From Alphaproteobacteria bacterium (GTDB taxonomy: Bacteria > Pseudomonadota > Alphaproteobacteria > Geminicoccales > Geminicoccaceae): a stretch of 37,875 bases of DNA. A program made the position numbers and the translations under genes. The notes under the pieces were generated by a model. That model saw nothing but the letters and a program-made list of their open reading frames with translations. It was not told the origin of the DNA and did not search any database. The stretch is taken from the NCBI GenBank assembly GCA_030431615.1, contig JAUIID010000025.1, positions 1-37,875 on the forward strand, given 5' to 3'. Below, in pieces: positions 1-37,875 of the stretch (position 1 is the first letter of the stretch; every line of letters starts with the position of its first letter).

Positions 1-606
1 GATCGGTGCCTGGCGCTGATAGGCGCTCTCGAGCTCGGCGAAGAGCGCCGCGTCGGTGCCGGCGTGGACCACCTCGTAGTCGAGCCCGAGCGCTTCGATG
101 CGCTCCTCGTCGAAGCCACCCCAGGTCACCGGGCCGCCGAGATAGCGGCCCATGGGAGCGGTCTCCGGGGTCGAGAATATCTCGGCGCAGTCGTTGAGGG
201 CCTGCCAGTCCGGCAGGCCGGGGCAGAGCTCCTTCACATAGGTCGGGTACCACCACTCCTCGATGGCATACATGCCGCTGTCGCCGACATTGACGACCTG
301 GCCGGTGGCCACGGCCTCGTCCATCGCCTCGCGGCCGGTGGTTTCCCAGATCTCCATGGCGACGTGCAGATCGCCGGTCTTGAGGCCCGCAAATTGAGCC
401 AGGTAGTCGGCCTGGACGTACTCCACATTGTAGCCTGCGGCCTGCAGCACCTCGCCCATCAGGGTGGTCGTCAGGAGCTGGCCAGTCCAGTCGTGGAGGG
501 TCAGGCGGATCGGCTCGTCCGACTCGACGGCGGCCGCGGAAGTCGCCGCAAGCGTCAGGCCCAGGACCATGGCGCAGCCGGTGAGGCGCCTCTTTGTCAT
601 GTTCAT
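1..606 (-). CDS. Glycine betaine/proline-type ABC transporter substrate-binding protein (partial, 3' end missing)
   Basis: The reading frame is open from an ATG at 606 to the window edge, so about 202 N-terminal residues are visible and the C-terminus is lost. It starts with a signal peptide (basic MNMTKRR, hydrophobic core, Ala-rich end near residue 26). The mature part has the OpuAC/ProX pattern: LHDWTGQL, then GYNVEYVQADYLAQFAGLKT, then VAMEIWETTG and EEWWYPTYV. Such proteins bind quaternary amines or related zwitterions in the periplasm and deliver them to a ProVW-type importer. No partner permease or ATPase is in view; they would lie to the left. An ATG at 600 is an alternative start. 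The family call is good, but the exact ligand cannot be told from a partial sequence. Confidence 0.85.
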   Translation of the reverse strand, partial: MNMTKRRLTGCAMVLGLTLAATSAAAVESDEPIRLTLHDWTGQLLTTTLMGEVLQAAGYNVEYVQADYLAQFAGLKTGDLHVAMEIWETTGREAMDEAVATGQVVNVGDSGMYAIEEWWYPTYVKELCPGLPDWQALNDCAEIFSTPETAPMGRYLGGPVTWGGFDEERIEALGLDYEVVHAGTDAALFAELESAYQRQAPI

Positions 607-740
607 TCTCGTGCCCCGTCTCATTGCCTCGGCCGATCATTCGCCGCCCTCCGCCCAGGGTCAACCACTATCCCTCCGCCCCGATGCCGTGACGCACACC
701 CGTATCGGCACTAGAACGGCTCGACGCAGGGAGAGGACGC

Positions 741-1622
741 ATGACCGAGCCGACACCGCGCATCGCCTTCATCGGGCTCGGCCAGATGGGCTCGCGCATG
801 GCCGGAAGGTTGGCCGAGGCGGGCCTGCAGCTAACCGTCCACGATGCCGATGCCCGAGCCATGGAGCCCTTCGGGGCCGAGCGCAGCCATCCCTCGCCAA
901 AGGCGGCGGTGGCCGGCTGCGACATGCTGCTGACCATGCTGCCCAACGGGCGGGTTTCACAGGAGGTGGTGCTGGCCGCCGACCCGGCTCCGGGCGTGCT
1001 GGTGGTCGAAATGTCGTCCAGCGATCCGGCCGACACGCGGGCCCTTGGTGCCAGCCTCGCCGAGCGCCGGGTGGCGCTCATCGACGCGCCGGTCTCCGGC
1101 GGCATCAAGCGGGCGGCCACCGGTGAGCTCGCGATCATGGCGGGTGGTGAAGTGCATGACCTCGAGCGCGCCCGGCCCGTGCTCGATCATCTCGGGCGCC
1201 GCATCTTCCACTGCGGCCCGCTCGGCGCCGGCGGCGCCATGAAGGCGCTGAACAACCTGCTCTCGGCCGCTGGCTTCGCCGCCACCATAGAGGTGCTGCA
1301 GATCGGCCGGCGCTTCGGCCTCGAACCCGGGCTGATGCTCGATGTGCTGAACAACTCCACCGGGCGCAACAACACGACCGAGGTGAAGATCGCGCCCTTC
1401 GTGCTCTCCGGTCGTTTCGATTCCGGCTTCGCGCTCGACCTCATGGTCAAGGACCTGACGACGGCGCTGGCCCTTGCCGATCGCACCGTGACTGACGTGC
1501 CGCTGAGCCAGCTCGCGCTCGAGCTCTGGCGGGAAGCTGGTGGTGATCTCGAACACGGCGTCGATCACACGGCCCTCGCCCGCTGGTACGAGACCCGAAC
1601 CGGCACGCAGCTCCGCTCGTGA
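741..1622 (+). CDS. NAD(P)-dependent beta-hydroxyacid dehydrogenase (3-hydroxyisobutyrate dehydrogenase family)
   Basis: 293 residues, the normal length for this family. The N-terminal Rossmann motif is GLGQMGSRMAGRL (residues 12-24). The substrate-loop signature is DAPVSGGIKRAATGEL (115-130). The catalytic lysine is K168 in GAGGAMKALNNLL, and the C-terminal all-helical domain includes FDSGFALDLMVKDL. The enzyme oxidises a beta-hydroxy acid, or reduces a semialdehyde (3-hydroxyisobutyrate, tartronate semialdehyde or similar). The ATG at 741 has a good Shine-Dalgarno GGGAGAGG. It converges on the SelA-like gene and may serve the same catabolic cluster, for example handling a C3-C4 product. The exact substrate is not determined by the sequence. 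Confidence 0.88.
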   Translation: MTEPTPRIAFIGLGQMGSRMAGRLAEAGLQLTVHDADARAMEPFGAERSHPSPKAAVAGCDMLLTMLPNGRVSQEVVLAADPAPGVLVVEMSSSDPADTRALGASLAERRVALIDAPVSGGIKRAATGELAIMAGGEVHDLERARPVLDHLGRRIFHCGPLGAGGAMKALNNLLSAAGFAATIEVLQIGRRFGLEPGLMLDVLNNSTGRNNTTEVKIAPFVLSGRFDSGFALDLMVKDLTTALALADRTVTDVPLSQLALELWREAGGDLEHGVDHTALARWYETRTGTQLRS

Positions 1623-1645
1623 GTTGCCGTCCCGCGACCCAGCGG

Positions 1646-2860
1646 TCAGGCGCTATCCGGCCACAGCCTGAGCGCACGCGCCTTCTCGGCCCGCCAGCTC
1701 TCGAGATCGGATGAAGCCGGCCCGAACCCACCTTTGCCAGCCGATGTCAGCACCGCGCCGATCCGATCCGCCACGATTTCCACCTCGTCCTCGCCGAGCG
1801 AACGGGGGTCCAGGACCAGCCAGCCATGCTCGACCTGGTGCGAACGGACGGCGATCGGCGGATCGCCCCGCTCGAGCTCCCTGACGAGCTGCAGGGCCGT
1901 GAGACCGGCCTTGGTCGGGTCGACCGCGAGCTTCAGCCGGTCGAACGGGTTGCCGGTCGGGTCGGGGTCGATGGTCGCCTCGATGCCGGGCAGCGCACAA
2001 AAGCGCCCGCGCCAGTCCTCGAGCACCTGCCGCATGGCCTGTCGCCGGGCGGCATGGTCGCGCTCACCCCATGCCTCGAGTGCGGCCAGCGCTCCGGCGA
2101 CACTCTCCTTGCCGGCCTTCATCGGTCTCGCAATGCCGAAGTTCTGCAGATAGGCGGCGCGGACCAGAGGCTTGCGACCGGCAACGATGCCAGCGGTCGC
2201 ACCGCCCAGGAACTTGTGACTGCTGTGGATCGTGAGGTCGGCGCCCTTATCCAGATAGCCCCGCAGATCGTACTCGGCGGCGAGGTCGACGATCACCAGC
2301 ACGCCTTGGGCGTGGCATATCTCCAGGAACGTGGCGAAGGGGATCTGTCCCTCGCTGGAGCAGTGGTGGCTGACGACGAAGAGCCCTGCCGCCGTTGCCG
2401 GTCCGATCGCCGCCGCAAGCTGATGGCTGCGCGCGGCGTTGACGTCGCCGATCACGACCGGGCGTGCGCCGGGAAGGCGGATGTCCTGGGCGATCGAGTG
2501 CCCGTAATTGACGACATGGCCGGCCTGGATGACGACTTCGTTCCGCATGCCGGTCGTGTCGGGAAGCTGCTCGATGCGGGCGAGATCATCGCCCGTCATC
2601 GCCCCAGCCACCGCCATGCAGATCCCCGCCGAGGAGCAGGCCGCGACGAAGCCCGCCTCGGCACCCGTGGCGCCTGCGATGATCCGGCTGGCAGCAGCCT
2701 GCAGCTCCAGAATGTCGACGCCGCGCGACATGATGGCGGCAGCCGCCTCGATCGCCTCCGGACAGGCGCTGATGCCACCATGGGTGGTGAGTGTGCCGGT
2801 CAGGTTGATAAGTGGCCGCACGCCGAGGCGGCGCCGCACGTCGGGGAGCTTGTCCGTCAT
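1646..2860 (-). CDS. SelA-like PLP-dependent enzyme (selenocysteine synthase-related; ammonia-lyase/aldolase type)
   Basis: 404 residues from an ATG at 2860, whose ATGA overlaps the stop of the upstream M81 gene by four bases, implying translational coupling. A GTG at 2869 is also possible. The fold-type I PLP core is visible: D192 in VIVDLAAEYDLRGY and the Schiff-base lysine K216 in HSSHKFLGGATAG, with the opening motif RPLINLTGTLTTHGG typical of the SelA-related family (for example D-glucosaminate-6-phosphate ammonia lyase, DgaE). True SelA is unlikely because no selenium genes or tRNA-Sec lie nearby. By family, it probably deaminates or cleaves an amino acid or amino-sugar acid. Its neighbour at 8493 belongs to an amidohydrolase family that is often found with this one, which supports a joint pathway. 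Confidence 0.8.
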   Translation of the reverse strand: MTDKLPDVRRRLGVRPLINLTGTLTTHGGISACPEAIEAAAAIMSRGVDILELQAAASRIIAGATGAEAGFVAACSSAGICMAVAGAMTGDDLARIEQLPDTTGMRNEVVIQAGHVVNYGHSIAQDIRLPGARPVVIGDVNAARSHQLAAAIGPATAAGLFVVSHHCSSEGQIPFATFLEICHAQGVLVIVDLAAEYDLRGYLDKGADLTIHSSHKFLGGATAGIVAGRKPLVRAAYLQNFGIARPMKAGKESVAGALAALEAWGERDHAARRQAMRQVLEDWRGRFCALPGIEATIDPDPTGNPFDRLKLAVDPTKAGLTALQLVRELERGDPPIAVRSHQVEHGWLVLDPRSLGEDEVEIVADRIGAVLTSAGKGGFGPASSDLESWRAEKARALRLWPDSA

Positions 2861-4341
2861 CCCGGGCACACCTCGACCGCCGGCTCGAACACGACATCAG
2901 GGTCGAGCGGGAACATCGGCCTGGCACAGATCTCGTGACCGAGAAGCGGCAGGTTCGCGGTGGTTGCGCCCGGTACGTCGACCACGAAGTTCTCTCCGGC
3001 GAAGCTGAAGAAGCGCGAGTAGGCGCCCGGCGACTTGATGACGATGAGATCGAAGTCCAGCGGATCCCGGCCATGTGCCAGGAAGACGCTGCGGTCCGCC
3101 AGGTGCACCGACCGGCTGATGGCGATGAGCGTGGTATTGCCGGCTTCCAGCACCGCCGTGCGGCCGGCATCGCCCAAGAGGCCGCTCACCTCGTGACGCC
3201 AGCGACCGTCACCGAGCATGGCAACCCGCACCTCCATCGTCAGCGGCGGAAAGCGCGCCGGGTCGAGCGAGCCACCGATGGCGAGTTGCAGAACCGCGCC
3301 GACCCCTGCGGCATGGGCACGTTCCACTGCCGGCGCGTCGACGATCGGCATGATCGCCCGCCCCCGATAGCCATGTTCGAGCAGGCCTCTGAGGATGGCG
3401 TTGCTGTCGCCGGAAGCGCCGCTGCTCGGCGCGTCCGCAGCATCGGTGAAGGTCACGGGCGCCACCGCCTTCCTTGCCGCCTCGATGGCGTCGCCGAGGC
3501 TCACCAGCGGCGCATGCATGCGCTCGCGCTGCTGCCAGAAATCTGCAGCCATCGCCAGCGCCTCCCGCTTTGCCATATCAGCGTCACCATCGGTGATGAC
3601 CAGGGACTGTGAGCAGAGCTCGGGCACGTCGGTGAAGGGGTTGCCGATCAGCATCGCCGCGGCCAGCGTCCCGTTCGCCTCGAGCCGCTTGGCATTCCGG
3701 ATGATCTCGCCATAGCAGCCGCTCTTGGTGAAGAGCTCGGGTCCGCGCACCAGGGCCGGTATCTTGACGCGCGCCGTGACAGGCCTGGCACCCGTGTCGA
3801 TGATGTGCAGCAAGAGGCGCGCCGCGCGGGCGCCGGTGTCGATGAAATCCTCGTGCGGGTAGGTGTGATAGACGGCCGTCGCCGTCATGTTGCGCAGCAT
3901 GCGGGCCGTCAGGATGCCGTGCAGGTCGAGCGATGTGACGATCGGGACGTCCGGCCCGAGGATGCCGCGAGCCGCCTCCAGCAGGTGACCTTCCGGATCG
4001 AGCTCGCCCTCGGCACCCATCGCACCATGCAGCGCGAAATAGAGGCCGTCGGCACCCTTTGCATGCTCGCGCAGGGCGGCGAGCAACTCGCCGGCAATGC
4101 GCCGGAAGGCATCGGCACGCAGCAGACCGCCGCTCGGTGCCTTGGCCCCAAAGACCGGGACCACCGTGACATCCGAGCGCGCCTCGAACTCGTCGAGGGC
4201 ACCGCGCACGCAGGTGTCGGCCTGCCGGTTGGCATCGATCAGGGCGCTGCCCACGGCAATGTCAAACGACGCGTACTCCGTCGGCACCGGGTTGAAGGAC
4301 GAGATCTCCTGCTCGCACTGGAGCACAAGAATTTGGTGCAT
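2857..4341 (-). CDS. M81 family metallopeptidase (MlrC/microcystinase C-like)
   Basis: 494 residues, usual for the family. The N-terminal catalytic domain shows QEISSFNP, YFALHGAMGAEGELDPEG (about residues 100-118), SLDLHGILT and YHTYPHEDFIDTG, which hold the predicted zinc ligands. The C-terminal DUF1485-type domain contains DAADAPSSGASGDSNAIL and VVIKSPGAYSRFFS. MlrC from microcystin degraders hydrolyses linear peptide products. Most bacterial homologues sit in uptake or catabolic clusters and have unknown substrates. No signal peptide is seen, so it should act in the cytosol. The ATG at 4341 follows GGGGGAG. It is divergent from the sugar-type importer operon and overlaps the SelA-like gene, so it probably acts on what that importer brings in. 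Confidence 0.85.
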   Translation of the reverse strand: MHQILVLQCEQEISSFNPVPTEYASFDIAVGSALIDANRQADTCVRGALDEFEARSDVTVVPVFGAKAPSGGLLRADAFRRIAGELLAALREHAKGADGLYFALHGAMGAEGELDPEGHLLEAARGILGPDVPIVTSLDLHGILTARMLRNMTATAVYHTYPHEDFIDTGARAARLLLHIIDTGARPVTARVKIPALVRGPELFTKSGCYGEIIRNAKRLEANGTLAAAMLIGNPFTDVPELCSQSLVITDGDADMAKREALAMAADFWQQRERMHAPLVSLGDAIEAARKAVAPVTFTDAADAPSSGASGDSNAILRGLLEHGYRGRAIMPIVDAPAVERAHAAGVGAVLQLAIGGSLDPARFPPLTMEVRVAMLGDGRWRHEVSGLLGDAGRTAVLEAGNTTLIAISRSVHLADRSVFLAHGRDPLDFDLIVIKSPGAYSRFFSFAGENFVVDVPGATTANLPLLGHEICARPMFPLDPDVVFEPAVEVCPG

Positions 4342-4448
4342 CGTTTTCTCCCCCTGAAGTCGCGCAGCCGCCGGCAGGCACTGGCTTCACGGCCTTGCCA
4401 AGGCGACCCCGTCCGGGCAGGTATGGGGCATACACATGGGAGGTCATC

Positions 4449-5789
4449 ATGTCATCGAAGGTGTTCGCGTCCGCCCTCGTCGGGGCGCTGCTGCTCGGCA
4501 CGTCGCCCGCAGCCATGGCCGCCGATCTCGTCATCTGGTGGACGAAGGGTGTCACCGAGGACGAGGAGAATGCGCTCAAGGCCGTCGTGACGAAGTGGGA
4601 GGAGCAGACCGGCAAGACGGCGGATCTGAGCTTCTACGGATCGGGCGACACCGAGGCGAAGACGATCGCGGCACTGGAAGCCGGGTCGCCGCCGGACCTC
4701 ACCTTCGACTACGCCTACGACCTCGCGTTCAGCCCCACCTGGGCCTATGAGGGCCGGCTCGCCGACGTCAGCGACGTGCTCGAGCCGATCGCCGATCAGT
4801 TTCAGCCATCGGCCCTGAAGTCGGTCAACATGCTCAATGGCGAGACCGGCGAGCGAAGCTACTACGCCATCCCGTGGACGCAGATGACGCCGCACGTCCA
4901 CTACTGGAAGGATTTCCTGGTCGAGGCCGGCTTCACCGAGGAGGACATTCCGAACGAGTGGCAAGCCTTCTTCGACTTCTGGTGCGACGAGGTGCAGCCT
5001 GCACTGCGGGCGAAGGGCGAGCGCATCTACGGTCTCGGCCTCGGCACGGGCAGCGGCGGCAACGATCCGTTCTTCAATATCCACATCTTCCTCAACGCCT
5101 TCGGCGCCGAGGTCCTGGACGCGGACGGCAATCTGCAGATCGACGACCCCGAGGTGCGGGCGCGGGTGATCGAGGCGGTCGATTCGTTCGTCAAGCCATC
5201 GGCCGAGCAATGCGTGCCGCCCGACGGCGTGAACTGGGCCGGCTCCGACGACAACGTCTCTTTCATCAACCGCAAGAACCTCGTCGCCTTCAACCCGACG
5301 CTCTCGATCCCGGCGTCGCAGCTCAAGGACAATCCCGAGAACTACTACGAGAACATGCGCACCCGCCCCTGGCCCATGGGCGTGGACGGCGAGCCGACGC
5401 CGGCCATGGTCTCGGTCAAGCAGGTGCTGATCTTCGAGGAATCACCGAACAAGGAGAATGCCAAGGAGTTCATGAGCCTGCTGCTCGAGCCCGAGAACAT
5501 GGGGCCGATGCTGAAGGGCGCCCTTGGCCGCTTCTTCCCGGTGATGCCGGCGCTGCTGGACGATCCCTTCTACAACGACCCGGCGGACCCGCATCGCTAC
5601 GCCATGTACGAGCAGTTCACCACGGTCGAGAACCAGCCCTTCCTGCAGACCCGGAACTATCGCTACGCCAAGGTCATGGCGGAGCAACTCTGGGCCAAGG
5701 CGACCGGCCGAATTCTCCTCGACGGCTGGAGCACCGAGGACGCGATCGACGAGCTCGCCGAGCGAATGCACGTGCTGCTCGACGAATAG
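4449..5789 (+). CDS. Sugar-type (family 1) ABC transporter extracellular solute-binding protein
   Basis: 446 residues. The start at 4449 gives a clean signal peptide (MSSKVFASALVGALLLG...AAMAAD) and has GGGAGG at proper distance; a longer reading from 4395 lacks both features. The mature protein begins DLVIWWTKG, followed by a MalE-like alpha/beta fold, with FYGSGDTEAKTIAALEAG and many Trp/Tyr residues suited to carbohydrate stacking. It is the first gene of a plus-strand operon with two permeases, an SMP-30 lactonase and an amidohydrolase, so its ligand is probably a sugar, sugar acid or acylated amino sugar. A short palindrome, GTATG-GGG-CATAC (4421-4433), sits just upstream of the start and could be an operator in the divergent promoter. 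Confidence 0.9.
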   Translation: MSSKVFASALVGALLLGTSPAAMAADLVIWWTKGVTEDEENALKAVVTKWEEQTGKTADLSFYGSGDTEAKTIAALEAGSPPDLTFDYAYDLAFSPTWAYEGRLADVSDVLEPIADQFQPSALKSVNMLNGETGERSYYAIPWTQMTPHVHYWKDFLVEAGFTEEDIPNEWQAFFDFWCDEVQPALRAKGERIYGLGLGTGSGGNDPFFNIHIFLNAFGAEVLDADGNLQIDDPEVRARVIEAVDSFVKPSAEQCVPPDGVNWAGSDDNVSFINRKNLVAFNPTLSIPASQLKDNPENYYENMRTRPWPMGVDGEPTPAMVSVKQVLIFEESPNKENAKEFMSLLLEPENMGPMLKGALGRFFPVMPALLDDPFYNDPADPHRYAMYEQFTTVENQPFLQTRNYRYAKVMAEQLWAKATGRILLDGWSTEDAIDELAERMHVLLDE

Positions 5790-5807
5790 CAGAAGCCGCG
5801 CGCCGAG

Positions 5808-6689
5808 ATGACATCACAGGTTCAAGCCACGCCGCCGTCGACGGCGGCGTGGCCAGGCGTCTCCATGGATCGGGCGTGGGGATACATCCTGCTGATCCCC
5901 TACGCCGCCGTCTTCGTCCTGTTCGTCGTCTATCCGATCGCCTACGGCATCTGGCTCGGCAGCGACGTCGCGGGCTACGAGCGACTCTGGGACGACCCGA
6001 TCTACTGGCGGACCGTCAGGAACACGCTTGTCTTCCTGATCGTCGGCGTGAACCTGAAGATGCTGCTTGCCCTGGCGCTCTCCAGCTTCTTCGTGCTGCC
6101 CTATTGGTGGGTGAGGGTCGTTGGCGTGCTCTTCATCCTCCCGTGGGCAGTGCCGCACATCCCGTCGATCCTGTCGATCCGCTGGTTCCTCAATTCCGAA
6201 TGGGGGATGCTCAACAACCTGATCTGGCAGATCACGGGGACCTTCGGGCCAGCGTGGCTGAGCGACACGAACTATGCCTTCGCCTGCGTCATCGCGGTCC
6301 ATATCTGGAAGTATCTGCCGTTCTGGACCCTGATCCTCATCGCCGGCCGGATGGCGATCAGCCGCGATCTCTACGAGGCCGCGACCCTAGACGGCGCAAC
6401 GCCCTGGCAGTGCTTCCAGAACGTGACCTTCCCGCAGATCCGCAACCTCTTCATCACCAGCACGCTGCTGACGACGATCTGGTCGCTCGGTGACTTCAAC
6501 AGCGTCTTTCTCCTGACCGGCGGCGGGCCCGCGGAGCGCACCAACACGCTGGCAACCCTTGGCGTGCGCTTCGCCTTCAAGGAGGCCGATCTTTCGGCCG
6601 GTGTCGCCACCATGATCAGCGGCCTGCCGCTGCTGATTCCCCTGGTCATCCTCCTGCTCCGTCGGCTCAACCGGCAGATGGCGGAGTAG
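5808..6689 (+). CDS. ABC transporter permease, MalF/UgpA type
   Basis: 293 residues with about six membrane helices, the first at residues 25-47 (YILLIPYAAVFVLFVVYPIAYG). The binding-protein-dependent permease (EAA) loop reads EAATLDGATPWQCFQNVTFP and docks with an ATPase subunit. It lies 18 bases after the binding-protein gene and 4 bases before the partner permease, so the three are one transcript. It forms half of the membrane channel for the solute bound by the 4449-5789 product. Length and motif are normal for family-1 carbohydrate importers. Confidence 0.92.
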   Translation: MTSQVQATPPSTAAWPGVSMDRAWGYILLIPYAAVFVLFVVYPIAYGIWLGSDVAGYERLWDDPIYWRTVRNTLVFLIVGVNLKMLLALALSSFFVLPYWWVRVVGVLFILPWAVPHIPSILSIRWFLNSEWGMLNNLIWQITGTFGPAWLSDTNYAFACVIAVHIWKYLPFWTLILIAGRMAISRDLYEAATLDGATPWQCFQNVTFPQIRNLFITSTLLTTIWSLGDFNSVFLLTGGGPAERTNTLATLGVRFAFKEADLSAGVATMISGLPLLIPLVILLLRRLNRQMAE

Positions 6690-6693
6690 CGGC

Positions 6694-7533
6694 ATGAGCA
6701 GAGACGTCCGCACGCAGCTCCTGTTGCTGCCCCTGGCCGCGATCATCCTCATCTGGACCTTGCTGCCGTTCTACCACATGGTCGTCCTGTCGCTGACGCC
6801 GCGCGACGAGGCCTTCGCCGGCCGGCTGTGGCCCGATCAGCCGACGCTCGAGAACTACGGCACCGTGCTCACCCAGGGCGATTTCTACCTGCAGAGCTTC
6901 TGGCGGCAGCTTGCCAACAGCGTGTTCGCCGCCGTCATGACCTGCGCCATCGTCCTCTCGGTCGCGTCCTTCGCCAGCTTCGCGATCGGCCGGCTCAAGG
7001 TCCGCTTCGGCGATGCCGTCTCCAACCTGGCGCTCCTGACCTATCTGATCCCGGCGACCTTTCTCGCCATCCCGATGTACCAGGTCATGGCCACCTACGG
7101 CCTCCTCAACAACATCTGGGCGCTGATCCTGTCGATCGCGACGTTCACCACGCCATACGCCATCTGGGTCCTGCGCCAGTACGCCGACTCCGTCCCGTTC
7201 GAGCTCGACGAGGCGGCCAGGGTGGATGGTGCAGCACCCCTGCAGATCTACTGGCTGGTCTACATCCCGCTGATCCGCCCGGCCCTCCTCGCCATCGGCA
7301 CTTTCGCGCTGCTGCACGCCTGGAACGAGTATCTCTATGCGTTCCTCATGCTCTCGGCCGAGGACCAGATGACCCTGCCGGTGGCGATGGGGCTCTACTC
7401 GCGCAATGACGATGCGCCCTGGCCGGTGCTGATGGCGCTCGGCATCATCTACTCGCTGCCGCCGACGACCCTTTATTACGCGGTCCGCAAGTACATGGTC
7501 ACCGGCCTCACCGCTGGCGGCGTCAAGTCCTGA
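6694..7533 (+). CDS. ABC transporter permease, MalG/UgpE type
   Basis: 279 residues with about six membrane helices, starting with LLLPLAAIILIWTLLPFYHMVV. The EAA loop reads DEAARVDGAAPLQIYWLVYIPL. It is the second permease of the carbohydrate-type importer. GGAG from the end of the previous gene serves as ribosome binding site for the ATG at 6694. No MalK/UgpC-type ATPase follows it; the operon continues straight into catabolic enzymes. The importer must therefore borrow an ATPase encoded elsewhere. Confidence 0.92.
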   Translation: MSRDVRTQLLLLPLAAIILIWTLLPFYHMVVLSLTPRDEAFAGRLWPDQPTLENYGTVLTQGDFYLQSFWRQLANSVFAAVMTCAIVLSVASFASFAIGRLKVRFGDAVSNLALLTYLIPATFLAIPMYQVMATYGLLNNIWALILSIATFTTPYAIWVLRQYADSVPFELDEAARVDGAAPLQIYWLVYIPLIRPALLAIGTFALLHAWNEYLYAFLMLSAEDQMTLPVAMGLYSRNDDAPWPVLMALGIIYSLPPTTLYYAVRKYMVTGLTAGGVKS

Positions 7534-7540
7534 GCCGGCC

Positions 7541-8467
7541 ATGAGCCTCTATCGCCCGCCCGAGGACCTAGAGACCCGCGTCTTCGTCGACGTCGTGGAG
7601 GCGTTGGGTTTCGTGCCGCGCAGCAATGCCTGGATCGAGCGGAGCCAGGGGCGGCCGATCCATTCCTTCCTCGAGGGACCTTCCTTCGACCGCCACGGCA
7701 ATCTCTATTGCGTCGACGCCCCTTTCGGCCGGATCCTGAAGATCACGCCGGAGCGGCAGGTCAGCGTTGTCTGCGCCTATGACGGCATCCCCAACGGGCT
7801 CAAGATCCACAAGAGCGGCGAGATCTTCATCGCCGACCGCCGACATGGCCTGATGCGCCTCGATCCGGTCAGCGGCAGAATCGAGGTCTTCCTCGCCGCG
7901 GATCGCCTGCAGCCGGGCTACAAGGGCCTCAACGACCTCTTCTTCGCCAGGAATGGCGACCTCTACTTCACCGATCAGGGCGACACCGGCCTGCAGGATC
8001 CGACGGGCCGGGTGTTCCGGCTTCGCCCCGATGGCCGGCTCGACTGCCTGCTCGCGAACGTGCCGAGCCCGAATGGCATCGTGCTCAATCCCGAGGAGAG
8101 CTATCTTTTTGTCGCCGTCACTTTCGGCCCACAGGTCTGGCGCGGCCTCCTCCGCCCCGATGGCAGCCTCATCAAGGTCGGCGCCGTCCAGACCTTCTCC
8201 GGCGGCTTCAGCGGTCCGGACGGCATGGCCATGGACGTGAAAGGCTGCCTCGCCGTCTGCCACAACCGCCAGGGAACCGTCTGGACCTTCGATCCCATGG
8301 GCGAGCCCCTCTACCGCATCCGCTCCTGCAGGGGCTCGATGACCACCAACCTCGCCTTTGGCGGGCCGGAGAACCGGCGGCTCTACATCACCGAGTCGGA
8401 GAGCGGGTCGATCCTCGAGGTCGACCTGCCAACGCCGGGCGAGCCCATGTTCTCGCACCAGCCCTGA
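7541..8467 (+). CDS. SMP-30/gluconolactonase family beta-propeller hydrolase
   Basis: 308 residues. It has the SMP-30 metal-site pattern: Glu in FLEGPSFDRHGNLY near residue 47, Asn in PNGIVLNPEESYLFV, and Asp in SGPDGMAMDVKGCL. Repeated propeller strands include LNDLFFARNGDLYFTD. No signal peptide is seen, so it is cytosolic. Members hydrolyse aldonolactones or other sugar lactones with a divalent metal. The gene starts 8 bases after the permease gene and is clearly in the same operon. Its presence suggests that the imported compound is oxidised to a lactone or contains one. The true substrate is unknown. Confidence 0.88.
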   Translation: MSLYRPPEDLETRVFVDVVEALGFVPRSNAWIERSQGRPIHSFLEGPSFDRHGNLYCVDAPFGRILKITPERQVSVVCAYDGIPNGLKIHKSGEIFIADRRHGLMRLDPVSGRIEVFLAADRLQPGYKGLNDLFFARNGDLYFTDQGDTGLQDPTGRVFRLRPDGRLDCLLANVPSPNGIVLNPEESYLFVAVTFGPQVWRGLLRPDGSLIKVGAVQTFSGGFSGPDGMAMDVKGCLAVCHNRQGTVWTFDPMGEPLYRIRSCRGSMTTNLAFGGPENRRLYITESESGSILEVDLPTPGEPMFSHQP

Positions 8468-8492
8468 ATTCGACCCGCCCGGGAGACCAACC

Positions 8493-9653
8493 TTGCCCTT
8501 CGATCTGGTTCTGACCGGTGGCCACATCATCGACCCGACGCAGGGGCTCGACGGACCGGCCGACGTGGCTTTCAGGGACGGCCGGGTCGCCGCCATCGGC
8601 CCCGGCCTCCACACGGGTGGCGCCGGCGATGTCCGCTCGGCCAAGGGCTGTTACGTCACGGCCGGCCTCATCGACCTGCACACGCATGTCTACCACCACG
8701 GCACCGCCATCAGCGTCGATGCCGAGCGCGTGGCGCGGGCCAGCGGCTCGACGACCTGCGTGGACACCGGCAGCGCCGGCGCCGGCAACATGGCGGGCTT
8801 TCGCCATCACGTTATCGAGCGTTCGGCGGTGCGCATCTTCGCCTACGTCAATCTCGCCTATCCGGGCATCTTCCAGGGTAGCGGCGTCATGCGCCTGCCA
8901 GAGGCCGAGAACCTCGACTATCTCAGCATTCCGCATTGCGTCGCCGCCGTCCGCGCCCACCGCGAGCATGTCGTCGGCATCAAGATCCGGGTCGGGCTCT
9001 CGACCACGGGCCGGCTCGGCGCCATGCCGCTGCACCTCGCGATCCGCGCCGGCGAGATCGCCGAGGTGCCGGTCATGGTGCATGTCGGTGCCGCACCGCC
9101 ACCGCGGATCGAGGAGATCGTCGACCCGCTCCGCCCGGGCGACATCGTCACCCATTGCTACACGCCGAAGCTCAACTCGCCGCTGACCGCCGGGGGCAAG
9201 GTGCGCGACACCTACCTTGCGGCCCGCGAGCGCGGCGTCGTCTTCGATGTCGGCCACGGTGCCGGCTCGTTCGGCTTCGACACGGCACGGCAAATGGTCG
9301 ACCAGGGCTTCTGGCCGGACGTCATCAGCAGCGACGTGCATGTCGACTGCATCGATGGCCCCGCTCACGATGTGCTCGTGACAATGTCGAAGTTTCTCTG
9401 CCTCGGCATGCCGCTGCCCGAGGTCATCCGCGCCACCACCGCCACGCCGGCCCGCGTCATGAGCCACCCCGAACTCGGCACGCTGGCGCCGGGCTCGGCC
9501 GGCGACGCCACCCTCCTGGTGATCGACAAGGGAGACTTCCGCTACGTCGACTCGATCGGCGCCGTCATGTCGGGCGACCAGCGCCTCCGCCAGCGCGGCA
9601 TCGTGCTGCGCGGCAGCTGGTGGGACGACGGGAGGCCGTCAGACACGGCCTGA
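8493..9653 (+). CDS. Amidohydrolase/deacetylase family metallohydrolase
   Basis: 386 residues from a TTG at 8493, chosen because GGGAG lies at 8481-8485 and the protein then begins LPFDLVLTGGHIIDPTQG as expected. Earlier in-frame starts would overlap the lactonase gene. The metal site includes GLIDLHTHVYHHG (HxH), the bridging Lys of VVGIKIRVG, a His in VMVHVGAAP and another in VTHCYTP, and Asp in SSDVHVDCIDGPAHD. The C-terminal strand ends with the usual LVIDKGDFRYVDS of urease-superfamily enzymes. The family removes acyl groups from N-acyl amino acids or amino sugars, or opens cyclic amides. Members of this family are often found beside SelA-like PLP enzymes, as here across the divergent promoter. 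It is the last gene of the operon. Confidence 0.85.
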   Translation: MPFDLVLTGGHIIDPTQGLDGPADVAFRDGRVAAIGPGLHTGGAGDVRSAKGCYVTAGLIDLHTHVYHHGTAISVDAERVARASGSTTCVDTGSAGAGNMAGFRHHVIERSAVRIFAYVNLAYPGIFQGSGVMRLPEAENLDYLSIPHCVAAVRAHREHVVGIKIRVGLSTTGRLGAMPLHLAIRAGEIAEVPVMVHVGAAPPPRIEEIVDPLRPGDIVTHCYTPKLNSPLTAGGKVRDTYLAARERGVVFDVGHGAGSFGFDTARQMVDQGFWPDVISSDVHVDCIDGPAHDVLVTMSKFLCLGMPLPEVIRATTATPARVMSHPELGTLAPGSAGDATLLVIDKGDFRYVDSIGAVMSGDQRLRQRGIVLRGSWWDDGRPSDTA

Positions 9654-9658
9654 CGGCC
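9634..9658 (+). terminator. Hairpin at the end of the sugar-type importer operon
   Basis: A perfect 9-bp inverted repeat, GGCCGTCAG (9634-9642) and CTGACGGCC (9650-9658), surrounds a 7-base loop and overlaps the amidohydrolase stop codon. There is no T-tract, so it is a stem-loop terminator or 3' stabiliser of a kind common in GC-rich genomes rather than a classic rho-independent terminator. It lies between two convergent genes. Confidence 0.55.
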
Positions 9659-9677
9659 CCTCGCCCCGCAAGCATGG

Positions 9678-11102
9678 TCACGCAGCCGGGCGAACGTTCA
9701 TGTTCATCCGCAAGAGGTTCTGCGGATCCACCTCGGCCTTGATCCGGCCGAGCCGTGCATAGCTCGAGCCGAATGCACTCTTGACGCGACCGACCTCGTC
9801 CTCCGGCATGAAGTTGACGTAGACGCCCCCCGTCGCGAAGCGGGCCGACCGGTCGAAGAGCTCGCGCGCCCAGGCTATGCAGCGGGTGTCGTCACCGGCT
9901 TCCTGCCAGCGGGTGTGCACGTTCATGAGGAAGCGGGCGTCACGATGCGCATAGGCGGTGGCCGCCGGATCGACGCCGCTTGCCGCCCCGCCGAGCTGGG
10001 CCACGAAGATCTCGCACTCCGGTGACGGCAACCGGCCCACCGCCTCGACCAGCAGATCGACAAGGCCATCGTCCAGATCGGCGAGGTTGTGGGACTTCCA
10101 GTAGTTGCGCGCCCCGTCGGTCAGCAGCGGGTCGAAGGCCTGCTGCCAGCCGGCATACTGGTGCGGGCTGATCACATCGGCGATCGGTTCGCCCAGGGCA
10201 CGCAGTGGTGCCAGGGCCTTCTCGCCCGCCGCCATGTCGCCGGCGTAGCAGGCGGCGAAGACCAGAACCTCGCGTCCATGCCATTCTTCCGGCAGGAACG
10301 GCAAAGGCGGCGCCTTGCGCATCACTACCCAGACAGTGAGATCGTCCGGCATCTCCGCCGCCAGCCTCCGATACTCGCGCATGAGGGCCGGCGCCTCGCT
10401 CATCGGATGGACGATGAGGCCCGAGAGCACCTCCGGCCCGACGGAGTGCAATTTCAGCTCGAATGCAGTGACCACACCGAAATTCCCGCCACCCCCACGG
10501 ATCGCCCAGAAGAGATCCGGAGCGCTCTCCGCATCGATCCGCCGGAGCCGTCCGTCGGGGGTGACGATCTCGGCGGCGACCAGGCTGTCGATGGTCAAGC
10601 CGTGCTTGCGCGACAGCCAGCCGAATCCACCACCGAGCGTCAGCCCGGCAACTCCCGTGGTCGAGTTGATGCCGAGCGGCACCGCCAGGCCATGCGCCTG
10701 GGTGGCGGCATCGACGTCGGCAAGGCGGGCACCCGCCTCGACCCGCATACGGCGGGCTCCCGCGTCGACCGTCACGTCGCGCATCTGCGAGAGATCGACC
10801 AGCAGCCCGCCATCGCAGACGGCATTGCCGGAGATGTTGTGGCCGCCGCTACGCACCGCGAGCAGGAGACCATGCTCGGCGGCGAAGCGGACTCCCTGCT
10901 GGGCGTCCTCCGCCGTCCGGCAGCGGATGACGAGGCCCGGCTGTCGGTCGATCATCGCGTTCCAGATGGTCCGCGCCTCGTCGTAACCGGATTCGCCAGG
11001 GAGCGCGGTGCCGCCCTCGAGGCCAGCACCGAGCGCCGCGACGACAGCCGCATCGATGGTGGTCGAGCCGTTGTCGAGGGTCGCAAGCTGCACATGGGTC
11101 AT
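9678..11102 (-). CDS. FAD-linked oxidoreductase with BBE domain (PCMH/VAO family)
   Basis: 474 residues from the ATG at 11102, which follows GGGAGG; an upstream extension to 11300 would run through the divergent regulator's start. The FAD-binding PCMH domain shows VRSGGHNISGNAV, where the His is a typical covalent flavin site, and GVAGLTLGGGFGWLSRKHGL. The C-terminal berberine-bridge (BBE) motif is YVNFMPED with NLLRMNMNVRP at the end. Such enzymes oxidise sugars, alcohols or secondary metabolites with O2. The second, cysteinyl flavin link of plant berberine-bridge enzymes is not apparent. No signal peptide is seen. It is divergent from the LuxR/cyclase regulator with about 160 bases between starts, so that protein may control it. 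Confidence 0.9.
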   Translation of the reverse strand: MTHVQLATLDNGSTTIDAAVVAALGAGLEGGTALPGESGYDEARTIWNAMIDRQPGLVIRCRTAEDAQQGVRFAAEHGLLLAVRSGGHNISGNAVCDGGLLVDLSQMRDVTVDAGARRMRVEAGARLADVDAATQAHGLAVPLGINSTTGVAGLTLGGGFGWLSRKHGLTIDSLVAAEIVTPDGRLRRIDAESAPDLFWAIRGGGGNFGVVTAFELKLHSVGPEVLSGLIVHPMSEAPALMREYRRLAAEMPDDLTVWVVMRKAPPLPFLPEEWHGREVLVFAACYAGDMAAGEKALAPLRALGEPIADVISPHQYAGWQQAFDPLLTDGARNYWKSHNLADLDDGLVDLLVEAVGRLPSPECEIFVAQLGGAASGVDPAATAYAHRDARFLMNVHTRWQEAGDDTRCIAWARELFDRSARFATGGVYVNFMPEDEVGRVKSAFGSSYARLGRIKAEVDPQNLLRMNMNVRPAA

Positions 11103-11265
11103 GGTATCCTCCCTTTCCACGATGGCTCCACCCAAGCTGGCATCGCGGACCGGCGCGTGGTATCGGTCAAGTAGCGTAGAAAGCGGCGCCACGATGACGT
11201 AGACGGCCTGCCCGTCGAATAGTCGGGTATGACCTGCGGGTCTCGACAATACGGGGGAACGGCGA

Positions 11266-14200
11266 TTGGCAGCCGGTAAAGTCGGCGCCGAATTGAGCAC
11301 TCGCGAGGACCAGATCGCACGGCTCTATGTCGACGGTCTGAGCTACAAGGAGATCGCGCGCGATCTCGAAATCTCGCCGGCGACCGTCCGTACCCACCTC
11401 AATACCATCTACCGCAAGCTGGAAGTATCGAGTCGGATCGAGCTCCTGCACTGCCTCGGGGGCAATGGCACCGTCGAGACGGCGCCGGTGCCGGACACCG
11501 TCCCTGCGGCCCGGCCTGTTGCCGAGCGGCGGCAGCTGACCGTGATGTTCGTGGATCTGGTCGACTCGACGGCCATTGCCATCGGACTCGACGCCGAGGA
11601 CATGCACGAGCTCCTGCAGACCTATCGCGCTGCCGTGCGGCGCGAGGTCGAAACCTTCGGCGGGCATGTCGCCGGTTTCCCGGGCGACGGTGTCATCGCC
11701 TGCTTCGGCTGGCCGCGGGCTCTCGAGGACGCGGCCGAACGGGCGATTCGCGCCGGGCTCGCCGTCACGACCGCGGTCAGCAGTCTCGAAACGCCCGGCG
11801 GCACCCTGCTCGCCGCACGGATCGGCATCGCCACCGGCGTGGTCGTCGTCGACGGGCAGCACGGCGATGCCGAGAGCCTCACTGGCGGCACACCCAATCT
11901 CGCCGCCCGGCTGCAGGTCGTCGCCGAGCCGGGCCATGTCGTCATCGCGGCGGATACCCGCGTTCTGGTCGGCGATCTCTTCGAGCTCGAGTCACTGGGC
12001 CTGCAGCCGGTCAAGGGGCTGCCGGCACCGGTGCCGGTCTTCCGGGTCAGGGGAGAGCGACTGCAGCTGAGCCGCTTCGAGGCGCAGCATGCGGGCGGCC
12101 TCGCGCCGATGAGCGGCCGCGAGCTCGAGCTGGCCCTGCTGGCGGAGCGCTGGGAGCGAGCCCGGAACAGCGAGGGCCAGGCGGTGCTCCTGATCGGCGA
12201 GCCCGGAATCGGCAAGTCCCGGATATCGGCGGCACTGATCGCGCGTGCGGTGGCAGAGGGAGCGACTGTTCTCCGCTACCAGACTTCCCCGCAGCAGGGC
12301 GACAGCCCCTTGTGGCCGGTGCGTCGCCAGCTCGTCGCCGAGGCGGGCCTCGACCATCTGCCCGATGCCGCGGGGCGACTGCAGCGGCTGGGCGATCTTC
12401 TCGGCGAGTTCGAGCCGAAGCCCGATGAGGCCGTGCCGCTCATGGCCGAGCTGCTCGATATCGGCGATGCGGTGCCGCCCGCCGGGATGAGTGCGGCCAG
12501 GCGCCGCGATCTCGTCATCGAGATCCTGGTGAGGCGGCTCGAGCATCTCGCCCGGCGCACGCCGGTCATGATCCTGTTCGAGGATCTGCACTGGATCGAC
12601 CCGACCTCGCTCGAGCTGCTGGAGCGCATCCTCGGCCGGATCGACGAAGCCCGCGTGCTGCTCCTCATGACCTCGCGGCCGGAGGACCAGCCGCACCTCA
12701 CGGGCCACCCGCATCTTACCGTCATGACCCTGAATAGGCTGGCCAGGGCTGCTGCCACGGCCATCGTCCAGCGCGTGGCCGGTGGCGACCAACTGCCCGA
12801 GGACATGGTCGCGACGATCCTCGCCCGCACCGACGGCGTGCCGCTCTACATCGAGGAGATGACCCGGGCCACGCTCGAGCGCGGCGGCGACAGCGACAGC
12901 GTGCCCGCGACGCTCCAGGACTCGCTGATGGCTCGCCTGGAGCGGCTCGACGCCGTCAAGGAGGTGGCGCAGATCGCTTCCTGCATCGGCCGGGAGTTCG
13001 ACCACGATCTCCTCGAAGCCGCCGCTGGCGAGGCTCAGGCCGACCTCGCCGAAGCGCTCGATCGCCTGGTCGGCGCCGAGCTCGTCTTTCGCCGTGGCGA
13101 CCGCTACCTCTTCAAGCACGCGCTGGTCCAGGACGTCGCCTACCAGTCGCTGTTGCGCGGCCGTCGCGCCGTGCTGCACGGGCAGATCGCCGAGTCCCTT
13201 CTCGGGCGCTTTCCGGATCGTGCCCAGGCCGAACCACAGACGGTGGCGCACCATCTGGAACATGCCGGGCGCACGGAAGGGGCCATCGACTATTATACGC
13301 GGGCCGCCGATCTCGCCAACGACAAGGCCGCCAATCGCGAGGCGCGCCGCTATCTCGAACGATCACTGCGGCTGATCGCTACGCTGCCGCCGGGCATCAC
13401 GCGAGACCGGCGCCAGGTCGCGGCCCTGACCATGCTGGGCAAGGTTCAGGCGGCGATCGAAGGCCATGCCAGCCAGGCGGCTGGCGAGGTCTACGGCCAG
13501 GCTCTGCAGCTCTGCCGCGCGGCCGGCCTTGGCCTCGCCGAGTTTCCGATTGTGCTCGGCCTGACGATCAAGGCCGCAGTCTCCGGTGAGGGGAACGAGG
13601 CGCTCAAGCTGTCTCAGCGGCTCGACGAATTGACGACTGGCCTGGACGATCCAACCCTCGTCGTCGAGGCCAACTACGCTCTCGGCATTACGCATTCCTG
13701 GCGCGGTGAACTGGCATTGGCCAGGCATCATTTCGGCGAGGCCCGCCGGCGCTACTCGATCGAGCAACACGCTCGCCACCTTGCCCTCTACGGCCAGGAT
13801 CCAGGCGTCGTTTGCGGCTGCCGCGGAGCCATGACGCTCTGGTACATGGGCTATCCGGAACAGGCCCAACGCCTCATGGCGGAAAGCCTAGACCTCGCCT
13901 ACCGGCTCGGCCATTCCTTCAGCATCAACTACGCATTGCATTGGACGTCCATGCTGACCATCGAGCTGGGCGATGGGCAAAGGGCCGAGCGCGCCGTGGC
14001 CGTGAGCCTTGAGCATGCGGGCGAGCAGGGATTCGGCACCTGGCTTTCGATGGGCGAGGTCTGCCGTGCCCAGCTCGTGCTTCTTCGTGACACGCCTGCG
14101 GCCGCCGTTGCAGCCTGCGAGCATTCCCTGGCCAAGGTTCGATCTTCCGGCAGCGGCGTCTTCGTGCCCTTCGCTCTGAGTCTTCTGGGCGAAGCGTTGA

Positions 14201-14565
14201 GCCGCCGGGGTGCCCCCGATGCCGGGCTCGAGCGAATCAACGAGGCCCTCGCCCACATCGAGGCCGGCGGAGCTCGTTGGGTGGAAGTCGAGGTGCTGCG
14301 CCGGCGAGCCGCCTGCGAGCGGGTGTTGGGGGACGTTGCCGCGGCGGCGGCAACGCTCGAGACGGCTCTCGACGTCGCCCGCCGCCAGGAAGCGCGGATG
14401 CTGGAGCTGCGGGCCACCATGGATGTCGCCCGCCTCAGGGCGGAGCAGGGCGAGCCCGAACCTGGCGCCGACTTGCTCGCCACCTGCCTTGCCGGCTTCA
14501 CCGAAGGGTTCGAGACACGGGACCTGCGCGAGGCGAACAAGTTGCTTGCGACACTGAAGGCCTGA
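11266..14565 (+). CDS. Multidomain regulator: LuxR-type HTH, class III nucleotide cyclase domain, AAA/NB-ARC-like ATPase, TPR repeats
   Basis: 1099 residues from a TTG at 11266 preceded by a GGGGGA-rich leader. Residues 8-64 form a LuxR/GerE helix-turn-helix (LSTREDQIARLYVDG, then EIARDLEISPATVRTHLNTI). Residues 88-260 resemble a class III cyclase catalytic domain: metal-binding D97 (MFVDLVDST) and D141 (GFPGDGVIACFGWP), and N211/R215 (PNLAARLQ). The usual purine-selecting lysine is replaced by G137. The P-loop is GEPGIGKS (311-318), with Walker B-like ILFEDLHWID. The remaining ~500 residues are helical TPR-like repeats. It is probably a cytosolic DNA-binding sensor switch. The HTH is at the N-terminus, unlike classic LAL regulators where it is C-terminal. 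Its target is most likely the divergent FAD oxidoreductase gene. Confidence 0.88.
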   Translation: MAAGKVGAELSTREDQIARLYVDGLSYKEIARDLEISPATVRTHLNTIYRKLEVSSRIELLHCLGGNGTVETAPVPDTVPAARPVAERRQLTVMFVDLVDSTAIAIGLDAEDMHELLQTYRAAVRREVETFGGHVAGFPGDGVIACFGWPRALEDAAERAIRAGLAVTTAVSSLETPGGTLLAARIGIATGVVVVDGQHGDAESLTGGTPNLAARLQVVAEPGHVVIAADTRVLVGDLFELESLGLQPVKGLPAPVPVFRVRGERLQLSRFEAQHAGGLAPMSGRELELALLAERWERARNSEGQAVLLIGEPGIGKSRISAALIARAVAEGATVLRYQTSPQQGDSPLWPVRRQLVAEAGLDHLPDAAGRLQRLGDLLGEFEPKPDEAVPLMAELLDIGDAVPPAGMSAARRRDLVIEILVRRLEHLARRTPVMILFEDLHWIDPTSLELLERILGRIDEARVLLLMTSRPEDQPHLTGHPHLTVMTLNRLARAAATAIVQRVAGGDQLPEDMVATILARTDGVPLYIEEMTRATLERGGDSDSVPATLQDSLMARLERLDAVKEVAQIASCIGREFDHDLLEAAAGEAQADLAEALDRLVGAELVFRRGDRYLFKHALVQDVAYQSLLRGRRAVLHGQIAESLLGRFPDRAQAEPQTVAHHLEHAGRTEGAIDYYTRAADLANDKAANREARRYLERSLRLIATLPPGITRDRRQVAALTMLGKVQAAIEGHASQAAGEVYGQALQLCRAAGLGLAEFPIVLGLTIKAAVSGEGNEALKLSQRLDELTTGLDDPTLVVEANYALGITHSWRGELALARHHFGEARRRYSIEQHARHLALYGQDPGVVCGCRGAMTLWYMGYPEQAQRLMAESLDLAYRLGHSFSINYALHWTSMLTIELGDGQRAERAVAVSLEHAGEQGFGTWLSMGEVCRAQLVLLRDTPAAAVAACEHSLAKVRSSGSGVFVPFALSLLGEALSRRGAPDAGLERINEALAHIEAGGARWVEVEVLRRRAACERVLGDVAAAAATLETALDVARRQEARMLELRATMDVARLRAEQGEPEPGADLLATCLAGFTEGFETRDLREANKLLATLKA

Positions 14566-14574
14566 ACGACCGCC

Positions 14575-15570
14575 TCAGAAACCGACGATGACCACCGTCC
14601 GGTCGTCGGCACGCACCCGGCCGACCGTGCCTTTCACCGAGGGATAGGCGTCAAGCTTGTCCGGGTCGGTCCGCTCGACCTCCCTGAAAGCCGCCTCCCA
14701 GGCGGCGACCGTCGGTTCGACCCCCGGACTGAAATAGCCGTCCGTGAAGAGCTCGAGCGTCTCGAGACCGGCCAGTGGTCGATCGATCACCCGCACGAGC
14801 TCCATCGGCACGGGAAAGCCATCGAGCACGCAGTAGCTCAAGGGGCTGAGGGTATTGTTCTGGAACCGCCCCTGCCCCTCGATAATGCCGCCGTCGACGA
14901 GCAACTCGATATCGCCTCGCGGGACATGAGCGAAGCGCTGCCCGGCCTCGGCGAGGTAGCGGTCGCGCAGGTCCGTTAGTGCGGCCTCGTCGAGCCAGGG
15001 CCGCATCTCGGGGTGCAGCCGGGCGAGGCCATTGAAGACGCAGGCACGCGAGACACGGGCGCATTCGGCGTGGCTGGCGCCGGCGGCCTCGAGTATCCGC
15101 CAGGCGGACTGGCGAATGCCCGCAGTCACGAGATCGAGCCCCGGATCGACGCTCGTGAGGTCCTGACCGTTGAAACGCACGCCGCTGTCGCCCACGAGGA
15201 CGATGCGCAGATGCTCGCCGACATGCGCCGCCAGCGCCAGCGTGGCGCCGAAACGCCGTGCCGGCCTCGCCTTCGCAACTTCTCCGATGCCATGCCGCGC
15301 ATAGGCAGCCTGGATCGCCGCGGTGATGCGCGCGACGACGCGCTCGGGCGCGCATGCCCGCTCGGCCGGGTCCAGCAGGAAGGCGGCGGCCGCATTACGC
15401 ACGACAAGCCCGGCGAGGCGGCCCGCCAGCATGCCGTCATAGCGCTCGCCAGTGCGGTCGGTGACCCCGTCGATTACCGCGTAGCCACGCCCCGGCAGCA
15501 CCAGGAGCTGGTCCTCGTTGGCGCCCGGATCGTCGAGATTCTTGCCCTCGGTGAAGGCTTCGATGCGCAT
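14575..15570 (-). CDS. PP2C-family protein phosphatase-like protein
   Basis: 331 residues. PP2C/PPM motifs occur in order: GANEDQLLVLPGRGYAVIDGVTD (metal-binding Asp/Gly in NED and DG), IVLVGDSGVRF, LELFTDGYF, and the C-terminal DDRTVVIVGF. These supply the usual acidic metal ligands, so a Mn/Mg-dependent Ser/Thr phosphatase is likely. The usual DGHGG is changed to DGVTD. No membrane segment or signal is visible. It begins 6 bases after the double-permease gene on the same strand and so is the last gene of the ABC importer operon, an uncommon association. A catalytic role on a transporter component or regulator is inference. It converges with the LuxR/cyclase gene with only 9 bases between stops. 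Confidence 0.75.
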   Translation of the reverse strand: MRIEAFTEGKNLDDPGANEDQLLVLPGRGYAVIDGVTDRTGERYDGMLAGRLAGLVVRNAAAAFLLDPAERACAPERVVARITAAIQAAYARHGIGEVAKARPARRFGATLALAAHVGEHLRIVLVGDSGVRFNGQDLTSVDPGLDLVTAGIRQSAWRILEAAGASHAECARVSRACVFNGLARLHPEMRPWLDEAALTDLRDRYLAEAGQRFAHVPRGDIELLVDGGIIEGQGRFQNNTLSPLSYCVLDGFPVPMELVRVIDRPLAGLETLELFTDGYFSPGVEPTVAAWEAAFREVERTDPDKLDAYPSVKGTVGRVRADDRTVVIVGF

Positions 15571-15576
15571 GGCCAG

Positions 15577-17238
15577 TCAGACCGTCAACTCGCGGTCGCT
15601 GCCACCGATCACTGTGAAGAGCACCAGCGACAGCGTGGTGGCGAGAATCAGGAGACTGGCGACGGCGGCGGCTGGCCCGTACGAACCGGCCAGCACCTGG
15701 CTGTAGGTGGCGATCGGCATGGTCGAGGTCGCCCCCGTATAGAGCACGACCGTCGCCGACAGCTCGTTGATGACCTCGACCCAGGCGAGCACGGCCCCGG
15801 CGAGGATGCCGGGTGCCATGAGCGGCAGCATGATCTTCATGAACGTCTTCGCCGGTGGTGCTCCGAGGTTGATCGACGCCTCCTCGACCGACCGGTCGAT
15901 CTGGTAGACGTAGGAAGCGCAGGCGCGGACCATGTAGGGCAGGCGGCGGATGAAGTAAGCGGCGACGATGATGGCCATCGTGCCGGTGATCCAGATCGGC
16001 GGCTGGTTGAACGCGGTGATGAAGCCGATGCCGAGCACGGTACCCGGAATGACGTAGGGGATCATCAGGGCCGTATCGAGCACGCGGGTGAGCATCGTGT
16101 CGCGTCGGCTGATGATGTAGCCGACCACACTGCCGGTCACCACGATGAGCGCCAGCGCCATGCCGGAGAAGGCGAAGCTGTTGACGATCGCACCGCGCAC
16201 CAGGTGGAAGACCTGTCGGTAGCTGTCGAGCGAGAAGGACTGGAGGAACACCGGGCCCGAGGTTTCGAGGAACGACGTGTAGACGATGATCAGGAGCGGC
16301 AGGTTGGCGATCGCCATCAGGCCCCAGGCGAAGGCCGGGAAAACCAGGCGTTGCCAGCCTGTCATCCGCAGGATCTCGGGCCGGTTGATGGCATCCGAGG
16401 CGTAGTTGCGCCGCGACGCGACCCAGCGCTGCAGCAGGATGAGCACGAGGGCGACGGAGACCAGCACCACGCTGGTGGTCGACGCCATGGCCGGATTGCC
16501 GCCGATCTCGGAGAGAAAGAGCGTGAAGGCCAGGGTCGCCAGCACCGGATAGTTCTCGCCGAGCAAGGCCGGCGTGCCGAAATCGGAGAGCACGCCGAGA
16601 AAGACCAGGAGCGCGCCCGTCGCCATGGCCGGCAAGGTCAGGGGCAGGGTGATGCTGCGGAAGGTCTGGAACCGGGTGCGGCCGAGCCCGAGCGATGCCT
16701 CCTCGAGCGAGCGGTCGATCCGCAAGAGGGCACCGTGGACCAGGAGGAAGACGAGCGGATAGAGGTTGAGTGCCGTGACCAGGATGATCCCGGGGGCGCC
16801 ATAGATGGTCGGCAGGCCGATGCCGATCCCGGCCAGCGCCTGGGTCACCAGCCCCTGCCGGCCGAGCAGCATGATCCAGGCATAGGCACCGATGAAGGGC
16901 GGCGAGATGAGCGAGAGCAGGACGAGGACGCGCAACGCCGCTTTGCCCCGGAAATCGTAGCGGGCGGCGATGACGGCGAGCGGCAGCCCCAGTGCCAGCG
17001 CCAGCAGTGTTCCCATGGCCGAGGTGAAGAGGCTGTGCCAGAGCGCCCGGCGGAAATAGCCGGAGCCGAAGAAGGTGGCGTAGTTCTCGAGGCCGAGACT
17101 GCCGCTGAACTCGCCGTAGAAGCTCGCGGTGAAGACGTTCGCGAGCGGCCAGAGCACGAAGATGCCGAGCACGGCCAGTGCCGCCAGCGTCAGCACGGTC
17201 CAGAGGTCGAGGCGACGGGACCCGGCCGGCACCGCCAT
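15577..17238 (-). CDS. ABC transporter permease with two fused MetI-type domains (FbpB/ferric or phosphonate type)
   Basis: 553 residues with about twelve membrane helices and two EAA loops: EEASLGLGRTRFQTFRSITLP in the first half and EEASINLGAPPAKTFMKIMLP in the second. This internal duplication is typical of Fe(III), 2-aminoethylphosphonate and sugar-phosphate importers. It lies 3 bases after the ATPase gene and 6 before the PP2C gene. It forms the whole membrane channel. The substrate cannot be chosen from the permease alone. Confidence 0.9.
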   Translation of the reverse strand: MAVPAGSRRLDLWTVLTLAALAVLGIFVLWPLANVFTASFYGEFSGSLGLENYATFFGSGYFRRALWHSLFTSAMGTLLALALGLPLAVIAARYDFRGKAALRVLVLLSLISPPFIGAYAWIMLLGRQGLVTQALAGIGIGLPTIYGAPGIILVTALNLYPLVFLLVHGALLRIDRSLEEASLGLGRTRFQTFRSITLPLTLPAMATGALLVFLGVLSDFGTPALLGENYPVLATLAFTLFLSEIGGNPAMASTTSVVLVSVALVLILLQRWVASRRNYASDAINRPEILRMTGWQRLVFPAFAWGLMAIANLPLLIIVYTSFLETSGPVFLQSFSLDSYRQVFHLVRGAIVNSFAFSGMALALIVVTGSVVGYIISRRDTMLTRVLDTALMIPYVIPGTVLGIGFITAFNQPPIWITGTMAIIVAAYFIRRLPYMVRACASYVYQIDRSVEEASINLGAPPAKTFMKIMLPLMAPGILAGAVLAWVEVINELSATVVLYTGATSTMPIATYSQVLAGSYGPAAAVASLLILATTLSLVLFTVIGGSDRELTV

Positions 17239-17241
17239 GGC

Positions 17242-18336
17242 TCAGCGCACCCGCTCGCCACTGGCTGCGGCGAAGAGGAAGGCGGACTCGGGGCGAAAGC
17301 CCAGGCGCACCGCCCGGCCCGGCGGCGAGGCGCTGGCAGGGGCGGCGCTCGGCGCCTCGACCTCGACGACCTCGGCGACGCCGGGAACCCGAACCGCGAT
17401 CCTCGACTGTGAACCAAGATAGCTGACGAGCTCGACCACGCCCTCGAGCGCCACGACCCCTTCCGCCACTGGCCCATCGTCGAGAATCGTGAGGTGCTCG
17501 GGCCGGAGCGCCAGGTGAAGCTCGGTGCCGTCGGCAGCCGGGAGGTCCGGCAGGTCGAGCCGCGCACCCGCGACCTGCACGCCGCTCACACCACCCGACC
17601 GGTCGACCCGGCCGTCGAGCAGGTTGCTCGTCCCAATGAAGGTGGCGACGAAGAGATTAGCCGGATCCTCGTAGACCTCGCGCGGGCTGCCGAGCTGGCG
17701 AATTTCGCCCGCCTCCATCACCATGATGCGGTCCGAGACGACCAGCGCCTCCTCCTGGTCGTGGGTCACATAGAGCGTGGTGATGCCGAGCTGCTGCTGC
17801 ACCAGGCGAATGTCCCGTCGCAGCCCGACGCGGACCTTGGCATCGAGCGCCGATAGCGGCTCGTCCATGAGCAGCACCTGGGGCTCGATGACGAGAGCGC
17901 GCGCCAGCACCACGCGCTGCTTCTGGCCGCCCGAGAGCTGGTCGGGAAAGCGCCGCTCGTAGCCCTCGAGCCGGACCAGCTCGAGGGCTCGGCTCACCTT
18001 CGCCTCGATCTCGCGGTGACTGAACTTCCGCTGCTTCAGGCCGTAGGCGACGTTGTCGAAGACCGACATGTGCGGAAAGATGGCGTAGTTCTGGAAGACC
18101 ATCCCCATGTCGCGCCGGTGCGCCGGGATGTCGTTGGCGAGCCGGCCGTTGACCTGGAGATCGCCCGCGTTCTGCCGCTCGAAACCGGCGATGATGCGCA
18201 GGAGGGTTGTCTTGCCGCAGCCGGACGGGCCGAGGAGCGTGAAGAACTCCCCGGCCCCGACCTCCAGATCGAGCGCCTCGATGACGGTGACGGCACCGAA
18301 GCGCTTGACCAGCCCGGCAATGCCGATCGCCGCCAT
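17242..18336 (-). CDS. ABC transporter ATP-binding protein (FbpC/PotA-like)
   Basis: 364 residues from the ATG at 18336; the frame is open further upstream but that part overlaps the binding-protein gene and does not look like protein. Walker A is GPSGCGKTTLL, the signature is LSGGQKQRV, Walker B is VLLMDEPLSALD, and the switch His is in YVTHDQEEA. A C-terminal TOBE regulatory domain follows, with LALRPEHLTIL and LGFRPESAFLF. It powers the importer encoded with it. Whether it also energises the ATPase-less importer at 4449-7533 is open, but the two systems are of different subfamilies. Confidence 0.92.
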   Translation of the reverse strand: MAAIGIAGLVKRFGAVTVIEALDLEVGAGEFFTLLGPSGCGKTTLLRIIAGFERQNAGDLQVNGRLANDIPAHRRDMGMVFQNYAIFPHMSVFDNVAYGLKQRKFSHREIEAKVSRALELVRLEGYERRFPDQLSGGQKQRVVLARALVIEPQVLLMDEPLSALDAKVRVGLRRDIRLVQQQLGITTLYVTHDQEEALVVSDRIMVMEAGEIRQLGSPREVYEDPANLFVATFIGTSNLLDGRVDRSGGVSGVQVAGARLDLPDLPAADGTELHLALRPEHLTILDDGPVAEGVVALEGVVELVSYLGSQSRIAVRVPGVAEVVEVEAPSAAPASASPPGRAVRLGFRPESAFLFAAASGERVR

Positions 18337-18373
18337 CAGGGCGAGACCGGCAGCTGGTGCCGATCCGCGGGAA

Positions 18374-19363
18374 TCACTGGCGCAGGATGCCGAGATACTG
18401 CTTGATGATGTTCTCGCGTTCCGCGCCGGCCCAGCCCATGTCGTAGTTCTGGACCGCGATCTCATCGAGACCGGGCAGACCCTCGGGCTGCGCCACGTCG
18501 GTGCGGACAGAGCGACGCTGCATCTGCTCGACCAGGAACTCCTGGATCTCCTTCGACAGCACGAAGTCGATGAATTGCTTGCCGGCATCGGGGTTGGGGC
18601 TGCCCTTGACCAGGGCAACCGCGTCCGGCAGGGCCGATGTCGCCGGCTCCGGGTAGACGATGGCGACATTGGCGCCGCCCGCGACATAGCGCTGGGCGGC
18701 CTCCTCGAGCGTCAGGCCGACGGCGAACTCGCCATCCGCGACCCCGCGCGGCACCCTGCCCGAGCTGCCCGTGACGATGAAGTTCTTCATCATCTCGCCG
18801 AACAGCTCCCAGCCCTGCTCTTCGCCATAGACATCGAGAATCGTGGCGAGCTGCATGAACGCCGAGCCCGAGCTGTCGGCACCCGCATAGGCGACCTTCT
18901 GGTTCCACTTGGGATCAGCGAGATCGGCCCAGCTCGCCGGCATGTCGCCCTCGGCGACCATGTCGGTATTGACCACGAAGACCATCGGGATGCCGGTATA
19001 GGGCAACCAGTTGGTGCCGACCTTGTAGAGCGGATCGAGCTCGGCATCATGCGTGCTGGTATAGGCCTCGAGCAGGTCGCTGTTCGCTTCGAGCGCCTCG
19101 CCGCCGATCGACCAGATGACGTCGGCGAGGGGGCTCGCCGCCTCGGCCCGCGCCCGCTGCACGATGTCGCCCGAGCCGGCCTGGACCAGCGACACGGTGA
19201 TGCCGGTCGCCTCTTCGAACTTCGGCACGATCTCGTTGTAGATCTCGGGCGCATGCGCCGTGTAGACCGAAACGGTGCCGCCCTGCGCCGCAGCATCGCC
19301 CGGTGTCATCGCCGTCCCCGCCAGCAGCGCAACTGCCAAACCGAGTGCAAGGCCCCTCGTCAT
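18374..19363 (-). CDS. ABC transporter substrate-binding protein (ferric/phosphonate/sugar-phosphate type)
   Basis: 329 residues from the ATG at 19363, which has GGGGAGAGAG upstream; longer readings lack a signal sequence. The signal peptide is MTRGLALGLAVALLAGTAM...AAAQ. The mature protein starts GGTVSVYTAHAPEIYNEIV and contains ADVIWSIGG, PYTGIPMVFVVNTDMV and GADSSGSAFMQL, as in the FbpA/AfuA/PhnS group. The paired C-terminal tyrosines that bind iron in FbpA are not obvious, so a phosphorylated or organic ligand is as likely as Fe(III). It is the first gene of the four-gene operon that ends with the PP2C gene. Confidence 0.87.
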   Translation of the reverse strand: MTRGLALGLAVALLAGTAMTPGDAAAQGGTVSVYTAHAPEIYNEIVPKFEEATGITVSLVQAGSGDIVQRARAEAASPLADVIWSIGGEALEANSDLLEAYTSTHDAELDPLYKVGTNWLPYTGIPMVFVVNTDMVAEGDMPASWADLADPKWNQKVAYAGADSSGSAFMQLATILDVYGEEQGWELFGEMMKNFIVTGSSGRVPRGVADGEFAVGLTLEEAAQRYVAGGANVAIVYPEPATSALPDAVALVKGSPNPDAGKQFIDFVLSKEIQEFLVEQMQRRSVRTDVAQPEGLPGLDEIAVQNYDMGWAGAERENIIKQYLGILRQ

Positions 19364-19382
19364 CAACTCTCTCCCCATTTGG

Positions 19383-19436
19383 TGCCCTAGCCCGTACGCA
19401 CCGTTTGTGACCGTTCGGTTAAAAACGTCTAGGGCA
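19383..19436 (-). promoter_or_regulatory. Inverted repeats in the leader/promoter of the ABC-PP2C operon
   Basis: An 8-bp inverted repeat, TGCCCTAG (19383-19390) and CTAGGGCA (19429-19436), brackets a smaller palindrome, ACCG-TT-CGGT (19410-19419), next to an A-rich stretch. It lies 20 to 73 bases upstream of the binding-protein start. The inner ACCGNNCGGT form resembles TetR-family operators, but no such regulator gene is in view. Confidence 0.4.
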
Positions 19437-19466
19437 AGCGCTGTCGTGAAGAAAGTACCGAGGTTC

Positions 19467-20699
19467 CTAGTCGCCGCTGGCGACACCGACCGACGATGAT
19501 GTCCGGCGATCGGCCAGAGGAGGCTCGTGCGCCACCATGCGGCGATAGAGCCCCTCGAGACTGGCCACCACGCGCGACCACGTCAGCTCCGCCTCCACAT
19601 GCTCCCGGGCGGACCGGCCGAGCGCCGCTCCGCCATCCGGCCGGTCCAGCACCGCCAGCATGCCGCGCGCCAGCGCCGTCGGCGTGGGCTCGTCGACGAG
19701 CCAGGCGTCCTGATCCTGCGTCAGGCCTCTCGCCGAGTCCCGAAACGAGACGATCGGTCGCCCTGCGGCCATGTAGTTGAGCAGCTTCAACGGATAGCCC
19801 GGACACTCCGCGCGGGGATTGACGAGCAGCGAAGCATTAGCGAGCCGCCGGCCGAGCGCCTGTGGCGGCGGCGCCTGCTCGATGTCGATCCGGTCCTGGA
19901 TGCCCAACCGCTCGGCCAACGGCGCAAATCGCTCGAACGACGAATCGGTCAGAAGCACCAATCTGGCGCCGGGCTTTGCCTTCGCCACCTGGGTGAACCC
20001 CTCGAGCAGCGTGTCGATGCCCTGATAACCTGCGAGATTGCCGGCATAGACGATCCGTTCGCCCGACCCGTCCGGCAGGCTGTCCGGAACCGGCCCCGCG
20101 ACAAAGGCGTCCTCGATGCCGTTGCCCACCACGGTGACACGCTCGGCCGACATGCCGTCCCGGTAGAGTTCGTCGGCGATGTGCTGGCTGGTTGCCACGA
20201 TGTGGTCGGCAAGCCTGGGCAGGCGCGCGTCGAGGGCGCGGCCGACCGCCGTCGTCCAGCCGCGTGGCACGCCCAGACGGTAGTAGGGCAGCTCGCCAGC
20301 CAGAGTCGTGTGGGCATCATAGATGACCGGCACGCCGTGCAGTTGCCTCGCCGGCCACGCGGCAAGCAGCCCCTCATAGTGGTGGGCGTGCACGATCTCG
20401 ATGCGCTGTCGGGCAACCACCCGCGCCACCGTCGCCGCGAGCGCCGGGAGGAAGAAACCGAGCCGCAGGGGATCGGCCCCGGGCGCCGTGCGCCGGTAAA
20501 ATGGCAAGCCCAGGCTGCGATGCACCGAAAACGGCAACTTCTGGTCCAGATCGCCGATCGGATAGGCGATCACATGAACATCATGCCCGGCCTGGTGCAG
20601 CGCCTGTGCCATGCCGAGGATGCGCGCCGGCGTACCGCGTGGCCAGGGGAACGGGCATCCCGCGACCAGTGCAACGCGCAGGGGAGACGAACGCGCCAT
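19467..20699 (-). CDS. Glycosyltransferase family 4 (GT-B fold)
   Basis: 410 residues. The N-terminal glycine-rich acceptor domain has VALVAGCPFPWPRGTPARILGMAQALHQAGHDV, followed by VHAHHYEGLLAAW. The C-terminal nucleotide-sugar domain has VTVVGNGIEDAF, RIVYAGNLAGYQGID, and LLVNPRAECPGYPLKLLNYMAAGRPIVSF. In most GT4 enzymes the last motif carries a second Glu where Asn is found here (LLNYMAAG), so the E-x7-E pair is altered. It probably transfers a sugar to a lipid or polysaccharide at the inner membrane face. It stands alone, about 100 bases upstream of the importer operon on the same strand. Its ribosome binding site is weak. The specific product is unknown. Confidence 0.85.
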   Translation of the reverse strand: MARSSPLRVALVAGCPFPWPRGTPARILGMAQALHQAGHDVHVIAYPIGDLDQKLPFSVHRSLGLPFYRRTAPGADPLRLGFFLPALAATVARVVARQRIEIVHAHHYEGLLAAWPARQLHGVPVIYDAHTTLAGELPYYRLGVPRGWTTAVGRALDARLPRLADHIVATSQHIADELYRDGMSAERVTVVGNGIEDAFVAGPVPDSLPDGSGERIVYAGNLAGYQGIDTLLEGFTQVAKAKPGARLVLLTDSSFERFAPLAERLGIQDRIDIEQAPPPQALGRRLANASLLVNPRAECPGYPLKLLNYMAAGRPIVSFRDSARGLTQDQDAWLVDEPTPTALARGMLAVLDRPDGGAALGRSAREHVEAELTWSRVVASLEGLYRRMVAHEPPLADRRTSSSVGVASGD

Positions 20700-21485
20700 C
20701 AGCGAACGTCACGCAGGGTGGGCGCCGGAGCCCGGCGTCGCTGCGTGCCCGCGACTGCCAGTCCCTGGCCCGGAGCATCGGCGAACGACGGACCCGTCAC
20801 GATCAAAGGCCGGTCAGCGGCCGCCGAGCCGAGGCGCCCCGCCGATTTTTCGATTGATACATAAGAGGAAGCTCTGTTGCGCGGATCTGACCGCATTGAC
20901 TGGACCCCGTACCAGCTCACTCTGGCTCGGGCAAGCCAAGCTGCCTTCCCCTCATTCAATATCAATCGACGGCGTCCGTCCACGCCGAACCCTCAAAGAC
21001 CACGCATCCGCATGGCAGGCGATCACGTATTGAACCAGAACAATCCCCGACGGTCTGATCATGCTGAACCTCCCGACTACTGGCACAATGGCCATACGAT
21101 GGAAAGCCGGATCGCGACGGAACCGGGATTGCACCTGCCGGCCAGCAAACCTCGTTTTCGCTGCTGCCCGGCGGACCTCGACGAACGCAGATCCGGTGAC
21201 TGACACGTCTGTCCCCGATCTGCCCCGAAAACTTGCCGGACGGTGGCGCGGCCGATTGAACTCGGTCAGAGAAGAGCTAGCTTTGGGCTCCTGAACCAAT
21301 CGTCAACGAGCTTTTGTCGCGCCACCATCATGAGGGTCCGCCGCCGGATCGCCATGTGGGCCGCAGCAACCGAAAGTCGAGGCCGGTGCAGACGTGACGA
21401 TGACCTTCCCTGTCGAATGCGACGGCGTCTGCGCCTCCGCGCCCGGGAACTCCCGGGCGGTCGGGTCCGCAGCTTGAGAGGTTCC
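20700..21485. other. Intergenic region without a convincing gene
   Basis: About 0.79 kb between the divergent glycosyltransferase and bchJ genes. It is less GC-rich around 20860-21130 than its surroundings. Open frames here are short, lack ribosome binding sites and do not show protein-like composition. The region may hold two promoters and decayed sequence. A perfect stem (21440-21459) lies close to bchJ. Confidence 0.5.
21440..21459 (+). promoter_or_regulatory. GC hairpin in the bchJ leader
   Basis: An 8-bp stem, CGCCCGGG (21440-21447) and CCCGGGCG (21452-21459), closes a 4-base AACT loop, 26 bases before the bchJ ATG. It has no T-tract. It could affect leader stability or translation, or be an incidental GC palindrome. 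Confidence 0.35.
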
Positions 21486-22136
21486 ATGCCCGCTCCGGAC
21501 CTGGCCACGGCCCCCTCAACGCCGACCAGGGCGGCCAGCCGTTCGACCGGTCGCATGTGCGCGGGAGCCGTTTCCCAGGTGGCGGCGGTGCTGGGCGAGC
21601 GTGTCGGCGAGGCGCCCCTGCGACGCCTCTTCGCGACAGCCGGCCTCAGCCGCTACCTCGCCGACGGTTCCGCAGCGCTTGTCGACGAACGCGAGGTCGC
21701 GGCCCTGCACCGAACCCTGCGCCACCAGCTCGGACCGGCCTGTGCCAGGGCCGTGACCCGGGCGGCCGGACGTCGTACGGCCGACAACCTGCTGGCGCAG
21801 CATGTGCCGGCACCGCTTCGCCGGCTCTCCCGGCATATGCCCTGCCCGCTCGTTGCGCGGTTGCTGCTGCTGACCCTCCAGCACGATCCCTGGCGGCTGG
21901 CCGGCAGCGGCGCCTTCGTCGCCGTCTACGGCCGGCCAATGCGTCTCGGCCTCACCAACAATCCGCTCTGCCTGAGGCAGCACGACGATGCGCCGATCTG
22001 CGATTTCCTGGCCGGCACCTTCGAGCAGCTCTGCCGCAGCCTGATCAGCCCGCGAAGCACGGTCAGGGAGATCGCGTGCGAGGCCGGCGGGGCGCCGGCC
22101 TGCATCTTCGAGATGGAAGTCCAGAAGTCCGCGTGA
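21486..22136 (+). CDS. bchJ: BchJ-like bacteriochlorophyll 4-vinyl reductase family protein (V4R domain)
   Basis: 216 residues from the ATG at 21486, with GAGAGG nearby; the frame is open upstream but that part is Arg-rich and unlike protein. The sequence matches the BchJ pattern through its length: ALHRTLRHQLG, RAAGRRTADNLLAQHVPAP, MPCPLVARLLLL, HDPWRLAGSGAF, NNPLC, and the C-terminal V4R-type CEAGGAPACIFEM with spaced cysteines. BchJ is linked to 8-vinyl chlorophyllide reduction or porphyrin handling in bacteriochlorophyll synthesis; the actual reductase in many bacteria is BciA/BciB, so BchJ may be an accessory protein. No other bch, crt, puf or puh gene is in the window. Its stop is 3 bases from the convergent permease gene. 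Confidence 0.82.
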   Translation: MPAPDLATAPSTPTRAASRSTGRMCAGAVSQVAAVLGERVGEAPLRRLFATAGLSRYLADGSAALVDEREVAALHRTLRHQLGPACARAVTRAAGRRTADNLLAQHVPAPLRRLSRHMPCPLVARLLLLTLQHDPWRLAGSGAFVAVYGRPMRLGLTNNPLCLRQHDDAPICDFLAGTFEQLCRSLISPRSTVREIACEAGGAPACIFEMEVQKSA

Positions 22137-22139
22137 GGA

Positions 22140-23516
22140 CTACTCGGCCGGTGTCGCTACGGCTTTCAGAGCAGGGTCCGGCACCGCATCCGGCAAAACC
22201 AGGGTCATCAGGATCGCACTGAGACCGGCCGCGGTGATCGGCGCGCCCAGCACCTTCTGCACGATATCGGGCAGTCCCTCGAGCGCGTTCGGCACCAGGG
22301 CCGTGCCGAGCCCGAGACCAAGAGAGACCGCGAGGACATAGATCGTCTTCCGGTCGATCGGTTGCGTCGCGATGATGCGTATGCCGGCAACCGCGATCGA
22401 GCCGAAGAGGACGAGCGTGGCGCCGCCCAGGACCGGCTTCGGGATGGTCGCCAGCACCGCGCCGAAGATCGGAAAGAGCCCGAGCACGACGAGCACGCCG
22501 GCGATGTAGAAGACGATATGACGGCTGGCCACGCCGGTCATCTGGATCACGCCGTTGTTCTGGCTGAAGGTCGTGTTGGGAAAGGTGTTGAGCATGGCGG
22601 CGAGGCCGGAGTTCACGCCATCGGCCAGGATTCCGCCCTTGATCCGACGGAGATAGACCGGCCCTTCGACCGGCTCGCCCGAGATCACGGAATTGGCGGT
22701 AAGGTCGCCAGTCGTCTCGATCGCGGTGATGAGATAGATGAACGCGATCGGCGCAAAGAGGCCGAGATCAAAGTCAATGCCGAACCGGAACGGAACGGGC
22801 ACGGCGAGCAGGGGCTGACCACCGATCCGGCTGAAGTCGACCATGCCGAGAACGGCCGCAATGCCGAAGCCGACGGCCAATCCGATCACTAGCGCGCTGA
22901 TCCGCACCTGCAGGTTGGCAACGAAGCTGCACCACAGCACGACGCAGATCACGATCATGCCGATCGCGAGATTGACCGGGCTGCCGAATTTCTCGGCTCC
23001 GACGCCGCCGGCGAGGTCGGTAAAGCCGACCTTGACGAGGCTGAGACCGATCACCGTGATGACGACGCCGGTCACTGTCGGCGTGATCACCCGCTTCAGC
23101 TGCTCGATGAACTGGCTCAGGATGATCTCGATCACGCAGCCGACGAGGCAGAGCCCGAAGATCATTGCCAGCATCTCTTCCGACGTGGCACCCCGCGCCT
23201 TCATGGCCAGCCCGGCGGCCAGGATGGCGCCGAGAAAGGCAAAGCTCGTTCCCTGGAGGCTGAGCAGTCCCGAGCCGACAGGGCCGATGCGCCGGCATTG
23301 AATGAAGGTGGCGACGCCGGAGACGATCAGCGCCATGCTGATCAGATAGGGAATGTGCTCGCCGAGGCCGAGCACACCGCCAATGATCAATGTCGGTGTA
23401 ACGATGCCGACGATGCTCGCCAGCACATGCTGCCAGGCGGCAAGCATGCTGATCCCGAAACTCGGCCTGTCTTCCAGCCTGAAGACGACTCCTGCCGGGG
23501 AACGCGATGAGTCCAC
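22140..23516 (-). CDS. Nucleobase:cation symporter-2 (uracil-xanthine permease family)
   Basis: 458 residues from a GTG at 23516 with AAGGAG at ideal spacing. It has 12-14 hydrophobic segments. NCS2 family marks are seen: an early GTSFAFLGAILA-like motif (LQGTSFAFL), the acidic TM8 region FIYLITAIETTGDLTANS, and the TM10 region LNTFPNTTFSQNNGVIQMTGVASR. It should import xanthine, urate or uracil with H+ or Na+ across the inner membrane. It interrupts bchJ and idi in reverse orientation. A hydantoinase/dihydropyrimidinase about 2 kb further on could use imported pyrimidine or purine derivatives. The exact base is uncertain; the Q-N-N motif suits purines. Confidence 0.9.
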   Translation of the reverse strand: MDSSRSPAGVVFRLEDRPSFGISMLAAWQHVLASIVGIVTPTLIIGGVLGLGEHIPYLISMALIVSGVATFIQCRRIGPVGSGLLSLQGTSFAFLGAILAAGLAMKARGATSEEMLAMIFGLCLVGCVIEIILSQFIEQLKRVITPTVTGVVITVIGLSLVKVGFTDLAGGVGAEKFGSPVNLAIGMIVICVVLWCSFVANLQVRISALVIGLAVGFGIAAVLGMVDFSRIGGQPLLAVPVPFRFGIDFDLGLFAPIAFIYLITAIETTGDLTANSVISGEPVEGPVYLRRIKGGILADGVNSGLAAMLNTFPNTTFSQNNGVIQMTGVASRHIVFYIAGVLVVLGLFPIFGAVLATIPKPVLGGATLVLFGSIAVAGIRIIATQPIDRKTIYVLAVSLGLGLGTALVPNALEGLPDIVQKVLGAPITAAGLSAILMTLVLPDAVPDPALKAVATPAE

Positions 23517-23720
23517 GCGCGTCTCCTTGGTGAAGTTGAGTCTGCTTGGCCGAGCTTTGAACCGAGGCTGACACAGCGACCATTATGTTGCAATGCACAA
23601 AGCGCATGGCTGGTGACAGGCAGCAGCAGGGCGAGTGCTGATCGCCCTCGTTCCCCCCTGCTTGACTTTGCGCCATGGCGGGTGTCGATTTGGTGGTCCG
23701 ATGGAGGAGACACAGGAAAG

Positions 23721-24278
23721 TTGCCCGACGCACCGGCAGTTCGGTCGACGCCCCGGAGCCGCGCCGAGCGGGTGATGCTGGTCGATGCGGAAGACAGGGT
23801 CATCGGCACCGCGGAGAAGCACGCGGCACACCGCTCGGGCACGCTGCACCGCGCCTTTTCCGTGCTGATCCAGGACCATGCCGGCAACTGGCTGCTGCAG
23901 CGGCGCAGTCCCGGCAAGTATCATTCGGGCGGGCTCTGGACCAATGCCGCCTGTGGCCATCCGCGCCCGGGGGAGGCGACCGAGGCCGCTGCAGGTCGCC
24001 GGCTCGAGGAGGAGCTCGGCTTCGTCTGCCCGCTCGCCTACCTCACCAAGGTCTACTACCGCTCGCCGCTCGATCACGGCATGACCGAGCACGAGCTGGT
24101 GAGCATCTATACTGGCCGCCATGCCGGGCCGGTGTCGCCGGATCCCGCGGAGGCCGACGCGGTGCGCTGGGCCGAGCCGCGGGAGCTGCGCCGCGACATG
24201 GATGCGCATCCCGACCGCTACACGGTCTGGTTCCGCAAGTACGTGACCGAGCTCTGGGCGGCGCTGCACGCCGCCTGA
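23721..24278 (+). CDS. idi: Isopentenyl-diphosphate delta-isomerase, type I
   Basis: 185 residues from a TTG at 23721 with GGAGGAG about 11 bases before; an ATG at 23775 (167 residues) is the alternative. This is close to the ~176 residues of the Rhodobacter enzyme. Nudix-like type I IDI signatures are present: KHAAHRSGTLHRAFSV, the catalytic C78 in GLWTNAACGHPRPGE, and LEEELGF with the metal-binding glutamates. The catalytic Glu lies in the STGMTEHE-like part (DHGMTEHELVSIYTG). It interconverts IPP and DMAPP for carotenoid, quinone and phytyl synthesis. In Rhodobacter the idi gene ends the bchEJG-P operon, so its place 1.6 kb from bchJ is notable. Confidence 0.9.
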   Translation: MPDAPAVRSTPRSRAERVMLVDAEDRVIGTAEKHAAHRSGTLHRAFSVLIQDHAGNWLLQRRSPGKYHSGGLWTNAACGHPRPGEATEAAAGRRLEEELGFVCPLAYLTKVYYRSPLDHGMTEHELVSIYTGRHAGPVSPDPAEADAVRWAEPRELRRDMDAHPDRYTVWFRKYVTELWAALHAA

Positions 24279-24290
24279 GCCGGCTGGTGG

Positions 24291-24680
24291 CTATTCGGGA
24301 TTCGCGATATAGGCGATCACGTCCTGGATCTGCTCGGGCTTGCGCAGGCCCGCGAAGACCATCTTGTTGCCCGGGATATAGTCCTTCGGGTTGGCGAGAT
24401 ATTCGGCGATCGTCGTCTCGTCCCAGACGATGCCGCTGTTCGCCATGGCATCCGAGTACTTGAAATCCGCGACCGTACCTGCCGGCCGGCCGATGATGCC
24501 GACGAGATGCGGACCCACCCGGTTCTGCTCGGCGTCGACCACATGGCAGGCCTGGCACTGCCGGAACACCTTCTTGCCGGCCTCGGGATCGCCGGCTGCG
24601 TCCTGGGCCATCACCGGCGCGGAGAGCGCCAGAACCACCCCGGCCAGCAGCAGGGCCATATTGTTCTTCGTGCTTGTCAA
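24291..24680 (-). CDS. Class I c-type cytochrome (c2/c550-like)
   Basis: 129 residues from a TTG at 24680, chosen for the strong GGGAGG eight bases upstream and for yielding a signal peptide (ALLLAGVVLALSAPVMAQ). The heme site is C42-QA-C45-H46 and the distal ligand is M107 in YIPGNKMVFAGL. GPHLVGIIGRPAG is typical of mitochondrial-type c2. It is a periplasmic electron carrier that could serve the bc1 complex, oxidases or a photosynthetic reaction centre. It converges with idi with 12 bases between stops. Confidence 0.9.
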   Translation of the reverse strand: MTSTKNNMALLLAGVVLALSAPVMAQDAAGDPEAGKKVFRQCQACHVVDAEQNRVGPHLVGIIGRPAGTVADFKYSDAMANSGIVWDETTIAEYLANPKDYIPGNKMVFAGLRKPEQIQDVIAYIANPE

Positions 24681-24875
24681 CGAACCATCCTCCCTGAGAC
24701 AGCGGCGCCTCAAACGCCAGACAGCTACCGATATACACCCGGTACCTGTGGTAACAAAACGGGCATGCGCGGGACCAAACGTCGCCGGGACGGGGCCGTT
24801 GCGGCGGGCCGCGCGAGAGTCGCCGGTGGCAGAGGTCCGGGCTAGCATGCCGCCAAAGCCCAGCCGGAGCCTTCA

Positions 24876-24935
24876 ATGCCCTATCGAGAGCCACACTTCA
24901 TCCGCATCGCCGACACCGGGTCGGGGCCGGGCTGA
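24876..24935 (+). CDS. Possible 19-residue leader peptide before the flavin-reductase-like gene
   Basis: A short frame, ATG at 24876 to a TGA at 24933-24935, has GGAG in its leader and ends so that TGATG joins its stop to the next gene's start. It could couple translation to the downstream gene. It is too short to judge by composition and may be chance. Confidence 0.2.
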   Translation: MPYREPHFIRIADTGSGPG

Positions 24936-25570
24936 TGGATCTCCGCATCGCCAATCTCGCCCCGCGCGACCGCTACAAGCTGCTCACCTCGCTCGTCGTG
25001 CCGCGGCCGATCGCCTTCGTCACCTCGCAGGATGCGGATGGCCTCGTCAATGCGGCCCCCTTCTCGTTCTTCAACGTCTTCAGCGACGAGCCGCCACTCG
25101 TGGTCATCGGCATCGGCCGGCGTGCCGGGGGTGCGCTGAAGGACACTGCCCGGAATATCGAGGCCAGGGGCGAGTTCGTGGTCAACCTGGTCGACGAAAA
25201 GCTGGCCCCCGCCATGAACGTCGCCGCGGTCGATTTCCCGCCGGAGAAGAGCGAGCCCGGTCCGGCGGGCCTCAGCCTCGCCGCTTCGACCCTGGTCAGC
25301 CCGCCGCGCATTGCCGAGGCCCCGGCAGCGCTCGAGTGTCGAAACTACACGACGCTGGTGATCGGCGTCGACCACCGCCTCGTCGTCGGCGAGGTCCTCG
25401 CCATCCACGTCCGGGATGGCCTCGTCGATCCGGACACCCTGCGCATCGACTTCGACGCCTACCGTCCGGTCGGCCGGCTCTTCGCCAATCTCTACTGCCG
25501 GACGCGCGACACCTTCGAGCTGGTGCGCGAGAACTACGCCCAGTGGCGCAGCCGGACCGGCGGAGAGTAG
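24935..25570 (+). CDS. Flavin reductase-like, FMN-binding split-barrel protein
   Basis: 211 residues. The flavin-reductase-like fold is marked by LTSLVVPRPIAFVTSQDADGLVNAAPFSFFNVFSDEPPLVVIGIG, then KDTARNIEARGEFVVNLVDE and DHRLVVGEVLAIHV near the end. Family members bind FMN and reduce flavin with NAD(P)H, or act as flavoproteins of unknown role. No signal is seen. Its ATG overlaps the stop of a tiny upstream frame. It reads in the same direction as the hydantoinase gene with about 80 bases between, so both may be in one transcript, perhaps for degrading N-heterocycles. The substrate is unknown. Confidence 0.87.
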   Translation: MDLRIANLAPRDRYKLLTSLVVPRPIAFVTSQDADGLVNAAPFSFFNVFSDEPPLVVIGIGRRAGGALKDTARNIEARGEFVVNLVDEKLAPAMNVAAVDFPPEKSEPGPAGLSLAASTLVSPPRIAEAPAALECRNYTTLVIGVDHRLVVGEVLAIHVRDGLVDPDTLRIDFDAYRPVGRLFANLYCRTRDTFELVRENYAQWRSRTGGE

Positions 25571-25653
25571 GCACCGGACCGGCCGGGCGCCCATGGCCGC
25601 CCTCGCCTGCCCATGCTACCGAAGGGCCGGAGCCAAGGGGGGAGACGAGCGCC

Positions 25654-27096
25654 ATGGTGCACTGCGATCTGGTCATCAAGGGCGGCAGGGTCGCCACCGC
25701 CACGGACGTGTTCGAGGCGGATATCGGCATTACCGGCGAGAGCGTCGTGGCGATTGCGAAGGACCTGCCGACGGGGCGGCTGGAGATCGACGCGCGGGGC
25801 AAGATCGTGACACCGGGCGGCGTCGACAGCCACTGCCACATCGAGCAGCTCGCCGCCTCCGGGCTGATGAATGCCGACACGTTCGAGACCGCAACCGTCT
25901 CGGCGGCGATGGGCGGCACGACGACGGTCGTCCCCTTTGCCGCCCAGCATGTGGGCATGAGCCTCGCCGAGGTCGTCGCCGACTACCACGAGCGCGCGGC
26001 CAAGGGTGCTGTGGTCGACTACGCCTTCCACATGATCCTCGCCGACCCGCGGCCCGAGATCCTGCGGGACGAGCTGCCGGGCCTCGTGCGGGACGGCCAT
26101 TCCTCGCTGAAGGTCTTCCTCACCTATGACCGCCTCAGGGTCGAGGACGAGCAGTTCCTCGACGTGCTCTGGGCGGCGCGCGAGCATGGCTGCATGGTCT
26201 GCGTGCATGCCGAGAACCACGGGCTGATCTCCTGGATGGGCAAGCGGCTGGTGGCCCAGGGCCTGACCGCGCCGAAGTTCCACGTCCCCTCGCACCCGCG
26301 CCTCGCCGAGGCCGAGGCGATCAACCGGGCGGTCGCCATGGCGGCCTTCATGGACCAGCCGCTGATGATCTTCCACGTCAGCACGCGCGAGGGTGCGGCG
26401 ACCCTCCGCCGCTGGCAGGGCGAGGGAACGAAGGTCTTTGGCGAGACCTGCACGCAGTACCTGACGCTCGGCGCCGCCGACCTCGACCGGCCGGGCGTCG
26501 AGGGCGGCATGTGGATCTGCAGCCCGCCCTTGCGCGAGCCCGACGATCAGGCGGCGCTCTGGCAGGCGCTCGGCCTCGGCACGCTCGCCACCGTCTCGTC
26601 GGACCACGCCCCCTATCGCATGGACGAGAGCGGCAAGCTCGCCAAGGGCCCGAATCCGACCTTCAAGGAGATGGCCAACGGCCTCGCCGGCGTGGAGCTG
26701 CGCCTGCCGGTGCTGTTCGACGCCATGGTGAGCCAGGGCCGCATGGGCCTCAGCGACTTCGTCCGGCTGACCGCGACCGAGCCGGCCAGGATCTACAACC
26801 TGCATCCGAAGAAGGGCACGATCGCCATCGGCAGCGACGCCGATCTCGTGATCTGGGACCCGGAGGCCACGAGGACGATCACCCACGACTCCACCCATGA
26901 CGGCTCCGGCTACAGCGCCTATGCCGGCCGCGAGATCAGGGGCTGGCCCAGCCAGGTGCTGCGCCGCGGGGCGGTCATCGTCGAGGCGGGCGAGCTCAGG
27001 GCCGCCCCCGGCTCCGGCCAGTTCCTGCCCCGCACCGGCGGTGCCGCGGCGGAACCCTCGGGCCGGCCGGCCGCCGAGCTCGGCCACCTCGGCTGA
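25654..27096 (+). CDS. Dihydropyrimidinase / D-hydantoinase
   Basis: 480 residues, as usual. The ATG at 25654 follows AGGGGGGAGA; the longer open frame to the left is not protein-like. The binuclear zinc site shows H60 and H62 (GGVDSHCHIEQ), the carboxylated lysine K153 (SSLKVFLTYDRL), a His in MVCVHAENHGL, a His in IFHVSTREGAA, and Asp in TVSSDHAPY. It opens dihydropyrimidine or 5-substituted hydantoin rings to N-carbamoyl amino acids in the cytosol. No carbamoylase gene is in view. The nearby NCS2 permease and flavin protein could be pathway partners, which is inference. Confidence 0.92.
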   Translation: MVHCDLVIKGGRVATATDVFEADIGITGESVVAIAKDLPTGRLEIDARGKIVTPGGVDSHCHIEQLAASGLMNADTFETATVSAAMGGTTTVVPFAAQHVGMSLAEVVADYHERAAKGAVVDYAFHMILADPRPEILRDELPGLVRDGHSSLKVFLTYDRLRVEDEQFLDVLWAAREHGCMVCVHAENHGLISWMGKRLVAQGLTAPKFHVPSHPRLAEAEAINRAVAMAAFMDQPLMIFHVSTREGAATLRRWQGEGTKVFGETCTQYLTLGAADLDRPGVEGGMWICSPPLREPDDQAALWQALGLGTLATVSSDHAPYRMDESGKLAKGPNPTFKEMANGLAGVELRLPVLFDAMVSQGRMGLSDFVRLTATEPARIYNLHPKKGTIAIGSDADLVIWDPEATRTITHDSTHDGSGYSAYAGREIRGWPSQVLRRGAVIVEAGELRAAPGSGQFLPRTGGAAAEPSGRPAAELGHLG

Positions 27097-27118
27097 ACGC
27101 CGCCGACACGGGCTTCTG

Positions 27119-27508
27119 TCAGTTGCCGCCGGTGCCGGCCGCGGGTGCGGTGGTCGCCTGCGGCGACGTCGGCGCGTCCTCCGGCGTGGCCACCTGCCGT
27201 GCCAGATAGGCGAAGCCGCCGGCCGCTGCCAGCGCCAGCACCATGGCGATCACGGTGGCGGCCAAGAGCAGGCGACGCCCGGCAAGAGTGGCGATGAACG
27301 CGGCGAGCACGACGGCACCGGCAGCCCCCAGCAGGCCATAGCCCACCGCCTCAGCCGGCCCGGCGAGGCCGGTGCCCGGCGGCACGAGGAAGCGTGCCGC
27401 GAAGGCCGTGCCGGCGACGAAGGCGACGACGGCGCCGCCAACGGCCATGAGGGCGCCGGCCACGAGGCGCCGGGCGAGTCCGACCGATGCGGCCGGCCGG
27501 CCGCTCAT
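27119..27508 (-). CDS. Small membrane protein of the TRAP operon (unknown function)
   Basis: 129 residues with about three hydrophobic segments (VAGALMAVGGAVVAFVAGTAFAA, AVGYGLLGAAGAVVLAAFIATL, LLLAATVIAMVLALAAAGGFAYL) and an Ala/Thr/Pro-rich hydrophilic tail. The ATG at 27508 overlaps the TRAP permease stop as ATGA, so translation is coupled and the protein is probably made with the transporter. A frame continuing from far upstream overlaps the permease gene and is not real. I do not recognise a family; it may be an accessory or stabilising subunit. It converges with the hydantoinase gene. Confidence 0.7.
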   Translation of the reverse strand: MSGRPAASVGLARRLVAGALMAVGGAVVAFVAGTAFAARFLVPPGTGLAGPAEAVGYGLLGAAGAVVLAAFIATLAGRRLLLAATVIAMVLALAAAGGFAYLARQVATPEDAPTSPQATTAPAAGTGGN

Positions 27509-29379
27509 TCGCCCGGGTTGCGCTCGACCGTTGGCCCGGCGACCAGGGCCGGCCTGATCAGGATCTGGCTGGCGATGGTCAGCGCCACGAGTGCGGCACC
27601 CAGCGCATCCGTCCAGAGACCGGGCTTGATCAGGACGAGGGCAGCGGCGAGCAGGAGAGCGCGCTCCCAGATCCGCGCCGGCCCGAAGAAGAAGTACTGG
27701 TGCAGGGCGGCAGCGAGGCAGGTGACGCCGATGGTGGCAGTGATCGCGGTGAGGGCGATCTGGTGCCACTCGCCGATCAGCAGCAGCGACGGGCCGAAGA
27801 CGAACATGAAGGGGATGATGTAGCCGGTGAGGCCCAGCTTGATCGCCGCCCATGAGCTTTCCATGAGGCCGGCGCGGCTGATCGCGTTGGCGGCATAGAC
27901 GGCCATGGCGACCGGCGGGGTGATCGCCGAGAGCACGGCGAAGTAGAGGACGAAGAGGTGTGCCGCCTCGACCTGGACGCCGAGCCGGACCAAGGCCGGG
28001 ACCAGGAGCGCCACCTGGACGATATAGGCCGGCGTCGTCGGCAGCCCCATGCCGAGCACGATCCCGGCGGCCATGGTGAGCACCAAGGCCGGCAGTAGCA
28101 TGTTCTGGGACAGCGCCAGGACGATGTTGGTGAAGGCGAGACCGAGGCCGGTCAGCGTGATCGTGCCGATGACGATTCCGGCGCAGGCGCAGGCGAGCGC
28201 CACGATGATGGTGTTGCGTGCCCCGGCCTCGAGCGCCTCGATGATCAGGGCAGGCGTGAAGGTGCGGCGCGTGCTGGCCCGGAGCCATGTGGTCGGCACC
28301 ACGGAGGCGATGCCGCAGATGGCGGCATAGGCAGCGCTGTAGCCGGACAGCAGCACGCCGATGATGATCGCCAGCGGCAGGAAGAGATGGCCGCGCTCGA
28401 CCAGCACCTCCTTCAGCCGCGGCAGGTCGGCACGCGGCAGGCCGACAAGGCCGACGCGCCGGGCCTCGAAATGCACCGCCATGAAGACGGCGACGTAGTA
28501 GAGCAGCGCCGGCAGCAGGGCGAAGGCCGCCACCGTGAGGTAGCTCGTGCCGAGGAATTCGGCCATGACGAAGGCGGCCGCCCCCATGATCGGCGGCATG
28601 AGCTGCCCGCCGGTCGAGGCCACGGCCTCGACGGCCCCGGAGAAGGCCGGGCGATAGCCGGCGCGGCCCATCAGCGGGATGGTGAAGGTGCCGGTGGTCA
28701 TGACATTGGCGACGGCGCTGCCGGAGACCGTGCCGAAGAGCGAGCTTGTGATGATCGCCACCTTGGCCGGTCCGCCGGAGGTGTGGCCGGCGAGGGCGAG
28801 CGCGAAGTCCATGAAGAGCTGGCCGGCGCCCGAGCGTTCGACGAAGGCGCCGAACAGGATGAAGAGCATCACGTAGGTGGCGGAGACGTAGAGCGGGATG
28901 CCGAAGATGCCTTCGGTCGTGAGGTAGAGCTGGTCGAGCATGATGCCGACCGACTGGTTGCCCCAGGTGAGCCCGTAGAGCAGGAAGATCGCCGCCGTCA
29001 GCGGCAGCGCCCAGCCGGTGGCGCGCCGCGTCGCCTCCATGATGAGCAGAACGAGAGCGACGCCGAAGACGTAATCCCCGAACGTGGGATCGTCGACGTA
29101 GTACATCCGGTTGACGATGTAGCCGAGATTCCACGTCGGATAGAGGGCCGCCGCCACCGCGATGACGAGCAGCGTCAGGTCGACGATGCCCGGCCGCTCG
29201 GCCCTCCCGTTCCAGCCGGGCAGCACCAGGAAGGTGAGCGCCAGGGCGAAGGCGGCGTGCAGGCCGCGCATGACATAGGCGTCGGGCGGGCCGACGAAGG
29301 CGACGTAGAGGTGGAAGACCGACATCGCCACGGCGACGACGGTGATCGCCCAGCGGGTGCTGCGTGCCGAGAGCTGCAT
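27505..29379 (-). CDS. TRAP transporter fused permease subunit (DctQM type, TAXI system)
   Basis: 624 residues, very hydrophobic, with a short N-terminal DctQ-like four-helix part (to about residue 140) fused to the large DctM-like domain. DctM features include FGTVSGSAVANVMTTGTFTIPLM, SAVEAVASTGGQLMPPIMGAAAFVMAEFLG and AGIVLGMGLPTTPAYI. This fusion is normal for TAXI-type TRAP systems. It imports a carboxylate-type solute with Na+ or H+ together with the binding protein encoded upstream. GGGAGAAGAGG precedes the ATG at 29379. Confidence 0.93.
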   Translation of the reverse strand: MQLSARSTRWAITVVAVAMSVFHLYVAFVGPPDAYVMRGLHAAFALALTFLVLPGWNGRAERPGIVDLTLLVIAVAAALYPTWNLGYIVNRMYYVDDPTFGDYVFGVALVLLIMEATRRATGWALPLTAAIFLLYGLTWGNQSVGIMLDQLYLTTEGIFGIPLYVSATYVMLFILFGAFVERSGAGQLFMDFALALAGHTSGGPAKVAIITSSLFGTVSGSAVANVMTTGTFTIPLMGRAGYRPAFSGAVEAVASTGGQLMPPIMGAAAFVMAEFLGTSYLTVAAFALLPALLYYVAVFMAVHFEARRVGLVGLPRADLPRLKEVLVERGHLFLPLAIIIGVLLSGYSAAYAAICGIASVVPTTWLRASTRRTFTPALIIEALEAGARNTIIVALACACAGIVIGTITLTGLGLAFTNIVLALSQNMLLPALVLTMAAGIVLGMGLPTTPAYIVQVALLVPALVRLGVQVEAAHLFVLYFAVLSAITPPVAMAVYAANAISRAGLMESSWAAIKLGLTGYIIPFMFVFGPSLLLIGEWHQIALTAITATIGVTCLAAALHQYFFFGPARIWERALLLAAALVLIKPGLWTDALGAALVALTIASQILIRPALVAGPTVERNPGE

Positions 29380-29408
29380 ACGGCCTCTTCTCCCGCTCGA
29401 TGACCGAA

Positions 29409-29448
29409 GCCGGCCCCCGCCCCACGCAAGCGGCGGGCGGAGGCCGGC
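29409..29448 (-). terminator. GC-rich stem-loop between TRAP binding-protein and permease genes
   Basis: Outer arms GCCGGCC (29409-29415) and GGCCGGC (29442-29448), with inner arms CCCGCC (29416-29421) and GGCGGG (29432-29437), form a long hairpin with a 4-base bulge. It lies 18 bases past the binding-protein stop and before the permease start. In such operons a stem here often causes partial termination or protects the upstream mRNA, giving excess binding protein. Confidence 0.55.
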
Positions 29449-29465
29449 GCGCAGTTCCTAGGGCG

Positions 29466-30410
29466 TCAGAGCGCGCCCTTTTCCTGGTAGAAGCGGGTGG
29501 CACCCTCGTGCATCGGCACGCCGGTGTCGGACGCCATCACCTCGAGCGTGGTGCCGTCCATGACCTTGACGATGGAGACCAGGTCCGCCTTGTCGGTCAC
29601 CATGCCGTCGAGGACATTGTAGACCACGTCCGGGTCGAGGTCGCAGCGCGCGATGATGTGCGTGGCATAGCCGATGACGTCGACATCCTCGTCCTGGCCC
29701 GGATAGCTGCCGGCCGGGATGGTCAGCTTCGAGTAGCCCGGGTTGAGCTCACGCATGGCGGCGAAGGCGTCGTCGGAGATCCCGAGGAGCTTGATGTCGC
29801 GGGCCGAGGCCAGGTCCATGACCGCCGAGGCGGGCACGGTCGTGCCGAGGGTGAACATCTGGGCGTTGTTGTCCTTCATCAGCGACACGGCGTCCGTGTA
29901 CGAGACGAAGCTGACCTGGCTCATGTCATCATAGGTCATGCCATGAACTTCGAAGATCTGCGCGCTGATCGCCTCGGCGGTGTTGCCCTTGGGCTGGATG
30001 GCGATCGGCTGGCCCTTGGCGTCGTCCACCGAATCGATGCCGGAATCGGCGTTGACGACGATCTGGAAGTATTGCGGGTAGAGGGTGCCGATATTGCAGA
30101 CGTTCTCGGCCACGGCCTCGAAGGGCGGCCGCCCGTTGACGCCGTCGACGGTCGAGATCGAGTTGGCGAAGCCGATGTCGGCCTTGCCCTGCGAGACCGC
30201 CAGGACATTGGCGATGCCGGCGCCCGGCAGGACCTGCACGTTGATGCCGCTCTTGCCGGCGATGTTGGCGATGGCACCGCCGAGCGGGTACCAGGAGCCG
30301 CCCTGCGGCCCGGTCATCAGCTTGACCTGCTGTGCTTCGGCCGTGGTCGCGGCGGCTGTGGCAAGGCCCAGCCCGAGGGCCAGAATGGCCAGTGAATGCT
30401 GCGTCTTCAT
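29466..30410 (-). CDS. TAXI family TRAP transporter solute-binding protein
   Basis: 314 residues from an ATG at 30410 with GGGAGC upstream. The signal peptide is MKTQHSLAILALGLGLATAAATTAEA. The TAXI hallmark KLMTGPQGGSWYPLGGAIANI follows, with LPGAGIANVLAVSQGKADIGFANS and a central YPQYFQIVVNADSGIDSVDDAKGQPIA. It binds an organic acid (glutamate or 2-oxoglutarate-like ligands are known for TAXI proteins) in the periplasm and passes it to the fused permease. It is the first gene of the TRAP operon. Confidence 0.93.
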   Translation of the reverse strand: MKTQHSLAILALGLGLATAAATTAEAQQVKLMTGPQGGSWYPLGGAIANIAGKSGINVQVLPGAGIANVLAVSQGKADIGFANSISTVDGVNGRPPFEAVAENVCNIGTLYPQYFQIVVNADSGIDSVDDAKGQPIAIQPKGNTAEAISAQIFEVHGMTYDDMSQVSFVSYTDAVSLMKDNNAQMFTLGTTVPASAVMDLASARDIKLLGISDDAFAAMRELNPGYSKLTIPAGSYPGQDEDVDVIGYATHIIARCDLDPDVVYNVLDGMVTDKADLVSIVKVMDGTTLEVMASDTGVPMHEGATRFYQEKGAL

Positions 30411-30451
30411 GTTCTGCTCCCTGATCGATCGAGCGCCACCGGCGCCTTTCG

Positions 30452-30473
30452 GTTCGGCATCAATGTGCCGAAC
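30452..30473. promoter_or_regulatory. 22-bp palindrome between fghA and the TRAP operon
   Basis: Perfect 8-bp arms, GTTCGGCA (30452-30459) and TGCCGAAC (30466-30473), flank a 6-base centre. It lies 42 bases upstream of the TAXI binding-protein ATG and 18 bases past the fghA stop. It could be an operator for the TRAP operon or the fghA terminator hairpin. The absence of a T-tract slightly favours an operator. Confidence 0.45.
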
Positions 30474-30491
30474 GAGACGGCCGGTGCAAGT

Positions 30492-31337
30492 TTAAATGCC
30501 GAGGTGCCGGCTGTGCCAGGCGATATGGTCGGCCATGAAGCTGGCCATGAAGTAGTAGGAATGGTCGTACTCGGCGTGCCGGCGCAGCTCGAGCGGGATG
30601 CCGGCAGCGGCGCAGGCGGCTTCCAGGAGCTCCGGCTTGAGCTGGCTCTCGAGGAAATTGTCGCCGAGCCCCTGGTCGACCAGGATCTCCGCCGCCTTCG
30701 CACCATCCTCGATCAGCGCCGTCGCGTCATAAGGGCGCCAGGCAGCACGGTCGGGGCCGAGATATCCTGAGAGCGCCTTCTCGCCCCAGGGGCAGCGCAT
30801 GGGCGAGACGATGGGGGCGAAGGCCGAGACGGAGCGGTAGAGCGCCGGGTTCTTCAGGGCCAGCGTCAGGGCACCGTGACCGCCCATCGAGTGGCCGGAA
30901 ATCCCCTGCCGGGCGGTGTCGACCGGCAGCTCGGCGGCGACCAGCTCCTGCAGCTCGCGGGTGACGTAGCTCGCCAAGCGGTAGTTCTTCGCCCAGGGCT
31001 CGACCGTCGCATCGAGGTAGAAGCCGGCGCCCGAGCCGAAGTCGTAGGCATCGTGCTCGCCCGGCAGGTCGAGCCCGCGGGGGCTCGTGTCGGGGCAGAC
31101 GACGATCAGCCCGGCTGCCGCGGCAGGCCCCTGGAAGCCGGCCTTGGTGGTGGCGTTCTCCCAGGTGCAGGTGAGGCCCGAGAGCCACCAGAGCACGGGG
31201 CAGCGCCGCCCCTCCTCGGCCGCCGGCGGCAGGTAGACGGAGAACTGCATGTCCGTGCCGGTGGTGGCGGAGGCATGGCGATAGACCGCCTGGACGCCGC
31301 CATGGCAGCGATGGGCGGCGATCGGGGCCAGCGCCAT
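30492..31337 (-). CDS. fghA: S-formylglutathione hydrolase
   Basis: 281 residues from the ATG at 31337, which shares one base with the dehydrogenase stop (TGATG). Serine esterase (esterase D) features are MQFSVYLPP, WWLSGLTCTWENATTKAGFQ, PDTSPRGLDLPGE, the nucleophile S150 in GISGHSMGGHGAL, and a C-terminal His in HAEYDHSYYFMASF. It splits S-formylglutathione to formate and glutathione, the second step of glutathione-dependent formaldehyde oxidation, in the cytosol. It is co-translated with the dehydrogenase that makes its substrate. Length and motifs are normal. Confidence 0.95.
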   Translation of the reverse strand: MALAPIAAHRCHGGVQAVYRHASATTGTDMQFSVYLPPAAEEGRRCPVLWWLSGLTCTWENATTKAGFQGPAAAAGLIVVCPDTSPRGLDLPGEHDAYDFGSGAGFYLDATVEPWAKNYRLASYVTRELQELVAAELPVDTARQGISGHSMGGHGALTLALKNPALYRSVSAFAPIVSPMRCPWGEKALSGYLGPDRAAWRPYDATALIEDGAKAAEILVDQGLGDNFLESQLKPELLEAACAAAGIPLELRRHAEYDHSYYFMASFMADHIAWHSRHLGI

Positions 31338-32449
31338 CAGTAGACGACCACGCCGCGGATCGACTTCCCCTCGTGCATGAGGTCGAAGCCCTTGTTGATT
31401 TCGCCGAGCGGCATGGTGTGGGTGATCAGGTCGTCGATGTTGATCTTCTTCTCCATGTACCAGTCGACGATCTTCGGCACGTCGGTGCGGCCCCTGGCCC
31501 CGCCGAAGGCGGTGCCGCGCCAGGACCGGCCGGTGACCAGCTGGAAGGGGCGAGTGGAGATCTCCTGGCCGGCGCCGGCGACGCCGATGATGATGCTCTC
31601 GCCCCAGCCCTTGTGGCAGCATTCGAGGGCCTGGCGCATGGTGTTGACGTTGCCGATGCACTCGAAGCTGTAGTCCGCACCGCCTTTCGTCAGCTCGACC
31701 AGGTGGGCGACCACGTCCTTGTCGCCCAGCTCCCTCGGGTTGACGAAATGGGTCATACCGAACTTGCGGCCGATGGCCTCGCGGGCCGGGTTGAGGTCGA
31801 CGCCGACGATCATGTCGGCCCCGACGAGCCGGGCACCCTGGATGACGTTGAGACCGATGCCGCCGAGGCCGAAGACGACGACGTTCGAGCCGGGCTCGAC
31901 CTTGGCGGTGTTGATCACGGCACCGATGCCGGTTGTCACGCCGCAGCCGATGTAGCAGATCTTGTCGAAGGGCGCGTCCTTGCGCACTTTCGCCACCGCG
32001 ATCTCGGGCAGGACCGTAAAGTTGCTGAAGGTCGAGCAGCCCATGTAGTGGTGGATGACCTCCTTGCCGAGGCGGAAGCGCGAGGTGCCGTCGGGCATCA
32101 GGCCCTGGCCCTGGGTCGAGCGGATCGCCTGGCAGAGATTGGTCTTGGGGTGCAGGCAGTACTCGCATTCCCGGCATTCCGGGGTGTAGAGCGGGATGAC
32201 GTGGTCGCCGGGTGCGACCGAGGTCACGCCGGCACCGACCTCGCGCACGATGCCGGCCCCCTCGTGGCCGAGGATGCTCGGGAAGATGCCTTCCGGGTCG
32301 CCGCCGGAGCGGGTGAACTCGTCGGTGTGGCAGAGCCCGGTCGCCATGATCTCGACCAGCACCTCGCCGGCCCTGGGGCCCTCGAGCTCGACCGTCGTCA
32401 CCTCGAGCGGCTTGCCCGCCCCGAACGCCACCGCCGCCTTGACCTGCAT
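31337..32449 (-). CDS. adhC: S-(hydroxymethyl)glutathione dehydrogenase (class III alcohol dehydrogenase)
   Basis: 370 residues from the ATG at 32449 (AAGG upstream); the frame extends further but that part is repetitive Arg/Pro sequence. Catalytic zinc ligands are C40 (ATGLCHTDEFTRSG) with H62 and E63 (ILGHEGAGIV). The structural zinc loop is CRECEYCLHPKTNLC. The Rossmann motif is GLGGIGLNVIQGAR, and the class III C-terminus is LGEINKGFDLMHEGKSIRGVVVY. It oxidises S-hydroxymethylglutathione, formed from formaldehyde, with NAD+, and can also reduce S-nitrosoglutathione. It is also named flhA, frmA or gfa in other species. Confidence 0.95.
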   Translation of the reverse strand: MQVKAAVAFGAGKPLEVTTVELEGPRAGEVLVEIMATGLCHTDEFTRSGGDPEGIFPSILGHEGAGIVREVGAGVTSVAPGDHVIPLYTPECRECEYCLHPKTNLCQAIRSTQGQGLMPDGTSRFRLGKEVIHHYMGCSTFSNFTVLPEIAVAKVRKDAPFDKICYIGCGVTTGIGAVINTAKVEPGSNVVVFGLGGIGLNVIQGARLVGADMIVGVDLNPAREAIGRKFGMTHFVNPRELGDKDVVAHLVELTKGGADYSFECIGNVNTMRQALECCHKGWGESIIIGVAGAGQEISTRPFQLVTGRSWRGTAFGGARGRTDVPKIVDWYMEKKINIDDLITHTMPLGEINKGFDLMHEGKSIRGVVVY

Positions 32450-32505
32450 CGGACTGCCTTCCCTCTCGCTCGTTCGACCGGCCCTCATTAGCGCCGCAAC
32501 GCGCT

Positions 32506-33183
32506 TCAGGCCAGCTTTGCGGGGCCATTTCCGGCGAGGAGGGCATCGCGGCGATCGAGCATGCGGCAGTGCAGGTCGTGCAGCAGATAGGCGAGGCGGC
32601 TGCGGGTCCAGGGCTGGCCGGAGAGGGCGTCGTAGGCACCCGGCAGCTCCCGGCCCTCGACCACGCCGGCGACGAGGCCGTGCCGCCGGCAGAGGGCGAC
32701 GCAGCGCACGGCGTGGTCGCGCTGGGCCACGACCGCCACGGGGCCAACCGCCTCCGCCCCGCCGGCCCGGGCGATGATCGCCTCGATCACCCCGCCCGTG
32801 TTCAGATAGAGCGGCTCCGCCTGGGCATCGCGGACCGGGTGGATCGCGGTCACCACGCCGGCCGCGAGCTGCCGGACGAGCGGCTCCGCCACCTCCCACT
32901 GCGCCCAAATCGGTGCCCCCGTCGCCCGGTGCAGGTCGAGCGCCAGCGCGGCCAGCGACTCGTTGACGGGACCGGGCTCGCGATTGCCGTTGGCGAGCAT
33001 TCGGTTGCCGAAGGTGAAGCCGATGATCGTGCGCACCGCGTCGAACTCGATGGCCGGCGCCCGCCAGCCGAGGGCGTCCTCCAGGAGGATCGCCGCCAGC
33101 TCGCCGGCCACCGCCGGATCGCCGAGCTCGGCCCCGAGCCGGGCGGCCAGCGCTTCTTCGAGGGTCGCCGCCGCTTCGCTCAT
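32506..33183 (-). CDS. Conserved hypothetical protein (possible YdcF/DUF218-like)
   Basis: 225 residues from an ATG at 33183 with GAGG six bases upstream; a GTG at 33195 is possible. It has no signal or membrane segment. The C-terminal half, with GPVAVVAQRDHAVRCVALCR and SGQPWTRSRLAYLLHDL, recalls DUF218/YdcF proteins, but the match is from memory of the pattern and is weak. The N-terminal half (FDAVRTIIGFTFGNRMLANG) is not recognised. It lies 56 bases upstream of the formaldehyde dehydrogenase gene on the same strand and could be cotranscribed. On its other side lies the repeat-rich region before the cupin gene. Confidence 0.6.
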   Translation of the reverse strand: MSEAAATLEEALAARLGAELGDPAVAGELAAILLEDALGWRAPAIEFDAVRTIIGFTFGNRMLANGNREPGPVNESLAALALDLHRATGAPIWAQWEVAEPLVRQLAAGVVTAIHPVRDAQAEPLYLNTGGVIEAIIARAGGAEAVGPVAVVAQRDHAVRCVALCRRHGLVAGVVEGRELPGAYDALSGQPWTRSRLAYLLHDLHCRMLDRRDALLAGNGPAKLA

Positions 33184-33320
33184 CGCATGCCTCACTAGGA
33201 TTTATAACCTATTTCGGTCCGCCCTGCAAGCCCGCTTCGGGTTCCTTCGGCAGAATCGCCGTCTGCGTCTGCCGCCGCTGCCCAAAAAGCCCGACACTCA
33301 AGGGAAAAATCTTCCATTTC

Positions 33321-33416
33321 AATCGCTTGCTGGCCCTCGGGTTCGTTCGCTGGCCCTTGGGTTCGTTCGTCGATTCGCCGGGTTCGATCGTCGATTCCGT
33401 GGGTTCGTTCGTCGCC
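33321..33416. repeat. Five degenerate tandem units of 20-21 bp
   Basis: Units begin at 33321, 33341, 33361, 33382 and 33403. The core is GTTCGTTCG followed by CTGGCCCTTGG or TCGATTC-C-GG. The first two units share TGGCCCT and the last three share TCG after the core. The period is near two turns of B-DNA. The block runs straight into the palindrome array that follows, within a 368-base gap between divergent genes. Confidence 0.7.
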
Positions 33417-33419
33417 AAC

Positions 33420-33533
33420 TGTCGCGTATTCTGCGACATTGGAGCTTAGCTGTCGCATATAACGCGACAGTTCGGGGCCAACTGTCGCGTTATACGCGAC
33501 AACCCGAGCGATTCTGTCGCGGAATATGCGACA
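33420..33533. repeat. Array of four 19-bp palindromes TGTCGC-N7-GCGACA, spaced 31-32 bp
   Basis: Copies lie at 33420-33438, 33451-33469, 33483-33501 and 33515-33533. Each has perfect arms TGTCGC and GCGACA around a 7-base AT-rich centre (GTATTCT, ATATAAC, GTTATAC, GGAATAT). Centre-to-centre distances are 31, 32 and 32 bases, about three helical turns, so all copies face the same side of DNA. The last copy ends 18 bases before the cupin ATG. This looks like a multi-site operator for a dimeric regulator that binds cooperatively. Confidence 0.8.
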
Positions 33534-33551
33534 CCACAAGGGAGAGCGCCG

Positions 33552-33986
33552 ATGCAGCGCCGCATGCTCTGGGCCATGGGCCTCGCCGGGTCGCTCGGCC
33601 TCGTTGTCGGCATCGCCGTGGCGCGCACGACCTACCCGCCGCTCGAGCTGCTGCTGCAGGGCAACCGGACCGTGCTCGACCAGGAGATCGCCTATCCGGA
33701 AGGCGTGCCGGAGGTGACCGGGGCCATCGTCACCATGGAACCGGGCCAGACGACCGGCTGGCACCGGCACGGTGCCCCGCTCTTCGCCTGGGTCATGGAG
33801 GGCGAGATCACCGTCGACTACGGCGACCACGGCACCCGCCGCTATGCCGCCGGCGACGCCCTGCTCGAGGCGGTGGAGACCGCCCATGACGGCACCAATA
33901 CCGGCGACGTGCCGACCCGGATTCTGGTCGTCTTCATGGGTGCGGAGGGCGTGGCCAACACGGTCCCGCTGGACGGGCCGGACTGA
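33552..33986 (+). CDS. Membrane-anchored cupin-domain protein
   Basis: 144 residues from the ATG at 33552 with GGGAGAG upstream. An N-terminal hydrophobic segment (MLWAMGLAGSLGLVVGIAVA) is a signal or anchor. The cupin barrel has TTGWHRHGAPLFAWVMEGE (metal-binding His-x-His) and AAGDALLEAVETAHDGTNTG (second motif His and Asn). The first-motif Glu is not in its usual place. Single-domain exported cupins often bind a metal and a small ligand; the function is unknown. It is the only gene in front of which the four-palindrome array lies, so it is probably tightly controlled. It is the last gene before the AT-rich island. Confidence 0.8.
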   Translation: MQRRMLWAMGLAGSLGLVVGIAVARTTYPPLELLLQGNRTVLDQEIAYPEGVPEVTGAIVTMEPGQTTGWHRHGAPLFAWVMEGEITVDYGDHGTRRYAAGDALLEAVETAHDGTNTGDVPTRILVVFMGAEGVANTVPLDGPD

Positions 33987-34079
33987 GTTGCCGAGGGCCA
34001 AAGTCATTGCGGTCGCGAGACTATCGACGACGACATAATGTCAATGCTATGTGTGCTCTTTGAAATGCAACGGCGCAAC

Positions 34080-34090
34080 GGAACCGATAG
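34080..34090 (+). repeat. 11-bp direct repeat, left copy, at the AT-rich island border
   Basis: GGAACCGATAG occurs here and again at 37631-37641. The two copies bracket the three-gene low-GC block. They may be an attachment-site or target-site remnant of the insertion that brought it in. The match ends exactly at 11 bases on both sides. Confidence 0.5.
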
Positions 34091-34146
34091 CATCGCGGAC
34101 ACGAGCGACATTTCCCGACATGTCCACCTGGGTTCAAAACGTCATA

Positions 34147-34902
34147 TTAGCGGCAATTAACATCCTCCTGATCATCCCAAATTCGCCTTGCAATTGGCGA
34201 ACGGACTGCTTGATAGATTAAGTAGACGGTATCCTCCGCTTTTGAAAATATTTGCATGCTCTCGTCTTCGGTGCGAAAGCCAATCTCCATAAGGGTCTTC
34301 AACGACTCGGCCAGTATTAGCGCTGACGACTCGAACTGAATATCATTGTCTGGACTGAAACCGCATTTATGGGCAACGAAGAGCCAATCGTGAACGATAT
34401 ATGCCGGGGCGTACGTCCAAGGAGTGAAATTTCCTATCGAATGCAGTAATTTTGGTATGCTTCCGCCATCGGTATCCATTACTCCTGGAACGATCTGCCG
34501 CCCAGACGACGTAACATAAGTAAAATTGTCCGGCTGAAACAAGAATGTTGGACGAGAATTTTTTCGATCATACCCATTCCATGTAATAGACGGCGCCCCA
34601 ACAAATAAACCAGTACCAAGCTGTTTATAAAAAATGTCACCGAGAAAAAGTGTCGCGATAGATCGTTCGCCCGGCCCGATTTCCGATAACTTCCGCACAA
34701 CATCTTTTTGAATCTGTTCTTGAATTTGATCGGCCAATTCCGGCGCAAACATTGTCGACGCATGAGATACCAACTCCATCGGCCTCATCAAGGTCCGGAC
34801 CGAGGACGTTGCCCCCTCTTCATTGAGTTGCGCATGGCCTGAAACACTCCACAAAAATAGAGTAGAAATTGCCAGAAAACGGGAAACTAAGAAAGTATTC
34901 AT
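34147..34902 (-). CDS. Exported DUF1353-domain protein
   Basis: 251 residues with a signal peptide (FLVSRFLAISTLFLWSVSGHA). The DUF1353 core is DTDGGSIPKLLHSIGNFTPWTYAPAYIVHDWLFVAHKCG, in which DGGSIP and HDWL are the family landmarks. DUF1353 is found in phage and bacterial proteins of unknown function; the conserved Asp and His could form an active site. The mature N-terminal third is not recognised. Codon use is AT-rich, unlike the genes to the left. It is the third gene of a minus-strand set after two secreted proteases, with a 92-base gap, and is probably part of the same unit. Confidence 0.75.
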   Translation of the reverse strand: MNTFLVSRFLAISTLFLWSVSGHAQLNEEGATSSVRTLMRPMELVSHASTMFAPELADQIQEQIQKDVVRKLSEIGPGERSIATLFLGDIFYKQLGTGLFVGAPSITWNGYDRKNSRPTFLFQPDNFTYVTSSGRQIVPGVMDTDGGSIPKLLHSIGNFTPWTYAPAYIVHDWLFVAHKCGFSPDNDIQFESSALILAESLKTLMEIGFRTEDESMQIFSKAEDTVYLIYQAVRSPIARRIWDDQEDVNCR

Positions 34903-34994
34903 TCCTCACTCCTAGCACTTCACCAGATGTTGAACTGAATCCCGCCGCAAAAAGAATACGGTTGATGGTCACCAGCTCAATTAGCACATGTCGC

Positions 34995-35987
34995 TCAATT
35001 CGAACTCAGGAACCCAACGACGGTTCGCTCAGCCCAAGTCCTATACACCGATGCCGCTGTGTAGATTCCGAAGAGATCGTTTCGTCCACACCCAATACCC
35101 CAACTTACGATCCCAATGAGCACCGGACTGTCGCTTCGTGGTGTTGCGATTGGACCCTCATTGCGGTACACCATCGGGCCACCACTGTCGCCTTGGCAAC
35201 TATCGAAGTTCCCATCCACAAAGCCTGCGCACAACATGCCATCACCAATGGTCTCACCGTGTTTTGCAAATATTCCTTTGCAGAAGGCATGATCAACCAA
35301 CGGAAGCTGCACCTCTTTTAGTTGAATTGAGTCGCTTCCTGTCTCAGTGAGTCCCCATCCTTGGACATAGACTGATAGGTACGGCTCGTTCAACCAAATT
35401 GTATCGCGCGGCTCTGGAAACCGAATGCTCGCTCGCCGCACTTTCTCAAGAGTTAAGTTGGTCGAAGGAGAAAGCTGCAACAGCGCAATATCATGCTCAA
35501 GTGTTTCTGGATTGAAATCAGGATGCGGTAATATTGCCGAGACTAATTGGACCTCCCCCCTTCCATCTTCGTTTGTTCGATTACGTGCGCCGCCGAGCAC
35601 TGATAACCGGGCAACATCTAACAAGGTCCCATCATCGTTTACGACACAGTGCGCGGCTGTAACCAACCATCGCGGCGCCGGGTCGTCGCTGATCCAATCA
35701 AGAACCTTTTCACCTGCAGGATCAAGCATTGGCGACACAAATGAACCACCACAAAAATGCAGCACGCTCTCCAAATCTCCAGCCATAATCTCGTATCTAA
35801 GTGATGCAGCCCAAGGCCCTTGACCCTGTAGCACTGGATCGCCGTTGATGATGCGCTCGGAAGCGCGAGCGACACCGACGCGCGTCTGTGCATGTGACAC
35901 GCTTGATGTTGCAATGGCGAGCACTACCAAACTCAAGATCGGTGCATTGGCAATAATTTCCCTCATTCGTCGAATATTTGTCTTCAT
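34995..35987 (-). CDS. Secreted trypsin-like serine protease (S1A family)
   Basis: 330 residues from the ATG at 35987 (AGGAAG upstream) with a signal peptide ending near SHAQ. The activation-site-like RIINGDPVLQGQGPWAASL is followed by the triad H113 (VTAAHCVVND), D166 (EHDIALLQLS) and S268 (SCQGDSGGPM). D262 in the S1 pocket position predicts cleavage after Lys or Arg. SWGIGCG shapes the binding pocket. Cysteines for several disulfides point to periplasmic or extracellular action. A new N-terminus would form after Arg45, as in trypsinogen, so the protein may be a zymogen. Low GC content and the neighbouring protease suggest joint acquisition. The substrate is unknown. Confidence 0.92.
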   Translation of the reverse strand: MKTNIRRMREIIANAPILSLVVLAIATSSVSHAQTRVGVARASERIINGDPVLQGQGPWAASLRYEIMAGDLESVLHFCGGSFVSPMLDPAGEKVLDWISDDPAPRWLVTAAHCVVNDDGTLLDVARLSVLGGARNRTNEDGRGEVQLVSAILPHPDFNPETLEHDIALLQLSPSTNLTLEKVRRASIRFPEPRDTIWLNEPYLSVYVQGWGLTETGSDSIQLKEVQLPLVDHAFCKGIFAKHGETIGDGMLCAGFVDGNFDSCQGDSGGPMVYRNEGPIATPRSDSPVLIGIVSWGIGCGRNDLFGIYTAASVYRTWAERTVVGFLSSN

Positions 35988-36021
35988 TGCTGATATCTTC
36001 CTGTAAGATTATTGCCTTCAC

Positions 36022-37476
36022 TCATTTATCAAGTCGCGCATCTAACCAGGCCCTGATTTTTGGCGCTTCTAGCGAGACATAAATCCCTCCGCCACCACAC
36101 TGAGCTGGACTTCCCTCTGGCACGGAATTGAGCGCCCGCGAGGTAATTCCTGCCAGTTGCATTTGCGCACCAGTTCCATTTTGAATAAAGAGTGGGCCAC
36201 CACTGTCACCGAAGCAAGTATCAGCTGGCGGTCGTGCCGCCGTACTTTCCAATTCTTGAATGCATATTTCGGAATTACGGCATATCCGAAGCAAGAAGTC
36301 GAGCTCCACAAAATTCTTGTCGCCAGGACGGAACCGATTGTCACTTTCACCGAAACCGACCGCATAGAGTTTTTGATACAGAGTGTTGGTGCGTGCAATC
36401 GGGTCGACAGGCAGGATTGCTTTCGCAAGGGTTTCAGGAAGCTCCTGATTGAGAGTCAGTAGTGCTATATCCGCCATACCCTCATCGAACGCTCGCCCGT
36501 CCGTCCACGCCGTACAGAAATTCGAATCGAAGAACTCCGCCTTGGATTGCAATGGCAGTGAGGTTCGCAATCCGCGACCTCTAACTCGCGACGTGAAAAG
36601 TGTCTCCCCGAAGAAAGCATAAAGCGGGAAATCGCCGCACAAGCAGTGCGCTGCAGTAAGAACCTGATCGTCAGAAACAAGAACACCACTACACTTTGGT
36701 TTGCGGTCGCTGTACTGAAGCGCAACAGTAGTTGGGAACGATAGCCGGTTAAGTGTCGAGGCGAACGACCCACCTTGACCTCCCCCGCTCTCCTTTTTCC
36801 CACCCTCGCCTGAAGCAGCATCAACCCCAGCGACACGAGTGTTGCCTGTTGCTGCAATTCCTGGCGATCTGATCGGACCCGCCCCGGTACCTGCGCAGAT
36901 TGCCGCTGCACAGTGGCCGGTATAGTCGCCTGGATCCAGTGGCGGCTCGGCCGGCGGCTGAACGTCGGGAAGGGACGGCGTTCCAGGAGTTAGAGGGACC
37001 TGCGGCATCGGGCCGAGATCCGGAAACATCACGTTCGACGGCAAAACATCTGTCACACCCGGCAAGGTCAGATTGTGGTCAAAGATGTAAGGTCGATCAG
37101 GCGTGAGGTCATTGTCATATCCGCGAAGTACGATCAGTTGTCCACCAACATCTAGCTCTGCCTCGGAGGTACCTACTGCGTCCGACCCGATAACATCGCC
37201 AAGAATAGAACTGCCGCCGTCTCCGGTAAAACCGCCATCGCCACCACCGTCGCCGCCGAAGCTACCACCACCGCCGCCGAAGCCACCACCACCGCCGCCG
37301 AAGCCACCACCACCGCCACCGCCACCGCCAAATTGTGCCAACTGATAGTGGTCACTGGTAGGCTGCAGCGAGGCATCGTGAGCAGTAGCTGGTAGGCTGA
37401 CAGCGCAGACGACTACAGTGGCCAGCGCCGTCCGCCAGCCATCGCGTACTGCGAGCTTAAGAGTAACAGAATTCAT
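36022..37476 (-). CDS. Secreted trypsin-like serine protease with glycine-rich N-terminal region
   Basis: 484 residues from the ATG at 37476, with GGGAG in the leader. After a signal peptide (to about residue 32), residues 50-89 are mostly glycine with regular Phe and Ser, then comes a Pro/Asp-rich linker with DVQPPAEPPLDPG, and the S1 protease domain from about residue 240. The triad is H277 (LTAAHCLCG), D336 (MADIALLTL) and S425 (CFGDSGGP); D419 predicts Lys/Arg preference. The classic activation site is absent, so control must differ from the 34995 protease. The glycine-rich part may be an adhesive or surface-binding spacer. It lies 34 bases upstream of the second protease gene, likely as the first gene of an operon. 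Confidence 0.88.
   Translation of the reverse strand: MNSVTLKLAVRDGWRTALATVVVCAVSLPATAHDASLQPTSDHYQLAQFGGGGGGGGGFGGGGGGFGGGGGSFGGDGGGDGGFTGDGGSSILGDVIGSDAVGTSEAELDVGGQLIVLRGYDNDLTPDRPYIFDHNLTLPGVTDVLPSNVMFPDLGPMPQVPLTPGTPSLPDVQPPAEPPLDPGDYTGHCAAAICAGTGAGPIRSPGIAATGNTRVAGVDAASGEGGKKESGGGQGGSFASTLNRLSFPTTVALQYSDRKPKCSGVLVSDDQVLTAAHCLCGDFPLYAFFGETLFTSRVRGRGLRTSLPLQSKAEFFDSNFCTAWTDGRAFDEGMADIALLTLNQELPETLAKAILPVDPIARTNTLYQKLYAVGFGESDNRFRPGDKNFVELDFLLRICRNSEICIQELESTAARPPADTCFGDSGGPLFIQNGTGAQMQLAGITSRALNSVPEGSPAQCGGGGIYVSLEAPKIRAWLDARLDK
37230..37335. repeat. Imperfect 18-bp-type tandem repeats coding for the Gly-rich stretch
   Basis: The pattern CCGCCGAAGCCACCACCA is repeated with changes through this part of the protease gene. 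On the coding strand it gives GGGGGGFGG units. Such repeats can change in number by slippage, so the length of the Gly-rich region may vary between strains. Confidence 0.65.
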
Positions 37477-37630
37477 CTCCTTAACTCCCAGCTTGTTGAG
37501 CGCTTTATTGGCCGATTGGCCTAGACAAGATAGCTAGCTTGATAGCTGTAGAATCTGGCCCAAGCCCCCCCAAGTTGACGCCTAGTCCATTACCAAAATG
37601 CCATAAGGAGAGCTTCCAAGCAAGTGCATG

Positions 37631-37641
37631 GGAACCGATAG
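37631..37641 (+). repeat. 11-bp direct repeat, right copy, at the AT-rich island border
   Basis: This is the second copy of GGAACCGATAG, identical to 34080-34090, about 150 bases upstream of the first protease start. The GC-rich background resumes within about 100 bases. Confidence 0.5.
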
Positions 37642-37735
37642 GTTATCCGACCACCACCCCCCGAGTTTTCTTGGATAATGAGAGTCTCGGGTGTCTGATA
37701 CAGCCCTCCAAACCGCCACGAAGGTAGCGGGCCAG

Positions 37736-37875
37736 TGGCAGAGCTGATTGGCCTTATGCAGCTGATCGCCCGGGGGGACCTCGGCCGGCGCACGCTTTTG
37801 CCGCTCGTGGTCAATCTTCGGGCAGTGCCGCTCATCATCTTCGCCATCCCGATCTACATGATGTTCCAGTGGGCC
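37736..37875 (+). CDS. Start of a membrane protein (partial, cut by window end)
   Basis: A frame opens after a TGA at 37697 and runs to the window edge. Likely starts are a GTG at 37736 with GAAGG upstream or an ATG at 37757. The visible ~46 residues include a short basic stretch, ARGDLGRRTLL, then a hydrophobic segment with VPLIIFAIPIYMMFQWA, so it is probably an inner-membrane protein. Codon use is again GC-rich. I do not recognise the family from this fragment. Confidence 0.5.

Follow-up and report, generated by a model that had tools for sequence, protein, structure and literature searches.

Sequence Comparison Places a Phased Palindrome Array within a Dispersed, Putatively Promoter-Bearing Cassette of One Geminicoccaceae Genus

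Overview

The window, defined here as the whole 37,875-nucleotide stretch of DNA analysed, contains four phased palindromes (dyads) of the form TGTCGC-N7-GCGACA. Judged by comparison of copies, this dyad array is one module of a dispersed cassette of about 450 bp. At least 34 copies of the cassette are present in the source genome (G000), which is of soda-lake type. Thirty-three arrays were examined (the window copy and 32 fetched copies), and the 34th lies on contig 218. The total number of sites suggests that a few further copies exist. With a probability of roughly 55%, the dyads are bound by a dimeric protein within a mobile promoter-enhancer cassette, in which a distal complex would loop to the promoter.

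The Window Copy and Its Genes

The features of the window copy and its neighboring genes are listed in Table 1. The dyads had been located in a first-pass annotation, and their positions and start-to-start distances (31, 32, and 32 bp) were confirmed as exact matches. The perfect arms and the AT-rich, variable centers it described also held on re-check, as did the lack of a regulator gene next to the array. It had missed the remaining parts of the cassette, namely the usual number of dyads per array (mostly five), the repeats at 33239-33411, the leftward promoter at 33201-33229, and the recurrence across the genome.

Table 1. Features of the cassette copy in the window and of the adjacent genes (positions are those of the window).
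Feature	Position	Strand	Basis or remark
fghA, S-formylglutathione hydrolase-like	30492..31337	-	Third gene; named by sequence recognition
frmA, S-(hydroxymethyl)glutathione dehydrogenase-like, 370 aa	31337..32449	-	Second gene; named by sequence recognition
ORF225, 225 aa, no family assigned	32506..33183	-	First downstream gene; start codon ~18 bp past the -10
Promoter TTGCAG-N17-TATAAA, sigma-70-type	33201..33229	-	Left end of the element; strand-specific enrichment versus shuffles
Single proximal box GGGTTCCTTCG	33239..33249	+	Box lattice; just upstream of the leftward -35
Linker, proximal to distal boxes	33250..33338	.	Box start-to-start 100 bp; sequence not conserved
Distal box D GGGTTCGTTCG	33339..33349	+	Lattice common to other copies
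Distal box D GGGTTCGTTCG	33359..33369	+	Box lattice
Distal box D GGGTTCGATCG	33380..33390	+	Box lattice
Distal box D GGGTTCGTTCG	33401..33411	+	Box lattice; 19 bp before P1
Dyad P1 TGTCGC-GTATTCT-GCGACA	33420..33438	.	Exact match; slot 1 of the 31-32-32-32 array
Dyad P2 TGTCGC-ATATAAC-GCGACA	33451..33469	.	Exact match
Dyad P3 TGTCGC-GTTATAC-GCGACA	33483..33501	.	Exact match
Dyad P4 TGTCGC-GGAATAT-GCGACA	33515..33533	.	Exact match
Cupin gene, neighbor beyond the array	33552..33986	+	Pfam Cupin_2, E 3.4e-13

The left side of the window copy is complete. The right side lacks the fifth dyad that is usual elsewhere and also lacks motif 3 (described below), and the cupin gene begins at that place. 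Because this copy is without the usual right end, its adjacency to the cupin gene looks accidental. The position of the predicted promoter suggests that it may transcribe ORF225, frmA, and fghA, and its spacing suits this operon, which we take to serve formaldehyde detoxification. The frmA DNA is 88-90% identical in the sister genomes. On the minus strand, three consecutive genes at 34147-37476 of the window encode a DUF1353 protein and two trypsin-like proteases.

The array had been proposed to be an operator of the cupin gene. In favor of this, it stops 18 bp before the cupin ATG at 33552. Against it, the same array occurs at 33 other places beside unrelated genes, is oriented to the gene on the opposite side, and sits upstream of a promoter that faces away from the cupin gene; the missing right end of the window copy speaks against it as well. 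A local cupin operator is thus mostly refuted, and we regard it as highly improbable.

Recurrence of the Dyad

When three mismatches to TGTCGC-N7-GCGACA were allowed, 36 sites were found in the window against 38 expected. This is the level of chance, and significance therefore rests on exact sites. The 5.33-Mb source genome contains 169 exact sites, compared with 0 for a reversed-pattern control, and 124 adjacent dyad pairs at array spacing, again compared with 0. Nearly all of the 169 dyads belong to five-dyad arrays with start-to-start distances of 31-32-32-32 bp. Among 39 relatives, exact sites are scattered and number at most two per genome. A motif strewn without phasing, which would have spoken against the first-pass description, is not what the source genome contains; the phase is preserved, and the arrays that were fetched are intergenic.

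A CRISPR array was also considered and rejected. There are usually five repeats, the 12-13-bp spacers recur between arrays, and no cas family was present among the neighbors scanned.

Architecture of the Cassette

The cassette consists (left to right) of an outward sigma-70-type promoter, one GGGTTCGTTCG box by the -35, a linker of usually about 100 bp, the distal (D) boxes, and the dyads. This order is consistent in the copies read and forms a modular composite with a tandem array, as in BOX-type repeats. The cassette is approximately 440-475 bp in size with reproducible ends, and is short, non-coding, and dispersed in the manner of a MITE.

The leftward promoter has the consensus TTGACN-N17-TATWAT and lies beside the proximal box. 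A score of at least 9 is reached in this direction by 17 of 33 copies in the source genome and 15 of 18 sister copies, compared with one copy in each set for the opposite direction and 1.4-1.8% of shuffles. IHF-like bending sites were noted by eye in the linker. Of the 29 copies scored, 16 have a proximal-to-distal box distance (start-to-start) of 100 or 101 bp.

The distal GGGTTCGTTCG boxes are in tandem, 20-21 bp apart, to the left of the dyads. There are usually four or five, and some are inverted or missing in a few copies. In 30 of 33 copies, P1 follows the last D box at a distance of 19 bp. With the same orientation applied to all arrays, the exact 31-32-32-32 spacing is found in 23 of 33.

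Motif 3 is a 17-bp dyad, CATMAS-N5-STKATG, present in about half of the copies. One occurrence lies between two dyads and the other approximately 66-67 bp past the array. With presence classed by eye and variant forms included, 14 copies have both, two have only the inner, none has only the outer, and 17 have neither (Fisher P 1.5e-7). The two occurrences are separated by 164 bp in all but one of 11 pairs, the exception being 165 bp.

Five copies (L119, L120, L121, L128, and L130) carry a GGGGAG...CTCCCC hairpin followed by CCCCTCCGG a few bases past motif 3. Their arrangement is as if the cassette sat between a stop codon and its terminator.

Constraint on Sites and Spacing

The dyad arms are close to invariant. 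In 160 dyads, admitted to the table at 10 or more of 12 arm matches, 11 of 1920 arm positions are off consensus. Between all pairs of five-dyad copies, the arms differ at 0.9% of positions, the cores at 47%, and the spacers at 56%. Six of the more similar copy pairs each have 0 arm differences per 60 positions. The 66 bp preceding the outer motif 3 have a median identity of 0.36, and their length is constant. Near-random linkers combined with fixed dyad arms and distances argue that geometry is under selection. That distances have stayed fixed while the sequence drifted is the most compelling sign of a function probably dependent on helical geometry.

Positions 7 and 13 of the dyad are purine/pyrimidine, with G/C in 55 dyads, A/C in 50, G/T in 47, and A/T in 8. 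A/C and G/T are as common as G/C and A/T is depleted, which speaks against selected base pairing. Perfect inverted arms might otherwise point to structured RNA or cruciform hairpins of a REP-like or terminator-like kind. This table rejects that explanation together with the absence of any Rfam family at threshold and the non-matching halves of the sister dyads (below), and we give it almost no weight. The part of the first-pass reading that stands is a phased, probably cooperative multi-dimer array, as indicated by the same table and by a spacing of about three helical turns that is nearly invariant in 33 arrays; its assignment to the cupin gene does not stand.

The 7-bp cores behave differently from the rest of the array. 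In three copy pairs of G000 (L033/L065, L029/L031, and L025/L033), the cores have changed in blocks and to a greater extent than the spacers. In related copies some cores are unchanged and others are almost wholly replaced. This pattern resembles the swapping of entire cores more than it does point mutation. Inversion of cores by a recombinase was rejected, with exact inverted cores at 4.3% versus 3.9% by chance.

Genomic Setting and Mobility

Two copies (L023 and L029) align from GCTCTAGGATTTATA at the -10 through the whole of the outer motif 3. Homology then fades, and the neighboring genes are unrelated. Copies L033 and L062 are similar duplicates that lie beside different genes. A cassette follows an S49-peptidase gene in G000 and G002, and the corresponding site in G001 is empty. 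No cassette was found upstream of frmA in the DNA available there for both sister genomes. Mobility of the cassette is shown by its recent duplication to unrelated loci and by the unoccupied site in a sister species.

The gene to the left of the cassette is convergent in 25 of 32 copies of the source genome (P 0.002; 1.4e-4 with the sisters added), which usually leaves the promoter without a gene to drive in the sense direction. The stop codon of the convergent gene is often within 25 bp of the -10. No functional theme was found among the gene families of the neighbors scanned.

These observations also bear on a second reading, in which the cassette would be a non-autonomous mobile element. 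The dyads, boxes, and motif 3 pair would then serve its own movement (through a transposase or recombinase and helpers), and the promoter would be incidental or a part of this. Discrete ends, recent duplicates at unrelated loci, and the patchy occupancy of the S49-peptidase and frm sites are all in its favor. The point where duplicate homology fades, right past the outer motif 3, may be added, as this motif (CATAA-N7-TKATG) recalls a Xer core; the inner part of a Xer/dif site is CATAA-N6-TTATG. The excess after convergent genes resembles that of tolerated mobile repeats and fits tolerated insertion after genes, which has been described for other repeats (PMC3049150). However, old copies with near-random linkers keep their arms and distances, which self-movement alone would not preserve. 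Inspection by eye of ten copies that have both ends revealed two different ends and no terminal inverted repeat or flanking target duplication, and no transposase or recombinase gene was present among the neighbors scanned. We consider this reading, the main rival of the promoter-enhancer cassette, rather improbable.

Distribution and Sister Species

Two draft genomes of the same genus, Geminicoccaceae bacterium S10.Bin091 (G001) and Rhodospirillales bacterium CSSed165cm_57 (G002), contain the same cassette layout in about nine copies each. Neither has an exact TGTCGC-N7-GCGACA site. The dyads of these two genomes have the same length of 19 bp; their half-sites are mostly TGGCGCA, TGAGTCG, and TGTGTCG, and the halves do not match. 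The last box lies 29 bp from P1 in all sister copies scored, and one motif 3 pair is 163 bp apart. The MAG SRR4030105_bin.67 has this layout as well, with two copies found and halves that are mostly YGTTGC. In two cases (L023/L120 and L072/L131), a cassette follows the same gene in G000 and in a sister genome and carries different dyads. Linker similarity was discarded as proof of orthology for these pairs; the linkers are saturated and uninformative.

No cassette was found in 384 other genomes sampled from the class. In the genome_contigs collection, the exact pattern occurs only in three MAGs of this group and in an unrelated Bacteroidetes minisatellite. The latter (L137) is a tandem GGGTTCGTTCGAAATCGGAAT repeat, and its overlap with the D box looks coincidental. 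In the collections searched, the cassette thus appears restricted to one Geminicoccaceae genus.

Viral contigs contain no adjacent dyad pairs or D-box pairs, and no plasmid match of L120 or phage match of L023 was found; a phage or plasmid origin was rejected on these results. The extended G000 pattern of motif 3 has six viral matches, all without D boxes, and its sister form has none in viral contigs. Four of the six (L212, L214, L215, and L216) have a common hairpin, GCGACATAAC-N5-GTTATGTCGC, which is followed in some by a T-run and is terminator-like.

A chromosome-organizing or partition-like site, at which a ParB-like or nucleoid protein would be loaded at dispersed places, would agree with many phased dyads on one helix face, with their dispersal through the genome, and with neighbors that lack a functional theme. 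Most copies conserve a promoter at one particular end, which argues against it, as do the patchy positions and the lower copy numbers of the draft relatives (about 9, about 9, and 2, compared with at least 34). It is a weaker reading than the promoter cassette, and an unlikely one.

Comparison with Known Repeats

We know of no promoter-bearing bacterial repeat that has three site classes in rigid helical register with the intervening sequence scrambled. Dispersed repeats that bear promoters are already known (Correia, PMC10969869; BOX, PMC3049150), and what is new here is a multi-site register held rigid and a dyad code that differs by species.

The BOX elements of Streptococcus pneumoniae, with their boxA, boxB, and boxC sequences and foldable transcript, are composite, dispersed intergenic repeats that are in excess between convergent genes and are reported to affect the expression of their neighbors (PMC3049150). 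In layout, the cassette is like BOX in its ordered modules, its tandem array mid-element, and its excess at convergent genes. It is unlike BOX in that its modules are protein-type sites in fixed register, its spacing is near-invariant, its outward promoter is conserved, and RNA pairing is not selected in its dyads; no Rfam family reached threshold.

Correia and other promoter-bearing MITEs are short, non-coding, dispersed elements with sigma-70-like promoters, and Correia also carries an IHF site (PMC10969869). The cassette shares the size, dispersal, non-coding nature, and promoter type. Unlike these elements, it shows no terminal inverted repeats or target duplications by eye, has phased arrays and two or three site classes, and varies in dyad sequence between sister species.

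Three further families share some features with the cassette. REP/BIME elements are imperfect palindromes kept as hairpins and regularly spaced between genes (PMC2817692); the cassette dyads differ in being 19 bp, not selected as hairpins, and inside a larger promoter cassette. The stoperators of Cluster A mycobacteriophages are dispersed repressor sites with a consensus that varies between relatives (PMC6550527; PMC9283540). Those sites are 13 bp long, asymmetric, and placed singly in phage genomes, whereas the dyads of the cassette are symmetric and form chromosomal arrays accompanied by a promoter. The TAACTGA direct-repeat sets of Beggiatoaceae form a large, lineage-specific intergenic repeat family with a proposed post-transcriptional role (PMC4679880). 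As described, these are short direct repeats with neither dyads nor a promoter cassette, unlike the present element.

Proposed Mechanism and Significance

The promoter-enhancer cassette reading builds on features of the sequences themselves: module order, near-fixed spacing, constraint on arms and promoter, drifting linkers, duplication, restriction to one genus in the collections searched, and dyads that differ between species. Dimers would fill the dyads cooperatively on one helix face, and a second protein would occupy the GGGTTCGTTCG boxes. The spacing suggests that this distal complex would loop over the linker to the single box by the -35. The looped complex would then switch the outward sigma-70 promoters as a group. 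The window copy would switch ORF225, frmA, and fghA. In copies with a convergent neighbor, transcription from the promoter would run antisense into the end of the neighboring gene or cause collisions there.

A further proposal is offered tentatively, as less likely than not. One binding protein would have changed its specificity between the sister species, with the dyads following in each copy sampled. This would be a bacterial case of concerted co-evolution, driven by conflict or by network rewiring, between a fast-changing DNA-binding protein and its arrays throughout the genome, in a mobile cassette of at least 34 copies that is held in helical register by selection.

The window copy also serves as a warning: what looks like a neat operator of a single gene can be one copy of an element spread throughout the genome. 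With many copies and several species codes, the cassette is a natural replicate experiment for enhancer-type geometry, and differences in binding code between sister species become comparable across a whole set of arrays.
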